This document shows positions 1 to 64,000 of a stretch of DNA of 64,000 nt, piece after piece. Location: the NCBI RefSeq assembly GCF_011398155.1, contig NZ_AP021888.1, positions 2,082,001 to 2,146,000 of the forward strand. Direction: 5' to 3'. Made by a program: the position numbers and the translations under genes. Below the pieces are notes generated by a model. That model made no database searches. It saw only the letters and a program-made list of their open reading frames with translations, and had not been told where the DNA came from. Every line of letters starts with the position of its first letter. Positions within the stretch are counted from its first letter, which is position 1. The DNA is from Thiosulfativibrio zosterae. Lineage in GTDB: Bacteria > Pseudomonadota > Gammaproteobacteria > Thiomicrospirales > Thiomicrospiraceae.

Positions 1-273
1 AAAAAATGGAACATTGACCCCATCATTTATAAAGCCTTAATGTTTCATCATGATGTCGATTTCGCAGTCAAAACCGCCAGCAATCAAAAAATAAAACATA
101 TTACCGCCCTGATTATTTTGAGTAATTATGTTGTTAGCTCAACCTTAAGTGAACAATATATTACCCAAGAAATCAAAAATTACCGCGACCTAGCCAAAAA
201 CCTACTCGAACTTCCAGACAATGCCATGAAAGCAGCCACCGCTTCGGTTTTAAAATGGGGCAGTAAACTCTAA
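1..273 (+). CDS. HDOD-domain protein, C-terminal fragment
   Basis: The frame is open from the first base of the window to a stop at 271-273, so this is the end of a gene that starts upstream; the first ATG inside the window (position 40) is not credible as the start. The visible 90 residues include W-N-I-D-P-I-I-Y-K-A followed by a histidine pair (FHHDVDF). That resembles the segment of HDOD domains (catalytically inactive HD relatives used in signalling) where an AI..HH motif precedes a helical tail, and the remainder is predicted helix. The assignment rests on this short motif only. Another helical signalling domain is possible. Confidence 0.6.
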   Translation, partial: KKWNIDPIIYKALMFHHDVDFAVKTASNQKIKHITALIILSNYVVSSTLSEQYITQEIKNYRDLAKNLLELPDNAMKAATASVLKWGSKL

Positions 274-407
274 AAACTAAAACAACTCGCAATCCATAAA
301 ATCAAGCGACGCTTTAGATATCAAGCAATTAGCTTAGGTTTGTTGATGGGTCGGCTGCAAGCCTTGTGGAATGGGGAAAATTTATTAAATTTTTTTTACA
401 AAAAGAG

Positions 408-435
408 TTGCAAAGTTTTTAGGGCTGTCTATAAT
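408..435 (+). promoter_or_regulatory. sigma70-type promoter for tRNA-Asn
   Basis: TTGCAA at 408-413 and a perfect TATAAT at 430-435 are separated by 16 bp and lie about 33 bp upstream of the tRNA. An AT-rich stretch (about 380-400) precedes the -35 box and could act as an UP element. Confidence 0.7.
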
Positions 436-468
436 ACGCACCATTCAAGCGAAAGCATGAACTACCAC

Positions 469-544
469 TCCCCAATAGTTCAGTCGGTAGAACAGCGGAC
501 TGTTAATCCGTATGTCCCTGGTTCGAGTCCAGGTTGGGGAGCCA
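469..544 (+). tRNA. tRNA-Asn (anticodon GTT)
   Basis: A 76-base cloverleaf. The acceptor arm TCCCCAA (469-475) pairs with TTGGGGA (534-540), followed by discriminator G541 and an encoded CCA (542-544). The anticodon loop CTGTTAA carries GTT at 502-504. The T arm contains GGTTCGAGTCC. It has its own promoter upstream and a rho-independent terminator just downstream, so it is a single-gene unit. Confidence 0.97.
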
Positions 545-550
545 AACTTT

Positions 551-584
551 AAAGCCAAGTTATTTATTAACTTGGCTTTTTTAA
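551..584 (+). terminator. rho-independent terminator of tRNA-Asn
   Basis: AAAGCCAAGTT pairs with AACTTGGCTTT around a short loop and runs into a T-tract. It lies 7 bp after the tRNA CCA end. Confidence 0.88.
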
Positions 585-630
585 TTTATAGGCTTTGAAA
601 AGTTTGCACACAACTCGACAAACTTCTAAC

Positions 631-1179
631 TTAAATCTTACCCAGCTCTTTCAGCAACAACATTAATGCCGCGTAAGCTCGCCCTTCGGTGAACTCTGGG
701 TGTTCTAAGAGTGCTTTCCAGTTTTGGATAGGCCAATGGATGATTTCTAGGGGTTCGGGTTCGTCACCCACTGCGGTTTCTGGCACTAGATCTTGTGCCA
801 AGACAATGTGAATTTGATGCCCCATGTAGCCAGCAGCCAAAGTTACGCTATCAAGGCGCTTGACTTGACCGGGTCTAAAACCGACTTCTTCCATGCTTTC
901 GCGCACCGCGGCTTCGGCCCAGGTTTCGCCGGCATCAATTTTGCCCTTAGGAAAACCCAGCTCATAGCGTTGCACGCCTGCACTGTATTCTCTAATCAGC
1001 ACCATTTCTTCGTTGATAATGGGCACAATCAAAACTGCTCCATGGGTTGAAGCAACCAAGCGTTCAAATTGCACACGGGTGCCGTTGCTGTATTCTATGT
1101 CTAAAGCTTGCACTTTAAATATTCGAGATTCTGCAACTAACTTTTCCGCTAAAATGGTGGGCGTTTTTTGAGTTTTCAT
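631..1179 (-). CDS. nudE: ADP compounds hydrolase NudE (NUDIX)
   Basis: A 182-residue NUDIX hydrolase. The NUDIX box lies at residues 79-100 (G, E at +6, then RESMEEVG), intact for Mg2+-dependent cleavage of nucleoside diphosphate-linked compounds. NudE of E. coli hydrolyses ADP-ribose, Ap3A and NADH, and this protein matches it in length and N-terminal layout. It is divergent from yrfG with only 32 bp between the starts; the nudE-yrfG pairing is also seen in E. coli, which supports both names. It is a cytoplasmic housekeeping protein. Confidence 0.88.
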   Translation of the reverse strand: MKTQKTPTILAEKLVAESRIFKVQALDIEYSNGTRVQFERLVASTHGAVLIVPIINEEMVLIREYSAGVQRYELGFPKGKIDAGETWAEAAVRESMEEVGFRPGQVKRLDSVTLAAGYMGHQIHIVLAQDLVPETAVGDEPEPLEIIHWPIQNWKALLEHPEFTEGRAYAALMLLLKELGKI

Positions 1180-1211
1180 AAGGCTCCCATAATACCGAAG
1201 AGGAAATTAAA

Positions 1212-1898
1212 ATGCCATCAACAAATCCAAATATCCCGTGGGATTCTATTGATACCGTGCTTTTGGACATGGACGGAACCCTATTGGACTTGTATTTTGA
1301 CTGGCATTTTTGGATGACTTTTTTGCCACAAGCCTATGCCAATAAAAACCAACTGTCGCTAGAAGAAGCAAACCGCATTATCCATCAAAAAATCCAGGAA
1401 ATTGAAGGCACGCTAAATTGGTATTGTTTGGACTATTGGACCCAAACCTTTGAGTTACCCGTGGTGGCACTCAAGCGTGAAATCAAACACATGATTCAAA
1501 CCCACCCTGAAGTCATTACCTTTTTACAGCGGTTGAAAATGCTGAATAAACGCTTAATCATGGTGACCAATGCACACCGCGACAGTTTGACGCTCAAGCT
1601 AGAAATGACTGACATTGGAGATTATTTTGACCAGATGATTTCAGCACACGACTTTGGCATTCCCAAAGAAAACGGAGAGATTTGGCAAAAGATTCAGGAA
1701 GTCGCTCCCTTTGACCCGCAACGCACCTTGCTGATTGATGACAACCTGCGTGCTTTAAAAACTGCGCAAGAATTTGGCATTGCCCATTTGTTAGCCGCCA
1801 CACATGTCAGCGCCAAAATGGATAAAATAAACCCAGAACATTTTGAAGCCTTTGAAAGCTATCTTGAAATCATGCCGCAACAGCCACAAAAGACTTAA
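1212..1898 (+). CDS. yrfG: HAD-superfamily GMP/IMP nucleotidase YrfG
   Basis: A 228-residue HAD hydrolase. Motif I DMDGT is at residues 19-23 with the nucleophilic aspartate first, motif II is around MVTNAH, a lysine follows in the IPKENG segment (motif III), and LLIDDN is motif IV. E. coli YrfG dephosphorylates purine nucleotides such as GMP and IMP, and overall sequence style and the nudE neighbour fit that family. A GAGG-like RBS lies just upstream of the ATG. Downstream is a copy of the window-wide palindrome at 1914. Confidence 0.83.
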   Translation: MPSTNPNIPWDSIDTVLLDMDGTLLDLYFDWHFWMTFLPQAYANKNQLSLEEANRIIHQKIQEIEGTLNWYCLDYWTQTFELPVVALKREIKHMIQTHPEVITFLQRLKMLNKRLIMVTNAHRDSLTLKLEMTDIGDYFDQMISAHDFGIPKENGEIWQKIQEVAPFDPQRTLLIDDNLRALKTAQEFGIAHLLAATHVSAKMDKINPEHFEAFESYLEIMPQQPQKT

Positions 1899-1913
1899 AA
1901 ACGCTTTAAAAAC

Positions 1914-1927
1914 AACCAGGCCTGGTT
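1914..1927. repeat. AACCAGGCCTGGTT palindrome, copy 1
   Basis: A perfect 14-bp palindrome in the spacer after yrfG, flanked by an A-rich left side and AT-rich right side. First of ten exact copies of the CCAGGCCTGG core in this window. Confidence 0.9.
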
Positions 1928-2000
1928 AAATTTGAGGCTTCTAAACTTCAAAATCACTATGCTTTCGTGCACCTATTCATGCACTTAAAGGAGATGTGTT

Positions 2001-3128
2001 ATGAACAGTCGTCGTCAATTTATTCAGCAATTGCTAGGCCTGACCAGCTTGGTTTCTTTAAGCGCTTGCGGTCATGCGGCTCGACCTGCGCCCAATAAAA
2101 CTGGCGTGGTTCTTGACCCGCTCTTTTTTGAGCACACCCTAAAAGATCACCCCGAAAGCGCTCTGCGCCTAACCGCCATAGACCAAGCCTTGCAAGATGC
2201 GCAACTCTGGTCACGCCTCACGCCGGTTAAAGCCCGCAAAGCCACGCAACAAGAATTGCTATGGGCACACACCCCCAGCTACATCAAAGAGATTCAACAA
2301 CTCAGCGAAGCCGGTACCGCCTTTTACGATGAAAACCAAGATACCTATCTCACCCCCGCCTCTTATGAAGCCGCCTGCATGGCAGCAGGTGGCGCCATCG
2401 CTTTAAATCTAGCGGTTTACGACCGCCAAGTCGACAATGGCTATGCACTCTTGCGCCCACCTGGGCATCATGCGCTCGCCGACAAAGCCATGGGATTTTG
2501 TTTATTTAATTCAGATGTGATTGCCGCGCGTGCTTTGCAAAAATATCGTGGGGTAAAACGCGTAGCCATTGTGGATTTAGATGTTCACCACGGCAACGGC
2601 ACCCAAGACCTCACCATTGATGACCCCAGCATTATGGCAGTTTCGGTGCACCAACATCCTTATTGGCCAATGACCGGTGGCGCAGAGCATCAAGGCAGTG
2701 GTGAAGCTTTTGGCACCAACTTAAATTGCCCCTTGGGCGCACTCGCTGGCGACAAAACCTACCTGAGAGTGATGAACGAAATTATCATCCCCAAATTACA
2801 AGCTTTTAAGCCTGAACACATTATTGTGTTTGCTGGCTACGATGGTCATTGGCAAGATCCGCTGGCGCAACATCTGCTCACCGTAGATGGCTACAACCAA
2901 TTGGTTAGCCAGCTTAAAGAAACCGCGCAAAATCTGTGCGGCGGTCGCATCAGCTTATCCTTGGGCGGTGGATATAATCTTGAAGCCCTTGCCCCCTGCG
3001 CTCTGGGCAGCTTTGAAGTATTACTGGGTTTAACGCCTTCAAAAGACCCGCTTGGCAAAGGGCGTTTGCCAGAGAAAGATTTCAGCGAACACCTTGCGCA
3101 GCTCAAACGCTTTCAAGGGGTGAGTTAG
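2001..3128 (+). CDS. Histone deacetylase-fold hydrolase with Tat/lipoprotein signal
   Basis: A 375-residue protein of the histone deacetylase / acetylpolyamine amidohydrolase superfamily, Zn-dependent amide hydrolases. Visible active-site segments are PPGHHA (histidine dyad), GFCLFN, DLDVHHGNGT (metal-binding Asp and His) and GYDGHWQDP. The N-terminus carries SRRQFIQ, which fits a twin-arginine motif, then a hydrophobic stretch ending LSAC-G, a lipobox. If correct, this is an exported lipoprotein, which is unusual because most family members are cytoplasmic. GGAG lies 8 bp before the ATG. The next gene overlaps its stop by one base, so they are likely co-transcribed. Substrate unknown. Confidence 0.82.
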   Translation: MNSRRQFIQQLLGLTSLVSLSACGHAARPAPNKTGVVLDPLFFEHTLKDHPESALRLTAIDQALQDAQLWSRLTPVKARKATQQELLWAHTPSYIKEIQQLSEAGTAFYDENQDTYLTPASYEAACMAAGGAIALNLAVYDRQVDNGYALLRPPGHHALADKAMGFCLFNSDVIAARALQKYRGVKRVAIVDLDVHHGNGTQDLTIDDPSIMAVSVHQHPYWPMTGGAEHQGSGEAFGTNLNCPLGALAGDKTYLRVMNEIIIPKLQAFKPEHIIVFAGYDGHWQDPLAQHLLTVDGYNQLVSQLKETAQNLCGGRISLSLGGGYNLEALAPCALGSFEVLLGLTPSKDPLGKGRLPEKDFSEHLAQLKRFQGVS

Positions 3129-3748
3129 TGCCAAAAGCGCTGTATGTGGGCATTGATCTTGCAGGCCCTGCTAACTTTGCGGACACCTGTATGGCGATAG
3201 AATGGCAAGGCAAATTAAACATTCATTGCGGGTGTAGCGATACCGATATTTTGAAAATCTTAGCGCCCTATCTTGGCAAAACGCCTGTGTTTATTGCCCT
3301 AGACGCCCCTTTAACTTATCAAGAAGGTGGCGGTTATCGAGATGTTGATAGGGCTTTGCGCCAACACCTAAACCAACATGGCTTTGCCAAAATCGGGGTT
3401 ATGGCACCGACCATGACCAAAATGGTTTATCTGACATTACGCGGTTTGCGCCTAAAAGAATGCTTAAGTGCTCTGCCACAAACCACACTCTTTGAAACCC
3501 ATCCTGGCGCAGCGTTATTGTTTAGTGGGGCGGATTATGACAGGGTATGCAATATCAAATCCAACCCACAAGCCTTGGCGACGATTACGGACTTTTTAAA
3601 ACAACAAATTGCGTTTAAACAACCCATCACCCAAGACCACCAAGCCATGGCTGTCGCTGCGATGCTCAGCGCCAAACGCGCTGCTTTAGGTCAAGTTTTT
3701 TGGCAATTTCAGTCTGATATTGTGGGGCAACCGGCACTCGTTTTATAG
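3128..3748 (+). CDS. DUF429 family protein
   Basis: A 206-residue protein with the features of DUF429, a predicted RNase H-fold nuclease family: an N-terminal VGIDLAG strand with Asp, a middle FIALDAPL strand with Asp, and a later ETHPGAAL motif. Function is not experimentally known to me. The start is GTG at 3128, overlapping the last base of the preceding stop codon (TAG 3126-3128), which argues for translational coupling with the deacetylase-like gene. No signal peptide is seen. Confidence 0.7.
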   Translation: MPKALYVGIDLAGPANFADTCMAIEWQGKLNIHCGCSDTDILKILAPYLGKTPVFIALDAPLTYQEGGGYRDVDRALRQHLNQHGFAKIGVMAPTMTKMVYLTLRGLRLKECLSALPQTTLFETHPGAALLFSGADYDRVCNIKSNPQALATITDFLKQQIAFKQPITQDHQAMAVAAMLSAKRAALGQVFWQFQSDIVGQPALVL

Positions 3749-3816
3749 CCCACCTCAAAAAAAATTCAAAAGCTTTAGTAAAATAGAAAACAAACTATTG
3801 AAGTGAGTTCATTAAA

Positions 3817-4098
3817 ATGCCCAACACCCTAGAGATTCCCGTAAAACCTGAATTAGATGCCGAAGCCATTTCACGGATTATTGAAATGGCTTGGGAAGAT
3901 CGCACCCCTTTTGAAGCGATTTTGCTGAACTATGGATTGAGAGAGTCTGACGTTATTAAACTGATGCGCCGTGAATTGAAAACGGGCAGTTTTAAAGTGT
4001 GGCGCGAACGCGTCACAGGGCGTAAAACCAAACATTTACAATTACGATCACCCGATGTGAGCCGTGGTTATTGCCCCACGCAATACAAACACCGTTAG
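3817..4098 (+). CDS. TIGR03643 / DUF2805 family small protein
   Basis: A 93-residue basic protein. The segment SRIIEMAWEDRTPFEAI followed by YGL.E..VI.LMR and W..RV.GRKTKH is characteristic of the short DUF2805/TIGR03643 family found in many aquatic bacteria. The predicted structure is helical with a DNA-binding-like flavour, but no function is established. It has its own spacing (68 bp) from the gene before, with no clear terminator between. Confidence 0.7.
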   Translation: MPNTLEIPVKPELDAEAISRIIEMAWEDRTPFEAILLNYGLRESDVIKLMRRELKTGSFKVWRERVTGRKTKHLQLRSPDVSRGYCPTQYKHR

Positions 4099-4152
4099 CT
4101 GATAACGGCTAAATTCTTAATTATCTGAACCCAAAAATTGTTTAGAAATGCG

Positions 4153-4770
4153 TTAATCGGACGACTCTGGTCGACCGACACGAAACTCCCATATCGCAAC
4201 TTGGCATGCCGGACAGACACTGTGTATGACATTTAATGGCGCATCTTGACTGGCTTGAAATTCCTCAGGTGGCAACCAAGTGTCGGTGCCTGGTTTTTTT
4301 AACTGATTACACATACTGCAACGCACCACCACCTCCTTTGCAGAAGATGTGCGTGTCACATCTTTTAAATATAAGGGCGAACCAAACGCTTCTTCACGAA
4401 TTAAATAATGGCTAATTTTGACTTGCCCATTTGCTAAGGGCTGCAGCTCCATTTCCATAAAACGCTTATGGGTTGGCGAGTCGCATCGATAGGGTTTAAA
4501 TAAGGTTTGTTTTTTGAGCCGACACAGCTTTAATGCAGAATCCAAATACATCACAGAACTGTCGCCAGATATGAAATGGTCTATGGATTGTCCAATGACA
4601 GCGCTTGCAGATAAACGACTGTCTGCGTTACCTGCTTTGGCAGACGCATCCCATGAATCAGACACTTCTATAATCATGTTATTGGCATCTAAAACCATTT
4701 CAACCAGTTTTATGGCATCATCCCCTCTTAGTGAAATGCTACTAGACAAAACGGGCTTTAGCGTTTTCAT
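4153..4770 (-). CDS. PAS-like protein with C-terminal Cys4 zinc motif
   Basis: A 205-residue cytoplasmic protein. The N-terminal half reads like a PAS domain (VLDANNMIIEVSDSW, then VIGQSIDHFISGDS). The C-terminal half has two CxxC knuckles about 45 residues apart (CSMCNQL and CPAC), likely binding Zn2+. It starts inside the stop of the GGDEF-EAL gene (4-nt ATGA-type overlap), so it is the third gene of a translationally coupled signalling operon. It may be a small sensor or adaptor for the c-di-GMP enzyme upstream (inference). Confidence 0.6.
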   Translation of the reverse strand: MKTLKPVLSSSISLRGDDAIKLVEMVLDANNMIIEVSDSWDASAKAGNADSRLSASAVIGQSIDHFISGDSSVMYLDSALKLCRLKKQTLFKPYRCDSPTHKRFMEMELQPLANGQVKISHYLIREEAFGSPLYLKDVTRTSSAKEVVVRCSMCNQLKKPGTDTWLPPEEFQASQDAPLNVIHSVCPACQVAIWEFRVGRPESSD

Positions 4771-7004
4771 GTGCTTGAATCTAGAAAGTAAGGCTGAGGT
4801 TTACCCAGCAAATAGCCTTGAATATAATCCACACCCTTAGAAACTAACCAATCCATTTGGGCTTGGGTTTCAACGCCCTCAGTAATCACTTTCAGTTTGA
4901 GCGCCTTGGCCATGCCAATCATGGCCAAAATCAACTGCTTACTTTCTTCAGAATATTCCAAATCGTCTACAAAACTCTTATCGATTTTAATCACATCCAC
5001 CGGCAAGGTTTTCAAGACCGACAAAGAGGCAAAGCCAGTACCAAAGTCGTCTAGTAAAATACGGCAGCCCTTAGACTTTAAGTCCTGCAAAGCCATATTC
5101 ACCCAATCTAAATTTTCCATAGTGGCTGACTCGGTCACTTCAAAGTTAAACCGAGACAAGGGTAAGTCGTATCGTTGCGCAATTTGCTCAAGTTTTGTAA
5201 CCAGGTCTTCATTACGAAATTGTAACGGAGACAAATTAACCCCAATCCGGACGCCAGCATCTAGTTGCGCTGCCACTAGGTCCTGACAAACTTTTTCAAA
5301 TAACACATAGCCCAATTGTGGCATTAAGCCATTCTGTTCTGCGTAATTGATAAAGTCATTGGGATAAACCATCTTGCGCTGTTCATCAAAGATGCGAATT
5401 AAGGCTTCATATTTAAAAGAAACACTTGGCGACTCTACTGCAAATACCGGCTGATATTGCATTTGAATGTGAGCAGATGGGTCTTCTAGCGCCCGCCAAA
5501 TTAAGGAAGCTAAATGACTGCTGTGTAACAAATCCTGCTCTTGGGATTCGTCAAAAATTTCATAACGATTGCGCCCAGAGCGTTTGGCGACATACATCGC
5601 AGAATCGGCTCTGCGCAACAAATCTTCTGCATTTTCTCCATGCTCTGGATAAAACGCAACGCCAATTGAGGCCCCTAAACGATGCACCCCATTCACGGTG
5701 ACATAGGGCGATGCCAAACTTTGTAACAGCTCGTCAACCACGGACAAAACATTGGCTTTTTTCTTAAATCTCGACAACACTATAACAAACTCATCGCCCC
5801 CAATACGGGCTGCAATATCTGTTTCTCTGATGCGTGAAACAATGCGTTGCGTGGCTTCTTTTAAAATCAAATCACCTTCGTCATGGCCAAAATGGTCGTT
5901 TACCGCTTTGAATTTGTCGAGATCTAAAAACAACACCGCAAGAGGTTGTTGGCCTTTTTCTGTACGATGTAATCGCGCACTTAAAAATTGTTTTAACAAA
6001 CTGCGATTGGGTAATTGGGTTAAAGAATCGTAAAAAGCCAGTTTATCGAGGTGATTTTGAAAAGCCTTGCGCTCGGTAATATCAGAGAAAGTTGCCGCAT
6101 AATAGTTTTTGCCATTAAAGGCATCGTGGATACGACTGATTTGCAGCCATTCTGGGAACACTTCTCCCGACTTGCGCTTATTCCAGATTTCGCCTGCCCA
6201 CCAGCCGTGATGCTGCAAATCTAACCACATTTTTTGATAAAAATCCGGGCTATGCCGCCCTGAGCTTAAAATGGCAGGACTTTTCCCAATCACTTCGGAT
6301 TCTAAGTATCCGGTAATTTCACAAAATGCCTGGTTAACCCGCACAATTTTGCTTTCCGTATCGGTAATCATGACCGCTTCGCGCAATTGTTCAATAATCA
6401 AATTATCTATGCGCAGGGCTTGGTCGCTCATCATTTTGAAATGAAGCGGTTGAATAAAGCACAAGTAAGCCGTCATCTGATGCCAGGTGACCTTAACCTT
6501 ACTTAAACTCAGCGTGAAAGAAACCCCGTTTTTGAAACTGAATATATGATCGGTTGGGCATTCGTCTGAATCATTTTTACAGTAAAGCTGCATTAGCTTT
6601 AAAAAGTTCATAGAACTTTTTTTGTCCATGTAAAAACGAAAATTGGTTTGTAGAAAACTCTCTCTGGTTTTTTTAAACACTTTGGCAGCAAAGTGATTAA
6701 TTTCTAAAACTTTGCCGTGCGAATCGAGCAATAACATTGGAAAGTGCGCATCTAAAAACAAGCTTTTAAAAAACAGCGATGTTTCAATTTCTCTTTCTCT
6801 GAGTTGTTCGCCAAAGAAAGACTCCGCCTCAACCTCGCTGATTTGCTGCTGCAAAATTGCATTTTGCGATTCAAGTTCCAGCAATTGCGCATTTAAGCGA
6901 TGGTTTTCTTCTTTAAAAGCAGCCAAATCCTGTCGCAAAAAATCCTCAGGAAATTGCTGATTAAATAAAGAGGCTGGTTCAAGATTTGCGTGCTTCAAAT
7001 TCAT
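4767..7004 (-). CDS. PAS-GGDEF-EAL cyclic-di-GMP enzyme
   Basis: About 745 residues. Layout: an N-terminal coiled coil, two PAS-like domains (the second with ITDTESKIVRVNQAF and a PAC tail ending FSDITERKAF), a GGDEF diguanylate cyclase domain with intact RIGGDEF, then an EAL phosphodiesterase domain with YEALIRI, DDFGTG and ITEGVET. Both catalytic signatures look intact, so synthesis or hydrolysis cannot be decided from sequence. No membrane segments are seen. The start is chosen as the ATG at 7004, preceded by GGTGG; a longer frame to 7052 exists but would overlap the CheB-CheR gene by 74 nt rather than 26. Confidence 0.85.
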   Translation of the reverse strand: MNLKHANLEPASLFNQQFPEDFLRQDLAAFKEENHRLNAQLLELESQNAILQQQISEVEAESFFGEQLREREIETSLFFKSLFLDAHFPMLLLDSHGKVLEINHFAAKVFKKTRESFLQTNFRFYMDKKSSMNFLKLMQLYCKNDSDECPTDHIFSFKNGVSFTLSLSKVKVTWHQMTAYLCFIQPLHFKMMSDQALRIDNLIIEQLREAVMITDTESKIVRVNQAFCEITGYLESEVIGKSPAILSSGRHSPDFYQKMWLDLQHHGWWAGEIWNKRKSGEVFPEWLQISRIHDAFNGKNYYAATFSDITERKAFQNHLDKLAFYDSLTQLPNRSLLKQFLSARLHRTEKGQQPLAVLFLDLDKFKAVNDHFGHDEGDLILKEATQRIVSRIRETDIAARIGGDEFVIVLSRFKKKANVLSVVDELLQSLASPYVTVNGVHRLGASIGVAFYPEHGENAEDLLRRADSAMYVAKRSGRNRYEIFDESQEQDLLHSSHLASLIWRALEDPSAHIQMQYQPVFAVESPSVSFKYEALIRIFDEQRKMVYPNDFINYAEQNGLMPQLGYVLFEKVCQDLVAAQLDAGVRIGVNLSPLQFRNEDLVTKLEQIAQRYDLPLSRFNFEVTESATMENLDWVNMALQDLKSKGCRILLDDFGTGFASLSVLKTLPVDVIKIDKSFVDDLEYSEESKQLILAMIGMAKALKLKVITEGVETQAQMDWLVSKGVDYIQGYLLGKPQPYFLDSST

Positions 7005-9921
7005 CCACCATTTGTTGATTGCCCATAAAGCCAATAAAGTGGCGCTGCGCATTAATCCAGGTTTCTTCTATGCGTAACTTGGTCAGAATTCTTTGCCCTG
7101 CTGCATTTAAGGCAGTGACTTCGCGCCATTGTCCGACAATACCTGCCGGCTTGTCATTTTGGTAATTTTCCAAGTACAGATTATGGTGCTGCGAATAGGG
7201 TTCTGGCATTAGGATATTCACACTTTTGTAAACCAATGCTTCACTTGAAAAACCTAAAAATTCTTGCACCTTGTTATTCACATAAGTGATGTTACCCAAG
7301 CCATCAATCACAACCAAGCCAATCGGCAAATAATCACCCAGCAGTTGAAAGTTAAGGTGTCCATCGACATTCAAGCCGTCATTCTTGTGCGCCCAAGGTA
7401 AATCAAAAAACATCATCACGCCGACTATTTGACTCATTTGAGATTTATAAGGCAGTAAGCGCAAATAATAAACCTTGTCTTTTTTGCGTAAGCGAATCTG
7501 TCTTTCTTTTTCGCCCTCAATCACATTTAAGAGTTCTTGGCGCAAATTAGGAACATCCACCGATAACCCTAGGGTGGTGACGGTTTGCCCAAGATCGCCG
7601 CCATTAATACCAAAGGTTTCGCCCGCTTTTTTGGTAAAGCGCAACAATCTTAAACGGTTATCCACCAAGATAACCTTTTCGTCCATATGACTTAAAATAT
7701 GCTCTAAATCATTATTAACCTGCTCTAGTTCATAACTTTTCACTTCAAGTTCTTGGTTAACGGTTGAAAGTTCTTCATTGGTGGACTGCAATTCTTCGTT
7801 AGCGGTTTGTAGCTCTTCATTGGCTGACTGCAGCTCTTCGTTTGCCGATTGCAATTCTTCGTTGGTAGATTGCATCTCCTCGTTGGTGGTTTCTAGCTCT
7901 TCAATAGAAGTTTGCAAACGCTCTTTAAACACCGCCACTTCTTTGCGTAAGTTATCGTTCGCTAACTCAGAACCTTCGTTTAACAACCCCGTGCCACTGA
8001 TAAAAGCCTCACTTAAATCGACCTGGGTAAAGGTTAAAACAAAGGTATCGGGTGATTGTGGCTCAATATCAATACGCTTAATGGCAAGAAACAATGCCTG
8101 TGATGCCACCTTACTTTCATAAAACAAGGCTTGAGTTGCGGCATAACCCTCGCGGCGTGCTTTTTGCAACAAGGCTCGCACATCAACTTTTAGGTCTTCT
8201 CGAATGAGTGACAAAATATTGGTATCTATCTTGCCCTGCGGAAAACTCAGATAAGCCTCTACCTTGCCACGAATATGCAACACCTGCCCACTGCCATCTA
8301 GCACGATGGCAGTCGGGAACAACTGGTCTAATAAAATTTTATCTAACTGTTCTACCACCAAATTTTTTTCTTGAATCAAACCGGTATGCGATGGCGATTT
8401 TTGGCGAGTTTGCGCCAAACTAATGGCACTGCTTACTTGATCTAAGCGGGGCGATAAATTGGTTTTTTTGCGAATAAAGATTTGGCTTTGCTTTAAATAG
8501 CCTTCAAACAATTCCGGCACCGTATTGCTGGCGGATTCAGATTTACCCAAAAACAAATAGCCATTTTGTTTTAACGCAAAATGAAATACCTGAAACACTT
8601 GGCGCTGTAACTCTAACGAAAAATAAATCAGCAGATTACGACAACTGACCAAATCCAAACGCGAAAAAGGTGGGTCCATAATCACATTCTGACGCGCAAA
8701 AACCACTCGGTCACGGATGTATTTGCTCACCCAATATTGATCATCTTTGGCCACAAAATATTGCTTAAGCAAAGGCTCCGGAATGTCTTTCACTTGACCA
8801 GAAGAATAGGCGCCTCTGCGTGCTAGAGAAAGCGCAAACTCATCAATATCCGTTGCAAAAATTTGAAAAGACGCTTCTTTAGAAAACTTTAAACACGCCT
8901 GCTGAAACAAAATGGCAATCGAATAGGCTTCTTCACCATTGGCACAGCCTGGCACCCAAACCCGGATTTGATTGCCCTCTTCATTATTTTCGACAATTTT
9001 TTCAATCACCAAATTAAGGTCTTGAAAGGCTTCGGTATCGCGAAAAAACGAGGTCACTGAAATGAGCAAATCTTTAAACAAGCTTTCTACTTCAATCGCT
9101 GAAGAACTTAACAGCGTTAGATAGTCGTCAATCGTCACCACCTTATGCACCGCCATGCGTCTGGCAATGCGGCGTTGTATGGTTTTAAGTTTATAGCCGC
9201 TAAAGTCGTAACCGGTTTGTTCTAGGATGCGCTGAAATATTTTTTCTAAAGAGGTGCGAACCTTGGGCGAGGACAGTCTGCGCATGGCTTGACCGGCAGA
9301 TTCAATATAGCTCAACATTTCGATTGCAATTTCTTTGGGTTGCAAAATCAAATCCACAAATCCTGTGTCTATCGCAGCTCTGGGCATTCCAGAATATTTT
9401 GCCGTGGTTTCGTCTTGCGCCAATACCAAACCATTGGCTGATTTCACCGCCATAATGCCTTGCGCACCATCTGAGCCAGTGCCAGACAAAATAATGGCAA
9501 TACTTTTTTCACCTATGTCTTCGGCAAGTGACGTCAGCAATAAGTTAATGGACGGTTTAGGGCCTATGGCAGCGGCAGGTTTTAAAATGATTTCGCCATC
9601 TTTGACTAGCGCATTGTGCCCTGGAGACACGATATAAATCACTCCAGGTTCGGGGCGCGTGGCGTCCTCAACCAACTTGACGGGGATGTCGGTAATTCTT
9701 GAGAGCAAATCTCTTAAAATGGTGGGATGTTTGGGATCTAGGTGTTGGGCAATTAACACAATCGTATTGTTCAGTGACTGCAAGCCTGCTAATAAATCTT
9801 TGAGTGCCTCTAACCCGCCGGCTGACGCGCCTATGACCACCCAAAAAACGCCTGATTCATTAGCGCGCCCCTTTGGACTAACAAGAGCGTTGCTTAAAGT
9901 GGGCTGATTATCAGCAGTCAT
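6979..9921 (-). CDS. CheB-CheR-PAS hybrid chemotaxis-type protein
   Basis: A 980-residue fusion. The N-terminus is a CheB methylesterase domain (GASAGG, IAQHLDP, LSGTGSDGA) without a receiver domain. Then comes a CheR SAM methyltransferase (VPGCANGEEAYS, DPPFSRLDLVSCRNLLIYF), a long coiled coil made of seven-residue NEELQSA-type repeats, and two PAS domains at the C-terminus. Such hybrids are known in proteobacteria; they are thought to combine receptor modification chemistry with sensing, but targets are unclear. GGAGAAG lies 5 nt before the ATG. No other che gene is in the window. It is first in an operon with the GGDEF-EAL and PAS/zinc genes. Confidence 0.88.
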   Translation of the reverse strand: MTADNQPTLSNALVSPKGRANESGVFWVVIGASAGGLEALKDLLAGLQSLNNTIVLIAQHLDPKHPTILRDLLSRITDIPVKLVEDATRPEPGVIYIVSPGHNALVKDGEIILKPAAAIGPKPSINLLLTSLAEDIGEKSIAIILSGTGSDGAQGIMAVKSANGLVLAQDETTAKYSGMPRAAIDTGFVDLILQPKEIAIEMLSYIESAGQAMRRLSSPKVRTSLEKIFQRILEQTGYDFSGYKLKTIQRRIARRMAVHKVVTIDDYLTLLSSSAIEVESLFKDLLISVTSFFRDTEAFQDLNLVIEKIVENNEEGNQIRVWVPGCANGEEAYSIAILFQQACLKFSKEASFQIFATDIDEFALSLARRGAYSSGQVKDIPEPLLKQYFVAKDDQYWVSKYIRDRVVFARQNVIMDPPFSRLDLVSCRNLLIYFSLELQRQVFQVFHFALKQNGYLFLGKSESASNTVPELFEGYLKQSQIFIRKKTNLSPRLDQVSSAISLAQTRQKSPSHTGLIQEKNLVVEQLDKILLDQLFPTAIVLDGSGQVLHIRGKVEAYLSFPQGKIDTNILSLIREDLKVDVRALLQKARREGYAATQALFYESKVASQALFLAIKRIDIEPQSPDTFVLTFTQVDLSEAFISGTGLLNEGSELANDNLRKEVAVFKERLQTSIEELETTNEEMQSTNEELQSANEELQSANEELQTANEELQSTNEELSTVNQELEVKSYELEQVNNDLEHILSHMDEKVILVDNRLRLLRFTKKAGETFGINGGDLGQTVTTLGLSVDVPNLRQELLNVIEGEKERQIRLRKKDKVYYLRLLPYKSQMSQIVGVMMFFDLPWAHKNDGLNVDGHLNFQLLGDYLPIGLVVIDGLGNITYVNNKVQEFLGFSSEALVYKSVNILMPEPYSQHHNLYLENYQNDKPAGIVGQWREVTALNAAGQRILTKLRIEETWINAQRHFIGFMGNQQMVDEFEARKS
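7770..7902 (-). repeat. 21-bp tandem repeat encoding NEELQ heptads
   Basis: Inside the CheB-CheR-PAS gene, about six imperfect 21-bp units encode the heptads NEEMQST, NEELQSA and NEELQTA. Third-base differences between units show the repeat is maintained at protein level as a coiled-coil linker. Confidence 0.85.
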
Positions 9922-10097
9922 ATTTACTTCTCCAGTACACTTTAAAACCTTCTACCTCTGCTATCAGCGTGAAGCCGCACAGGTTAATTTAAGTATTTTT
10001 AAGGATTGTATCACAAATTAAAAGGTAGAAATTTTACAAAAAATGGCTAAAAATTTATGCCCCTTTTCTAGCGTTAAACAGCTTTCCTATTCAAAAT

Positions 10098-10733
10098 TTA
10101 TGAGTTTCTTTTAAGCAAAAACACTTTCTCAAGAGCCTTCATGCCTTTCCGCTGCCCAAGGCTTTGCGCCAGCACTTCTATTTTAAATGCATGGCCAAAC
10201 AATTCAAACACTTCGGCTTCTGGCACACAAAACGGGGGGCCCATATTGGGGTCATCACCGTATTCCACATTCACCAATAGTATTTGAGCATGACTGGGCA
10301 AAATATTGATTAAATGCTGCGCATAGCGTTGGCGCATTTTAGACGGCAGCGCCACCAAGGCTGCGCGGTCATACACCGCCGCTATGTGGGTGCATTGCTC
10401 TGGGCTTAAATCAAAAAAATCGCCACAGAGCAAAGTCATTTTGTTGAGCTCATAGCCACAAAAGGCATGATGCGCCACGGGCTGAGCGGTTAGCTGGTTT
10501 TCTGCCAAAAATTCATCCAAAGCTTTTTGACTGAGTTCCACGCCCAAAATATCATGCCCTTGTTGCGCCAACCACAACATATCCAGCGTTTTACCACACA
10601 AGGGCACCAACACTTCTTCTGACCCCTCTAATCCAAGCATGGGCCAATAATCTTTTAAAAACGCATTAATATCAGGTTGATGAAAACCCACCTGCCCCGA
10701 TTGCCACATGGCGTGCCAAAAATCTGCTTGCAT
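10098..10733 (-). CDS. tpm: Thiopurine S-methyltransferase
   Basis: A 211-residue SAM-dependent methyltransferase of the TPMT family. It shows the typical N-terminal FWHAMWQSGQVGFHQ, motif LVPLCGKTLDMLWLA, GVELSQKA and CGDFFDLSPE. Bacterial Tpm methylates thiopurines and contributes to volatilisation of selenium and tellurium oxyanions. It is divergent from the thioredoxin-like gene at 10779 with a 45-bp spacer. Family membership is clear; the physiological substrate is not. Confidence 0.88.
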   Translation of the reverse strand: MQADFWHAMWQSGQVGFHQPDINAFLKDYWPMLGLEGSEEVLVPLCGKTLDMLWLAQQGHDILGVELSQKALDEFLAENQLTAQPVAHHAFCGYELNKMTLLCGDFFDLSPEQCTHIAAVYDRAALVALPSKMRQRYAQHLINILPSHAQILLVNVEYGDDPNMGPPFCVPEAEVFELFGHAFKIEVLAQSLGQRKGMKALEKVFLLKRNS

Positions 10734-10778
10734 ATTCAGTCCTTTGTTATCATGTTGGTTTTGAAATAAAGATTATAA

Positions 10779-11309
10779 ATGATGACTTCCGAGACACAGC
10801 CAATTCCCTTTTTTAAACGCGCCTGGGTGCAAAATGGCTTATGGATTATAGGTGCCTTGGCGATTTATTTAATCATGCGCCCTATTATGCAAGGCGATGT
10901 GGTGCGTGGCCAAGTGCCGGCTTTGCAACTCACCAGCCTAACGGGGCAGGCGTTTGATCTTAGCCAAATCAAACAGCCAACCTTGATTCACATTTGGGCA
11001 GAATGGTGCCCCATTTGTGAAATCACTCGTGACAGTGTGGAATCTATAGCCAAAAGCCACCCAGTCATTAGCATTGCCACTCAGTCTGGCTCAGACGCTG
11101 AAGTCTTGGCCTATGCCCAACAACACCAAATGAACCCACAACACATCATTAACGACCCCAATGGCAAACTGATGCAAGCCTTTGGCACCAAAGGTGTGCC
11201 CGCTGATTTTATTGTAGACAGCCAAGGGAAAATTCAATTTGTAGAAGTGGGTTTTACCAGTGGCATTGGCTTGCGCTTGCGCTTGTGGTGGTTGGGTTTG
11301 CAGGACTAG
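10779..11309 (+). CDS. Membrane-anchored thioredoxin-like protein (ScsD/TlpA type)
   Basis: A 176-residue protein with one N-terminal membrane segment (GLWIIGALAIYLIM) and a periplasmic thioredoxin fold bearing the redox motif WCPIC, followed later by the cis-Pro segment GVPADFIVD. The size, anchor and active site fit ScsD/DsbE-like reductases that keep periplasmic thiols reduced, for example during copper stress or cytochrome c maturation. It ends 7 bp before the next gene, so the two are probably co-transcribed. Confidence 0.8.
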   Translation: MMTSETQPIPFFKRAWVQNGLWIIGALAIYLIMRPIMQGDVVRGQVPALQLTSLTGQAFDLSQIKQPTLIHIWAEWCPICEITRDSVESIAKSHPVISIATQSGSDAEVLAYAQQHQMNPQHIINDPNGKLMQAFGTKGVPADFIVDSQGKIQFVEVGFTSGIGLRLRLWWLGLQD

Positions 11310-11316
11310 GTTGCTT

Positions 11317-12003
11317 ATGAAGTACGATGGTGTGGTGATTTTTAGGCAAGATGACGAGTTTGGTCCAGTTGAAGTGGTGCAAAACCGCAGCAGTCGCAAG
11401 CTCTACTTTGGCACACCCATTGAACAAAGCTGCCAATTTTTAAATGCGCCCATGCAACTGGGCTTTGAATATCATGAAAAAATGCTGGCGGTTTATCAAG
11501 ACTTTTGCGACCAAACGCCCAACAACAAAAATGCCTATGCGCTCATTTTAGGTTTGGGCGGTGGTTCACTCAGCAGCCATTTACATTTGCATCACCCCAA
11601 ACTGCCAATCACCACAGTAGAATTGCGAGCACCGGTAATTGCCGCGGCTTATCAGTTTTTTCACTTGCCGCAAGTCCCCGAACTGCAAGTGGTACAAGCC
11701 GACGCATTGGATTTCGTTAAACAAACTGAGCCACACTATCAAGTGGTGTTTGTCGATTTATATAATGAATTTGGCATGCCCAGCGAATTTTACAGCACCG
11801 AGTTTCAAACGGATTTATTGCAAATTTTGCCCCAAAAACAACCAGGCCTGGTCATTTTTAACCTGTGGAATGACGACCAACCCGCTTGTAATGACTTTAT
11901 TGACACCTGGCAACAAATGGAAAAAGAAAACCCGCGATTAGCGGTGAAATCCTATCAAATTCAATCCAGTGAGAATATAATCCTCGCCATTCAACAAGGT
12001 TAA
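11317..12003 (+). CDS. Spermidine synthase-like methyltransferase-fold protein
   Basis: 228 residues from the ATG at 11317; a longer frame to 11260 would overlap the previous gene and lacks support. The Rossmann core shows ILGLGGGSLSSHL, TVELRAPV and VFVDLYN, as in the SpeE-like family. The short length and missing N-terminal beta domain suggest a SpeE paralogue rather than a proven aminopropyltransferase. A copy of the window-wide palindrome (11840-11853) lies in frame and encodes QPGL just before the VIFNLW strand. Confidence 0.7.
   Translation: MKYDGVVIFRQDDEFGPVEVVQNRSSRKLYFGTPIEQSCQFLNAPMQLGFEYHEKMLAVYQDFCDQTPNNKNAYALILGLGGGSLSSHLHLHHPKLPITTVELRAPVIAAAYQFFHLPQVPELQVVQADALDFVKQTEPHYQVVFVDLYNEFGMPSEFYSTEFQTDLLQILPQKQPGLVIFNLWNDDQPACNDFIDTWQQMEKENPRLAVKSYQIQSSENIILAIQQG
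11840..11853. repeat. CCAGGCCTGG palindrome, copy 2 (in CDS)
   Basis: AACCAGGCCTGGTC in frame within the spermidine-synthase-like gene, with AAAAAC on the left and ATTTTT on the right as in intergenic copies. Confidence 0.9.
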
Positions 12004-12035
12004 GCTTTTTAGCCTGCTCAACAACGGAAGTCCTC

Positions 12036-13967
12036 ATGGCCAATCTTTTTCTTCGTGACATTCAACTCGCCTTTGGCACCACCACACTCCTCGACCGCGT
12101 TAACCTCACCATTGAAGACAACGAGCGCCTGTGTATTGTCGGGCGTAATGGCCAAGGCAAATCCACCTTACTTAAAATTATTGAAGGCTCGATTGACGCA
12201 GACGACGGCACGCGCGTAGTGCCCGATGGCATTCGCATTGCCAAACTGCAACAAGAAGTGCCACATGATTTAACCGGTTCGGTCTTTCACACCATTGCGA
12301 TGGGGTTGGGTAATTTAGGGCAACTGATTGAGCGTTACCACCAACTCAGTCACGAAATGGCCGACAATTATTCTGAAGCCTTGATGGACGAGCTGTCTAA
12401 GGTTCAACACGAACTCGACAGCAAAAATGGCTGGGATTTAAACACCCAAGTCGAAACTCTCATTTCTAAACTGTCTTTGCCTGCCGATGCGGAATTTTCA
12501 GATTTATCGGGCGGTATGAAGCGCCGTGTATTGTTGGCGCAAGCCTTAATTCAAGACCCTAACATTTTATTACTAGACGAACCGACCAACCACTTGGACA
12601 TTCCCTCCATTCAATGGCTTGAAGATTTCCTTAAAAACCTTAACTGCTCTTTGGTGTTTATCACCCACGACCGTTCCTTTTTGCAAGCCCTAGCAACACG
12701 CATTGTAGAACTTGACCGTGGCCATTTGCATAACTGGGAATGCGACTATCAAACCTATTTAGAACGCAAACAAGCGCAACTGGAATCTGAAGCCAAGAGC
12801 AACTCTGAGTTTGACAAAAAACTGGCGCAAGAAGAAGTTTGGATTCGCCAAGGCATTAAAGCCCGCCGCACCAGAAACGAAGGTCGCGTGCGTGCGCTCG
12901 AAAAATTGCGCGAAGAACACAAACAGCGCCGTAACCAACAAGGCAAGGTCAACTTCCAAGTCAACCGTGCTGAAAACTCCGGCAAACAAGTCATCGAAGT
13001 GGAAGACCTGCATTTTGAATGGCCAACCCATACCGTGGTGGATGATTTGTCTTGTATGGTGATGCGTGGCGATAAGGTCGGTATTATTGGTGAAAACGGT
13101 TGTGGAAAATCAACCCTGATTAATTTGCTATTGGGTAAACTAGAACCCACTTCCGGAACGGTTAAAATCGGCACCAATATCAAGGTCGCCTACTTTGACC
13201 AACACCGTGAACAACTCAACGAAAACACCCCAGTGGTTGAAAGCGTGCTCGAAGAATCTGACTATGTTGAAATCAATGGTCAGCGCAAACACATTATGAG
13301 TTATTTGGGTGACTTCTTGTTTACGCCCGACCGCGCGCGTCAACCCGTTAAAGCCCTATCGGGGGGGGAACGCAATCGTTTGTTATTGGCACGCGTATTC
13401 GCCAAACCGTCCAACCTACTGATTTTGGATGAACCCACTAACGACCTAGATATTGAAACCCTCGAACTACTCGAAGACCTACTGCTGAATTACACCGGCA
13501 CTGTGCTCATCGTTAGCCACGACCGTGCCTTCTTAAACAATGTGGTGACCAGCTCGATTGTGTTTGATGCACCGGGCATCGTCAATGAATATGTCGGTGG
13601 ATACGACGATTGGTTGCGTCAGCGCCCAGCGGAATTTCAAGGCGCCAGCAAAAATATCAAAATCACCAAAAAATCCGCTCCCAAACCCGAAGTCATGGAA
13701 AGCAAACCGGCGCCAGCGGCCGTGGTTGAGGCAGATAAAAAGCCCAAAAAACTCAGCTATAAAGATCAGCGCGAGTATGACGAGCTACCCAAAAAAATCG
13801 AAGACCTTGAAAAACAGCTAGAAGGGCTGAGTGCCGAAATGTGCGAAGCCGACTTTTTTCAAAGAACTGACAGCCAAAAGGTTTTAGATAAGATGAAATA
13901 TTTAGAAGGCGAACTCGAAAAAGCCTTTGAACGCTGGGAAATTTTAGAAGCCATGGTGATGGGGTAA
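12036..13967 (+). CDS. uup: ABC-F ATPase Uup
   Basis: A 643-residue ABC-F protein with two ATPase domains: Walker A GRNGQGKST and GENGCGKST, signatures LSGGMKRR and LSGGERNR, and Walker B LLLDEPTNHLD and LILDEPTNDLD. A linker lies between, and a charged, coiled C-terminal domain follows a Pro/Lys-rich tether (about 550-570), which is diagnostic for Uup against EttA or YheS. There is no membrane domain. Uup acts on the ribosome and in DNA repair intermediates (family knowledge). GGAAG lies upstream of the ATG. Confidence 0.9.
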   Translation: MANLFLRDIQLAFGTTTLLDRVNLTIEDNERLCIVGRNGQGKSTLLKIIEGSIDADDGTRVVPDGIRIAKLQQEVPHDLTGSVFHTIAMGLGNLGQLIERYHQLSHEMADNYSEALMDELSKVQHELDSKNGWDLNTQVETLISKLSLPADAEFSDLSGGMKRRVLLAQALIQDPNILLLDEPTNHLDIPSIQWLEDFLKNLNCSLVFITHDRSFLQALATRIVELDRGHLHNWECDYQTYLERKQAQLESEAKSNSEFDKKLAQEEVWIRQGIKARRTRNEGRVRALEKLREEHKQRRNQQGKVNFQVNRAENSGKQVIEVEDLHFEWPTHTVVDDLSCMVMRGDKVGIIGENGCGKSTLINLLLGKLEPTSGTVKIGTNIKVAYFDQHREQLNENTPVVESVLEESDYVEINGQRKHIMSYLGDFLFTPDRARQPVKALSGGERNRLLLARVFAKPSNLLILDEPTNDLDIETLELLEDLLLNYTGTVLIVSHDRAFLNNVVTSSIVFDAPGIVNEYVGGYDDWLRQRPAEFQGASKNIKITKKSAPKPEVMESKPAPAAVVEADKKPKKLSYKDQREYDELPKKIEDLEKQLEGLSAEMCEADFFQRTDSQKVLDKMKYLEGELEKAFERWEILEAMVMG

Positions 13968-13970
13968 AAA

Positions 13971-14064
13971 TTCTAAGAAGGCTAAAGCCTTCGCCCCTTT
14001 AGATTTAAAAATAGCATAACTGGGGCGCAGGCTTTAGCCTGCTTTCAACTTAAATCAAAATATT
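13971..14064. repeat. 90-bp hairpin repeat, copy A
   Basis: Contains AAGGCTAAAGCCTT, then CGCCCC, then GGGGCG and GCAGGCTTTAGCCTGC. The two halves are imperfect inverted repeats, so each copy can fold on itself. Nearly identical to copy B 390 bp away. Confidence 0.9.
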
Positions 14065-14130
14065 GTACTTACATTATTAATGTCGCTTTTTGGCTTTGTG
14101 TTTTCTGATTGAGAATTGTTCTTAGCGCCC

Positions 14131-14346
14131 TTGTCACTTTTTGGCTCGCCCAAAAAGTAACCAAAAAATCGACCCTCTCATCATTTCTATGCCCCTAAAA
14201 CTCAGGACTGGAAAGTGGCGAACTCGCTGCGCTCAAACAGCGCCACTTTTTCTCCAGTCCTTTCGTTAAGGGGCATCACGAAATGATTCAAAGGGAATTT
14301 TAGGCATTCTGAAAGACCCGTTTTTCTTTTCAGAAGAAAGTGACAA
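14131..14346. repeat. Nested inverted-repeat element
   Basis: Pairs seen directly, from outside in: TTGTCACTTT 14131-14140 with AAAGTGACAA 14337-14346; TCATTTC 14181-14187 with GAAATGA 14280-14286; ATGCCCCT 14189-14196 with AGGGGCAT 14269-14276; AGGACTGGA 14204-14212 with TCCAGTCCT 14253-14261; AAGTGGCG 14213-14220 with CGCCACTT 14241-14248. The central 106 bp would form a long stem in DNA or RNA. No ORF fits. It may be a non-autonomous mobile element or a structured RNA. Confidence 0.75.
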
Positions 14347-14361
14347 GAACCCAGAGCAAAA

Positions 14362-14453
14362 ATCTAGGAAGGCTAAAGCCTTCGCCCCTTTAGATTTAAA
14401 AATGTAATAACTGGGGCGCAGGCTTTAGCCTGCTTTCAACTTAAATCAAAAAA
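14362..14453. repeat. 90-bp hairpin repeat, copy B
   Basis: A direct repeat of copy A with only scattered differences, including the shared tail GCTTTCAACTTAAATCAAAA. Together the copies bracket the inverted-repeat element. Confidence 0.9.
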
Positions 14454-14485
14454 TGTTTCTAGATTTTAACGGCTGATTTAATAGC

Positions 14486-16090
14486 TCATTTGATCAAACC
14501 AAAACGCTTCATCATCCACAACCCCAAAAACCCAACACCTAATAACACCAAAGAAGGCACCGCCGCTCTTTCATAAAGCCCATCGGCACTCAACTCATAA
14601 ATCCGAATCGCCAAGGTTTCCCATCCAAACGGACGCAATAAATAAGTGGCGGGTAATTCTTTAGAAACATCTAAAAACACCAATAACGCCGCACTGAGCA
14701 AACCAGGCTTAAGCAAAGGCAAGTAAATTTGCCAAACTAAACGCGGTTTGCTGGCGCCCATATTACGGGCGGCTTCAATAATGCTGGGTTTAATACTTAA
14801 AAATCGACTGTAAACTGGCCCATGTGCCACCGCCATAAACCGCACCAAATAAGCCAGCAACAACGCCCAAAGTCCGCCCATCATCAATTGGGCATTAAAG
14901 GTTTGATTAAACTGCGTCAACACGCCCATCACCCCAATCGCTAAAACAATGCCCGGCAAGGCATAGCCCATTTTGCCCAATTCTAACACCCATTGTAACC
15001 AACGCTTTTTGGGATATTGCACCTGTTGACTGCTCATAAACACCGCTGCCGTCACCGTGATGCTGACTGCCATGACCGATAATAGCAAGGTATTCGCTAA
15101 CCAGTCCCAATAACGCTTATCCCATTCAATTTGTAGCGTCTGAGCTGCCCAAATAGCCAATTGAATTAAGGGCAATCCTAAAGCTAACATCATAAAGCTG
15201 GTAAAAAAACCCGTTAACAGCCACTGCTTTGCTTTAGAAACTTCAAAAGGCGGCTGAGTGATTTTGGACTGTTGCGTAAAGCGGCGTTTGCCGCGGGTTA
15301 AACGCTCTATACCCAACAATAACAAGGCCAAAAATAACACCAAAGTGGACAGTTGTGCCGCTAACGCCAAAGATCGAAAATCTTCCCAAGCACTGTAAAT
15401 GGCCGTGGTAAAGGTGGCAAAATTAAATAAAGACACGGCGCCAAAATCTGCCAGCGTTTCCATGAGCGCCAAACCCAAGCCTGCGGCAATGGCAGGTCTG
15501 GCTAGGGGCACACTGATGCGCCAAAAAACACAAGCCGCACCACAGCCTAAACTTCGAGCGGTTTCGATACTGCTGGTGGATTGATTGGCAAAAGCCGTTT
15601 TACTGAGGATGTACACATAAGGATAAAACACTAAAGACAGGACTAAAATCGGCGCCAATGCGCCTTCTCGAATATCAATGGGTTGCCAACCGATTTGCGC
15701 CAGCCCTTGTTGCAAGGGGCCGCTGTAATCAATCAACCCCAAAAATACAAATGCCAACACATAGGCAGGCATGGCAAAAGGCAACAACAATAACCAACTA
15801 AAGGTTTTACGCCCAGGAAACTCCACCATCACCACCAACCAAGCCAACCCCACCCCTAAGAGCAAAGTGCCAAGCGTTACGCCAAGCAACAATAACAGCG
15901 TATTACTGACCAATTCTGGTAACAGGGTATCGGCAAAATGCTGCCAAAGCTCGGGGTCTGACTCAAACCAACCGCTAAACAGTTGCAGCGTTGGCAAGAG
16001 TAAAATGAGCAACAGCAGAAAAAGCAAAAAGCCCATAAACAACTTCATGGGCTCTAGAGGGGTGATTGCTTTGCGAGATAAGTTAAACAA
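14486..16090 (-). CDS. fbpB: Fe(III) ABC transporter permease (FbpB type)
   Basis: A 534-residue inner-membrane permease with about twelve hydrophobic segments in two related halves. EAA-loop-like segments occur in each half (ETARSLGCGAACVFWRI and EAARNMGASKPRLVW), the ATPase docking sites. The double-length fused permease is typical of FbpB/SfuB iron(III) importers. It is the last gene of an ATPase-binding protein-permease operon and starts 9 bp after the binding-protein gene ends. Confidence 0.87.
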   Translation of the reverse strand: MFNLSRKAITPLEPMKLFMGFLLFLLLLILLLPTLQLFSGWFESDPELWQHFADTLLPELVSNTLLLLLGVTLGTLLLGVGLAWLVVMVEFPGRKTFSWLLLLPFAMPAYVLAFVFLGLIDYSGPLQQGLAQIGWQPIDIREGALAPILVLSLVFYPYVYILSKTAFANQSTSSIETARSLGCGAACVFWRISVPLARPAIAAGLGLALMETLADFGAVSLFNFATFTTAIYSAWEDFRSLALAAQLSTLVLFLALLLLGIERLTRGKRRFTQQSKITQPPFEVSKAKQWLLTGFFTSFMMLALGLPLIQLAIWAAQTLQIEWDKRYWDWLANTLLLSVMAVSITVTAAVFMSSQQVQYPKKRWLQWVLELGKMGYALPGIVLAIGVMGVLTQFNQTFNAQLMMGGLWALLLAYLVRFMAVAHGPVYSRFLSIKPSIIEAARNMGASKPRLVWQIYLPLLKPGLLSAALLVFLDVSKELPATYLLRPFGWETLAIRIYELSADGLYERAAVPSLVLLGVGFLGLWMMKRFGLIK

Positions 16091-16099
16091 GCAATTTCC

Positions 16100-17146
16100 T
16101 TATTGATACTTTGCTTTTTGCATCAAAAGCACTGCATTTTGTTGAAGTTCTGCCACCTTGGCTAGGTTGAGTTGGTCAGCTTTAAAAGCACCCCAACGGC
16201 TGAGCGCCTCAGAAGGTTGATTGTTTGGATTGGCAGGATGCTCATAATTTTTTTCAGCATAAAGGGTTTGCGCTTGATCTTGACTGAGCCATTCGAGCAA
16301 CTTTAAAGCCTTTTGCTTGTTTTTGCTGGCTTTCACAATACCGGCACCACTGACATTAATGTGCGTGCCGGTGCTGGCTTGGTTTGCCCAAAAGAGTGCC
16401 ATTTTAGCTTGCGGGTTTTTGGTGATTTCTTGCCCAAAATAATAACTGTTGACGATGCCCACATCACAGCGATTGCTCAAGATCGCTTTCATCACTTCAG
16501 AATCTTTGGCAAAGGGTTTAGCCGCCAAGTTATTCACCCAATTTTCGACCGTCTGTTTTGCTTGGGCTTCGCCTTCATGCGCAATCATGGAAGCCACCAA
16601 GGATTTGTTGTAAACATGATTCCCCGAACGCAAACACAAGCGCCCTTTCCAGTTTGCATCGCCCAATTGTGCATAGCTAGAAAGCTGCTCAGGTTTGACT
16701 CGCTCGGTACTATAAACAATTGTTCTGGCGCGAATCGACAGTGCCGTCCAACGCATTTGCGGATCACGCAAATGGGCAGGAATGGCTTGCTCTATCAGGG
16801 GTGAATTGATTGACTCAAACAAACCCTGTTCAGCCGCATAGCCTAAATTCCCTGCATCGGCCATCATCAATACATCGGCGGGTGTCTGAGAGCCTTCGGA
16901 TTTAACACGCTCAATCAAAGCCCCATCTTTACCGGTATAAAGTGTCACCTGAATACCTGTTTGCGCGCTAAACTGATCCAACAGGGGTTTCATTAAATGC
17001 TCTTTTCGAGCGCTGTAAACCACCAGCTCTGTAGAGTCCGCCGCCATTGCAGGCGTGACCGGTATCAGTCCAAAACTTAAACTGACACCCAGCAAACTGG
17101 GCAAACTGGAAAAACTAAATAGGGTTAGCCATTTTTTCATGCTCAT
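16100..17146 (-). CDS. fbpA: Fe(III) ABC transporter substrate-binding protein (FbpA/FutA type)
   Basis: About 348 residues with a clear Sec signal peptide starting MSMKKWLTLFSF and ending near PAMA. The mature protein opens ELVVYSARKEH, a classic start for periplasmic iron-binding proteins, and has SYYFGQE with a tyrosine pair of the kind that ligates Fe(III). AGGA precedes two close ATGs (17146 and 17140); the frame continues to 17215 but that would overlap the ATPase gene. The middle gene of the fbp operon. Confidence 0.88.
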   Translation of the reverse strand: MSMKKWLTLFSFSSLPSLLGVSLSFGLIPVTPAMAADSTELVVYSARKEHLMKPLLDQFSAQTGIQVTLYTGKDGALIERVKSEGSQTPADVLMMADAGNLGYAAEQGLFESINSPLIEQAIPAHLRDPQMRWTALSIRARTIVYSTERVKPEQLSSYAQLGDANWKGRLCLRSGNHVYNKSLVASMIAHEGEAQAKQTVENWVNNLAAKPFAKDSEVMKAILSNRCDVGIVNSYYFGQEITKNPQAKMALFWANQASTGTHINVSGAGIVKASKNKQKALKLLEWLSQDQAQTLYAEKNYEHPANPNNQPSEALSRWGAFKADQLNLAKVAELQQNAVLLMQKAKYQ

Positions 17147-17154
17147 ATTTCCTG

Positions 17155-17814
17155 CTAAGCTGCGTGAGAAAGGGGTTGTAATCGCCCCAAATGTAAACTG
17201 GCCAAACGATCGCACATGAGCTGCGCCTCTTCTAAAGAGTGGGTCACCACCAGGGCGGCCATGTTTTCTGCTTTAATCCACTCGCGTAAAGTTTTGGCCA
17301 AACGAATCGCCAGGGGTCTATCTAAGTTAGAAAAGGGTTCATCCAATAATAACAAGTCGGGTTTAGGCGCCATGGCTCGAGCCAGAGCAACCCGCTGTTG
17401 TTGGCCGCCTGACAGCTCGTGGGGAAAACGCCCAAGTAGCGATGTCAGCTCCATCATTTGTGCCAATTGCTCAACTCTTAAGCGTTTTTCAATTTTGGAA
17501 ACTCGATGTAAACCAAACGCAATATTCTGCGCCACAGTTAAATGTGGGAACAAAGCATAATCTTGAAACACCATGCTGATACCACGCTGCTCAGGTGCAG
17601 TACAGTGACTAGGACAACTTAGGCAGCGCCCTGCCACAATCACTTCGCCCTCCGCCAAGCGCTGAAAGCCCGCGATGGTTCTGAGCAGCGTGGTTTTGCC
17701 ACTACCGCTTTCGCCCATTAAACCGACAATTTCACCCTGCGCTACTTGCAAGCTACAGGTGTTTAAAATAGCGCTTTGGTCGTGCAACACACTTATTTTT
17801 TCTAAGGACAACAT
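17155..17814 (-). CDS. fbpC: Fe(III) ABC transporter ATPase, short form
   Basis: A 219-residue ABC ATPase with Walker A GESGSGKTT, signature LSGGQQQR, Walker B LLLLDEPF and the switch histidine in VVTHSLEEA. Classical FbpC proteins are about 350 residues with a C-terminal regulatory/TOBE-like domain. Here the protein stops after the nucleotide-binding domain, so that regulatory domain is absent. It leads the operon and lies directly downstream of a Fur-like site. Confidence 0.85.
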   Translation of the reverse strand: MLSLEKISVLHDQSAILNTCSLQVAQGEIVGLMGESGSGKTTLLRTIAGFQRLAEGEVIVAGRCLSCPSHCTAPEQRGISMVFQDYALFPHLTVAQNIAFGLHRVSKIEKRLRVEQLAQMMELTSLLGRFPHELSGGQQQRVALARAMAPKPDLLLLDEPFSNLDRPLAIRLAKTLREWIKAENMAALVVTHSLEEAQLMCDRLASLHLGRLQPLSHAA

Positions 17815-17856
17815 CAGTTCACCATGATTTTGTATTGATTAATCGCTATCTTAAAA

Positions 17857-17878
17857 TAAATGCGAATCGTTTTCAATA
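17857..17878 (-). promoter_or_regulatory. Putative Fur box of the iron-transporter operon
   Basis: AAAATGCGAATCGTTTTCAATA-like sequence resembles the Fur consensus of alternating GATAAT-type hexamers (GCGAAT, GTTTTC, AAT). It lies about 45 bp upstream of the ATPase start codon in an AT-rich region, the expected place for iron repression. Confidence 0.5.
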
Positions 17879-18022
17879 ACATTTATATACAAATTAACCT
17901 CAATTCAACAAGACCTTTTTAACAAGCCTAAAAGGCTGACTGAACCTGGGATGGATTTTTTATCCCTAAGGGATTTGATATAGTAAAATTTCAAACACTT
18001 AAAACTTTGGAGCCCTTTTATC

Positions 18023-19495
18023 ATGAACTCACAGATCATCCCCTTAGCGCTTTCCAACCATGAATCTTTAGGCATTTTGCCCCAAATGGGTAACCGCCAC
18101 GGACTCATCACCGGTGCCACAGGAACTGGCAAAACCATCAGCTTACAGGTCATGGCAGAGGGTTTTTCTAAAGCGGGCGTTAATGTCTTTATGGCAGATG
18201 TTAAAGGCGACCTATCAGGCATTGCCAAAGCGGGCGTCGCCTCTGAAAAATTTCAACGCCGCTTAGAAAAACTGGGCGTTGATCATTGGCAAGGCAAAGG
18301 CTTTCCTGTCACCTTTTGGGATTTGCAAGGAAAATTAGGACATCCGTTTCGCGCAACGCCATCTGATCTTGGGCCATTATTGCTATCAAGATTGCTAGAA
18401 CTCAACGACACTCAAACAGGCGTCATGCAAATGCTGTTTCGTATTGCAGACGATGAAAATATGTTGTTATTGGACATGAAAGATTTGTTGTCTTTGACCA
18501 AATATGTCAGCGAGAACAACAAAAACTTTGTGGCTGACTATGGTCACATGGCGCCTGCAACCTTGGGTGCTATCCAACGCCGCCTATTGGCGCTGTCAGA
18601 CGAAGGTGCCGAAACCTTTTTTGGTGAGCCGATGGTGGATATCAACGACCTATTAACCCCCACGCCCACTGGACTCGGTGCCATTCATTTGCTCAGCGCT
18701 GAAAGCCTGATGAATCAACCCAAACTCTATGCCACCGCTTTATTATGGTTGCTCTCAGAACTGTTTGAACAATTACCCGAAGCAGGCGATTTGGCAAAAC
18801 CTAAGTTGGTGTTATTTTTTGATGAGGCGCACTTGCTGTTTGCCGATGCACCGCCAGTGTTGGTTGAAAAAATTGAACAGGTGGTTCGCTTAATTCGTTC
18901 AAAAGCTGTGGGGGTTTACTTTATCAGCCAAAACCCCAGCGATATTCCCGATAAAATTTTAGGTCAACTGGGCAATCGCGTGCAACATGCGCTGCGCGCC
19001 TTCACACCAGCAGACCAACGCGCCGTGAAAGCTGCGGCACAAAGTTTGCGTGCCAGACCTGGGTTAGACACGCAAAGCGTAATCAGTGAATTGGGTGTGG
19101 GTGAAGCCCTAGTCTCTTTTATGGACGAAGAAGGTCGCCCGCAAATGGTCTCGCGCGCGATGATGCTGCCGCCTTCAGGACAAATTGGCCCCATTACCCT
19201 AGCTGAACGCCAAGAGATTTTGGCCGAATCCGCTTTAGGGGCTAAATATCAAGAAGAGATTGATCGCCATTCTGCCTACGAAATTTTGCAAGAACGCGCT
19301 CAACAAAGTGCCGAAACACAGGTTAGCTCAACAAACAGTGAACCCTCCAGTCGTCGAGCCACCAAAGAGAAAAGTCTATTAGGTGACCTAGCCACCAGCT
19401 TAGGGCGTTCTTTAATGTCATCCGTTGGGCGCCAAATTGGCAGAGAAATCATGCGTGGGGTGATGGGATCTTTTAAAGGTGGGCGCCGCCGTTAA
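18023..19495 (+). CDS. DUF853 / HerA-like P-loop ATPase (YjgR type)
   Basis: A 490-residue ATPase with Walker A GATGTGKT at about residue 33, Walker [12 protein letters not shown] and a later arginine-rich sensor region ([19 protein letters not shown]). This is the YjgR/DUF853 family, related to the HerA/FtsK DNA translocases but found as a stand-alone protein. The C-terminal tail is Ser/Arg-rich and probably disordered, ending in a basic GGRRR. No NurA-like nuclease gene is beside it. GGAG lies 10 bp before the ATG. Role unknown; DNA pumping or repair is an inference. Confidence 0.82.
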
Positions 19496-19529
19496 TCATT
19501 AAAACTCTATGAACACCCAATAAAAAGGA

Positions 19530-19549
19530 GCGCAGGCTTTAGCCTGCTT
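19530..19549. repeat. Partial copy of the 90-bp hairpin repeat
   Basis: GCGCAGGCTTTAGCCTGCTT matches the right half of the repeats at 13971 and 14362. It sits just after the DUF853 gene. Confidence 0.85.
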
Positions 19550-19623
19550 AAAACTCATTTGCTAACATTCAGTTAGGGCTTAGGAAGCAACCCCATTAAA
19601 TAGGGTTATTTCTAAGCAATTTT

Positions 19624-19637
19624 AACCAGGCCTGGTT
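19624..19637. repeat. AACCAGGCCTGGTT palindrome, copy 3
   Basis: Perfect 14-mer flanked by ATTTT and AAAAT, extending the palindrome to TTTTAACCAGG/CCTGGTTAAAA. It lies between convergent genes. Confidence 0.9.
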
Positions 19638-19657
19638 AAAATTTGCGAGGTTTTTGT

Positions 19658-20140
19658 CTACTTTTGACTTAAGGAAGCTAAGGGATGTGCTTCGCTGTGT
19701 TGCATATCCGCTTCCCAGCTTTTCCAGCGATCAAGCATCGTTAACACTTTGAGTAACTCTAGCTTACTCACCGGGCTATTAATCTCGTATTTAAAATACC
19801 CTTTATCAACCATATCCTGTGCTAAAGGCACTTGCTCGGGTGTTCGCATGAGCACCACAGGGGTTTGTAGGATGGTTGGATTTTCTTCAGTTACCTTTTC
19901 CCAAGCGGCTACCGCAGTGCGAGCCAAATGGTAATCCACCAAAATCACCAAAAATACCCTTAAGGTGGAATATTGTTGACGATGTAACTCCTCCATGACG
20001 GCTTGCGGACTGTTAAAGTGACTGACCATTAGCCCATATTGTTTGAGCAATTTTTCTAAAGCCAAAAACTTTTCAGCGTTAGGTTCGCATAGAGCGACCC
20101 GCTTTCCGTTAAGCCATTGCAACGCATCTTTGACGGACAT
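19658..20140 (-). CDS. Degenerate response-regulator receiver protein
   Basis: A 160-residue stand-alone protein with the CheY-like fold pattern. The phospho-acceptor position is kept (VILVDYHLA), but the first acidic pocket reads CEPN instead of two adjacent aspartates, and the usual Lys-Pro near the C-terminus is replaced by INSPVSK. Phosphorylation may therefore be weak or absent, and it could work as a protein-interaction module. It is convergent with DUF853 and divergent from nrdB. Confidence 0.62.
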   Translation of the reverse strand: MSVKDALQWLNGKRVALCEPNAEKFLALEKLLKQYGLMVSHFNSPQAVMEELHRQQYSTLRVFLVILVDYHLARTAVAAWEKVTEENPTILQTPVVLMRTPEQVPLAQDMVDKGYFKYEINSPVSKLELLKVLTMLDRWKSWEADMQHSEAHPLASLSQK

Positions 20141-20239
20141 CCCTGTTACCTCAAATCAATTTCATGCTATTATTATCCACCCTTAAGAACCAAAAATAAC
20201 ATTTTTTACTGCTTTCGTTTGAACTTTTAGGAATTGCTT

Positions 20240-21373
20240 ATGAGCTGTCAAGACAAACACACCTACTCTACTTTTTGCCGCGCCAACAATAACGCGTTGA
20301 AAGAGCCGATGTTTTTTGGCCAAAATGTAAATGTAGCCCGTTATGACCAACAAAAGCACCCTATCTTTGAAAAACTGATTGAAAAACAATTGAGCTTTTT
20401 TTGGCGCCCTGAAGAAGTGGACTTATCCTCAGACCGCAGCGAATATGCCGCTCTACCAGATAATGAAAAGCACATTTTTATCAGCAACCTAAAATATCAA
20501 ACGCTGCTAGACTCTGTACAAGGCCGTTCACCCAATGTGGCGTTATTGCCTGTGGTTTCTATTCCAGAACTCGAAACCTGGATCGAAACCTGGTCCTTCT
20601 CAGAAACCATTCACAGCCGTTCTTACACCCATATTATTCGTAACATCGTGTCTGACCCAGCGTTGATTTTTGATGACATAGTGACCAACGAAGAAATTGT
20701 GAAACGCGCGATTTCGGTCACGCAATATTATGATGAGTTAATTGACCTGACCAACCAAATGTATGCCAACCGCATAGATTTGGCAAACGATGACGAATAC
20801 CGCAAAAAAATCAAAACCGCTTTATTCTTAACCGTCGTGTCGGTGAATGTCTTAGAAGCCATCCGTTTTTATGTTTCTTTTGCCTGCTCGTTCAGCTTTG
20901 CCGAACGCTCGTTAATGGAAGGCAATGCCAAGGTTATCAAGCTGATTGCTCGTGATGAAGCCCTACACTTATCCGGCACTCAGCACATGATTAACATCAT
21001 GACCGAAGGTCAAGACGACCCAGAAATGGCTATCATCGCCAAAGAAAACGAAGACAAGGTTTACCAAATCTTTAGAGATGCCGCCGAACAAGAAAAACAA
21101 TGGGCAGAATACCTATTTAAAAATGGTTCTATGATTGGTCTGAATGCCAAAATATTGAAAGACTATGTGGAATACATCACCAATGTCCGCATCAAAGCCC
21201 TCAAACTGCAACCCATTTTCGAAAGCAAAAGCAATCCACTACCCTGGATGAACAACTGGCTGGTCAGCGACAATGTACAAGTCGCGCCACAAGAATCCGA
21301 AATCAGCTCTTATTTGGTAGGCCAAGTAGACTCCAAAGTCGGCACAGACGACTTTAGCGATTTCTCGTTGTAA
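20240..21373 (+). CDS. nrdB: Class Ia ribonucleotide reductase beta subunit NrdB
   Basis: 377 residues from the ATG at 20240, which has AGGA 7 nt upstream (an in-frame TTG lies two codons earlier). It shows the di-iron ligand pattern: Asp in [16 protein letters not shown] with Glu, His and the radical-bearing Tyr, VLEAIRFY, and DEALHL. NrdB generates the tyrosyl radical used by NrdA to reduce ribonucleoside diphosphates. nrdA is not adjacent on either side. A strong terminator follows, so it is a single-gene unit. Confidence 0.92.
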
Positions 21374-21393
21374 ATTCACTGTTTTCAAGTCTT

Positions 21394-21440
21394 AAAAAGC
21401 CCTAAAAACGACCAGGCCAGGTTGGTTTTAGGGCTTTTTT
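21394..21440 (+). terminator. nrdB terminator built around a palindrome variant
   Basis: AAAAAGCCCTAAAAAC pairs with GTTTTAGGGCTTTTTT. The apical part is GACCAGGCCAGGTT, a one-base variant of the window-wide palindrome. A run of T follows the stem. Confidence 0.88.
21410..21423. repeat. Palindrome variant, copy 4 (CCAGGCCAGG)
   Basis: GACCAGGCCAGGTT has one change (T to A) from the CCAGGCCTGG core and forms the tip of the nrdB terminator hairpin. Confidence 0.75.
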
Positions 21441-21522
21441 ATTTATTTTATCGAAAATGCTGTTATAAAACTGTCATCTAATCATCATCTTTTGTTCAAA
21501 TGCGCTTACTACAATTTGCGCC

Positions 21523-22248
21523 ATGTTAAAGACCCATCCAAAACTTTACCTTGCCTTTGTGCGCCATGGTGAATACAAGCAAAAACCTCAGGTGCCCAGT
21601 GCTTTGCAGCCTTACGGCATTTCTAATCAAGGTTCTGAACAGGCCTTAGAAGCCGCTATTCAAATTCAAAAGTTTGCCCAAGAACATGACTGTGACATTC
21701 GCAGTACCCTGATCAGCTCTTCCCTGTTGCGTGCTTGGCAAACCGCCGATTTTATTGGGCAAGGCTTGCAGGTGCCTTATCAAATCGTTGAATCCTCAAA
21801 ACTGGTGGAACGCTCAGTTGGTGCCATGACTAATTTAGCGGTTGAAGAGATTGAAGCCTGTCTTGCCGCTGACCCCCGCTATTCATCACCGCCAGAGGGT
21901 TGGAAGTCGGACAGTTTTTATTGCCTGCCCTACGACGGCGCCGAATCCTTGATGCAAGCGGGACAAAGAGTGGCCAATCATATCCGCGATACTTTTACAG
22001 AACTTGCCCAAAGCGTTACTCAAGATACTTTGCAAATTATGGTGGGACATGGCGCCAGTTTTCGGCATGCGGCTCATGTATTGGGGCTGTTACGCTTTGA
22101 AGAAATTGCCGGTTTGTCGATGTATTACGGCGTGCCGTTGTTTTTTGAATATGACGCACATGACTGCGCTAACGGTCAATGGAAAATGATTGGTGGTGAA
22201 TGGAAAATTCGCCAATCGGTTTTGATTGATTGCCCGACCATTGATTAG
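21523..22248 (+). CDS. Histidine phosphatase family (RHG) protein
   Basis: A 241-residue branch-1/SixA-like histidine phosphatase. FVRHGEY near residue 13 carries the catalytic RHG; SSSLLRAWQTA holds the second arginine; VGHGASFRH gives the second catalytic His. No signal peptide, so cytoplasmic. First gene of a six-gene plus-strand cluster that continues into a metallophosphatase and GAK-type genes; 10 bp separate it from the next start. The substrate could be a phosphoprotein or small phospho-metabolite and cannot be told from sequence. Confidence 0.8.
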   Translation: MLKTHPKLYLAFVRHGEYKQKPQVPSALQPYGISNQGSEQALEAAIQIQKFAQEHDCDIRSTLISSSLLRAWQTADFIGQGLQVPYQIVESSKLVERSVGAMTNLAVEEIEACLAADPRYSSPPEGWKSDSFYCLPYDGAESLMQAGQRVANHIRDTFTELAQSVTQDTLQIMVGHGASFRHAAHVLGLLRFEEIAGLSMYYGVPLFFEYDAHDCANGQWKMIGGEWKIRQSVLIDCPTID

Positions 22249-22258
22249 GTGTCAGACC

Positions 22259-23515
22259 ATGAACGCTCAATTTCCCCCTAAACGATACAGCCATCAAGCC
22301 ACTGCTTGGCAACCGCCTTTAAGTGAACACTTTACAACCAGCCATTGGCAATTTCCGCAAAACGACACCGTCTTCTTTTGTGATTTACATGCTGACGCCG
22401 ATGCATTTTTACGCTCGCTAAAAGCCAGTTATCTCATATCACAAACCAGTAGCCTTGGAAAAATCACTTTAACAACCCAAGGTTTGAGTACCAACATTAT
22501 TATTGGTGGCGACTGTTTTGATAAAGGCCCTAGCAATTTAAAACTGCTGTCACTGATGGGTCAACTACGCCAACAAGGGGCGCATTTGATTTTATTGGCG
22601 GGCAATCATGACATTCGCATTTATGCCGGACTCTTAGCCTTAGACCATCCTAACGACCCCAAACAAAGCCACTTTTTCACTCGCATGGGTCGCAAAACTT
22701 CGGCGCTGTTTGCAGAAATCTTTCAAACTTATTTTATCGATGCTGGCTTAACTGCTAAGGATCTCAGTGCGCTATCAAATTCTGAAATTAAACAAGCACT
22801 GTTTCCAGCGACCGATTGGGCAGAACACTTTAGCCAACAAGCCAAAAATCATTTAACCCCATCCGAATTTACCAAAGAGATTCGCCAAATTGCTTTTAAA
22901 CAAACTGATTTTTTAAACGCTTGCCAAGAAAAAGGCTTAAACCTTCAACAAGTCTATTGGGCAGTCCATAAAGCACGCGAATTATTTATCTCTGCGCAAG
23001 GTGACTTCAGTTGGTTTTTTCAAGAATTGGCATTATTGCATCGCGAAGGCAGTTATTTGTTTTGCCATGCCGGACTTGACGACCGCATCACGCATTGGAT
23101 AAAAACGCGCTCTATCGAGCAGGTAAACACGCATTTTAAAACTCAACTGCAACAGGGCGACTTGTTTAATATTTACTACAACGAATTTGGCAATGTGTTT
23201 CGCACCAAATATCGCACAACCGACAAACCCTTAACGCACAAGGGCGCGGCAACCTTAAAATCCATGGGAATCTATGCCATCGTAAATGGGCATCGTAGCC
23301 ATGAAAATGGCCAGCAATTATATGGTCGAAATGGCCTACTTAACTTTGAATGTGATACCCAGTTAAATGCCAATTGCCGACAAAAAAGCCAGATGACAAC
23401 CCCCGGATTTTCCGCCACTTTGTTTTATTCCAATGGCGTGGTTTCGGCAATTTGCAGTGAATTACCCCATATCAAAATGTTTGACCCACGCTATTTGCAT
23501 CAGAGATTAGCCTAG
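22259..23515 (+). CDS. Calcineurin-like metallophosphoesterase
   Basis: 418 residues from the ATG at 22259; a longer frame to 22226 would overlap the upstream gene. It shows PPP-type metal sites FCDLHADADAF, GGDCFDKGP, LAGNHD and later CHAGLDD and NGHRSHENG. It differs from ApaH and bis-phosphate phosphatases by a large helical insertion (about residues 140-270). It is placed between the histidine phosphatase and the amphi-Trp gene, so it probably serves the same pathway. The reaction is phosphate-ester hydrolysis; the target is unknown. Confidence 0.82.
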   Translation: MNAQFPPKRYSHQATAWQPPLSEHFTTSHWQFPQNDTVFFCDLHADADAFLRSLKASYLISQTSSLGKITLTTQGLSTNIIIGGDCFDKGPSNLKLLSLMGQLRQQGAHLILLAGNHDIRIYAGLLALDHPNDPKQSHFFTRMGRKTSALFAEIFQTYFIDAGLTAKDLSALSNSEIKQALFPATDWAEHFSQQAKNHLTPSEFTKEIRQIAFKQTDFLNACQEKGLNLQQVYWAVHKARELFISAQGDFSWFFQELALLHREGSYLFCHAGLDDRITHWIKTRSIEQVNTHFKTQLQQGDLFNIYYNEFGNVFRTKYRTTDKPLTHKGAATLKSMGIYAIVNGHRSHENGQQLYGRNGLLNFECDTQLNANCRQKSQMTTPGFSATLFYSNGVVSAICSELPHIKMFDPRYLHQRLA

Positions 23516-23601
23516 CAAACCTCAAAAGTTGACCTTTGTCATAATTGGGAGATTATTTTTTGCATATAATCTTCAAATGATAAAAAACTTGAGAGCTTTA
23601 A

Positions 23602-23904
23602 ATGAGCAAGAAAACGCGTAACTTTGAACATGAGTCCTTGCAAGATTCGCAGGGCATCACGGGTTATTTGAATGCCATCACCGAAGGTTTTAATAAAGGT
23701 GAATTGGTTTTTACCGATGACGATGAAGAAATTCGCCTAACCCCTGAAGGCTTGGCCAACATTAAAATTAAAGTGACCCATACTAAAAACTCACAATCTT
23801 TGAGCATTAAATTGAACTGGTCATCTAGCGAACGCTCTGAGAATGAAGAATCGCCTTTGTTTATTGAGGCCAAAAAACGCTCTGGCAAAAAGAAATCTAA
23901 ATAA
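23602..23904 (+). CDS. Amphi-Trp domain protein
   Basis: A 100-residue protein matching the amphi-Trp family: FEHESLQDSQGITGYLNAITEGF, then a LTPEGLANIKIKV strand and the final IKLNW whose Trp names the family (motif read here, not searched). The C-terminus is a Lys-rich tail. This family is defined by repeated association with GAK-system genes. It lies 86 bp after the phosphatase and 67 bp before the kinase-like gene. It is too small to be an enzyme, so a binding or adaptor role is likely. Confidence 0.78.
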   Translation: MSKKTRNFEHESLQDSQGITGYLNAITEGFNKGELVFTDDDEEIRLTPEGLANIKIKVTHTKNSQSLSIKLNWSSSERSENEESPLFIEAKKRSGKKKSK

Positions 23905-23971
23905 TACGACTCACTGAAACAACCCACTAAACAACCTAAGGAAAATGGCCCAGTCTTAAGCCTTCTTTCAC

Positions 23972-25639
23972 ATGAAAACCACGCCCGAACTGCTCACTCC
24001 CCTCCAGTTTTTAATTTTGACTTTGCAAAAACAATTGCAAAGCGTGGTCGACTATATTGAAACCGGCGAAAAGCGCCATTTAAACAAAAGCCTGCAACAA
24101 GTCGATTACATCGAAAACTATCACGCAGCCCTACTCAACCAATCTGCCAAAGCCTTTTTAAACACCCAAGCACCTGACCAACCTAATGCGCTCAGTATTC
24201 AATGCTTTGAAATGATCAGTAATCATCTCAAAACCCTCTCCAATCAACTGCAACAATTAGCGACAGAACTGCAAAAACCTAAAATGGGGCGTTTATTCAA
24301 ACAGGCAGCGATTGGCAATATTTTCTTAGAGTTAGCACGAAATTTGAATCTAGTGCGTCCAGCCATTTTGGCAGACGATTCGCAACTGGCAATAGAGCTC
24401 TGTCAACTCGAAACTCGTCTTGAGCATCATGCCAATCCTTTAATCAAAAAAACGCAAAAGCGCCTAGCCAGTGGCCAAAACATTGCAACCCTGCTCAACG
24501 GGCTATTTGTTGTTAAAGACCTATGCAAAACTGCCGAACCTTTGCGTCATATTGGTGAGGCGATTATCTCAAGCAATCTGGGGCAATTGATTCAAATTGA
24601 CCGTTACCACACCTTGCAAGCCACCCTCAATAGCACCTCACTCCCAACGGAAGACGACCTTAAAATTCACGCCATGGGTGAAACCAAATCTGGCTGTAGC
24701 ATTTCAGGCTTACGCCATGCTGACTTGGCAAAGCGCACTACTCAAGACTTGGATATTTTGGCGATTTTTAAAGAAGGCAATGAAGAAAAGTTGCAAGAAG
24801 AAAAGCTCGGTATTGAAAGCTGGCACAAAAAATACCCGGGGATTGCGCCGGAGGTTTATGCCTTTCATCAACGCGGTGACAAGGCTGGTTTGTTGTTTGA
24901 ATACATGCAAGGCGAAACCTTTGACAAACTGATTTTGCGCGAAAACCTAGAGCCATTACAAGCGGGTTTAAATCGTTTGTTTAAAACGCTCTCAGACATT
25001 TGGCAAACCACTCAAATCAAAGAGCGCCGCCCAGCGCTCTTTATGGAACAACTCAAAAGTCGCCTCAACAGCATTTATGCCGTACACCCAGAATTTAATA
25101 TCAATGCGCTGTCGATTGGTCAAATTAAAAAAGATTCTCTAGAAACCCTGATTCAAAATGCCGCTAAACTGGAAGCCAAGCTTAAAGTGCCACGCGCTAT
25201 TTTTGTGCATGGTGATTTTAATATCGACAATATTATCTATGATGCCACCAGTGACCAAGTGAGCTTTATTGATTTACATCGCTCTGAATACTCGGATTTT
25301 GTGCAAGATTTATCGGTGTTAATAGTGTCGTATTATCGCTTGTGCGATTTTGACCCCACGGTGCGCCATCGCATCAGCCAAACCATGCAAGCCATCTACG
25401 ATTTTGGCGAACGCTACGCGCAAACCATCGGAGATGCCACCTACGGACAGCGCATGGCTTTGGGGCTGGCGCGCTCATTTATCAGCTCAACTCGGTTTAT
25501 TTTAGATAAAACCCATGCCAAAACTATGCAGTTTAAAGGCCGATTTTTAATTGAACAGGTCTTGGATTTCCAAGCCGCTCTGCGCAAGGATGCGACTTCA
25601 TCTCCCTATCAAGTTCCAAAGGACATATTTAATGACTAA
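23972..25639 (+). CDS. PhoU-like / APH-type phosphotransferase fusion
   Basis: A 555-residue protein in two parts. Residues 1-220 are helical with a PhoU-like character (LEHHANPLIKK, then VKDLCKTAEPLRHIGEAI). Residues about 230-520 are an aminoglycoside-phosphotransferase-like kinase: the catalytic loop HGDFNIDNI and the metal-binding IDLHRSEY are intact. Such kinases phosphorylate small molecules or proteins. Its stop overlaps the ATP-grasp gene by 8 nt, indicating translational coupling. The helical fusion may sense a partner or phosphate (inference). It is unlikely to be a drug-resistance enzyme given this context. Confidence 0.75.
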   Translation: MKTTPELLTPLQFLILTLQKQLQSVVDYIETGEKRHLNKSLQQVDYIENYHAALLNQSAKAFLNTQAPDQPNALSIQCFEMISNHLKTLSNQLQQLATELQKPKMGRLFKQAAIGNIFLELARNLNLVRPAILADDSQLAIELCQLETRLEHHANPLIKKTQKRLASGQNIATLLNGLFVVKDLCKTAEPLRHIGEAIISSNLGQLIQIDRYHTLQATLNSTSLPTEDDLKIHAMGETKSGCSISGLRHADLAKRTTQDLDILAIFKEGNEEKLQEEKLGIESWHKKYPGIAPEVYAFHQRGDKAGLLFEYMQGETFDKLILRENLEPLQAGLNRLFKTLSDIWQTTQIKERRPALFMEQLKSRLNSIYAVHPEFNINALSIGQIKKDSLETLIQNAAKLEAKLKVPRAIFVHGDFNIDNIIYDATSDQVSFIDLHRSEYSDFVQDLSVLIVSYYRLCDFDPTVRHRISQTMQAIYDFGERYAQTIGDATYGQRMALGLARSFISSTRFILDKTHAKTMQFKGRFLIEQVLDFQAALRKDATSSPYQVPKDIFND

Positions 25640-26588
25640 GCCTTTTTCAACGCTGAAAATTGCCGTCGTCGGCATCCCCGGTAAATGGTCAACCGAAGTG
25701 CTCGCAGATGCCATCGAAGCCAAAACAGGCTTTCGCTGGGTGATTGACATCGAACAAGTGGTCGCCGATTTAACTAAACCCAGTTTGTTTTACCAAGGTA
25801 AATGTATGTGTGATTTGGATGGCATTGTCATCAAAAAAATCTCCGAAACCTATTCACCTTTGGTACTCGACCGCTTGGAAATTTTGCGTTTTGCCGAAAC
25901 TTGCGGTGTGCAAATTTTTTCAAAACCCGAGGCTTTAATTCGCTTAATTGACCGCATGAGTTGCACCGTGGGATTGCACAAAGCGCAAATTCCCATGCCG
26001 CCCACCACCATTACCGAAAATATTGAAGAAGCCCATCAAGCCATTATGAATTACGGTGAAGCGGTCTTAAAACCGCTTTTTTCCACCAAAGCCCGTGGCA
26101 TGATTATACTCAATAGTAAAACTCCCAAAAAACAGCTTAAAGAACAACTTGAAACCTATTTTGAAAAGCAACGCTTTTTTTATATTCAACAGAAAATTAA
26201 CCTACCCGGACAGGATTTGGGATTGGTATTTTTAAATGGTGAATATCAAGGCGCTTATGCCCGCATAGGCTCAAAAGACAACTGGAATACCACCATTCTA
26301 GGCGGTGGAAAATATGCCAAAGCCGAACCCTCGCAAGCCATGATTGATTTGGCGCATAAAGCCCAAGCACAGTTTAATCTGGCCTACACCACCGTGGATA
26401 TGGCAGAAACCGAAGCAGGCATAGTATGTTTTGAAGTTTCGGCTTTTGGCGGATTTAGAGGCGCCAAAGAAGGCTTAGGGTTGGATATGGCAGAACGCTA
26501 TGCGGACTTTGTGCTGCAGCAAATCCATCAAAATCCGTTGCCCAATCCTTGTCATAACGCAGCTGAAGAAGTCGCCCTTGAACACTGA
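25632..26588 (+). CDS. GAK-system ATP-grasp enzyme
   Basis: 318 residues from the ATG at 25632 (AGGA 8 nt upstream; a longer frame to 25551 runs inside the kinase gene). It has the ATP-grasp layout: an N-terminal IAVVGIPGKWST segment, a central AVLKPLFSTKARGM lysine region and C-terminal FEVSAFGGFRGAKEGL with the metal-binding Glu. ATP-grasp enzymes ligate a carboxylate to an amine or thiol via an acyl phosphate. Together with the amphi-Trp and HprK-like neighbours this identifies the GAK gene set (recalled family definition). Product unknown. Confidence 0.8.
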   Translation: MTKPFSTLKIAVVGIPGKWSTEVLADAIEAKTGFRWVIDIEQVVADLTKPSLFYQGKCMCDLDGIVIKKISETYSPLVLDRLEILRFAETCGVQIFSKPEALIRLIDRMSCTVGLHKAQIPMPPTTITENIEEAHQAIMNYGEAVLKPLFSTKARGMIILNSKTPKKQLKEQLETYFEKQRFFYIQQKINLPGQDLGLVFLNGEYQGAYARIGSKDNWNTTILGGGKYAKAEPSQAMIDLAHKAQAQFNLAYTTVDMAETEAGIVCFEVSAFGGFRGAKEGLGLDMAERYADFVLQQIHQNPLPNPCHNAAEEVALEH

Positions 26589-27726
26589 ATCGCATTTTCA
26601 GTTGCTATCAACTTTGGGCATTAATTCTAAATCGTTTTGTCCACACGCATTGCGCATTCAATTGCCGGGTTTGGTGATTTCACTACACAGCAATAGTGAA
26701 CGCTTAATAGACACTTTAAAATCTTATTTTGACTGTGTACTGCTCAGCGATGAACACCCCCAAACCGACATCCAATTATTTGCCGTGCAAATGGATGAAA
26801 TTCCTTTAGAAATTCGCAATCTACCCTGGCAAGACTGGCACAGAGAAGCCGGCAAAATTGGGCGTAAAGAAGCGTGTTTTGATGCTGACTATAAAGGCAT
26901 TTCTTATCGCTGGATTTTAAAGGTTAAAACCCAAGTGGTCTTTTGCCAACGAGGGCAAACGGAATCTTCTGATAGCGCACTTCATTCTTTTGCCCTTGGC
27001 CCGGTCAATAACCATCCCAACCAAATCATTAATTTTATGCTGACCCAGTTTCTCAATCATCGTCAAAGATTGGGCAGTTTACTGGGGCACGCCTCGGCTT
27101 TGCGCATTCACAATAAGGGCGTGGCGATTGCCGGTTTATCAGGTGGCGGCAAATCGACGCTGATGCTTAAACTCTTAGAAAAAGGCCAACACTTTATCAG
27201 CAATGACCGCATTTTATGCCATGCAACCGCTGAAGGTATACAACTGCAAGGCATTCCCAAACAGCCGCGGATTAACCCAGGCACCATCGTGTTTAATCCG
27301 CGATTGCATGGGTTGATGAGTGAGTCAGAACGACAAAGTTATTTGGCCATGCCCACCGAAGAATTACGGGCCCACGAAGAAAAATATGATGCCGATGTCA
27401 ACCAGCTGTTTTGGCCGAATTGTTATTTGGCCGAAAATCGTTTGGATGCGTTAGTGGTTTTAAATTGGCAAGCCAATCCAGAACATCCTACTTTTTGTCG
27501 CCAAACGACTTTAGCAAAATCCCCTGAATTGGTCGCGGCGATTATGAAAACCCCTGGCGTATTTTTTGCAGAAGCGAACAGTCAGTTTATCGCTAATGGC
27601 AAAGCGCCGCACCCGCAACGCTATCTTGACCTTTTAGGTGAGTTGCCATGCTTGGAACTCACAGGGAATATTGATTTTGAGGCGGCTGAAAGACTGGTGA
27701 TTCAGGCTTTAGAAGAACTGCACTAA
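26578..27726 (+). CDS. HprK-related kinase B (GAK system)
   Basis: About 382 residues if TTG at 26578 is the start; the frame is open further upstream, but that part lies wholly inside the ATP-grasp gene, and no better ATG is present. The P-loop GLSGGGKSTL and following FISNDR match HPr kinase/phosphorylase, which phosphorylates a Ser on HPr. The protein lacks a recognisable HprK N-terminal domain and no ptsH is near. It overlaps the ATP-grasp stop by 11 nt. It ends convergent with hmuV, overlapping by 4 nt. Confidence 0.78.
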   Translation: MNTESHFQLLSTLGINSKSFCPHALRIQLPGLVISLHSNSERLIDTLKSYFDCVLLSDEHPQTDIQLFAVQMDEIPLEIRNLPWQDWHREAGKIGRKEACFDADYKGISYRWILKVKTQVVFCQRGQTESSDSALHSFALGPVNNHPNQIINFMLTQFLNHRQRLGSLLGHASALRIHNKGVAIAGLSGGGKSTLMLKLLEKGQHFISNDRILCHATAEGIQLQGIPKQPRINPGTIVFNPRLHGLMSESERQSYLAMPTEELRAHEEKYDADVNQLFWPNCYLAENRLDALVVLNWQANPEHPTFCRQTTLAKSPELVAAIMKTPGVFFAEANSQFIANGKAPHPQRYLDLLGELPCLELTGNIDFEAAERLVIQALEELH

Positions 27727-28499
27727 TCGACATGAATCCACTGCACAGTGGCATCTTCATCTAAAACACTCAACCATTTGGCTTGCACACCAAACACCTC
27801 TGCCAAAATCTCAGGGGTTAAAACTGTTTTGGGCGAACCGCTGGCCACCAAACTGCCGGCTTTTAATAGGTGACATTGGTCAGCCAAACGCACCGCCAAA
27901 TTTAAGTCATGCACCACCATCAAAACCCCCAGCCCCAAAGCCACATAATCTTGTAATACCAGCTGAATGGTTTGTAGGTGTTTTAAATCTAATCCGGTAT
28001 TCCACTCATCTAACAACAACCATTTGCCCTGCAAATTTTCCGCCTTCATTTCACCCAGCTGCGCAACCACTCTGGCCAATTGCGTGCGTTGTTGTTCGCC
28101 ACCCGACAGGGTTAAATAGTTTTGATTTAAAAGGTGTTCTAGGTCAAAAAAGCGTGCAATTTTAACCAGGCCTGGTTGTTTTTGAGCCGAATTCACCGCC
28201 AAACCCAGCTGAATTACCTCGGCAACCTTAAAGCCAAAATTTAACTGCACCTTCTGTGACAACACCGCTCGTTGCTGAGCCAAGGACTCAAAATTCAAAG
28301 CGACTAGTGGCTGGCCTTGCCAGACAATCTGCCCGTTACTGGGTTGCAAATCTTTACTCAGACACTTCAGTAAGGTACTTTTACCCGCGCCATTGGCGCC
28401 CAGTAATACATGGACTTTGCCGGCGTCTAACTGCAAATTGATGTCCCGCAAAATCTGTTTTGAACCCACCGCATAACTGAGTGCTTGGCAAATAATCAT
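27723..28499 (-). CDS. hmuV: Heme/iron-complex ABC transporter ATPase (HmuV)
   Basis: A 258-residue ABC ATPase with Walker A GANGAGKST, signature LSGGEQQR and Walker B WLLLDEW (Asn-Thr-Gly-Leu-Asp following). The order ATPase-permease and the FecCD-type partner fit the heme/vitamin B12 importer group, and the sequence resembles HmuV. It begins directly after the permease stop (28500). A palindrome copy lies in frame at 28164-28177 and encodes KQPGLV in a variable linker. Heme as the substrate is an inference. Confidence 0.78.
   Translation of the reverse strand: MIICQALSYAVGSKQILRDINLQLDAGKVHVLLGANGAGKSTLLKCLSKDLQPSNGQIVWQGQPLVALNFESLAQQRAVLSQKVQLNFGFKVAEVIQLGLAVNSAQKQPGLVKIARFFDLEHLLNQNYLTLSGGEQQRTQLARVVAQLGEMKAENLQGKWLLLDEWNTGLDLKHLQTIQLVLQDYVALGLGVLMVVHDLNLAVRLADQCHLLKAGSLVASGSPKTVLTPEILAEVFGVQAKWLSVLDEDATVQWIHVD
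28164..28177. repeat. AACCAGGCCTGGTT palindrome, copy 5 (in CDS)
   Basis: Perfect 14-mer inside hmuV, flanked by ATTTT and GTTTTT, like the intergenic copies. Confidence 0.9.
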
Positions 28500-29474
28500 T
28501 TACAGCCCCTGACGCTTATGCAGTAACATCATCAAAAAAAACGGTGCGCCCAGCAAAGACATCAGCAAGCCTATGGGTAATTCGGCAGGTGCTATCCAAA
28601 TGCGCGCAAACCAATCGGCCAGCGTTAATAAAATTGCGCCCCCTAAAGCAGATGCCAACAACAACTGTCGATGCCCTACCCCAAACCACAAGCGCATTAA
28701 ATGCGGCACCATTAAGCCAACAAAACCAATCACGCCTACCAAGGCAACCGAAACCCCCACCATCAGCGCAGACAGCCACATCATTTGGCGTTTAAAGGGT
28801 TGTGGGTCAAACCCCATTTGCTGACTCACCGACTCGCCCAATAAAAACACATCCATTTGATGTGCTCGGCGCCAGAGTCCCACTATACCGATAACAATTG
28901 CCATCAAAATCCACAACACCGCTTGCCAACCTAAACTGGAAAATGACCCCATCATCCAAAAAATCACACTGCGCATTTGCTGGTCATCTGAAACACTCAC
29001 CAATAATCCGGTTAAAGCGGCTGCAAAGGCATTTAGGGCAACGCCCGCCAATAACATAAAGCCCACTTGGGTTTGCCCACGATGAATGGACAGCACATGC
29101 AAGAGTGCGGTCACCGCAAACGCCATCACAAAAGCACTCAAGGCCAGCCAGCCACTGGAAACGTCTATCCAAAACCACGGGCCGACAACAATCATCAGCA
29201 CAGCACCCAAGGCAGCGCCAGAAGATACGCCCACCAAACCCGGTTCTGCTAGGGGATTACGAAACAAAGACTGCATAGCAACGCCTGATACCGCTAAACC
29301 TGCCCCCACTAAACTGGTGGCGACAACTCGTGGCAATCTTAGCTCCCATAGAATTAAAGATTGCGTTTCGTCCAAATTGCCAAAATTTAACAAAACCTGC
29401 AAAGCATCAAATTGCTGCCAAAAAGTATTCAACCCAAACACAAGCATTAACAGCAGAACTAACAGAAAAATCAA
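28500..29474 (-). CDS. hmuU: FecCD-family heme/iron-siderophore permease (HmuU)
   Basis: A 324-residue FecCD/BtuC-type permease with about ten hydrophobic segments and family motifs LRLPRVVATSLVGAGLAVSG, NPLAEPGLVGVSSGAALGA and GVIGFVGLMVPH. The start is TTG at 29474 (CAA on the plus strand), with GGAGG 5 nt upstream, overlapping the yihY stop by 4 nt. No periplasmic binding protein gene is in the window, so the transporter must borrow one encoded elsewhere or the cluster has been split. Confidence 0.82.
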   Translation of the reverse strand: MIFLLVLLLMLVFGLNTFWQQFDALQVLLNFGNLDETQSLILWELRLPRVVATSLVGAGLAVSGVAMQSLFRNPLAEPGLVGVSSGAALGAVLMIVVGPWFWIDVSSGWLALSAFVMAFAVTALLHVLSIHRGQTQVGFMLLAGVALNAFAAALTGLLVSVSDDQQMRSVIFWMMGSFSSLGWQAVLWILMAIVIGIVGLWRRAHQMDVFLLGESVSQQMGFDPQPFKRQMMWLSALMVGVSVALVGVIGFVGLMVPHLMRLWFGVGHRQLLLASALGGAILLTLADWFARIWIAPAELPIGLLMSLLGAPFFLMMLLHKRQGL

Positions 29475-30382
29475 ACGACCTCCAAAGTATCTTCGGAGGA
29501 GGCTTTTACGGGGGGATGCTTAGCCTTTATCGATGATTTGAGTTGCGAGCCTTTTTCAAAGTTTTCTAATTGAAAAACCACTGTAGCAGAAATCAAAATA
29601 ACCGCCCAAAGACTGTAAATCCACAGTAATAAAATAGGAATGGCTGCAAAAGCCCCATAAATAATGCTGTAGGTTGGAAACCAGGCCAAATACAACCCAA
29701 AGCCATTTTTAAGCCCCTCGACCAGCAATGCCGCCAAAACAGCACCAATCATAGCCGACGTCCAGCTGACTCTGACAACAGGCACAAATCGGTATAAAAA
29801 TGCAAACCCTAGCACATTAAACAAGATCGGTAGCGCATGCAACCAATCCAAGGGTTGTACCACCCAGTTCTGCACATGACTGATCAAGGGCATAGCCGTT
29901 AAATAAGAACTCAGCACCAAACTGCCGCCTAACAAAACAGGCCCCAATAAACTGATCCCCAAATAATGTAAAAGACTCACCCACCATCGGCGCGAGAGGG
30001 TTGATGACCAAATGCTATTGAGCTTGTCATCAATCGTCCACAGCAACATAAGCGTGGTGATTAAAATAAAAATCAAACTGGGGCCTTTTAATTTAGCCAC
30101 CTGCTGTGAAAACTGCCAAAGGTATTGCTGTATGGTTTCACCAGACTGCGGTAATAAATGGGCGACCAATAAATCTAACACTTCTTTAGACAAAGATTGA
30201 AACAGGTCTGACATTGAAAAAATACTCAACATCAACCCCAACAAAGGCACCAAACTGAGTAAGGTGGTGTAAGACAAAATGACCACCGCATCCAACCCTT
30301 TTACCTTGTAAAAGCGCATAACCACGCTTTTCCAAAAGAGTCCTTTCCGCAAGAATTTAAGTTTTTGCCAGAGGCGGTTCAT
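29471..30382 (-). CDS. yihY: YihY/UPF0761 family inner-membrane protein
   Basis: A 303-residue protein with about six membrane segments and the family signature VVILSYTTLLSLVPLLGLML near residue 33 and LLLWIYSLWAVILIS near the end. The family was once called RNase BN in error; its function remains unclear, with suggestions of lipid or export roles. It is the first gene of a unit with hmuU and hmuV, coupled by a 4-nt overlap. It is divergent from the GGDEF-EAL gene. Confidence 0.85.
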   Translation of the reverse strand: MNRLWQKLKFLRKGLFWKSVVMRFYKVKGLDAVVILSYTTLLSLVPLLGLMLSIFSMSDLFQSLSKEVLDLLVAHLLPQSGETIQQYLWQFSQQVAKLKGPSLIFILITTLMLLWTIDDKLNSIWSSTLSRRWWVSLLHYLGISLLGPVLLGGSLVLSSYLTAMPLISHVQNWVVQPLDWLHALPILFNVLGFAFLYRFVPVVRVSWTSAMIGAVLAALLVEGLKNGFGLYLAWFPTYSIIYGAFAAIPILLLWIYSLWAVILISATVVFQLENFEKGSQLKSSIKAKHPPVKASSEDTLEVV

Positions 30383-30517
30383 GCTTTCTTATCCATTTTT
30401 TATGGTTACGCACATCGACTAACAACCATCGATCTTTTACGTCGCTCTCTAAAATTTATTATAAAGCCATCAAAATTATTAAATTGCAGTCATAAATAAA
30501 ATCTATAAAATGCGGCC

Positions 30518-32881
30518 ATGCAGAAAAACTCAAACTCATTTATCTACTCTTTAATTATTGGCTACGCCCTTATCATTATATTGGTGGCGATTTCGGCTGG
30601 CATTTTCTTTAATTACGAATCTAAAATTTCTAAAGCCTTCAAAGACTATATCAACCTCACCCAGCAAAACTATCATGTTGATATGCTACATAAAGCCTCA
30701 TCAACCCGCAGTATTTTGCTGGTAAAGATGATTAAAAGCAACGACCCATTTGAGATAGATGACCTTAAAACACAAATGAACGCCTATGAACATCGGATAG
30801 GCAATCATCTCAGAACCTTAGAAAGGTTGAATCTAAGCGATGCCCAAATGGCGCTTTTGCAGGCAGCAAAAAGCAAAATGGATGAAAACCGCATTATGCA
30901 AATGATGGTTTACGAGCTGATTCTGGAAGAAGAAATTCCCAGCGCCATGATTGAGTTGGTAGAGGTTACCCTGCCGTTACAAGAAACGGTTCAGCTTACG
31001 CTGGCAGAACTGCAAAAAAGCATCGCTCAAGAATCCTCTTTAGCCATCAGCCATTACTCAGAAATCATTGCCGATATGCGCTCAATGATTACTTGGGTTT
31101 CCCTGCCACTCATCTTGTCCATGCTACTGATTGGAATTTTAACAACCCGTAAGATTCATAAGGCCGCCACCAAACAACAAGAATTATTAGCCACCCTAGA
31201 AACACGCGTTCAACAGCGAACTCAAGAACTGCTGATGGACCGAAAATTGTTACAACACTTAAATGAAGCCATAGGCGTTATCAATCAAAAAGGCGCTTTG
31301 ATTCTTAGCAACAAACGCTTTAAGAAACTGCTTGAAGCTTGCCAAATTGAAAATCAAACGTCAATGTGGCCCTGTCTTGCCTTAGCGTTTAACGACATCA
31401 GCATTGAAGCCATTCAGCAAACCCTCAGCAAGGGCAAATGGCGTAGCGAAGTGTCTTTAACCAATATGCCAGAGCAAACTTTGATTTTAGACATTGAAGA
31501 AATCCACGATTTTTCTCTGCCCGAAACCTATTATTCCATCATTCTAACGGATATCTCCGAACTCAAAACCTTTCAAACGCAACTTGAACATTTGGCCAAC
31601 CATGATGCCGTAACAGGCTTGGCAAACCGCCACAGCTTTAACACTCAAATGCGCCAACAAATTGAACAGTATCCTGATATTGAGTTTTTCTTACTCTACC
31701 TGGACCTAGACGATTTTAAATGGGTCAATGATCATTTAGGCCATGCGGTGGGCGATCAGTTCCTCCAAAAACTGGGCGAAATTTGCATGCAAACCTTTAC
31801 CGAAAATGACACAGTCGCGCGCATAGGCGGTGACGAATTTGCGGTGATTATTCGCCAATCTTTAGAAGATTTTGAGCTGGCTAATTTAGCCAATCAACTC
31901 ATTCACAATCTGCAAAAGCTTAATGACCTGCACGCCACAGAACATAAGGTGCGATGCAGTATCGGTATTGCTCGCTATCCAAAAGACGGCACTGAGCCAG
32001 ATATTGTTTTAAAACATGCCGACTATGCCATGTACCAATCCAGAGAAGATGGCGCCAACCAATTCTGTATTTTTTCGAAATCCATGAGCGAGCATTTACA
32101 ATATTTACATGACATAGAACAAAACCTTCACCAAGCCGTTAAATCACAAGAGTTTAGTGTGCATTACCAACCGCAGTATTCTTTGAAAAACTTAGGATTG
32201 GTTGGGGCTGAAGCCTTAATTCGCTGGGAAACGCCATCTCGCAATATTCCCCCAGCAGAGTTTATTCCCCTAGCTGAAAAATTTCGTTTAATTGGCGACA
32301 TAGGTGAGTTTGTCTTTGCAGAATCGATTCGCCAATTTAAATCTTGGCAAACTGCTGAGAATCCATTGCCAAGAATTGCCATTAATGCCTCGTCCATTCA
32401 ACTCTTGGCAGGTAACTTTGGGCCATTTGTAGAAAGCACCCTGAAAAAATATGGAGTGGCCGCCAATCAAGTCGATATTGAAGTCACTGAGTCGGTGATG
32501 ATGAAAAATATTGATGCCCAAAAAGAAGAAGGTGGCTGCTTGGCAAGCCTACAAGACCAAGGTATGGAAATATCCATTGATGATTTTGGCACAGGCTATT
32601 CATCCCTGTCTTACATCAAACACCTGAACATTGACCGTATTAAAATTGACAAAAGCTTTATAGATGATATTGAATATAACGACGAAGCGCGCTCAATCGT
32701 AAAAGCCATCATTAAAATGGGACATAGTTTAGGACTTAAAGTGCTGGCTGAGGGAATTGAAACCCAATCTCAATTAGAGATTTTGCAAAAATTGGAATGT
32801 GATGAAGGACAAGGTTATTTATTCAGCAGACCTTTAACACCCGAAAACTTTGCCCTTAAATGCTTATCCAAGGCCGCTTAA
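30518..32881 (+). CDS. Membrane sensor GGDEF-EAL protein
   Basis: A 787-residue protein. It has an N-terminal membrane segment (residues about 10-32), a helical periplasmic region of about 150 residues, a second membrane segment (about 190-210), a short coiled coil, a PAS-like region, GGDEF with intact RIGGDEF and EAL with GAEALIRWE, DDFGTGYSS and LAEGIETQ. It thus couples an external signal to c-di-GMP turnover. It is preceded by an AT-rich spacer shared with divergent yihY, and a small 49-codon ORF follows 54 bp after its stop. Confidence 0.88.
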   Translation: MQKNSNSFIYSLIIGYALIIILVAISAGIFFNYESKISKAFKDYINLTQQNYHVDMLHKASSTRSILLVKMIKSNDPFEIDDLKTQMNAYEHRIGNHLRTLERLNLSDAQMALLQAAKSKMDENRIMQMMVYELILEEEIPSAMIELVEVTLPLQETVQLTLAELQKSIAQESSLAISHYSEIIADMRSMITWVSLPLILSMLLIGILTTRKIHKAATKQQELLATLETRVQQRTQELLMDRKLLQHLNEAIGVINQKGALILSNKRFKKLLEACQIENQTSMWPCLALAFNDISIEAIQQTLSKGKWRSEVSLTNMPEQTLILDIEEIHDFSLPETYYSIILTDISELKTFQTQLEHLANHDAVTGLANRHSFNTQMRQQIEQYPDIEFFLLYLDLDDFKWVNDHLGHAVGDQFLQKLGEICMQTFTENDTVARIGGDEFAVIIRQSLEDFELANLANQLIHNLQKLNDLHATEHKVRCSIGIARYPKDGTEPDIVLKHADYAMYQSREDGANQFCIFSKSMSEHLQYLHDIEQNLHQAVKSQEFSVHYQPQYSLKNLGLVGAEALIRWETPSRNIPPAEFIPLAEKFRLIGDIGEFVFAESIRQFKSWQTAENPLPRIAINASSIQLLAGNFGPFVESTLKKYGVAANQVDIEVTESVMMKNIDAQKEEGGCLASLQDQGMEISIDDFGTGYSSLSYIKHLNIDRIKIDKSFIDDIEYNDEARSIVKAIIKMGHSLGLKVLAEGIETQSQLEILQKLECDEGQGYLFSRPLTPENFALKCLSKAA

Positions 32882-32935
32882 ATCGTTAAAAACGACCGTT
32901 AAAACCTTATCAAACCGTTGAATTAGGGGCATCGT

Positions 32936-33085
32936 ATGGACAAGAAACAACTTGAAGGACTCAAAGATAAGCTGGTTATGGCAAAAGCTTTGCAACAATC
33001 CGCGCGCCGCGAAATTACCCTAACAGAAGCCCAAGCCAAAGCGCTTGCTGAAGCCATCAAAAAGATACTCAGAAAACTACATTAA
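32936..33085 (+). CDS. Small 49-residue protein of unknown function
   Basis: ATG at 32936 preceded by TTAGGGG with good spacing; stop TAA at 33083-33085. The predicted product is helical and strongly basic, starting MDKKQLEGLKDKL and ending KKILRKLH, with a middle ITLTEAQAKALAEAI segment. It follows the GGDEF-EAL gene on the same strand, so it may be its translational companion. I do not recognise the family. The RBS and charge bias favour a real gene. Confidence 0.55.
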   Translation: MDKKQLEGLKDKLVMAKALQQSARREITLTEAQAKALAEAIKKILRKLH

Positions 33086-33130
33086 AACGCTTAATAATCA
33101 ATAGTGTTATTTTACAGACTATCTGAACGA

Positions 33131-33688
33131 CTACCTGACAAGCGCAGCTTCGACTGTTTGACGCTTTTCTAAACCCACCAATACTTCAATTAATTGCAGC
33201 GCAAAATCCATCACAGTTCCCGGCCCTCTAGAGGTCACAACCTTGCCATCCATCACCACAGGCAAATGGCTATAGGTCATATTTTTGGCGGGCAAGGTGT
33301 CAATCACCCCAGGATAGCTGGTTGCCGTTTTGCCATCTAACAAACCTGCACTCACTAAAACCTTTGGTGCTGCACAAACAGCGCCAACCCAGCCACCTTG
33401 GGCAGCGGTTTGTTGCAAGATACGTTGCAAACGCATATCTTGATCTAAATAGTCAGCACCTGGCAAACCACCAGGCAGTACCACCAAATCAAAGACTTGA
33501 TTTTCAACCTCGGCTAAAGTGTTTTGAGCAATCAATTGGGTATGACGGCTGGCGGTGATGATTTTTTGTTCATCCAAACTGGCTGTGACCACTTCAATAC
33601 CCGCTCTCACCAGCAAATCCATGATGGTCACCGCCTCTAACTCTTCACAACCCTGAGCCAGAGGAACCAAAACCCGCTTTTGCATCAA
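33131..33688 (-). CDS. yajL: DJ-1/PfpI family protein (YajL-like)
   Basis: A 185-residue protein of the DJ-1 superfamily. It has the N-terminal VLVPLAQGCEELEAV (Glu near the active site), the nucleophile elbow GAVCAAPKVL with the redox-sensitive Cys, and GPGTVMDFALQL near the end. YajL acts as a chaperone and protects thiols against oxidative and carbonyl stress. The first two codons are both ATG, so the start is 33688 or 33685. It lies 20 bp downstream of ctpA on the same strand, so the two may be co-transcribed. Confidence 0.85.
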   Translation of the reverse strand: MMQKRVLVPLAQGCEELEAVTIMDLLVRAGIEVVTASLDEQKIITASRHTQLIAQNTLAEVENQVFDLVVLPGGLPGADYLDQDMRLQRILQQTAAQGGWVGAVCAAPKVLVSAGLLDGKTATSYPGVIDTLPAKNMTYSHLPVVMDGKVVTSRGPGTVMDFALQLIEVLVGLEKRQTVEAALVR

Positions 33689-33707
33689 AACCCTCTCTTT
33701 ATTAAAT

Positions 33708-35066
33708 TTAGTTGGCTTGATTCATGGCTTGCGTAAACGCCATACCTTTTAATAAATTTAGAGCTTCATGCAATTCAAAGTCTTTTGCTAAAGTTTCGTC
33801 TAACTCTTTCAAACGAGCTTCGTCTTTGGTTTGCTCTTCTGTTTTCACTGTTTGTTTTTTGTCATCCACATGATCTAGATGCCCGCTAAGATCTTTTTCT
33901 TTAACACGATCCATCGTTTCTTCACGCTTTTCAACCTTAACCAAATCAATTTTGATATCTGGCTTAATGCCTTCCGCTTGAATCGAACGACCTGAAGGCG
34001 TGAAATAACGCGCCGTGGTCACTTTAATTGCCCCGCCGTTATTTAACGGTAACAGCGTTTGTACTGACCCTTTACCAAAACTGGTGCGTCCTGCAATTAA
34101 GGCACGCTTCTGGTCTTGCAACGCACCTGCAACGATTTCAGAAGCAGAGGCTGAACCTTCATTGATTAACACAATGATTGGCTTACCCTTCATGACATCA
34201 CCGTTTTCAGCTTCAAAACGCATTTGTGAATTTTCAACACGCCCTTTGGTGTAAACAATCAGACCTTTATTTAAAAACGCATCTGAAACCTGCACCGCAG
34301 CACGCAAAACACCGCCCGGATTATTTCTTAAATCCAACACAAGACCATTTAAAGGCGCCTTATTTTCTTCAGTCAGCTTTGCGATAGAATCGGTTAAATC
34401 TTCACCCGTACGAATTTGGAACTGGCTGATACGAACATATCCCATGCCATCTGTGAGTAATTTTTGTTTGACGCTTTTAACTTTGATAACTGCTCGGGTT
34501 AATTCCAGTTCGATTGGCTTATCTTCACCCTTACGAACAATGGTTAACTTAATTGTGCTGCCTGGCTTTCCGCGCATTACTTTGACGGATTCATTCAGCG
34601 TTTTGCCTTTAGTAGGCTCTTCATCCAACTTGATAATAAGGTCACCAGCTTTTACGCCTGCTTCTTGAGCAGGGGTATCGTCAATCGGAGAAATGACTTT
34701 CACAAAGCCGTCCTCTAAACCAACTTCCATACCCAAGCCACCAAACTCACCGGTGGTGTGCTCTTCCATTTCCTTGTAATCTTTGGGTGGTAGATAAGCA
34801 GAGTGTGGGTCAAGGTTTGATAACAAACCACTGATAGCGCCTTCTAAAAGTTTTTTGTCATCGACAGGTTCGACATAATCATTGGCCACGCGTTCATAGA
34901 CTTCTACAAAAGCACGCAATTCTTTTAGCGGAAGCTGCTTTGAAACCTGCTCAGTCGTTGCCGGTGCATCTTTATCCGCCACAACCGTTGTTGCCAAAAC
35001 CACAAACGCTCCTAAAAAAGCGCCTGTAACACCCCATAAACCTTTTTTTGCCCAAGTGATTTTCAC
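33708..35066 (-). CDS. ctpA: Carboxyl-terminal processing protease CtpA (S41)
   Basis: 452 residues from a GTG at 35066, which has GGAG at good spacing and gives MKITWAKKGLWGV as a signal anchor; the frame goes to an ATG at 35087. A PDZ domain (GGLGMEVGLEDG, then AGVKAGDLIIKLD) precedes the S41 protease core with NEGSASASEIVAGAL (nucleophile Ser) and RTSFGKGSVQ (Lys). The C-terminus is a charged tail. It is a periplasmic enzyme that trims protein C-termini. Confidence 0.9.
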   Translation of the reverse strand: MKITWAKKGLWGVTGAFLGAFVVLATTVVADKDAPATTEQVSKQLPLKELRAFVEVYERVANDYVEPVDDKKLLEGAISGLLSNLDPHSAYLPPKDYKEMEEHTTGEFGGLGMEVGLEDGFVKVISPIDDTPAQEAGVKAGDLIIKLDEEPTKGKTLNESVKVMRGKPGSTIKLTIVRKGEDKPIELELTRAVIKVKSVKQKLLTDGMGYVRISQFQIRTGEDLTDSIAKLTEENKAPLNGLVLDLRNNPGGVLRAAVQVSDAFLNKGLIVYTKGRVENSQMRFEAENGDVMKGKPIIVLINEGSASASEIVAGALQDQKRALIAGRTSFGKGSVQTLLPLNNGGAIKVTTARYFTPSGRSIQAEGIKPDIKIDLVKVEKREETMDRVKEKDLSGHLDHVDDKKQTVKTEEQTKDEARLKELDETLAKDFELHEALNLLKGMAFTQAMNQAN

Positions 35067-35245
35067 TGTATCTCCGACTGGCATCATGCCAAATTTCAGG
35101 TTTTGTAGCCTTTCAAACTGGCTCGCAAAGCCCTTGTTATTAAAAAATTAAATTCATTATAAAATAACTTTAAGTGACTTTAACCATCAATTTAATTAGA
35201 ATTAGACAATTAGTATATTTTTATAAACTTATTTGGTGATATTCC

Positions 35246-35557
35246 ATGGCTCAAACTGATAACTACTTTGAAATGAAAGAAGAGAATATTGAAAAAGCGT
35301 CCAAAGCTTTAAAAGCCATGGGACACCCCATTCGCTTAAAAATTCTCTGTGTTTTAGGAGAAGAAGAAAAGCCTGTTATGGAAATCGTTGCGCAAGTAGG
35401 CACAACCCAAAGCAATATTTCGCAACACATCGACATCCTTCGTGAAAAAGAAATTATTACCTCGCGCCGTGAGGGCAGCAAAATTCTTTGCAAAGTGCGT
35501 GATACCCAAATTTTGGCATTATTAAATGCCATGCAACAGACTTTTTGCCCGATTTAA
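35246..35557 (+). CDS. ArsR-family transcriptional regulator
   Basis: A 103-residue winged helix-turn-helix protein: ALKAMGHPIRLKILCVLG, then VAQVGTTQSNISQHIDILR as the recognition helix. Only two cysteines are seen, one in LKILCVL and one near the C-terminus (TFCPI), so a metal-binding site is not evident; redox or persulfide sensing is possible for a sulfur oxidiser but is only a guess. It is divergent from ctpA (about 180 bp) and followed by a terminator. Confidence 0.82.
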   Translation: MAQTDNYFEMKEENIEKASKALKAMGHPIRLKILCVLGEEEKPVMEIVAQVGTTQSNISQHIDILREKEIITSRREGSKILCKVRDTQILALLNAMQQTFCPI

Positions 35558-35590
35558 TCAGAAAAGTTTAGCCACCAATTTTCTTCATAA

Positions 35591-35616
35591 AAAAGCCACG
35601 ATTGACGTGGCTTTTT
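35591..35616 (+). terminator. rho-independent terminator after arsR-type gene
   Basis: AAAAGCCACG and CGTGGCTTTTT pair around ATTGA. The run of T on the plus strand and run of A on the left allow use from both strands, serving the convergent genes at 35557 and 35649. Confidence 0.85.
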
Positions 35617-35648
35617 GCTAAACGGCTTCTCAATACCTCAAGCAAAAC

Positions 35649-36440
35649 TTAACGCATGGCCTGCTGTAAATTCACCCGAGTATCAAACATGCCTCTTTCA
35701 GGCAACAATCTTGACTCTAGTCCGTTATTTTGTTGAATCGTTTGAGCATTGTTACCTGATGACTCCGCAGACATATCTCCCTGTGTTTGCGAAGATTCGC
35801 CATCTGATGATGGTGTACTTTCAGTTGATAAGTTAGCGGCTGACATTTCTGCTCTGGCATCAATCATCATTTTTTGAGCAGCCGCAGCCACTTTAATATC
35901 TTGCCCAGAAGGTTGTGCTGGCGCCAAGGCCGCTCTTTGAATGACCTGGGCTTTTTGCAAAGTTGCTTGGGGATCCCCTGAAACCGGCGAGGTATCAATA
36001 CCCACTTCACCACCCACGGCATACTGTTTACCATCTGGTCCGGTTTGATAAGAGAAGCTCATTCCACCACGCGCATAACTGCCTGCTGTAGACAAGTGCG
36101 CCATTTCATGCGCTCTCACTTCGGTGTCTCTGGCTTTAAGCTGTGAGATGACTTGTGCGACCTGCTGTTGGCTTTGTGCTTCTTTTGCCTTGTCCTGGGT
36201 GGACTGCGACTCCATGCCATTGGATTTTTGAGTATTGGGAGCCTCAACAGAATCTTTTGAATTGACCGTTGATGAAGAGGTTTTTTGAGTTGTTTTAGAT
36301 TCCTGCTGAATCAAGGGAGAATAAGAAACAGGCTGATTGGGTGTTGAATGCAATGCAGCATTTGAGCGTGACAAGCCACTCATCGAAGAAATCGATGGCA
36401 TATTCATTGGGCTTGGACTGGCTGAAATACTGGAAATCAT
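35649..36440 (-). CDS. SprA-related putative metalloprotease
   Basis: A 263-residue protein with a long, Ser/Gln/Thr-rich low-complexity N-terminus (about 1-90). It has a central VRAHEMAHLSTAG motif (HExxH zinc site), then SYARGGMSFSYQTGPDGKQYAVGGEVGID, the core of the SprA-related/CJM1 family, and a low-complexity C-terminal tail. There is no clear signal peptide. The HEMAH motif is intact, so protease activity is plausible but untested to my knowledge. It is convergent with the ArsR gene. Confidence 0.75.
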   Translation of the reverse strand: MISSISASPSPMNMPSISSMSGLSRSNAALHSTPNQPVSYSPLIQQESKTTQKTSSSTVNSKDSVEAPNTQKSNGMESQSTQDKAKEAQSQQQVAQVISQLKARDTEVRAHEMAHLSTAGSYARGGMSFSYQTGPDGKQYAVGGEVGIDTSPVSGDPQATLQKAQVIQRAALAPAQPSGQDIKVAAAAQKMMIDARAEMSAANLSTESTPSSDGESSQTQGDMSAESSGNNAQTIQQNNGLESRLLPERGMFDTRVNLQQAMR

Positions 36441-36606
36441 AGTGGTTTTAAAACCTCAACGCTCACATTGACTTATAAACTTTAAGTCAATTATAGACCT
36501 TTTATTTCAAATAAAACAGAGGCTTGGCAATTTTACGCCCTAAACTGATGGTAAAATCCTGAAGGTAATATCGCACAACCCTTTAAATTAGCCATAGGAA
36601 GCTTTC

Positions 36607-37551
36607 GTGCCCGAAAAGATTTCAGTATTAGCGAGAAATGCAACCCTTAGACAGTTACAGGTATTTGAGAGTATCGCACGCCACAACAGCTTTACCAAAG
36701 CTGCCGAAGAACTCCACTTAACGCAACCTACGGTTTCTATGCAGGTTAAAAAATTGGCCGACATTCTGGACACGCCCTTATTTGAGCAAATTGGCCGTAA
36801 AGTCTATTTAACCGGCGCTGGCCAAGCACTTTATGATGCTGCGGATGATATTTTGCGTAAATTGTCGTTTGCCGAACAAAAAATTAACCATCTCAAAGGT
36901 TTTTCTGGGGGCAGTGTGAAATTTTCGGTGATTTCAACCGCACAATATTTTATTCCTAAGGTGATTCACACCTTCACGCAAAGCTATCCCGATGTCACGG
37001 TTTTAATGCGAGTGGGTAACAAAGAAAATTTACTTGAACGCATTTTAGCCAACAAGGATGATTTTTATATTTTGGGTCAACCCCCTGAAGAATTGAATGT
37101 CACCTCTTCACAACTCTCTGTGAATCCATTGGCATTTGTTGCCAATGCCAAACATCCTCTAGTGGGGAAATCGCTCAAAATCGAAGACTTACAAGACGAA
37201 CCCTTTTTAATGCGCGAAACTGGCTCTGGAATTCGCGCGCAATTAGAAAAGGTATTTGCCGCAGCCCATTTTGAACCGCGAGTCAAAATGGTATTGGGTG
37301 GCAATGAAGCCATTCGCTTAGGTCTGTTGCAAAACCTAGGTATCTCGATCACCTCCATTCCCACTTTAATGGACGAAATCACGCAAAATGAAATCGCCAT
37401 TCTCAATGTCCAAGGGTTTCCAATTCATCGACACTGGTATTTAGCTTATCCAAAAGGCAAGGTGCTCTCCTTAGCCGCAGAGAAGCTTATAGAACTTTTA
37501 CAGGCAGAAGGACAGCTCTTAAGCAGCAAAGCATTTAATAAAATCTATTAA
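36607..37551 (+). CDS. cbbR: LysR-type regulator CbbR
   Basis: A 314-residue LysR-type regulator with the N-terminal HTH (LRQLQVFESIARHNSFTKAA, then LTQPTVSMQVKKLAD) and a two-lobed effector domain. The start is GTG at 36607 with AGGA 7 nt upstream. It lies immediately upstream of cbbM in the same direction rather than divergent, but proximity to RubisCO and sequence style identify CbbR, which activates cbb genes in response to metabolites such as RuBP or NADPH (family knowledge). Confidence 0.87.
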   Translation: MPEKISVLARNATLRQLQVFESIARHNSFTKAAEELHLTQPTVSMQVKKLADILDTPLFEQIGRKVYLTGAGQALYDAADDILRKLSFAEQKINHLKGFSGGSVKFSVISTAQYFIPKVIHTFTQSYPDVTVLMRVGNKENLLERILANKDDFYILGQPPEELNVTSSQLSVNPLAFVANAKHPLVGKSLKIEDLQDEPFLMRETGSGIRAQLEKVFAAAHFEPRVKMVLGGNEAIRLGLLQNLGISITSIPTLMDEITQNEIAILNVQGFPIHRHWYLAYPKGKVLSLAAEKLIELLQAEGQLLSSKAFNKIY

Positions 37552-37569
37552 TACCGACTTTAATATAGA

Positions 37570-37630
37570 TAATTGATTATATGTATAATAAAAATAATTG
37601 ATTTGTCTTTATTGTTCAGCGCCCTATAAT
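37570..37630 (+). promoter_or_regulatory. cbbM promoter with LysR-like repeats
   Basis: TTGTCT (37603-37608) and TATAAT (37625-37630) are spaced by 16 bp, about 100 bp upstream of the cbbM ATG. Upstream, two TAATTGATT repeats 25 bp apart (near 37570 and 37595) sit in AT-rich DNA, a plausible CbbR site pair. This places the start of the mRNA near 37637 and a leader of about 95 nt. Confidence 0.6.
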
Positions 37631-37731
37631 GAGCGCTCAAACTTTTGGGATTGAATTGTTTTGGGACAATTCAATTGAAACTAAGGATAGTGTTTTTAAA
37701 TAAGCAACATCCTAATATTGAGGTAAGAAAA

Positions 37732-39111
37732 ATGGATCAGTCGAATCGTTACGCTGACTTGTCTTTGAAAGAAGAAGACTTGATTAAAGGTCAAAACCAC
37801 ATTCTTGTGGCTTATACAATGGAACCAGCTGCTGGTTACGGTTACTTAGAAGTTGCTGCTCACATCGCTGCAGAATCTTCAACTGGTACTAACGTTGAAG
37901 TATGTACTACAGATGATTTCACTAAAGGCGTTGACGCTTTAGTTTATGAAATCGACGAAGCTCAAGGCATCATGAAAGTTGCTTACCCATTTGATTTATT
38001 TGACCGTAACGGTACAGATGGTAAGACAATGTTGGTTTCTTTCCTAACACTAGCCATTGGTAACAACCAAGGTATGGGTGATGTTAAGAACCTACAAATG
38101 TTTGACTTCTGGGTTCCAGAAACTAAGCTACACCTATTCGACGGTCCAGCAGTAGACATCACTAACATGTGGCGTATGCTTGGTCGTGACAAAGACAACG
38201 GTGGTTACATCGCTGGTACAATCATCAAGCCAAAACTAGGTCTTCGTCCAGAGCCTTTCGCAGATGCTGCATACCAGTTCTGGTTAGGTGGTGACTTCAT
38301 CAAGAACGATGAACCACAAGGAAACCAAGTTTTCTGCCCAATGAAAAAAGTAATTCCTTTAGTTGTTGACGCTATGAAGCGTGCGCAAGATGAAACTGGT
38401 GACACTAAGTTGTTCTCAGCTAACATCACTGCTGACGACCATTATGAAATGCTTTACCGTGCAGACTACATCCTAGAAACTTTCGGTGAAATGGCACCTC
38501 AAGTTGCTTTCCTAGTTGATGGTTATGTTGGTGGTCCAGGAATGATTACTACTGCTCGTCGTAACTACCCAGGTCAATACTTGCACTATCACCGTGCGGG
38601 TCACGGCGCAATCACTTCGCCTTCAGCGAAGCGTGGTTACACTGCATTTGTTCTAGCTAAGATCTCTCGTCTACAGGGTGCTTCTGGTATCCACGTGGGC
38701 ACTATGGGCTTCGGTAAAATGGAAGGTGGAGCGGATGACCGTAACATCGCTTACATGATCGAACGCGAAGAAGCCCAAGGTCCAGCATTCTTCCAAAAAT
38801 GGAACGGAATGAAGCCTACTACTCCTATCATCTCTGGTGGTATGAACGCTCTACGTCTACCTGGTTTCTTTGAAAACCTAGGTCACGGTAACGTAATCAA
38901 CACTTCTGGTGGTGGTTCTTACGGACATATCGATTCTCCTGCTGCGGGTGCTATCTCTCTACGTCAATCGTATGAGTGCTGGAAATCTGGTGCAGATCCA
39001 ATCGAATTCGCTAAAGACCACAACGAGTTTGCTCGTGCATTTGAGTCTTTCCCAGGCGATGCAGACAAAATCTTCCCAGGTTGGAGAGAAAAATTGGGCG
39101 TTCACAAGTAA
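37732..39111 (+). CDS. cbbM: Form II RubisCO CbbM
   Basis: 459 residues from the ATG at 37732, preceded by GAGGTAAG; a longer frame to 37645 is not credible. The sequence is form II Rubis[28 protein letters not shown] (carbamylated Lys region), HRAGHGA, loop-6 [10 protein letters not shown] and [13 protein letters not shown]. It fixes CO2 onto RuBP. Form II enzymes suit high CO2 and low O2. The codons are visibly biased (GGT, GCT, CTA, AAC) relative to neighbours, as expected for a very highly expressed gene. A strong terminator follows. Confidence 0.97.
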
Positions 39112-39150
39112 TTATTCTTAACGAATGTTTATTTAGAAACCCAAAAAAGA

Positions 39151-39178
39151 ACCTCTGCTTTCGAGCAGGGGTTTTTTT
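39151..39178 (+). terminator. cbbM terminator with TTCG loop
   Basis: AACCTCTGCT and AGCAGGGGTT pair around TTCG, followed by seven T. It separates cbbM from cbbQ and would give a large excess of RubisCO transcript. Confidence 0.92.
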
Positions 39179-39307
39179 AACTCCAAATTCTATCCCGTTA
39201 TCTTTACTAGGTTATTTAATCCAAGTGGTTTTGCGCGCGCGCCTGAGCCATTTTGATTAAACAACCTAGCTTCAACACATTCAAAACTCTAGTTACGAGG
39301 AACCATC

Positions 39308-40108
39308 ATGGATATTTCACAATACAAAATCAACAATGAACCTTTTTACGATGCACAATCTAACGAAGTAGAACTTTACACGGCTGCTTATGCGGCGCGC
39401 CTACCCGTGATGGTTAAAGGCCCCACCGGTTGTGGTAAATCGCGTTTTGTTGAACATATGGCTTGGAAACTCGGTAAGCCGATCATCACCGTTTCTTGTA
39501 ACGAAGACATTACGGCTTCGGATTTAGTTGGCCGTTATTTATTAGATGCTAATGGCACGCGCTGGGTTGACGGCCCTTTAACCATGGCGGCTCGTTATGG
39601 CGCGATTTGTTATTTAGATGAAATTGTTGAAGCCCGTCAAGACACCATGGTGGTTATCCATGCACTGACAGATCACCGTCGTGAATTATCTTTAGATAAA
39701 AAAGGCGAATTGATTAAAGCCCACCCAGATTTCCAGTTGGTCATTTCATACAACCCTGGCTACCAGTCACTCATGAAAGATTTAAAACAATCAACCAAAC
39801 AGCGTTTCTGCGCTTTGGACTTTGACTATGCTGCCCCAGAAGTAGAATCTCATATTCTACAAGTGGAAGGTAAAGTGGATGCGGCAACTGCAGATAAACT
39901 GGTTAAGATTGGTGAAACTGCGCGTAATCTAAAAGGTCACGGCCTTGACGAAGGGATTTCTACCCGCTTAATGGTTTATGCTGCAACGCTGATTAATCAA
40001 GGGATTACGCCAATCGAAGCTTGTAAAATGGCTTTAGTGCGCCCCATCACAGACGATGCCGATATTCGTCAAACGCTAGACAATGCAATCGAAATGATTT
40101 TTGGATAA
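39308..40108 (+). CDS. cbbQ: RubisCO activase subunit CbbQ
   Basis: A 266-residue AAA+ ATPase of the MoxR/CbbQ group with Walker A GPTGCGKSR, Walker B AICYLDEIVEA and sensor segment VISYNPGYQ. CbbQ hexamers pair with CbbO to remove inhibitory sugar phosphates from RubisCO. It lies between cbbM and cbbO, as in other sulfur oxidisers with form II RubisCO. The RBS is GAGGAA. A terminator containing the palindrome lies between it and cbbO. Confidence 0.93.
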   Translation: MDISQYKINNEPFYDAQSNEVELYTAAYAARLPVMVKGPTGCGKSRFVEHMAWKLGKPIITVSCNEDITASDLVGRYLLDANGTRWVDGPLTMAARYGAICYLDEIVEARQDTMVVIHALTDHRRELSLDKKGELIKAHPDFQLVISYNPGYQSLMKDLKQSTKQRFCALDFDYAAPEVESHILQVEGKVDAATADKLVKIGETARNLKGHGLDEGISTRLMVYAATLINQGITPIEACKMALVRPITDDADIRQTLDNAIEMIFG

Positions 40109-40124
40109 AAACACCAAAAAACTT

Positions 40125-40165
40125 GCCTAAAAATAACCAGGCCTGGTCATTTTTAGGCGTTTTTT
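40125..40165 (+). terminator. cbbQ terminator built on the palindrome
   Basis: GCCTAAAAAT pairs with ATTTTTAGGC, with AACCAGGCCTGGTC forming the upper stem, followed by GTTTTTT. This is one continuous hairpin of 34 bp. Confidence 0.9.
40135..40148. repeat. CCAGGCCTGG palindrome, copy 6
   Basis: AACCAGGCCTGGTC forms the apex of the cbbQ terminator. Confidence 0.9.
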
Positions 40166-40236
40166 GGACTTGAATCATTAAAAAAATTAATGATTTTACC
40201 AATCTTATTCAAATCTAAGACAAAGAGCCCCCTATT

Positions 40237-42498
40237 ATGGAAGCAGAAATTCTCTCCCAATACGAAGCGCTGTTTACATGTGGTTTTCCTAAAGCAAAAG
40301 AGGTTTTCCCAGCCTGTATTGCGGATGCGCACAATCATTTGTCCCCTGAGGGCGTGCAAGCCTATATTGATGGCGCAAACTTCATCTGTAAAATCGGCAT
40401 GGGCGTTGAACCCGTGTTGGTTTACCTAGAAGTCATGCCCGAAATTGCAACCCACATAGGCAAAGGCACCATGAAAATGGTGGCGGACTATACCTATGTC
40501 ATCGCTCGCAGTCCCAACAAAAAAGCCTTAATCCCATTCCTAAATTCTTTAAGTAGCGTTTGTCGTCGTATCGACCGTATTGAAGATTTACAGATGTATC
40601 TCGATATCATCAGCGAATATGTTGAAAAGACGCAAACCGTCATTCATGGTCACCACTCTTTATACGAAAGTCCGGGAATGATTGCCTTACTCAACTCCAT
40701 GCCACAACTCATTTCCAAGTTGTGCCTAAACGGCATTCGCAACTTTATTGATTACGGTGCACGCAACTATCGCAACGCGCCAGACCAACAAATTGAATAT
40801 TTTGAACTGACCTCGCATGATGCCAAAAGCATTATTCAACGCGAACGCAAAGGCACCACCTTTAAAGGTGTCGAACGCCACATGGAAATGCTCAAAGACT
40901 GCCTGTGGGATTGCGATTTACCTTTCTCGGTTTTCTCTACCGCCTTTGACCAAATTCGTAAACCTGTGCCCTACTTAGACTCGCAATTGATTGCGGTGCC
41001 TGATGTCTACGAAATGGAAAATGGGGTTAGCGGATTAAATCGCTACCGTGCCATGTTAGCGCATTTGATGGCGCACCATACCTGGTCGACCAAACTTATG
41101 GCCGATAACTTTGCACCCCATACGCAATTGTTTATTTCGACCTTTGAAGATTGCCGTGTTGACCGTTTGGCGATGGCACGTTACCCAGGTCTTAAACCCT
41201 TATTTTTAGCGTTGCACCCATTTCCGCCAAAAGGCGCGTGTGATCCAGAACATCAATCTTGTTTACGCTATCGTGCTGCGCGATTATCGCGCGCCTTGAT
41301 GGATGAAAACTTCGATACTGAAAATGGACTCTTGGAAGAGTTTCGGGTTCGATTTAATGCCATCTTAGATGAAAAAGGTGAAAACTCCACCACCCAAGAC
41401 ATGAGCAAACTCGGTACCGATTTCTTTGTGAAAACCCGCAAAAAAACCGACAGTCAACCCGACATTTACTGGGATGACACCGAAATCAGCTATCGTGATG
41501 ACAACCGTTTTATCTGGTTTCACCACGAAGAAAATGACGAAGCCGAAGATTTTCACAACAATGAATATCAATCCGAAGAACGCATTGTGGATGACGCCAA
41601 CAGCTTGCCACCGCGTCATTATGATGAATGGGATTACAACTCAGAATCCTATCGCCCTGATTGGGCAACGGTTTACGAACGTTTGCACCCCAGTGGCGAC
41701 TCTGGAAAGATTGACCGTTTGATGGAAAAGCATGGCGCGCTAGCCAATCGTTTGAAAAAAATGATTGAAGCCCTTAAACCACAAAACAAAAAACGCATTC
41801 GCTTCCAAGAAGAAGGCGAAGAGCTGGATTTGGATGTGGCCTTGCGCTCAATCATTGACTTTAAATCTGGCCAAGCACCTGACCCACGCATCAATTACAG
41901 CCACACCACTGACAGCCGCAATATTGCTGTGATGTTATTGGTGGATACCTCACAATCACTCAATCAGCGCAATAAAGACTCTGGACAAACGCTATTAGAG
42001 TTATCCGAAGAGGCCTTAGCCATTACTGCTTGGACAGTAGAGCAACTGGGCGATAAGTTTGCCATTGCTGGGTTTAGTTCTGATACGCGTCATGAAGTGC
42101 GTTACTCACACATCAAAGGCTATTCAGAACATTATGGCGACGAAGTTAAAGCGCGTATTGCCGCGATGAAAGCCGAATATTCAACGCGCATGGGTGCGGC
42201 GATGCGTCATGCAGCGCATTACTTAGAAGCCCAAAAGGCAGAAAAGAAATTAATGCTGATTTTGACCGATGGCGAACCGGCGGATATCGATACCAAAGAT
42301 CCTCAAATGTTGATTCAAGACACTCATAAAGCTGTTGAAGAACTCAAGAGCAGAGGGATTTATTCCTACTGCATTACTTTGGATCCAAAAGCGGATGAGT
42401 ATGTCGCCGATATTTTTGGCAACCAATACACCGTAATAGATCATGTTGATAAATTACCTGAAATGCTACCTCAGGTATTTATGAAATTGACCCATTAA
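40237..42498 (+). CDS. cbbO: RubisCO activase adaptor CbbO (VWA protein)
   Basis: A 753-residue protein. A long helical N-terminal region is followed by an acidic linker (about 400-470, rich in Asp and Glu) and a C-terminal von Willebrand factor A domain with MIDAS motif DTSQS and LTDGEPADID. CbbO binds the CbbQ ring and RubisCO, and its MIDAS is needed for activase function (family knowledge). The ATG lies 72 bp after the palindrome terminator, so its expression depends on readthrough or a promoter in that spacer. Confidence 0.92.
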   Translation: MEAEILSQYEALFTCGFPKAKEVFPACIADAHNHLSPEGVQAYIDGANFICKIGMGVEPVLVYLEVMPEIATHIGKGTMKMVADYTYVIARSPNKKALIPFLNSLSSVCRRIDRIEDLQMYLDIISEYVEKTQTVIHGHHSLYESPGMIALLNSMPQLISKLCLNGIRNFIDYGARNYRNAPDQQIEYFELTSHDAKSIIQRERKGTTFKGVERHMEMLKDCLWDCDLPFSVFSTAFDQIRKPVPYLDSQLIAVPDVYEMENGVSGLNRYRAMLAHLMAHHTWSTKLMADNFAPHTQLFISTFEDCRVDRLAMARYPGLKPLFLALHPFPPKGACDPEHQSCLRYRAARLSRALMDENFDTENGLLEEFRVRFNAILDEKGENSTTQDMSKLGTDFFVKTRKKTDSQPDIYWDDTEISYRDDNRFIWFHHEENDEAEDFHNNEYQSEERIVDDANSLPPRHYDEWDYNSESYRPDWATVYERLHPSGDSGKIDRLMEKHGALANRLKKMIEALKPQNKKRIRFQEEGEELDLDVALRSIIDFKSGQAPDPRINYSHTTDSRNIAVMLLVDTSQSLNQRNKDSGQTLLELSEEALAITAWTVEQLGDKFAIAGFSSDTRHEVRYSHIKGYSEHYGDEVKARIAAMKAEYSTRMGAAMRHAAHYLEAQKAEKKLMLILTDGEPADIDTKDPQMLIQDTHKAVEELKSRGIYSYCITLDPKADEYVADIFGNQYTVIDHVDKLPEMLPQVFMKLTH

Positions 42499-42521
42499 TT
42501 GGTATAATCCATCAAATCCAT

Positions 42522-42550
42522 AAAAAATGCCCTCACAAAGGGCATTTTTT
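42522..42550 (+). terminator. cbbO terminator
   Basis: AAAAAATGCCCT and AGGGCATTTTTT pair around CACAA, giving a strong hairpin with T-tract between cbbO and can. Confidence 0.9.
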
Positions 42551-42597
42551 ATAAGTAAATTTTATCCCAAAAGGATAGGCTGCAAAGGACAACCGTT

Positions 42598-43266
42598 ATG
42601 TGCCAAAATTGTGATTGTAAGACTGAAACTCATGTTCCCTCTATCAAACAACTCTTTGATAACAATGCCTTATGGGTTGAAGAACGCATTGCGCAAAACC
42701 CAAATTTCTTTACCACCCTTTCTCAACAACAAAAGCCCGAATACCTGTGGATAGGCTGTTCTGATAGCCGTGTTCCTGCGAATGAATTGGTCAAAATGGA
42801 TCCAGGCACTATTTTTGTTCACCGTAATATTGCTAACTTGATTAACTCTAGTGATATGAATGCTTTATCTGTCATTCAATATGCCGTTGAGGTTTTAAAG
42901 GTAAAACACATTATTGTCAATGGACATTATGGTTGCGGTGGTGTGATTGCCGCGATGGAAGACAACAACCCTGACCTGATTGACCATTGGATTCGACCCA
43001 TTCGTAAATATTACCAACGGGTACAAACCGAACTCGATGCCATGCCAGAAGAAGCGCGAATTAATCGCCTATGTGAAATTAATGTGGTTGAACAAGTGCG
43101 TAATATCTGCCATATTCCAGCGGTTCGTAAGGCATGGAAAAAAGGCCAAGAACTCTCTGTGCATGGTTTTATTTACGACATTAAAGATGGTTGTTTACAT
43201 GACATGGGCATTTCTATCAGCGATATCAAAGCGGCCGAAGAAGCCGTCTTGCGCGCCAACGACTAG
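42598..43266 (+). CDS. can: Beta-carbonic anhydrase
   Basis: A 222-residue beta-class carbonic anhydrase. Zn ligands are in CSDSRVP (Cys, Asp, Arg) and NGHYGCGGV (His and Cys). The N-terminus has an extra cysteine cluster MCQNCDCK. It interconverts CO2 and bicarbonate and is placed after cbbO, consistent with carbon supply to RubisCO. AAAGGA lies upstream of the ATG. The stop overlaps the convergent neighbour by 4 nt. Confidence 0.93.
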   Translation: MCQNCDCKTETHVPSIKQLFDNNALWVEERIAQNPNFFTTLSQQQKPEYLWIGCSDSRVPANELVKMDPGTIFVHRNIANLINSSDMNALSVIQYAVEVLKVKHIIVNGHYGCGGVIAAMEDNNPDLIDHWIRPIRKYYQRVQTELDAMPEEARINRLCEINVVEQVRNICHIPAVRKAWKKGQELSVHGFIYDIKDGCLHDMGISISDIKAAEEAVLRAND

Positions 43267-43688
43267 TCGTTTTTGCCCGCCACAAAAGCCGCCATTAAGG
43301 CTTGGTGCTCAACAGAGTTTGCAACCAAGTCTTTTCCCCAAAACTGCTGACTGATGGTATTTAACAAACCAAAAGATTGCTGAGCCAGCCAAAACTGTTT
43401 AAAGCCTTCAAAATCAAATGTCTGCTCAGTTTCATTATAAAACTGCACAGCCAAACCTTGCGGGTCTTCAAAAACAATCTCTGAAGACTCCATCACCTCT
43501 AATTCATACGAATAACTGCCAATACCATTTTCTTGGGCAATCACACTACAAAAGTCAGGCAACTCCCCTTGGCTACGCTTAGCCCAGTCATCTAAATTGA
43601 GCTGAGTACTTGGCGTATGCTCAACCCCTTTAAAGTAAAACGGAATTTTGGCGGTGATGCGATTATTCAAAGTCCTTCTCCTGTTCAA
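43263..43688 (-). CDS. Conserved hypothetical protein
   Basis: A 141-residue protein that I cannot assign. It starts MNRRRTLNN (basic), has no signal peptide or transmembrane segment and is rich in aromatic and acidic residues in the second half. It is convergent with can, sharing 4 nt, and is preceded by an intergenic region shared with the YeeE/YedE gene, to which it is divergent. The start could be later, but the frame and codon use support a real gene. Confidence 0.45.
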   Translation of the reverse strand: MNRRRTLNNRITAKIPFYFKGVEHTPSTQLNLDDWAKRSQGELPDFCSVIAQENGIGSYSYELEVMESSEIVFEDPQGLAVQFYNETEQTFDFEGFKQFWLAQQSFGLLNTISQQFWGKDLVANSVEHQALMAAFVAGKND

Positions 43689-43866
43689 AAGTGGCCCTAT
43701 TATAACAAGGGACCTCCCCTCTTTAAGTCTTTAATCACTGGCTAATATTAGCCGCTGACTTTATAACAAAAACCAATAGCTTCATTGAAAACCATAATTA
43801 TTTTTTATAAAACTTTGCGATTATCATAAAGCCCAGCTCATCACAAATTGAGGAAATTTTACGCTT

Positions 43867-45030
43867 ATGCCACCCCTTGCAAACCCCAAAACTGCACTTT
43901 TGCAGAATCCTGCATTATTTGGATTGATTGGTTTAGGCATTTTATTTTTTGCCAGCCAGTTTTTTATGACCCCTGCTCTAAGCCTTTTTCTCATAGGTAC
44001 GCTGTTTGGCGCTACCCTTAATTACTTTCAATTTGGGTTTCGCACCTGCTCACAAGAATTATTAAATCAGGGGCAGACGCTGGGCATCCGCGCCATGATT
44101 ATCATGCTGGCCACGAGCAGTGTTTTGTTTTTTGGCTTACTCTCTTTTGGCAGCTTAAATGAGCAACCTTTAAGAGGTTTTGTTCAACCACTCAGCCTAG
44201 CTGTGATTGGCGGTGCTTTTGTATTCGGGATGGGAATGCAACTTGCAACAGGCTGTACCTCTGGCACACTCAATCGATTAGGGCAATTGCAACCTATGTC
44301 TTTAGTGAGCTTTCTCGCTTTATTGGTCGGCGGCGTTATGGCAGCCAATCACAGTGACTTCTGGGCAAATTCCCCAGCACTCCCGCCAGTATCCGTGTTA
44401 CAAACCTTTGGGCTTGAGCTGGGTCTTAGCTTACAACTGGCATTTTTAGGCAGTTTATATCTTTTGCTCAGTTACCAAGAAAAACGCAGTCTTGGAAAGG
44501 TTTCTCCATTATTAACTCAGTCTATTTGGAAAATCGGGCAATGGCACCCTTGGTTAAAAGCGGGTATTTTATTAGCCCTCTTAAATGCACTGTTACTCGC
44601 GTTTTCTGGACAACCCTGGTCAATTGCTAATGTTTTGCCTATTTGGGGATTAAAGTTATCCGATTCCTTGCAAGTGCCAATTGATTGGTCTTTCTGGAGC
44701 TATGGCATGACCTATGCCAATCGCATTGAATCCAGCATTTTTGTAGACCCGGTTAGCTTAACCACCCTAGGCATCATTGTGGGTGCTTTGCTGGTGACCT
44801 TATTAAAACCCCAACTCTCAAGACATCAAGAAAAACATCCTTTGAAGACTTATATCATGGCTTTAATGGGTGGCTTTTTAATGGGATATGGTGCAGTGAT
44901 TGCATCAGGTTGCAATATAGGGGCATTTTTTAGCGGCATCAGCTCTGGGAGTTTACACGGATGGCTTTGGGGATTCAGTGCATTAGCGGGTAATGCTGTG
45001 ATTATTCATTTAAGAAATCGTTTTGCATGA
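43867..45030 (+). CDS. YeeE/YedE family sulfur-compound transporter
   Basis: A 387-residue membrane protein with about ten hydrophobic segments. It has the two family Cys motifs ATGCTSGTLNRLG and ASGCNIGAFFSGISSGS. In the characterised member TsuA such cysteines relay thiosulfate across the membrane. Here the transported species may be thiosulfate, sulfide or another sulfur species. GAGGAA lies upstream. It is convergent with fccB and shares a bidirectional terminator, consistent with a sulfur locus. Confidence 0.83.
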   Translation: MPPLANPKTALLQNPALFGLIGLGILFFASQFFMTPALSLFLIGTLFGATLNYFQFGFRTCSQELLNQGQTLGIRAMIIMLATSSVLFFGLLSFGSLNEQPLRGFVQPLSLAVIGGAFVFGMGMQLATGCTSGTLNRLGQLQPMSLVSFLALLVGGVMAANHSDFWANSPALPPVSVLQTFGLELGLSLQLAFLGSLYLLLSYQEKRSLGKVSPLLTQSIWKIGQWHPWLKAGILLALLNALLLAFSGQPWSIANVLPIWGLKLSDSLQVPIDWSFWSYGMTYANRIESSIFVDPVSLTTLGIIVGALLVTLLKPQLSRHQEKHPLKTYIMALMGGFLMGYGAVIASGCNIGAFFSGISSGSLHGWLWGFSALAGNAVIIHLRNRFA

Positions 45031-45041
45031 CGCTCATAAAA

Positions 45042-45069
45042 AAAGCCCTTGTATTCTCACAAGGGCTTA
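45042..45069. terminator. Shared terminator of YeeE gene and fccAB
   Basis: AAGCCCTTGT pairs with ACAAGGGCTT around ATTCTC. On the minus strand it runs into seven T, so it mainly serves fccB; the T-tract on the plus strand is weaker. Confidence 0.85.
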
Positions 45070-45102
45070 ATCATTAAAGTTCATCAAAGATAATGAAGTT
45101 AA

Positions 45103-46425
45103 TTAACTGTTCCAAAGGTCTGCGGTAATACTCTTGTACCAACCACGCGCATAATTGGCCTCCATTTTACGGAAAGCAGCATCAGCGCCCATAGGGCTTA
45201 CGCCCCCTGCGCCACTCACGCCACCAATCGTGCCATCGTGCATTTCATAAACCGCTGCCACACTGATTCCATAATCAGCAGAAATCAAACTATAGCAGGT
45301 GTTCACATTTTTAGGTCTTGGCATTGCCCAGTTATGGAACTGCGACACAATAGCCGCCGCACACATTTTGCCTTGGCTAGCCGCTGAATGCCCTGATTTT
45401 GGCATTTTGCCGGCAATAGACGCATCACCAATCACATGAATACCACGATGAATGGTCGACTCAAAGGTTTCTTGGTTAACTGGACACCAACCCGTTTCAT
45501 TGGTTAAACCTGCCGCAAATGCCAGTTTACCGGCTTTTTGTGGCGGAATAATATTAACCACATCGGCTTTAATAGTCCCATAATCACAAGTCACCGTTTT
45601 GGTGGCTGCATCTACTTTTTTGACAGCTCCGCCATCGGTAGCAGAAACCCATTCAATCATATCGCCATACAACTCGGCCCAACCTTCTTTAAATAAACCT
45701 TGCTTAGAGAACTTATCTTTGGCATCTAAAACCAAGATTTTTGCGGTTGGGTTATTGGCTTTAAAATAAGCCGCCACCATACTCACACGCTCGTATGGGC
45801 CAGGAGGGCAACGGAAAGGATTGCCTGGTGGTGCAATGACAAAAGTCCCGCCTTGCTTCATTTCGCGAATCTGTTTGTACAGAATATCGGTTTGTGGGCC
45901 TGCTTGATAGGCATGCGGAATTTTATCTATGACATCTGCAGACAAGCCTTCAATCGCTTCATATTTAAAATCAATACCCGGAGAAACCACCAAACGATCA
46001 TATCCAAGTAGATCACCATTCGCCAAGGTGACTGTTTTAGCGGCGGGATCAATCGCAGAAACCATTTGGTGAATCACATTCACCTTGTGCTTTTCACTCA
46101 AGGATTTGTAGTTGTGGGTAATGGTTTTTGCATCGGTTAAACCTGCCAAATACCAATTACTGCCTGGGCAGGTCATATAGGTTTCCTTAGGTTCAACCAA
46201 GGTCACATCAATATGACTGTCAAAACGCTTAAGGTATTTTGCACAACTGGCGCCACCAAATCCGCCCCCGATGACCACCACTCTAGGCTGACTGCCCGCT
46301 TTGTTCAATTGCGCTTTTTCTTTGGGTGCATTGCTCACACAGCCCGTTAATACCGAATAAACTGGCGCAACCGCCCCTAAGGCGACCATGGCTTTTATAA
46401 TTTCACGACGATTAAATTGTTTCAT
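45103..46425 (-). CDS. fccB: Flavocytochrome c sulfide dehydrogenase, FAD subunit FccB
   Basis: A 440-residue flavoprotein. A Tat signal (NRREIIKAM followed by a hydrophobic stretch and VLTGC) precedes the FAD motif VVIGGGFGGASCAKYL, a VSPGIDF segment and a C-terminal HVIGDAS motif. FccB oxidises sulfide and passes electrons to the heme subunit FccA in the periplasm. It is 18 bp downstream of fccA. The lipobox-like TGC at the end of the signal may be a coincidence. Confidence 0.93.
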   Translation of the reverse strand: MKQFNRREIIKAMVALGAVAPVYSVLTGCVSNAPKEKAQLNKAGSQPRVVVIGGGFGGASCAKYLKRFDSHIDVTLVEPKETYMTCPGSNWYLAGLTDAKTITHNYKSLSEKHKVNVIHQMVSAIDPAAKTVTLANGDLLGYDRLVVSPGIDFKYEAIEGLSADVIDKIPHAYQAGPQTDILYKQIREMKQGGTFVIAPPGNPFRCPPGPYERVSMVAAYFKANNPTAKILVLDAKDKFSKQGLFKEGWAELYGDMIEWVSATDGGAVKKVDAATKTVTCDYGTIKADVVNIIPPQKAGKLAFAAGLTNETGWCPVNQETFESTIHRGIHVIGDASIAGKMPKSGHSAASQGKMCAAAIVSQFHNWAMPRPKNVNTCYSLISADYGISVAAVYEMHDGTIGGVSGAGGVSPMGADAAFRKMEANYARGWYKSITADLWNS

Positions 46426-46443
46426 AATGCTCTCCAGGGCTAA

Positions 46444-46755
46444 TTAAGGTTTTAAAGTACTGAAATACTTTGCCAACTCTTCAATTTCTGCATCGCTATA
46501 CCCTTTGATATGACGCTGCATGACTGTTGAGGGTCTGGTACCATCTTTAAAAGCCTTAAGCTGTTGAACCATCACAGACTCAGGATACCCTGCTAAAGGC
46601 GGAATGCTTCCACCCACCGCTTTACCTTCTGGCCCATGACACATAAAGCAAGTCGTGGCAGAAAGCTCTGCATTACTAATGCCCACCGCATAAGAAGCGG
46701 TAGGCAATACAATCATCATTGCGCCAGCCATGATGAGATGTTGCAATTTCTTCAT
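46444..46755 (-). CDS. fccA: Monoheme cytochrome c, FccA subunit
   Basis: A 103-residue exported cytochrome: a Sec signal peptide ending near ASYA, one heme site CFMCH, and an axial Met in STVMQRHIKGYS. It is the electron-accepting partner of FccB just downstream. It is a short single-heme form; the diheme form known from Allochromatium is larger. The RBS is GAGGGTGA-like. Confidence 0.92.
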   Translation of the reverse strand: MKKLQHLIMAGAMMIVLPTASYAVGISNAELSATTCFMCHGPEGKAVGGSIPPLAGYPESVMVQQLKAFKDGTRPSTVMQRHIKGYSDAEIEELAKYFSTLKP

Positions 46756-47104
46756 ATATTCACCCTCGTTGGTTAAGAATTTAAAATCGATTTTTGTTTT
46801 AAGAGACCTAAAATAGCCTGACAGAATTTAGCGACAAACCCATGCTTAGCAGTTAACAGCTTAATAACTGTTTTTTATGTAGATTTGATTTTGAAGTGAA
46901 ATCGATCAGTTATCCAATCAAAAAATCTTTTGGCATATAAAATTATTTTTTATTAGCATTAAATAATATTATTAAATACTTATTCAATTCTCTTAAAACC
47001 TGCTTTTAACATGACAACCTTAACTAAACTGACTAACAAGACTTTGCCAAAGGCATGCAATCCAATACACTAGGCGGCAATCATAGAAATTGAATGGAAA
47101 AGTC
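46756..47104. other. 349-bp divergent intergenic region
   Basis: AT-rich, with no ORF supported. It separates the fccAB promoter (minus strand) from the sbmA-like gene (plus strand). Several A/T runs between 46930 and 46990 could serve as promoter or DNA-bending elements; I see no clear operator or terminator. Confidence 0.6.
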
Positions 47105-48106
47105 ATGTTAAGAAGTTTTTTTGGGAATAAACAATGGGCGCTCTGGGCTTGGGGCGGGCTGTTTTTACTATTTACGGTGACTTGGCTACAAGTGGAACTG
47201 ACTGTAAAACTGAACAGTTGGTACGGAGAGTTTTACGATATTCTGCAAAAGGCGAATGATATTCAGGCTTTTTGGCAAAGTATGATTGATTTCACCTATA
47301 TCGCAGTGCCCTATATTTTCATTGCCATGTTTGCGTTTTATTTTGCCCAACATTATGCTTTTCGCTGGCGCCAAGCGATTACCTTTCATTATTTGCCTCA
47401 CTGGGAAAACACCCCGCACAACATTGAAGGGGCATCGCAGCGTATCCAGCAAGACACCTATGAATTTTCTAAAAGCCTAGAAAGCTTAGGGCTTGGGCTA
47501 TTTAAAGCCACCTTAACCCTCATTGCCTTTATTCCCATCTTATGGACGCTGTCAGAAAAGGTGACCCTGCCCGGCATTGATCATATCCAAGGCTCATTGG
47601 TTTGGATTGCCCTAGCAACCTCCTTAGGGGGGATACTCATTTCATATTTTGTGGGCATCAAACTACCTGGGCTGGAATATAACAATCAAAAGGTAGAAGC
47701 GGCCTATCGTAAGCAGCTGGTCTATTCTGAAGATGATAAAAGTTTTGCTAACCTGCCAACTTTAACAGAACTGTTTACTGGCATTCGCAGCAACTATTTT
47801 CGGATTTTTAACCACTACTCCTACTTCACTTTGTGGAGCAATTTATATGGTCAAATGATGATTATTCTGCCCTATCTGCTCATGGCACCCTCGCTCTTTA
47901 CCGGCGTAATTACCCTAGGCGTGGTGACGCAAACCGGCAATGCATTTGGCAAGGTGAATGACAGTTTTTCTTACCTAATTGACCGTTGGACCGACATCAC
48001 CAAGTTTATTTCGGTGGTTAAGCGACTTAATGAATTTGAAAAACACTTAATTCATGGTCAGCAGAATCCTCATAGCCCTTCAGCTGAAGAACTGAAAACC
48101 CCTTGA
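47105..48106 (+). CDS. sbmA: SbmA/BacA-family peptide transporter
   Basis: 333 residues from the ATG at 47105 with GGAAAAG upstream; an in-frame TTG lies at 47090. About seven to eight membrane segments with the family motifs WYGEFYDILQKA, RWRQAIT and ASQRIQQDTYEF near the middle. SbmA/BacA import small peptides using proton flux and also give uptake of peptide antibiotics. It is shorter than E. coli SbmA (about 400), mainly at the N-terminus. The C-terminal 37 nt overlap the opposite-strand gene. Confidence 0.83.
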   Translation: MLRSFFGNKQWALWAWGGLFLLFTVTWLQVELTVKLNSWYGEFYDILQKANDIQAFWQSMIDFTYIAVPYIFIAMFAFYFAQHYAFRWRQAITFHYLPHWENTPHNIEGASQRIQQDTYEFSKSLESLGLGLFKATLTLIAFIPILWTLSEKVTLPGIDHIQGSLVWIALATSLGGILISYFVGIKLPGLEYNNQKVEAAYRKQLVYSEDDKSFANLPTLTELFTGIRSNYFRIFNHYSYFTLWSNLYGQMMIILPYLLMAPSLFTGVITLGVVTQTGNAFGKVNDSFSYLIDRWTDITKFISVVKRLNEFEKHLIHGQQNPHSPSAEELKTP

Positions 48107-48348
48107 ACACTCAAAGGCACTTTGCTCCAAGTCACTTCTGAAACTTGCTGTTCGCCTAACTGACAAACCGCTTTTTGAGGGCAGCTTTGACAGGTTTGTA
48201 AAGCGCAACTTTGCAAACAAGCTTGTCGAATTAACGCCTTCACCTCTGGGTCAGGGCTGTGTAAGTCAACACCCGATAAATGACCCGCAGCCATTAACTC
48301 TGCCACCTTCGCTGAGCTAAGTGATACCCAAACCCTATTCGATGTCAT
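48070..48348 (-). CDS. Small Cys-rich hypothetical protein
   Basis: 92 residues from the ATG at 48348, chosen because AGGAGG sits 5 nt upstream; the frame goes on to 48384. It has a compact cysteine array C-x3-C-x4-C-x2-C-x5-C (within CLQSCALQTCQSCPQKAVC) that may bind Zn or an Fe-S cluster. I do not recognise the family. Its 3' end is antisense to the sbmA end by 37 nt. The strong RBS and the preserved frame favour a real gene. Confidence 0.55.
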   Translation of the reverse strand: MTSNRVWVSLSSAKVAELMAAGHLSGVDLHSPDPEVKALIRQACLQSCALQTCQSCPQKAVCQLGEQQVSEVTWSKVPLSVQGVFSSSAEGL

Positions 48349-48475
48349 CCAACCTCCTAAATGAAAAACAACCCAACGTTGCATTCAATGATAATAAATC
48401 TCATTAACACTTGCAATCAAATAAGAACAATTCTCATATAAAAGGAGGTTTTTTTAATTTAAGGCTCAAAAAAAC

Positions 48476-48489
48476 AACCAGGCCTGGTT
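48476..48489. repeat. AACCAGGCCTGGTT palindrome, copy 7
   Basis: AACCAGGCCTGGTT with AAAAAAC on the left and GTTTTC on the right, about 40 bp downstream of the ABC permease gene on the minus strand; it may act as its terminator. Confidence 0.9.
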
Positions 48490-48526
48490 GTTTTCTATTG
48501 GTTTTTTCACTGTTTTAAGGGTTCAA

Positions 48527-49555
48527 TTAATCATCCGACCATTTAAACAGATAAGCGCCGATGGCAATAAACACAACAGACATCAGGCTTAAGACCATCA
48601 AGGGTTGTGTCAGCTCGGCAAGCCCTTGGCCGTCGATGGTGATGGCGCGTACTGCATCGAGCATGTGGGTCAGCGGAAAGAGTTGTGCCAGATATTGCAG
48701 CACGGGATGACTGCCTTCCAAAGAAAACCACACCCCCGAGAGCAACATCATCGGCCAGCTCACCAAGTTTAATAAGCCGCCCGCCAATTCCTCAGAACTG
48801 ACCCTTGCGGTCATGACTAAACTCAGCGCAATCATAGACAAACTGCCCAAAATGGTGACCAGCAACAAATCCCAATAACTGCCATTCATGGCAAAGCCTA
48901 AAATCCATTTACTCACCATAAAAATAGCTACCGCCAAAAACACCACAATGAATAAGCGTGAAACTAATTGCGCCAAAATAAATTCAACGGGTTTGAGCGG
49001 CGTGGCATTCAGGCGTTTTAGATACCCGCTGCGTCTATAGCGCACGATGACAAACCCCACGCCAAATAACGCACCAAACATAATATTCATACCAATAACC
49101 CCTGGAATCACCCAGTCAATGTAGCGTATTGGCTGGTTTTCAGTGTCATGGCGTTTTAAGTTGGCATCAATGCCCTTCAGCAATTCCTCCATCACATAAC
49201 CATTGGGCGAATCCACATTCACCCAATATCCCTGCTCTGCCAAAGGCGTGCTGGGGTTTAAATTGAGCAATAAATCACTTTGATGGCGTGCCACCTTGTC
49301 AATTGCTTGTTGCAAATTGTCGGTGGCGTAAAACTGCACATGTTGCAAATTAAAAATGGGGCTCAATTGTCCATTCATCTCTGATGCCGGCTGATAAACC
49401 GCCACTTTAAACAAAGGCTTGTTGTCGCCATAAAACGCCAAGGCTAAGGCAAACACCAAAAAGAACGGCATGGCCACACTCCAACCGAGCGAGGCTTTGT
49501 CTCTAAAAAACTCTAAATTGCGTGCATGGACCAGGGTGAGAATTCGATTAAACAT
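48527..49555 (-). CDS. ABC-2 type transporter permease
   Basis: A 342-residue ABC-2 permease: one N-terminal membrane segment, a large soluble loop (about 45-160) and five further hydrophobic segments, with IGMNIMFGALFGVGF and RLNATPLKPVEFILAQ in the core. ABC-2 systems export lipids, polysaccharides, drugs or other substrates; the cargo is not predictable here. It overlaps the ATPase gene by 8 nt. Confidence 0.83.
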   Translation of the reverse strand: MFNRILTLVHARNLEFFRDKASLGWSVAMPFFLVFALALAFYGDNKPLFKVAVYQPASEMNGQLSPIFNLQHVQFYATDNLQQAIDKVARHQSDLLLNLNPSTPLAEQGYWVNVDSPNGYVMEELLKGIDANLKRHDTENQPIRYIDWVIPGVIGMNIMFGALFGVGFVIVRYRRSGYLKRLNATPLKPVEFILAQLVSRLFIVVFLAVAIFMVSKWILGFAMNGSYWDLLLVTILGSLSMIALSLVMTARVSSEELAGGLLNLVSWPMMLLSGVWFSLEGSHPVLQYLAQLFPLTHMLDAVRAITIDGQGLAELTQPLMVLSLMSVVFIAIGAYLFKWSDD

Positions 49556-50456
49556 TGGCCGCTCCCTTGGCTGACTTTAAGCCGGTTGAATCCTTGGCGG
49601 TCAATTCTAAAAATAAATCATCCAAGGTGCGCGAGCGGATTTTGAGATGGGTTAAATCAATGCCCGCACTCATTAAACTTTGCAAGGTTTGATTCATGGT
49701 TCGGGTAAAAATCTCGGTCTTGTCGCTGTTTTTAAAATGGGTTTCTGGCGGTGTAAAATCACCCAACACCTCGGTGGGCAACTCTAAAATATTGTCGCCA
49801 AAATGTTGTGCCAACAAAGCATCTGGCGTGCCTTGGGCAATCAACTTGCCTTTGGCCATAATGGCAATTTCATCACACAGCAAATAGGCTTCTTCCATGT
49901 AATGCGTGGTGAGAATAATAGTTTTATTGCGCGCTTTAATTTTTTGAATCAAACTCCAAAACTGGCGTCTGGCTTGGGGATCGAGTCCGGTGGTGGGTTC
50001 GTCTAAAAAAATCACCTCTGGGTCATGCACCAATGCCAAGGCCAGCAATAAGCGTTGGCGTTGCCCTCCAGATAATTTGGAAGCATCTTGTTGTAAAAAA
50101 TCGCTTAAATCACAATCCAAAATGAGTTCTTGTAAATCAGTGTGGCGGTCATAAAAACTGCGAAATAGGGTTAGGTTATCTGCCACACTCAAATAATCTT
50201 GCAAAGCGGTACTTTGAAACTGGATCCCCGCGACCTTTTTAAAGTCTGAGTTCATTGGCTGACCTCGAAATAAAATCTCACCCGAACTGGCTTTTTTTAA
50301 ACCTTCAATCATTTCAATCGTGGTCGATTTGCCCGCCCCATTAGGCCCCAATAAACCAAAACAAATTCCCTCAGCAATGGCAAAATCCACGCCATCCACC
50401 GCGGTCAGTTTTGGGTAGGCTTTGCGCAAAGCTTTTACTTCAATAATGGCTGTCAA
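49548..50456 (-). CDS. ABC-2 type exporter ATPase
   Basis: A 302-residue ATPase with Walker A GPNGAGKST, signature LSGGQRQR and Walker B VIFLDEPTTGLD, then the switch His in LTTHYMEEA. The C-terminal 80 residues are an extension typical of drug/polymer exporter ATPases. The permease starts inside its last codons. The pair may be an antibiotic- or lipid-export pump. Confidence 0.87.
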   Translation of the reverse strand: MTAIIEVKALRKAYPKLTAVDGVDFAIAEGICFGLLGPNGAGKSTTIEMIEGLKKASSGEILFRGQPMNSDFKKVAGIQFQSTALQDYLSVADNLTLFRSFYDRHTDLQELILDCDLSDFLQQDASKLSGGQRQRLLLALALVHDPEVIFLDEPTTGLDPQARRQFWSLIQKIKARNKTIILTTHYMEEAYLLCDEIAIMAKGKLIAQGTPDALLAQHFGDNILELPTEVLGDFTPPETHFKNSDKTEIFTRTMNQTLQSLMSAGIDLTHLKIRSRTLDDLFLELTAKDSTGLKSAKGAANV

Positions 50457-50509
50457 AATCGCTCATCCTTTGCTTTTCATATTTAAATTCTATGCACGGA
50501 TATTAGCAC

Positions 50510-50547
50510 AAAAAAACCCGCTCAGCTGAAACCAACTGGCGGGTTTT
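50510..50547 (-). terminator. Terminator of the MFS transporter gene
   Basis: On the minus strand AAAACCCGC and GCGGGTTTT pair and are followed by a run of T, about 30 bp downstream of the MFS stop. Confidence 0.85.
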
Positions 50548-50578
50548 GAAGTTAAGCCTAAGGCTGGTTTAAATGGTT

Positions 50579-51823
50579 TTATTCAGCCAGCGCTTGCTTT
50601 TTCTCGATGGTTTTAATATTGATCAACATAGCAATCGAGACCAATAACGCCACCACAAAGAACCCTGAAAACACATACAGCGTTTCGGCATAAGAACCGG
50701 TTGAATCTTTAACGATGGAGATAATCAGCGGCCCGACCAAACCAGCAGCTGCCCAAGCCGTTAAGATATAGCCATGAATCGCACCCAATTCTTTGGTACC
50801 AAAAATATCGCCAATATAAGCCGGAATCGACGCAAATCCGCCCCCGTAACAAGACATAATGAAATATAAAATCACTTGGAACAACAATATTTCAGTGATA
50901 GACGGTAGTGCATAAAAAGCGACGGCTTGCGTGGCAAAGAAAATAATATAAACAATCGGACGCGTTAAATAATCGGATAACGATGCCCAAAAAATTCGCC
51001 CCGCGCCATTAAAAATCCCCATCAAACCGACGGCTGCGGCTGCCACCAAAGCCGAGACCCCAAGCACTTCTTGTAATAAAGGCGAAGCCACGCCGATAAT
51101 CGCAATCCCGCAGGTCACATTGATAAACAACATAATCCACAAACCATAAAATCTTGGGGTTTTCACCGCTTCATGAACGCCCATCATGGCAAGATCGGTT
51201 TTAAGCGTTTTGTGGCCCGCTTCGACTTTTTTCTTAAAGCCTTCTGGTAAATAACCTTCTTCCGGTTTTTCAAGATACATCGCCGAGGCAAACATAATCA
51301 CAAAATAAGTCGCACCCAAAATAATAAAGGTTGAAGCAACACCCACTTCAGAAATCAACACTTTAATGGTGGGACCCCAAATGGCTGAAGCAAACCCAAA
51401 TCCCATAATGGCTAAGCCCGTGGCCAAGCCGCGTTTATCTGGGAACCACTTCACAAGCGTTGAAACGGGCGAAATATAACCTATCCCTAAACCACAGCCG
51501 CCCAACACACCGTAGAAGAAATAAAGCAACAACTTAGATTCCATCAGAATCGCCAAGCCAGAACCTGCCGTTCCTAAACCAAATAACACTGCCGCAATAA
51601 TCGCGGCCACCTTAGGGCCATTCTTTTCAACAAACTTGCCCATTAAAGCCGCAGACAAACCTAAGAAGAAAATGGCAATACTGAATGCAATCGTGACATC
51701 CGTTAGCGTCCAGTTCATGCTTTCCTTAATCGGATTCACATACACACTCCAGGCATAAACCGAGCCTATGCAAATGTGAACCCCAACGGCCGCTAACGCC
51801 ATCAGCCATCTATTTTTATTCAT
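50579..51823 (-). CDS. MFS transporter, OFA (oxalate/formate antiporter-like) family
   Basis: A 414-residue, twelve-segment major facilitator. The start MNKNRWLMALAAVGVHICIG and motif GSVYAWSVYVNPIKE are hallmarks of the OFA family, followed by GKFVEKNGPK between segments 2 and 3. Members exchange small mono- or dicarboxylates. The substrate here is unknown. A terminator lies just downstream, so it is a single-gene unit. Confidence 0.86.
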   Translation of the reverse strand: MNKNRWLMALAAVGVHICIGSVYAWSVYVNPIKESMNWTLTDVTIAFSIAIFFLGLSAALMGKFVEKNGPKVAAIIAAVLFGLGTAGSGLAILMESKLLLYFFYGVLGGCGLGIGYISPVSTLVKWFPDKRGLATGLAIMGFGFASAIWGPTIKVLISEVGVASTFIILGATYFVIMFASAMYLEKPEEGYLPEGFKKKVEAGHKTLKTDLAMMGVHEAVKTPRFYGLWIMLFINVTCGIAIIGVASPLLQEVLGVSALVAAAAVGLMGIFNGAGRIFWASLSDYLTRPIVYIIFFATQAVAFYALPSITEILLFQVILYFIMSCYGGGFASIPAYIGDIFGTKELGAIHGYILTAWAAAGLVGPLIISIVKDSTGSYAETLYVFSGFFVVALLVSIAMLINIKTIEKKQALAE

Positions 51824-51957
51824 ACCAAAATCTCCTCAAAACTACTCAATACAAACTGCGCTCATACTAATCAATAAATCCCTAAATATAAAGGGAGATT
51901 TTTCAATCAATCCACTAAGTGTTTTTATGAGGGTGATTAAAAGAATTTTTTAGACAA

Positions 51958-51996
51958 TAAAAAACCCGCTAAGCCATTGCTGACTTGCGGGTTTTG
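51958..51996 (-). terminator. clpB terminator
   Basis: On the minus strand AAAACCCGC and GCGGGTTTT pair around a 19-nt spacer, then T-tract. It lies 23 bp after the clpB stop and is close in sequence to the MFS terminator. Confidence 0.85.
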
Positions 51997-52018
51997 TTAA
52001 GTTGTCTAATCTTATGGA

Positions 52019-54583
52019 TTAGTGAAAATCAATCGCTCCATCGATGAGTCCAATGTGGACTGTGGTTCCGGGTAGAAACTCGCCTTTTAGGATGCGTTGC
52101 GCTAATGGGTTTTCAATCATGTGTTGTACGGTGCGTTTTAAAGGTCTTGCGCCATACACAGGGTCAAAACCAGCTTCGCCAATCAAATCCAATACCGCTT
52201 CTGAAACCGCTAATTTCAAGTCAATATCGCCTAAGCGATTGCGTAGGTGATTGAGTTGAATATCGGCAATCGAACGAATTTGCGCTTTATCCAATGGATG
52301 GAATACCACAATATCGTCAATACGGTTAATAAACTCGGGACGAAAATGCCCACCGACCACTTCTAGCACCGATTGCTTCATTTCGTCATAAGTGACTTTA
52401 CCGGTTTGCTCCTGAATCAAGTGCGAACCGAGGTTAGAGGTCATGACGATCACGGTGTTTTTAAAGTCAACCGTGCGGCCTTGTCCATCGGTTAAACGCC
52501 CATCGTCCAACACTTGTAACAAAATATTGAACACATCCGGGTGCGCTTTTTCGACCTCGTCTAGCAAAATCACCGAATAGGGTTTACGGCGCACGGCTTC
52601 GGTTAAATAGCCGCCTTGCTCATAGCCCACATAGCCTGGTGGCGCACCGATTAAACGGGCGACCGAGTGTTTTTCCATAAACTCAGACATATCCAAACGC
52701 ACGATGGCATCGGTCGTGTCGAACAGGAAATCGGCCAAGGCTTTGGTCAATTCGGTTTTCCCCACCCCTGTTGGACCGAGGAATAAAAATGAACCATTCG
52801 GGCGATTAGGGTCTGACAAACCTGCACGCGAACGACGAATCGCATCCGATACCGCTTTTACCGCTTCAGTCTGTCCTATCACTTGCTTACCCAAAGCCTC
52901 TTCCATGCGCAGTAGTTTTTCACGCTCGCCCTCGAGCATTCTTGAAATCGGAATACCTGTCCAACGCGCAACCACTTCGGCAATTTCTTCTTCAGTGACC
53001 TTATTACGTAATAAATGCATGGTTTCTTCGCCATCCACTTCGGCCGCTTCTGCCGCTTTAATTTTGGCTTCTAGCGCAGGAATCACGCCATATTGCAACT
53101 CGGACATTTTGCCCAAATTACCTTCGCGGCGTGCCGCTTCCATATCAATACGGGCTTTTTCGAGTTCTTCTTTAAATTGTTTGGCACCTTGCAAAGCGGC
53201 CTTGTCTTTTTTCCAAACTTCTTCTAGGTCGGCATACTGTTTTTCTAAATCGGCAATGCTGGCTTTAAGGTCTTCTAGGCGTTTTTTTGAAGCCTCGTCT
53301 TTTTCTTTTTTAAGCGCTTCACGTTCAATTTTTTGTTGAATCAATTTACGCTCAAGCTTATCCATCGATTCGGGTTTCGAATCAATTTCCATACGAATAC
53401 GCGAGGCCGCCTCGTCAATTAAGTCGATGGCTTTATCGGGCAATTGGCGATCGGGAATATAGCGTTGTGACAAATGTGCCGCCGCAATAATCGCGGGGTC
53501 GGTAATCGCAACCCCGTGATGCACTTCATAACGCTCTTTGAGTCCACGCAAAATGGCGATGGTGTCTTCTTCCGTTGGCTCGTCCACAATTACTTTTTGG
53601 AAGCGACGCTCAAGAGCGGCGTCTTTTTCAATGTTTTCACGATACTCATTTAAAGTGGTTGCGCCAATACAATGCAATTCGCCACGCGCTAAAGCCGGTT
53701 TAAGCATATTACCGGCATCCATTGAGCCTTCGGTTTTGCCTGCACCCACCATGGTGTGAATTTCGTCGATAAACAAAATGACCGCACCGGCTTGTTTTTC
53801 AAGGTCTTTTAATAAGGCTTTTAAACGCTCTTCAAACTCACCACGATATTTCGCCCCCGCTAATAAGCCTGCTAAATCAAGCGACAAAACACGCTTATGT
53901 TTAAGCCCTTCTGGCACTTCTCCATTGACAATACGCTGTGCAAGACCTTCAACTATGGCGGTTTTACCCACACCAGGCTCCCCAATTAATACCGGGTTAT
54001 TTTTGGTACGGCGTTGCAACACTTGAATGGCACGGCGAATTTCATCATCACGCCCGATCACTGGGTCTAATTTACCCGCCTCAGCACGCGCAGTTAAATC
54101 GACGGTATATTTATCAAGTGCTTGACGGTTTTCTTCAGCATTTTGGTCTTTCACAGCTTCTCCTCCACGGACTTTTTCTATCGCAGCTTCAATATTTTTT
54201 TCGGTGGCGCCAGCATTTTTGAGCAAATCTTTAACGCTGTCATTGGATTGCAAAGCTGCCAAAAAGAACAGTTCGCTGGCGATATAAGCATCGCCCTTCT
54301 TTTGCGCCAGTTGCGTCATTAAATTTAAAATGCGCCCTGCACTTTGTGACAATTGCACATCGCCACCTGTGCCAGAAACCTTTGGCAAACCTGCAACCTT
54401 GTCTTGTACCGTCTGCGCCAACTGCGTTAAATTGATGCCAGCCAATTGCAACAGCGAGCGTTGTTGCGGCAACAAGGCCGCCAAAATGTGCACGGGTTCT
54501 ATAAACTGTTGACCACCCGTTAAGGCGGCATTTTGCGCTTCACCTAATACACTTTGAAATTGGGTTGTGAATTTATCTAACAT
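52019..54583 (-). CDS. clpB: Disaggregase ClpB
   Basis: 854 residues from the ATG at 54583, with GGAG upstream and the normal ClpB start [10 protein letters not shown]; the frame extends to 54640. It has the N-domain (1-150), a first AAA+ ring domain with GEPGVGKTA, the coiled M-domain with long Lys/Glu heptads, and a second AAA+ domain with GPTGVGKTE. It rescues aggregated proteins with DnaK. A likely heat-shock promoter lies upstream. Confidence 0.96.
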
Positions 54584-54615
54584 ACTTTTCTCCACGAATA
54601 ATCTTCTGTTGATTA

Positions 54616-54648
54616 CAATATGGTCATTAATTACCAACATTCAAGAGC
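54616..54648 (-). promoter_or_regulatory. Putative sigma32 heat-shock promoter of clpB
   Basis: Read on the minus strand, CTTGAA (plus-strand 54640-54645) is followed after 16 bp by CCATAT (54618-54623), close to the sigma32 consensus. It sits about 35 bp upstream of the ATG. Confidence 0.5.
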
Positions 54649-54679
54649 CAGCTTTAAATAATTAGGATAAATACTTATT

Positions 54680-55480
54680 ATGGATCAATTTTTCTTCGTG
54701 CTATCCAAGCTGGCTTGGGTGTTTTTAAGCCCCATCAACTTAATTTTATTGGGCTTTATGCTCGGTACGCTTTTATTATTGTTAGGTTGGCGATATGGCA
54801 AAACCTTATTGGTTTTAAGCAGTCTACTGGCTGGCAGTGTCATGTCCTATCCTGTGGGCGATTATCTGATACAACCGCTCGAAAAACGCTTTAGCGCGCC
54901 CGCCACTCTGCCATTAGACATAGACGGCATTATTATTTTAGGTGGTGGAGAAGATTTGCCGCGTAGCTTGAGCTGGGGTAGACCCGAATTGGGCTTGGGC
55001 GGTGACCGTTATATTGGCGCCAAAGAATTGGCCGACCATTATCCCAATGCACCCGTTATTTTTACCGGTGGAAGTGGTTCCGTGCAGTTACAAAATACCG
55101 CGGGCGAAGGAAATTTAGCGCGCGAACTACTCACTAAACTCGGGATTGCACCTGAACGCTTAATTATCGAATCCAAATCCCGCAATACCTATGAAAACTT
55201 CAACGTCACCCAACCACTGCTCCCCAAAGCAGACGGCACCTATTTATTGGTGACCTCGGCATTTCATATGCCACGATCGGTTGGCATTGCCCGAAAAGCT
55301 GGCATAAACGTTATCGCTTATCCAGTTGATTATCGCTCTAACTCAGATGACATTAGACATTTCGATTTTGATTTTTTTGACCACTTAAAATCACTAGAAC
55401 CTGCCTGGAAAGAATGGATTGGGCTTAGCGTTTATTACTGGACAGGTAAAACTTCTGAGTGGTTTCCGAAAGCCGATTAA
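54680..55480 (+). CDS. elyC: YdcF/ElyC-like DUF218 membrane protein
   Basis: A 266-residue protein with two N-terminal membrane segments and a DUF218 domain. DIDGIIILGGGEDLP opens the domain, PVIFTGGSGS is an inner strand, and SKSRNTYEN.NVTQPLL and VTSAFHMPRSVGIARKAG complete it. ElyC in E. coli affects peptidoglycan precursor/enterobacterial antigen balance. It is divergent from clpB; its palindrome-bearing terminator is 14 bp past the stop. Confidence 0.8.
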   Translation: MDQFFFVLSKLAWVFLSPINLILLGFMLGTLLLLLGWRYGKTLLVLSSLLAGSVMSYPVGDYLIQPLEKRFSAPATLPLDIDGIIILGGGEDLPRSLSWGRPELGLGGDRYIGAKELADHYPNAPVIFTGGSGSVQLQNTAGEGNLARELLTKLGIAPERLIIESKSRNTYENFNVTQPLLPKADGTYLLVTSAFHMPRSVGIARKAGINVIAYPVDYRSNSDDIRHFDFDFFDHLKSLEPAWKEWIGLSVYYWTGKTSEWFPKAD

Positions 55481-55494
55481 CAGGGGCTTAAACG

Positions 55495-55522
55495 CAAAAA
55501 CGACCAGGCCTGGTCGTTTTTG
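55495..55522. terminator. Perfect 28-bp palindrome terminator
   Basis: CAAAAACGACCAGG and its exact complement meet at the centre 55508/55509. The hairpin has no unpaired base except the tip and is preceded by A and followed by T runs. It lies between convergent genes and can serve both. Confidence 0.85.
55502..55515. repeat. CCAGGCCTGG palindrome, copy 8
   Basis: GACCAGGCCTGGTC as the centre of the 28-bp perfect palindrome. Confidence 0.9.
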
Positions 55523-55548
55523 AATGTTTTTATCTTTAAACGCGTAGT

Positions 55549-56139
55549 TTAATGATTGCCTTCATACGCCTTATGCGAGAAATACAAGGCTAAGGCCACT
55601 AGCATAATCGCTAAAGAGTAATACAACAACTCTAATGGTCCTGTGGGTTTTAAGAACAAGGCTTGTTCAAAAAACATAACAATCAAAATCATTAGAATCA
55701 CTTTGGCGAGTTTATCTTTTAAATCATCTAGCGAGTTAATCATCAAAATTTTGCTAGACGATTGCTTGCCTTCTGCCGCATCAATTTTAGAAATAAACAA
55801 CTCATATAAACCGAGTGAAAAAATCAACATGATTGTGCCTAATAAGAATCCATCTACCGAACCGACTACATGCGCTACAGTCATGGATTTTAATTCGGCA
55901 CGCGCCACATCATCTAACTCATGATAATGCGCTAAATGTGCAAGGGTTTTATAGACATCAATCGAGGTCATATAAAAAATACCAAACGCCATTAACAAGC
56001 TGGCAATCACCGCCAAAATCACCACAAAGCGACTGTTCCATAAAACGCTTTCAAAAGTTTTTTCAGCGATACTCGATTGTTTTTTAACGCAAACCACTTC
56101 TGTTGAGTGGTCGTGATTTTCGGTAGGTGTTGCACCCAT
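55549..56139 (-). CDS. yqhA: YqhA/UPF0114 inner-membrane protein
   Basis: A 196-residue protein with about four membrane segments. Characteristic strings are VLWNSRFVVILAVIAS, FLLGTIMLIFSLGLYELFIS and a C-terminal LLYYSLAIMLVALALYFSHKA. The N-terminal 30 residues are a charged, His-containing extension. UPF0114 has no proven function. It lies 24 bp downstream of hslV on the same strand, in the place where hslU would be expected. Confidence 0.82.
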   Translation of the reverse strand: MGATPTENHDHSTEVVCVKKQSSIAEKTFESVLWNSRFVVILAVIASLLMAFGIFYMTSIDVYKTLAHLAHYHELDDVARAELKSMTVAHVVGSVDGFLLGTIMLIFSLGLYELFISKIDAAEGKQSSSKILMINSLDDLKDKLAKVILMILIVMFFEQALFLKPTGPLELLYYSLAIMLVALALYFSHKAYEGNH

Positions 56140-56162
56140 AGCGTTTTCCTCTTTTTAAAATG

Positions 56163-56711
56163 TTAGGCTTTGGTTAATTCTTCAATGGTTAAATTGTGAT
56201 TGGTGTAAATACACAAATCGGCTGCAATGTTGAGTGCTTTTTCGACCACCTCGCGCGCCGATAACTCGGTATTTTGCATTAGGGCTTGTGCCGCCGCATG
56301 GGCGTAATTGCCGCCAGAACCGATGGCAATAAAATCATGGGCGGGCTCTATCACATCGCCCGTTCCAGAAATTAAGAGCATATTGTCTTCATCGGCCACC
56401 AACATCATGGCTTCTAACTTGCGCAAGGCGCGGTCGGTGCGCCAGTCTTTGGCCATTTCAACCGCGGCGCGCATTAATTGACCGTTATGGGTTTGCAGTT
56501 TGCCTTCAAAACGCTCAAATAAGGTAAAGGCATCGGCAGTGGCGCCCGCAAAACCCGAAATGATTTTGCCATTGTATAAACGGCGCACTTTACGGGCATT
56601 GCCCTTCATCACCACATGGCCTAAGGTGACTTGGCCGTCGCCGCCGATCACCATTTTGCCATTGCGTTTGGCACACAAAATCGTGGTGCCGTGAAAAGTT
56701 TGTTCACTCAT
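56163..56711 (-). CDS. hslV: HslV protease subunit
   Basis: A 182-residue proteasome-like peptidase. An eight-residue leader MSEQTFHG precedes the Thr-Thr of TTILC, so cleavage would expose the catalytic Thr. It has GGDGQVTLG and [11 protein letters not shown] (basic lysine region) and [14 protein letters not shown]. HslV normally works with the HslU unfoldase. hslU is not on either side here. It starts 10 bp after the xerC gene ends. Confidence 0.92.
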
Positions 56712-56721
56712 ATTGAATCTC

Positions 56722-57744
56722 TTAGGTCTCGGTTATTTTGAGTTTACTGTTTGAAATTGGGGTGCTGCGTTTGGCTCTGGGGTGAGCCGAATCGTAAACT
56801 TTGGCGAGGTGTTGCAAATCTAACTTGGTATAAATTTGCGTGGTTGAAAGATTGGCATGGCCTAACATTTCTTGCACCGCGCGCAAATCGCCGCTAGATT
56901 CTAACACATGCGTGGCGCAGGCATGGCGCAATCTATGGGGCGACATTTTGGTGGGCAAGCCCACGGCTAGGGTGCGAGCATCTAAAGCTTTTTGAATGGA
57001 ACGCACCCCCAGTCGCTTGCCAGAATGATTCACAAACACCGCTGTTTCATCGGCATTCGCATGCTCAGAACGCAACTTTAACCATGCCGTTAAAGCACTC
57101 AATGCCTGAGTGCCCACTGGCGCTAGGCGTTCTTTGCTGCCCTTACCCAAGACCTGCACCCAACCTTGCCCCAAAGCATCTAAGCCCGGCGACAAGTCTA
57201 AACCCGCACACTCCGACACACGCAACCCCGCTGAATAGAGCAATTCAAAAATGGCTTGGTCACGCACGGCTTGCCAAGTGCTTTCGGAGTTAATCGGTTG
57301 ATTCAACAATTGCGCGGTTAAATCCACATCTAAACTTTTGGGTAAAGGTTTGGGTTGTTTAGGTGCCTTGACCGATTTGGCGGGATTGTGCGTCACCACC
57401 TTTTGCGCCAATAAATAATCAAAAAAGGTTCGCAAAGCAGACAGCTGGCGCGCCAAACTTCTGGCGGCAATACCAGACTGCATGCGCTGCCCCACAAAGG
57501 TTTGCACATCCAACACCGCAACCCTATTCCACCCCGAAAAACTGCCTAAAAGTAACCAGGCCTGGTCAAAATGGGCGGTTTGTAGGGCTTCTTTTTGCTC
57601 AGGAGAATAATCATCCGACAGTTCAATTAAGGTTTTACCAAAGCTCATTAAGTCGCGTTGATAAGCCTCCAGCGTTTTTGCCGACTTACCTTGTAACCGC
57701 AACTGTTTTAAAAACGCATCTAAATGGGACACAGAATTTTCCAA
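56722..57744 (-). CDS. xerC: Tyrosine recombinase XerC
   Basis: A 340-residue recombinase. Catalytic residues lie in [14 protein letters not shown] (Arg), [10 protein letters not shown] (Lys), [10 protein letters not shown] (His and Arg) and [16 protein letters not shown] (His and nucleophilic Tyr). It resolves chromosome dimers at dif with XerD. It is about 40 residues longer than usual; the extra residues lie in the N-terminal core-binding region around a palindrome copy that encodes DQAWLLLG. hslV is immediately downstream. Confidence 0.93.
57554..57567. repeat. CCAGGCCTGG palindrome, copy 9 (in CDS)
   Basis: AACCAGGCCTGGTC within xerC, inside a poorly conserved insertion, flanked by CCTAAAAGT on the left. 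Confidence 0.9.
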
Positions 57745-57784
57745 ACTTTATAATAGCCAACATTCTACAAAAAAAGGACACCCC

Positions 57785-58450
57785 ATGCAGGTTTCTCAAG
57801 CCATCCAACAACGCCATTCCACGCGCGCTTTTTTAAACAAACCCGTTGCCACAACCACCATTGAGCAAATTTTAGATGTGGCACGCTTTGCGCCCAGTGG
57901 CGTCAATATGCAACCTTGGCAAGTGGCCGTGGTCACGGGTGAGCGCAAAATTCAGCTCCAAGAAGCCATGCTAGCCGCCTTTGCCAAAGGCGAAAAAGAA
58001 CCCATGGATTATGCCTATTATCCCAGCACTTGGGTGAATCCCTACAAACGCCGCCGGGGTGAAACGGGTTCATTACTGTACAACGCCCTACAAATTGAAC
58101 GCGAAGACAAGCAACGCCGTTTAGACCAATGGGCCGCCAATTATCGCGCGTTTGATGCGCCGGTGATGCTGTTATTTTTTATCGACCCCACTTTAGAAAC
58201 TGGCTCTTACATGGATTATGGTATGTTTTGGCAAAACATCATGTTGCTGGCAGTAGAACACGGCCTGGCCACTTGCCCACAAGGCGCTTTGGCAGAATTT
58301 CCTAAGCTGATTAAAACCACCTTGGGCTATGATGAAAACTTAATTTTATTAGGCGGCATGGCATTGGGGTTTGAAGATACCCTTGCGCCAGTCAATCAAT
58401 ATAGAACCCCGCGCGCCGAAGTGGCGGAATTTACCCAATTTTTTAACTAA
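57785..58450 (+). CDS. Nitroreductase family protein
   Basis: A 221-residue FMN-binding nitroreductase. It has QRHSTRAFLN at the start (FMN phosphate-binding Arg), FAPSGVNMQPW and the dimer contact region MDYGMFWQNIMLLA, then GLATCPQGAL. It could reduce nitroaromatics, quinones or flavins. It is divergent from xerC and 20 bp upstream of the BASS symporter gene. Confidence 0.84.
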   Translation: MQVSQAIQQRHSTRAFLNKPVATTTIEQILDVARFAPSGVNMQPWQVAVVTGERKIQLQEAMLAAFAKGEKEPMDYAYYPSTWVNPYKRRRGETGSLLYNALQIEREDKQRRLDQWAANYRAFDAPVMLLFFIDPTLETGSYMDYGMFWQNIMLLAVEHGLATCPQGALAEFPKLIKTTLGYDENLILLGGMALGFEDTLAPVNQYRTPRAEVAEFTQFFN

Positions 58451-58470
58451 ACGCCTCAGGAACTCTGACT

Positions 58471-59337
58471 ATGCAAACCGATATACTCACCAGTGTCATA
58501 CTGCCCGCCGCACTCTTTTTAATTATGTTTGGCATGGGGTTGTCACTTAAATGGGTCGACTTTAGTAATGTGCTCAAAACTCCTAAAGCGGTCGCCGTTG
58601 GCTTAATTGGGCAAATGTTGTTATTGCCGATTGTGGCTTTTGTGATTGCAATTGCCCTACAACTTCCGCCAGAAATTGCTGTGGGTTTAATGATTATTGC
58701 CCTAGCCCCGGGTGGCGCAACTTCTAATATGTTTACCTATTTGGCCAAGGGCGATGTGTCTTTGTCGATTAGTTTAACAGCCGTTGTTAGCTTGTTAGCG
58801 CCCTTTACCCTTCCGGTGTTGACCGCTTTGAGCATGACTTATTTCATGGGACAAGGCACCGAGTTTAGTCTACCCCTAGGCAAAACCATCACGCAATTAT
58901 TGGTCATCACCGTGATTCCGGTCGCGCTGGGTATGCTGTTTTTAAAATACTGGCCCAACACCGCCGCTAAAATCGAAATCCTTTTAAAATGGTTTTCCAT
59001 TGCTTTCTTGTTTTTGATAATTGCACTCATCACGCTCAAAAACGCCAATAGCCTTGGCAGCTTTTTTGCCCAAGCTGGTTTAGCAACCCTGTTGCTGAAT
59101 GTCATCGTATTAATTTTAGGCTATCAATTGGCAAAAAGAGCACGCCTAAATCAAGCTCAGGCGGTGTCTATTGGTTATGAAGTGGGGATACAAAATGGCA
59201 CTTTAGCCCTAGTGGTGGCTGGCACGCTGATTGGCAATGCCACCATGATGATTCCAGCCGTCACCTATGCGCTACTGATGTTTGTGAGCGGTGCAGCTTT
59301 TGGATGGTGGCTTAAGAAAAAACAGTCCGCGCTTTAA
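58471..59337 (+). CDS. BASS-family (bile acid:sodium symporter-like) transporter
   Basis: A 288-residue protein with about nine to ten membrane segments. Conserved family motifs are FGMGLSL near the N-terminus, ALAPGGATSNMFTYLAKGDVSLS in the crossover region and YEVGIQNGTLA. The family moves organic anions with Na+. The stop overlaps the end of the DUF484 gene by 4 nt on the opposite strand. It pairs with the nitroreductase gene as a two-gene insertion between DUF484 and xerC. Confidence 0.84.
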   Translation: MQTDILTSVILPAALFLIMFGMGLSLKWVDFSNVLKTPKAVAVGLIGQMLLLPIVAFVIAIALQLPPEIAVGLMIIALAPGGATSNMFTYLAKGDVSLSISLTAVVSLLAPFTLPVLTALSMTYFMGQGTEFSLPLGKTITQLLVITVIPVALGMLFLKYWPNTAAKIEILLKWFSIAFLFLIIALITLKNANSLGSFFAQAGLATLLLNVIVLILGYQLAKRARLNQAQAVSIGYEVGIQNGTLALVVAGTLIGNATMMIPAVTYALLMFVSGAAFGWWLKKKQSAL

Positions 59338-60011
59338 GCAAATAATCTTTGCAAACGGGCAGTCACTAAACTGCCCATGATTTTTAAAAAATAAGTGCCT
59401 AGCTCTGGGCTAAAACGATTGGTGGTTGCCCCTAAAGCCAACACCCCCCAAACTCGATCTTTTCCCAAGGGCAATACACAAACCGATTTCATCGGCTCAC
59501 TGGTTTGAAACAAGCCTTTTTGCCAAGCATCTTCTAACAATCCACAAACCGGATTTTCTGGCACAAGGGTTTCGCGCAGACTTTTTGACCAGGCCTGGCT
59601 AATGCCCAACTGATAAAAACCCTGCACCGAAATACTCGGCACTTCCCAAGACACCAGCGCAATATGCTCCACGCTGAAAATCGTGTCTAGAGTGCTAAAA
59701 ATGGTATCGACCGCCGCTTGCTCATCCTCTGCGGCCATTAAAGCATAAGAAAAGTCATAAACCTTATGTAACAGCTGACCGTTTTCACCTGCAATGTCTT
59801 TTAAAGTATCGATTTCAATTTGCAGTCCATCACGCTGTTCGCGCAACTGATACAGCTGGCGCTCTAATAACGAAATTGCCTTACCCGACTTAGGATGCGG
59901 AATACTTAACCCCTCCAGCAACCCCGGAAAAATATGAAAAAACTCGCGATTTTGATTTAAATAATTAGCCACTTCATCGGCATGAATTTGCTTTTCGCCG
60001 AACTTAGCCAT
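59334..60011 (-). CDS. DUF484 family protein
   Basis: 225 residues from the ATG at 60011, overlapping dapF by 8 nt; a longer frame to 60035 exists. It shows VANYLNQNREFFHIFPGLLEGLSIPH, LLERQLYQLREQR and a GAF-like C-terminal half (VCVLPLGKDRVWGVLALG). DUF484 usually sits between dapF and xerC. A palindrome copy (59587-59600) encodes SQAWSKS in the GAF-like region. Confidence 0.85.
   Translation of the reverse strand: MAKFGEKQIHADEVANYLNQNREFFHIFPGLLEGLSIPHPKSGKAISLLERQLYQLREQRDGLQIEIDTLKDIAGENGQLLHKVYDFSYALMAAEDEQAAVDTIFSTLDTIFSVEHIALVSWEVPSISVQGFYQLGISQAWSKSLRETLVPENPVCGLLEDAWQKGLFQTSEPMKSVCVLPLGKDRVWGVLALGATTNRFSPELGTYFLKIMGSLVTARLQRLFA
59587..59600. repeat. CCAGGCCTGG palindrome, copy 10 (in CDS)
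   Basis: GACCAGGCCTGGCT within DUF484; the core is exact, the right outer base pair is diverged. Confidence 0.88.
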
Positions 60012-60840
60012 CAATAATCGTTCCTTCAAAAACACTTATGGCTGGGCCAGTCATCCACACTGGGTCGGTAGACACACCGCTCCATGAAATACTTAAATCT
60101 CCACCGGGCAAAGAAATGGTCACGGTTTCATTCACTTCTTGCCAGCGTCTAAAAACCACCATTGCCGCACAAGCCCCCGTGCCACACGCCAAAGTTTCGG
60201 CAGCACCGCGCTCATACACACGCAACTTAATATGACTGGCATCAATTTTTTCCGCAAAGCCCACATTCACTCTTTCTGGGAAGCGCGCATGGCGCTCAAT
60301 TTGTGAACCAATTTTATCCACGGGTGCCGCACCAATGTCGCTCACTCGCAATACCGCGTGCGGATTGCCCATCGACACCGCACCTATATCAAACAACTCC
60401 CCCGCCACTTCAATGTCATAACGGTCGGCCACCATTTCAGCTTTAAAAGGCAAATGCATCGGTTCAAAATTAGGCGGCCCCATATTCACGCGTATCCAAC
60501 CATTAGGCTCAACATACAACACAATAATGCCCGATGCGGTTTCCACAGTAATTTCGGTTTTATCCGTCAGCCCCTTGTCATACACAAACTTAGCAAAACA
60601 ACGCGCACCATTGCCACACTGCTGCACCTCAGAACCATCCGCATTAAAAATACGATACCGAAAATCCACATTCGGTTGCTGTGCGACTTCAACAACTAAC
60701 AGCTGATCAAAACCAATCCCAAAATGACGATCTGCCCAGCGTTGAACCTTTTCGGCGGTAAACTCAATAGACTGGTCAAGACCATTAATAACCATAAAGT
60801 CATTGCCCAAACCATGCATTTTGGTGAACTGAATTTGCAT
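60004..60840 (-). CDS. dapF: Diaminopimelate epimerase DapF
   Basis: 278 residues from the ATG at 60840; the frame continues to 60933, but the family starts MQIQFTKMHGLGNDF, and AGGGGC lies just upstream of this ATG. Catalytic cysteines are in QQCGNGARC and ACGTGAC. It converts LL- to meso-diaminopimelate for lysine and peptidoglycan. The palindrome copy at 60857 lies in its leader, 5' of the RBS. Confidence 0.95.
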   Translation of the reverse strand: MQIQFTKMHGLGNDFMVINGLDQSIEFTAEKVQRWADRHFGIGFDQLLVVEVAQQPNVDFRYRIFNADGSEVQQCGNGARCFAKFVYDKGLTDKTEITVETASGIIVLYVEPNGWIRVNMGPPNFEPMHLPFKAEMVADRYDIEVAGELFDIGAVSMGNPHAVLRVSDIGAAPVDKIGSQIERHARFPERVNVGFAEKIDASHIKLRVYERGAAETLACGTGACAAMVVFRRWQEVNETVTISLPGGDLSISWSGVSTDPVWMTGPAISVFEGTIIDG

Positions 60841-60856
60841 AAGTGCCCCTAAAAAT

Positions 60857-60870
60857 AACCAGGCCTGGGC
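60857..60870. repeat. CCAGGCCTGG palindrome, copy 11
   Basis: AACCAGGCCTGGGC with CCTAAAAAT on the left, in the 5' leader of dapF. The core is intact and the right edge diverged. Confidence 0.88.
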
Positions 60871-61098
60871 AGATTTAACGCCCAAAAACCTATTTTTTGA
60901 ATCAAAATATGCGCAATTATAACAGACTGCCAAACATCAACCGACAGAACAATAAAATCCGCAAGGCCGAAATATTTAATAACCTGTATTCATTGCATAA
61001 ATTTAAAATTACGTGAATAAAAGTTTTTCACTAACTTGGTGTTTAAGGCTACATTAGGATCTCAAACAAACACATAGTTAGGTTTCAAGGACATTAAA

Positions 61099-61129
61099 AT
61101 TCATATTAACCTGACTATGAATCTTTTTT
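61099..61129 (+). promoter_or_regulatory. Inverted repeat with T-tract upstream of the 61153 gene
   Basis: ATTCATA (61099-61105) and TATGAAT (61116-61122) pair around 10 nt and are followed by six T. It could be an attenuator, a weak terminator or an operator. Confidence 0.35.
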
Positions 61130-61152
61130 AAGCATCGAATAGGAAAGTAGCT

Positions 61153-61488
61153 ATGAGAAAGCTATTCACAAAAGAAGAGATCGTGCTTTGCACCTACATT
61201 GCAAAATTTGGTCGTGGATATTTCAACGAAAAACAGATTACCCTTCTAGAAAATCGCTCTGAGGCATCGGTCAAAATGAAAGTTAAAAACATCGCCGCCA
61301 TGCTGGATGAAGAAGGCTTACCACATAGCCCTGATGTTTCTACCCTTAGTGGCGTACCAACTGGCAAAGAAGGAAGGAGAACAAATTGGGATATCGTAGG
61401 GCCGATTGCGAAAATCAGCAAAGAAGAGCACAATCAAATCTGCCGAGAAATTTTCGGCCCTGAAAATAATTGGGGAATAAAAAAATGA
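61153..61488 (+). CDS. Hypothetical protein, paired with CopG-type gene
   Basis: A 111-residue protein not recognised. It has a helical N-terminus (EEIVLCTYIAKFGRGYFN) and ENRSEASVKMKVKNIAAML, which could be a helix-turn-helix. The C-terminus TNWDIVGPIAK and WGIKK is mixed. Its stop overlaps the start of the next gene (ATGA at 61485-61488), so the two are coupled. It does not look like BrnT or RelE toxins. An RBS AGGAAAG lies upstream. Confidence 0.5.
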   Translation: MRKLFTKEEIVLCTYIAKFGRGYFNEKQITLLENRSEASVKMKVKNIAAMLDEEGLPHSPDVSTLSGVPTGKEGRRTNWDIVGPIAKISKEEHNQICREIFGPENNWGIKK

Positions 61489-61745
61489 GGTGGCATTGTT
61501 TGAAAGCTTCTGAATTTGATCAAAAATTTAATGACGATGATGATATCTTGGCGCATTTGGATTTATCCAAAGCAAAGCGTTCTTTGCAAGAGACTAAACG
61601 AGTTAATGTTGATTTCCCTACTTGGATGCTAGAGTCTTTAGACCGAGAAGCGAGTAGTGTGGGCGTGACTCGACAGTCCATCATTAAAGTATGGCTTGCA
61701 GATAAACTTGAGAGCCTGCGTCCTGCTGTCGAAAGACAGGGGTAA
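61485..61745 (+). CDS. CopG/BrnA-type ribbon-helix-helix antitoxin-like protein
   Basis: 86 residues from the ATG at 61485; GGGGAA lies upstream. The core KRVNVDFPTWMLESLDREAS then VGVTRQSIIKVWLADKLE is the ribbon-helix-helix region of CopG/BrnA-like antitoxins, and the N-terminal KASEFDQKF plus acidic stretch is the usual toxin-neutralising arm. The normal BrnT toxin gene is not upstream; the coupled 61153 gene takes its place. Confidence 0.7.
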   Translation: MRWHCLKASEFDQKFNDDDDILAHLDLSKAKRSLQETKRVNVDFPTWMLESLDREASSVGVTRQSIIKVWLADKLESLRPAVERQG

Positions 61746-61824
61746 TTGACCAACATCCATTGATAATCAATGTTAAGTTTTTGTTGTTCTTTAGGATTTG
61801 TTAAGCCCCCTTCTACATAAAGCC

Positions 61825-61832
61825 GTTTATTT
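61825..61832. repeat. Target-site duplication, left (GTTTATTT)
   Basis: The 8 bp directly left of the IS terminal repeat, identical to 63150-63157. Confidence 0.9.
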
Positions 61833-61860
61833 GAGCCTGTAAATCAAACTGTGTAAACGC
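61833..61860 (+). repeat. IS256-family left terminal inverted repeat
   Basis: Starts GAGCCTGTAAAT and ends CTGTGTAAACGC. It matches the complement of 63122-63149 at 25 of 28 positions. Confidence 0.9.
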
Positions 61861-61895
61861 TCATAGATTAAAATCCTCAAAAAAGGAAAAAAGCT

Positions 61896-63113
61896 ATGAG
61901 CAACTTAGACCACAAAAAACTCCAAGAATTGGCCAAAGAACTTGCCAAGTCTGTTAAAACACAAGAAGACCTATCCAACCTTTCATCCATGCTGGTTAAG
62001 ATGACTGTTGAAGCAGCCCTTGGCGCTGAGATGGAAGAACATTTAGGCTACTCAAAAAACCAAGTTTCCGATTCAACTAACAGCCGTAACGGCTACACCA
62101 GCAAAATCCTTAAAGGTGATCATGGTGAAGTTGAACTGTCCGTCCCTAGAGACCGTAACAGTACCTTTGAACCCGTCATCGTTAAAAAAGGCGCTACACG
62201 ACTCACCCATATGGATGACCAGATTCTTAGCCTTTACGCTAAAGGTATGAGTACCCGAGACATCGTTGATGCCTTTAAAGAAATGTACGGTGCTGATGTT
62301 TCACCCACCCTCATTTCTAAAGTCACCGAATCTGTACTCGAGAAAGTTACCCAATGGCAAGAACGACCCCTCGATGAAATCTACCCGATTATCTACCTTG
62401 ACGGCATAGTGCTCAAAATCCGCCAAGACAAACAAGTGTTGCGCAAAACCATGTATGTAGCGCTGGGCATTAACCTAGAAGGTAGAAAAGAATGTTTGGG
62501 GCTTTGGTTATCAGAAAATGAATCTTCCAAGTTTTGGTTAAATGTTTTAAATGACCTTCACGCCCGCGGCGTGAAAGACATTCTCATCGCATCGGTTGAT
62601 GGCCTAACAGGATTTCCTGAAGCGATTAATGCTGTCTACCCTAAAACAGATATACAGCTTTGTATTGTCCATATGGTGCGTAACTCACTCAAGTATGTCG
62701 GCTATAAAGAACGCAAACTGGTTGCCACTGATTTAAAAGACATTTACCAATCCGTCACTGAAGCAGGTGCTTTAATGGCATTGGAGCGATTTGAACAAAA
62801 ATGGGATGCAAAATTTCCCAGTATCAGCAAATCCTGGCGAACTCACTGGGATAATGTCTCAACCTTGTTTTTATATCCAGAATCGATACGCAAAGCGATC
62901 TACACCACTAATGCCATAGAGTCACTAAACTCTGTGATTCGCAAAGCGGTGAATAATCGCAAGATTTTTGGGCATGATAATTCGGCATTTAAAATTGTAT
63001 TTTTGGCGATTGAATCGGCATCAAAAAAATGGACAATGCCGATTCGTGACTGGAATGCTGCGATGAATCAGTTTATGATTTTGCATGAAGACCGCCTTAA
63101 AGGGCGGGTGTAA
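61896..63113 (+). CDS. IS256-family transposase
   Basis: A 405-residue mutator-type transposase, full length. DDE residues are likely in YLDGI (first Asp), SVDGLTGFPEAI (second Asp, with CIVHMVRNS after it as the C/H motif) and NAIESLN (Glu). Strings such as GAEMEEHLGYSKNQ at the N-terminus are typical. An AAAGGAAAA RBS is upstream. No frameshift seen. Confidence 0.96.
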   Translation: MSNLDHKKLQELAKELAKSVKTQEDLSNLSSMLVKMTVEAALGAEMEEHLGYSKNQVSDSTNSRNGYTSKILKGDHGEVELSVPRDRNSTFEPVIVKKGATRLTHMDDQILSLYAKGMSTRDIVDAFKEMYGADVSPTLISKVTESVLEKVTQWQERPLDEIYPIIYLDGIVLKIRQDKQVLRKTMYVALGINLEGRKECLGLWLSENESSKFWLNVLNDLHARGVKDILIASVDGLTGFPEAINAVYPKTDIQLCIVHMVRNSLKYVGYKERKLVATDLKDIYQSVTEAGALMALERFEQKWDAKFPSISKSWRTHWDNVSTLFLYPESIRKAIYTTNAIESLNSVIRKAVNNRKIFGHDNSAFKIVFLAIESASKKWTMPIRDWNAAMNQFMILHEDRLKGRV

Positions 63114-63121
63114 CCAAATGG

Positions 63122-63149
63122 GCGTTTACACAGAATTATTTACAGGCTC
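63122..63149 (-). repeat. IS256-family right terminal inverted repeat
   Basis: Complement begins GAGCCTGTAAAT and ends CTGTGTAAACGC; three central mismatches relative to the left end. Confidence 0.9.
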
Positions 63150-63157
63150 GTTTATTT
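63150..63157. repeat. Target-site duplication, right (GTTTATTT)
   Basis: Directly follows the right terminal repeat and equals 61825-61832. Confidence 0.9.
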
Positions 63158-63277
63158 TAAATAAAACCCCTCAATTATTTCATTTTCCTGCTGTTTTATA
63201 CCTATAATTGACCTTGTCAGCGCTGACCATTCGTAAAACTACTTTACTCAAAAATTCATTTCACTAGGTCATTTCCC

Positions 63278-64000
63278 TTGCCATTTAATACCATCAACTT
63301 GAGCGGCCAGCTTAAAGGCGCTTTTATTTCTGCCATTATTGCTTTGCCACTGGGCTTAGCGTTTGGGATTGCCTCTGGGTTGGGCGCACAGGCTGGGATT
63401 ATTGCGGCGGTTTTGGCGGGGATTATTTCTGCCTTGTTTGGCGGTACGCCTGGGCAATATTCGGGGCCTACGGGGGCAGCGGCGGTGGCGGTTGCTTTGA
63501 GTTTGGGGCATTTAAGTTTGCTTTATCCAAACGACCCGCTCTTTGTCATCACTTTAGGATTGGTGATTGTGGCACTCGCTGGCGTGTTTCAAATTTTGTT
63601 TGGGTTTCTGAAATTGGGGCAATTGATTGAATATCTGCCACACTCGGTGATCTCTGGCCTGCTTTCTGCAATTGGTTTAATGTTGATTATTGAACAGTTG
63701 CCACTGGTAATGGGCGGCGAAATGCTGGCACGCCCGCTGGATAGTTTACTGGCTTTGCCAGAATTGCTACAAAACCCGGACTGGCTGGCACTTGCCTTTG
63801 GTTTAGGCAGTTTTTTGCTGATGCTACTTTGGCCACTATACCTACCCAACCTCCATCGCAAACTGCCTGCTCCCTTGTTAATTTTGGTTTTGGGCACCAG
63901 TTTGGCTTATGCACTCAGTTCTGGCGAAATGCTTCATGAAAATCAAACTTGGCAAGCAGGAAGCCTAAGCGTGATTGGCCCTATCGAGTTTGCTTGGCCA
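63278..64000 (+). CDS. SulP-family anion transporter, N-terminal part
   Basis: The open frame runs from a TTG at 63278 to the window end (241 codons), so the gene is cut off. It starts LPFNTINLSGQLKGAF, and the first membrane segment has ALPLGLAFGIASGLG, followed by FGGTPGQYSGPTGAAAVAVAL, the SulP signature, and about six hydrophobic segments in view. No ATG is in frame upstream without a stop, and AGG precedes the TTG. SulP proteins move sulfate or bicarbonate; in a sulfur autotroph bicarbonate uptake is a fair guess. It lies 128 bp from the IS256 element. Confidence 0.85.
   Translation, partial: MPFNTINLSGQLKGAFISAIIALPLGLAFGIASGLGAQAGIIAAVLAGIISALFGGTPGQYSGPTGAAAVAVALSLGHLSLLYPNDPLFVITLGLVIVALAGVFQILFGFLKLGQLIEYLPHSVISGLLSAIGLMLIIEQLPLVMGGEMLARPLDSLLALPELLQNPDWLALAFGLGSFLLMLLWPLYLPNLHRKLPAPLLILVLGTSLAYALSSGEMLHENQTWQAGSLSVIGPIEFAWP

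Follow-up and report, generated by a model that had tools for sequence, protein, structure and literature searches.

In the 64,000-nucleotide stretch of Thiosulfativibrio zosterae DNA analysed here (the window), the gap between two convergent genes is filled by a composite of two REP-type inverted doublets (REPINs) flanking a structured element of about 200 nt. This central element is a family separate from the REPs, joined to them in the genome of the window, and on balance we lean towards the view that it is a dispersed, non-autonomous intergenic element encoding a minus-strand RNA, a long hairpin that would end 3' in a triple-helix pseudoknot of the telomerase type. It adds to the bacterial repertoire a structured non-coding element of several phyla, linked to REP/RAYT systems, that was unannotated wherever annotation was seen. 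If the triple helix is real, it would be a very recurrent triple-helix pseudoknot and offer a route to the factor that recognises it.

The composite locus

Positions 13968-14485 are exactly the gap between a gene for an ABC ATPase, by inference of the ABC-F type, that ends at 13967 and a convergent ABC permease gene that ends at 14486. No open reading frame of at least 80 aa covers this stretch, in line with the statement of an earlier sequence-only reading that no coding sequence explains it. The two near-identical repeats of some 90 bp which that reading saw around the centre are real: the segments 13967-14063 and 14358-14454 are direct repeats of 97 bp each, 94% identical, and each is an inverted REP doublet. 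Nested inverted repeats are present between them, as had also been noticed, and the predicted folding goes beyond chance, with an RNA fold of -91.5 kcal/mol for the central 281 nt against -65.3 (sd 5.4) in 200 shuffles (z -4.83, 0/200 as low) and, for the whole 518-nt stretch as ssDNA, a z value of -8.70 (0/100 shuffles as low). The partial copy reported near 19530 turned out to be a single REP. The features are:

13967-14063, plus strand: left REPIN, two inverted REP palindromes (13980, 14030) with the GGGGCG tag on each facing inward
14082-14130, no strand assigned: leader on the head side, an imperfect stem H0 GTCGC..GCGCC (pairing by eye), kept among the copies of this genome (13-copy alignment)
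14133-14161, minus strand (the inferred RNA strand): head stem S2, arms 14133-14144 and 14150-14161 (GTCACTTTTTGG / CCAAAAAGTAAC), loop 14145-14149
14163-14168, minus strand: pyrimidine loop strand L1, minus-strand UUUUUU, which mirrors the purine run of the stem at 14152-14156; putative third strand of a triple helix
14170-14172, minus strand: pseudoknot partner CGA, pairing with the head loop TCG at 14146-14148
14173-14295, minus strand: body, the long hairpin H2, arms about 14173-14220 and 14240-14295
14221-14239, minus strand: apical loop AACTCGCTGCGCTCAAACA, on the minus strand UGUUUGAGCGCAGCGAGUU, with GCGNAGC inside
14307-14347, no strand assigned: tail, a small hairpin TTCTGAAA..TTTCAGAA, plus AAAGTGACAAG, which is complementary to 14130-14140
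14358-14454, plus strand: right REPIN, palindromes at 14371 and 14421, direct repeat of the left REPIN (94%)
19527-19555, plus strand: solitary REP, palindrome at 19535

The long hairpin of the window element is thus capped by AACTCGCTNCGCTCAAACA, a single 19-nt apical loop.

Copies and spread of the central element

The sequence-only reading had made its proposal dependent on a second copy of the central stem and on compensatory substitutions in its pairs. Besides the window copy, 12 further strong matches to the centre are present in the genome: the central 281 bp gives 13 matches below E 1e-14 at nine loci, nine of them at 86-100% and four at 71-73% identity, while the other 31 of the 44 reported matches have E values above 0.3. 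Members of the divergent subfamily (71-73% identical to the window copy; contig G000:C1 at 238749, 378814, 1813075 and 2449819) were each found beside a first-subfamily copy, inverted to it, and nowhere else.

In a search of 39 genomes (that of the window, relatives and other families of the class), four matched, the window genome counted. A genome of another genus in the same family (G012) holds two copies and one of another family (G032) holds one, and none of these three loci carries window-type REPs; the fourth genome (G006) gave two short apex-only matches. The exact combination of head and apex was found in at least 118 stretches of named genomes, with 80 loci among the matches listed, and the latter include Thiomicrorhabdus, Comamonadaceae, Methylotenera, Pasteurellaceae, Parabacteroides, Cyclobacteriaceae, Microscilla, Chitinophaga, Nitrospirales, Desulfobacterales, Phascolarctobacterium and a Nomurabacteria MAG; these names come from record titles, and some records are MAGs in which binning errors are possible. 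The architecture as such recurs in Proteobacteria, Bacteroidota, Nitrospirales, Desulfobacterales, Negativicutes and Fusobacteriota. A REP palindrome of the window type stands within 300 bp of two of the 88 named copies and is missing near the other 86, so that the centre is independent of the flanks. The earlier guess of a non-autonomous element therefore holds in that the composite behaves as dispersed, and fails in that flank and centre are not one unit, being two independent families joined here.

Ascertainment of the apex by the combined pattern is sidestepped by a search with the head only, which matched in 14 of 249 genomes of the window's phylum (window genome included), with 0 matches for a reversed-pattern control. 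Among 30 loci from this search there are type I apices (some with CAGACA) and also quite different bodies. An over-strict pattern, found in 1 of 369 genomes, missed the window genome too and is not counted as a negative. A third kind of body, with the same head and the apex ATAGTCGGTAAACCTTCTT, occurs on a 0.96-Mb plasmid of Ilyobacter polytropus (Fusobacteriota; L308:3001-3180), where six places were reported.

Several vehicles and partners were considered and rejected. The largest clusters of protein genes shared next to the element (15 printed) are spurious open reading frames inside the repeat or ordinary families. With respect to phages, the exact pattern occurs in 0 stretches of a viral-contig collection, and two queries found none in 50,697 phage records. 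Among 72,556 plasmid records one query gave 0 matches and another 12, of which 11 are on replicons larger than 260 kb and 11 cover only the head fifth of the query. As in MITEs, copies are dispersed and have no coding capacity. Terminal repeats shared with a transposase gene were not found: with 13 Y1 genes compared, the nearest listed element on the same contig is 7 kb away (the Y1 family alone was searched). The junctions checked for target-site duplications are REP-rich, so that insertion ends are not definable there.

Pseudoknot and putative triple helix in the head

The head is an H-type pseudoknot, in which the loop of a hairpin pairs with a segment past an A-rich stretch; loop and partner read, for example, CTTGAT/ATCAAG, CTTGAC/GTCAAG, GTTGCC/GGCAAC and TCGCC/GGCGA. 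The phrases CACTTTTTGG and AAAAAGTAACCAAAAAA, which the sequence-only reading likened to proteobacterial intergenic repeats, belong to this head, and are present in many proteobacteria as well as in other phyla. For 99 non-redundant heads from 85 loci, compiled after removal of about a dozen wrong-strand readings, the pseudoknot helix has a mean length of 4.25 bp as compared to 3.36 bp (sd 0.08, maximum 3.60 of 500) with partners swapped; the test required AA at the start of the third strand, and the swap control was run under the same condition. Two rows, L102 and a wrong range at L002, were left out of one further analysis. The helix has at least 4 bp in 69 of the 99 heads and only 3 bp (TCG/CGA) in the window copy.

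The A-rich stretch mirrors the purine strand of the stem, as in AAAGAAAAG..AAAAGAAAG, AAGAAAAAG..AAAAAGAAG and AGAGAAAAG..AAAAGAGA. At 6.68 of its 8 positions this third strand agrees with the reversed purine strand, compared with 5.16 (sd 0.10, maximum 5.51 of 2000) for swapped partners and 4.06 of 8 when the same eight bases are read forward. The mirror reading is better than the forward one in 97/99 heads and worse in none, and when a direct repeat may take the best of four offsets, the mirror still wins in 69 heads and loses in 6, which disfavours a direct-repeat origin of the loop strand. In 62 of the 66 heads with a G in both strands the first G stands at the identical mirrored place; 23 heads have G on one strand only and 10 on neither. 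At one locus (L223 of G625), an unusual change in the purine strand of the stem recurs at the mirrored place of the loop strand, as if both had changed together.

Major-groove triples of the U·A-U and C+·G-C type require a third pyrimidine strand parallel to the purine strand. This is the arrangement on the minus strand, where the loop is a pyrimidine tract running parallel to the purine strand of the stem, with which it covaries as a parallel third strand. Judged from sequence, the mirror covariation bears the signature of a triple helix made of U·A-U and C+·G-C triples, such as telomerase RNA has, and the head would thus contain a triple-helix pseudoknot. The telomerase RNA pseudoknot has the strand order S1a, U-rich loop 1, S2a, S1b, S2b and a pyrimidine loop parallel to the purine strand, and the head shares both properties. 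The likeness is one of how the structure would work; no homology, template or linked reverse transcriptase was noticed in the course of the analysis.

Covariation in the hairpin body

The letters of the stem vary freely while pairing is retained, and compensatory changes are abundant. In 96 sequences, many of them related, the apical stem score (matches minus twice the mismatches) has a mean of 8.08, as compared to 3.02 with partners swapped and a maximum of 3.41 in 50 swaps; six of 85 matches without a recognisable 5' arm were left out of the apical-arm set, and copies that were redundant or near locus ends were omitted from the stem-score, gene-context and folding-energy sets. In an alignment of 38 sequences the covariation score is 0.571 against 0.203 (sd 0.029; 0/500 shuffles), each pair occurring with 5-6 pair types. 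This alignment is ungapped and mixes two registers, which is why sliding it by one column still leaves a score of 0.446. Two of five covariation measures are weaker: pairs changed on both sides were reached by 468 of 500 shuffles, and another measure by 8 of 500. The apical 19-mer belonged to the search pattern, so that its invariance is partly ascertainment. RNA model R1, which is without the apical stem, was set aside. The suggestion that the centre could be a structured RNA thus gains from covariation as strong as expected of structured RNA or ssDNA, and has to be modified in that the fold is richer than a set of nested hairpins.

Strand and functional form

The element was assigned to the minus strand mainly because, on the plus strand, the loop would be of purines and lie along the minor groove, and there a mirror rule is not to be expected. 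Matches above the cut-off to the Rfam family RF01731 lie on the strand opposite to the head-first one at 3/3 other head-bearing loci. Mismatches at head pairs are of the A·C type (G·U when read on the minus strand) in 45 cases and of the G·T type in one; 40 of the 45 are at one pair, and the excess is partly forced by search patterns that fixed one arm. The lower RNA folding energy of the minus strand was rejected as evidence: shuffles give the same difference of 9.6 kcal/mol, and the asymmetry is compositional (z -3.66 vs -3.70; 42 sequences). In Aggregatibacter (L108:4021-4200) an insertion interrupts the head stem and overlaps the Rfam small RNA AaHKsRNA22 on the opposite, head-first strand; this RNA counts against the strand assignment and, overlapping an interrupted head and lying on the other strand, was not accepted as proof of expression. 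The lack of enrichment of intrinsic terminators downstream of the head speaks against the minus strand as well. Transcription, the mechanism of mobility and the RNA rather than ssDNA nature of the element are matters that we infer.

It is possible, though rather unlikely, that the functional form is ssDNA (or H-DNA or a cruciform) exposed at replication, and that an HUH-type or other nuclease-transposase copies the element, with pseudoknot and mirror repeat acting as DNA signals. Y1 HUH transposase genes occur in 19 of 24 genomes, a count that covers element-bearing genomes only, and REPs, which are thought to be moved by such enzymes, abut the element in two unrelated lineages. The mirror repeat would suit a DNA triplex too, the composite folds strongly as ssDNA (z -8.70, as given above), and the minus-strand apex reads GCGNAGC, an unusually stable DNA mini-hairpin. 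However, Y1 was not detected in 5/24 element-bearing genomes, one of which has eight element matches, and no listed copy lies within 5 kb of the 13 Y1 genes (four genomes); because of these two observations, a Y1 enzyme explains the REPINs better than the element. Furthermore, mirror arms of 8-9 bp are short for H-DNA, in which the pseudoknot helix would also have no role. A protein mobilising the element was not found.

Flanking REPINs and the Y1 transposase gene

In each flank, the palindrome GGCTAAAGCC/GGCTTTAGCC occurs twice, as an inverted doublet with GGGGCG tags inward. Searched against the 2.65-Mb genome, the 93-bp flank has 156 reported matches at E<=10, a count in which one site may figure twice, the sequence being palindromic. 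Two REP palindromes, 41-53 bp apart, are present on each side at 9/9 element loci of the window genome, one of which has an additional REP palindrome some 800 bp off. All 18 doublets at these loci are of the inverted kind; the order found in the window is kept in 17 of them and reversed in one. The flanks fit the definition of REPINs in the available text of PMC3116915. The only Y1_Tnp gene detected in this genome (2603005-2603289) sits among the same REPs (2602696-2603608); its protein scores 55 bits (cut-off 23), and its best NCBIfam model is REP_Tyr_transpos at 63.6 bits, under the curated cut-off of 80. The gene is RAYT-like, and the REPINs have probably been moved by a RAYT-type Y1 transposase. 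A toxin-antitoxin-like pair, by eye of the VapBC kind, adjoins the Y1 gene at 2603005 (G000:C1), with REPs on both sides.

With REPINs or BIMEs that depend on a RAYT, the locus has in common the flanking inverted REP doublets of about 93 bp and a RAYT-like gene among REPs; it differs in the tag and in a central element of about 200 nt that is not a REP. The tag superfamilies in the part of PMC3733652 available are GTAG and CGTC, and GGGGCG is outside both. The flanks are therefore of a known kind with an unusual tag. The earlier comparison with REP/BIME elements was apt for them, also in view of the Y1 gene among the same REPs, and does not extend to the centre.

An ordinary REP/BIME- or MITE-type composite moved by RAYT, in which the central hairpin would be passive cargo whose structure reflects its hairpin origin, seems improbable. 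It would account for the bracketing by REP doublets at all nine loci, REPINs together with a Y1 gene being the classical set, and the niche between convergent genes is common to both. Against it stand the 86 of 88 named copies without such a REP nearby, and the covariation of stems, pseudoknot and triplex strand across phyla, which is unexpected of passive cargo.

Relation to TwoAYGGAY and other repeats

TwoAYGGAY is described, in the text of PMC2864571 that is available, as probably an RNA and probably not cis-regulatory, from human gut, gammaproteobacteria and Clostridiales; in Rfam it is typed as cis-regulatory (RF01731, clan CL00106). At the gathering score, its covariance model has no match in the window or its genome. 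At E<=0.01 and in 15 genomes, there are at least 41, 30, 12 and 7 matches in four genomes and at least 5 and 4, all below the cut-off, in two others, these counts being lower bounds because just 98 candidates were scored in the largest genomes; no matches were found in the other nine (the window's included) or in 14 control genomes. A strict head stands beside 7 of 30 RF01731 loci when the 3' side is searched, and several others have degenerate heads by eye; no head was seen at the weak matches of G617 and G295. For the 25 loci that could be searched on both sides (five were left out on account of contig edges), a head motif in matching orientation lies 3' in seven and 5' in none, and one in opposite orientation 3' in one and 5' in none.

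The two elements thus share a long outer hairpin, multiple copies and, after some copies, the same 3' pseudoknot-triplex head, and in G108, too, close copies of TwoAYGGAY are only divergent pairs (11/11). They differ in the body, with two AYGGAY hairpins in TwoAYGGAY and a single apical loop of 19 nt in the window element, and the Rfam model as matched stops short of the head. The class I element of the window is not a member of TwoAYGGAY, and is a new class sharing its head. Rfam and text searches of the literature, mostly of open-access main texts, gave no title or passage describing the head; the centre as a whole is of the kind of orphan structured RNA families. For TwoAYGGAY, an orphan candidate RNA, the comparison suggests which 3' domain may be missing and which strand is likely, and gives a structure that can be tested. 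Binding of CsrA has been proposed for TwoAYGGAY (PMC4333381, in the text available); on the face of the apex, this idea does not extend to the window element, because its apex is without GGA.

Two further groups of repeats were compared by description. TIR repeats and TIRtrons, which according to the part of PMC3733652 available are longer repeats tied to Y1 transposases, often dimeric and most numerous in S. maltophilia, resemble the element in these respects, whereas the latter has no listed copy within 5 kb of a Y1 gene. R26, R178 and R200, intergenic repeats of Pseudomonas described in the available text of PMC2718517, share its size range (101-352 bp) and a tail-to-tail gene bias, and could be relatives of the central element.

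Proposed mechanism

According to the RNA reading that we favour, the transcribed or single-stranded minus strand would fold into the long hairpin, with its lineage-specific apex, and the triple-helix head, in the order S1a, U-rich L1, S2a, S1b, S2b and with L1 lying in the major groove of S2. The head may shield the 3' end or mark it for a trans-acting factor; machinery encoded elsewhere would occasionally copy the element into intergenic sites. Copies would survive best between convergent genes. Every copy found in the window genome has REPIN doublets on both sides; there the element would travel or be trapped between REPINs, and a RAYT may also carry the whole unit as cargo. A more far-reaching and quite speculative version, to which we give little credence, is that of a pan-bacterial SINE-like RNA element, with the 3' triple-helix pseudoknot as a handle for a widespread trans-acting enzyme (e.g. 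a reverse transcriptase) that copies the RNA into new intergenic sites, and with bodies that are interchangeable by lineage (class I apex, TwoAYGGAY, others).

Arrangement of copies, gene context, gain and loss

Copies less than 400 bp apart are always tail-to-tail (32/32), which is 5'-to-5' in the inferred RNA sense: 4/4 in the window genome, 10/10 in four genomes of one genus, 11/11 in G108 and 7/7 at named loci. These counts, and those on the distance to Y1 genes, exclude all matches of G678 and three short head matches that are palindromic in themselves. In the genus of G617, by inference Stenotrophomonas-like, several spacers between paired copies are, by eye, a GTAG-type REP hairpin.

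Between convergent genes are 31 of 75 copies, as compared to 53 of 361 background pairs, or 19 of 108 when gaps larger than 150 bp are taken, and six of the nine loci in the window genome. That the element terminates transcription in both directions or stabilises mRNA ends between convergent genes would agree with this context, yet it is very improbable in view of the 44/75 copies outside convergent gene pairs, the lack of enrichment of intrinsic terminators downstream of the head (3/42, controls 6/42 and 3/42) and the fact that termination needs no specific pseudoknot, triplex or apex.

At one orthologous junction in the genus of G617, the best 30 loci from 61 genomes comprise eight with a full element, three with remnants (head only; apex deleted; body only) and 19 with none, which hold REPs or little else. 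Copies are therefore gained, truncated and lost, in a niche shared with REPs. In Thiomicrorhabdus sp. Milos-T2 (L080, L095, L112, L115, L117, L120 and L143), copies are embedded in a longer unit, itself repeated, that has a GAAGCCT..AGGCTTC stem and, further out, imperfect inverted repeats.
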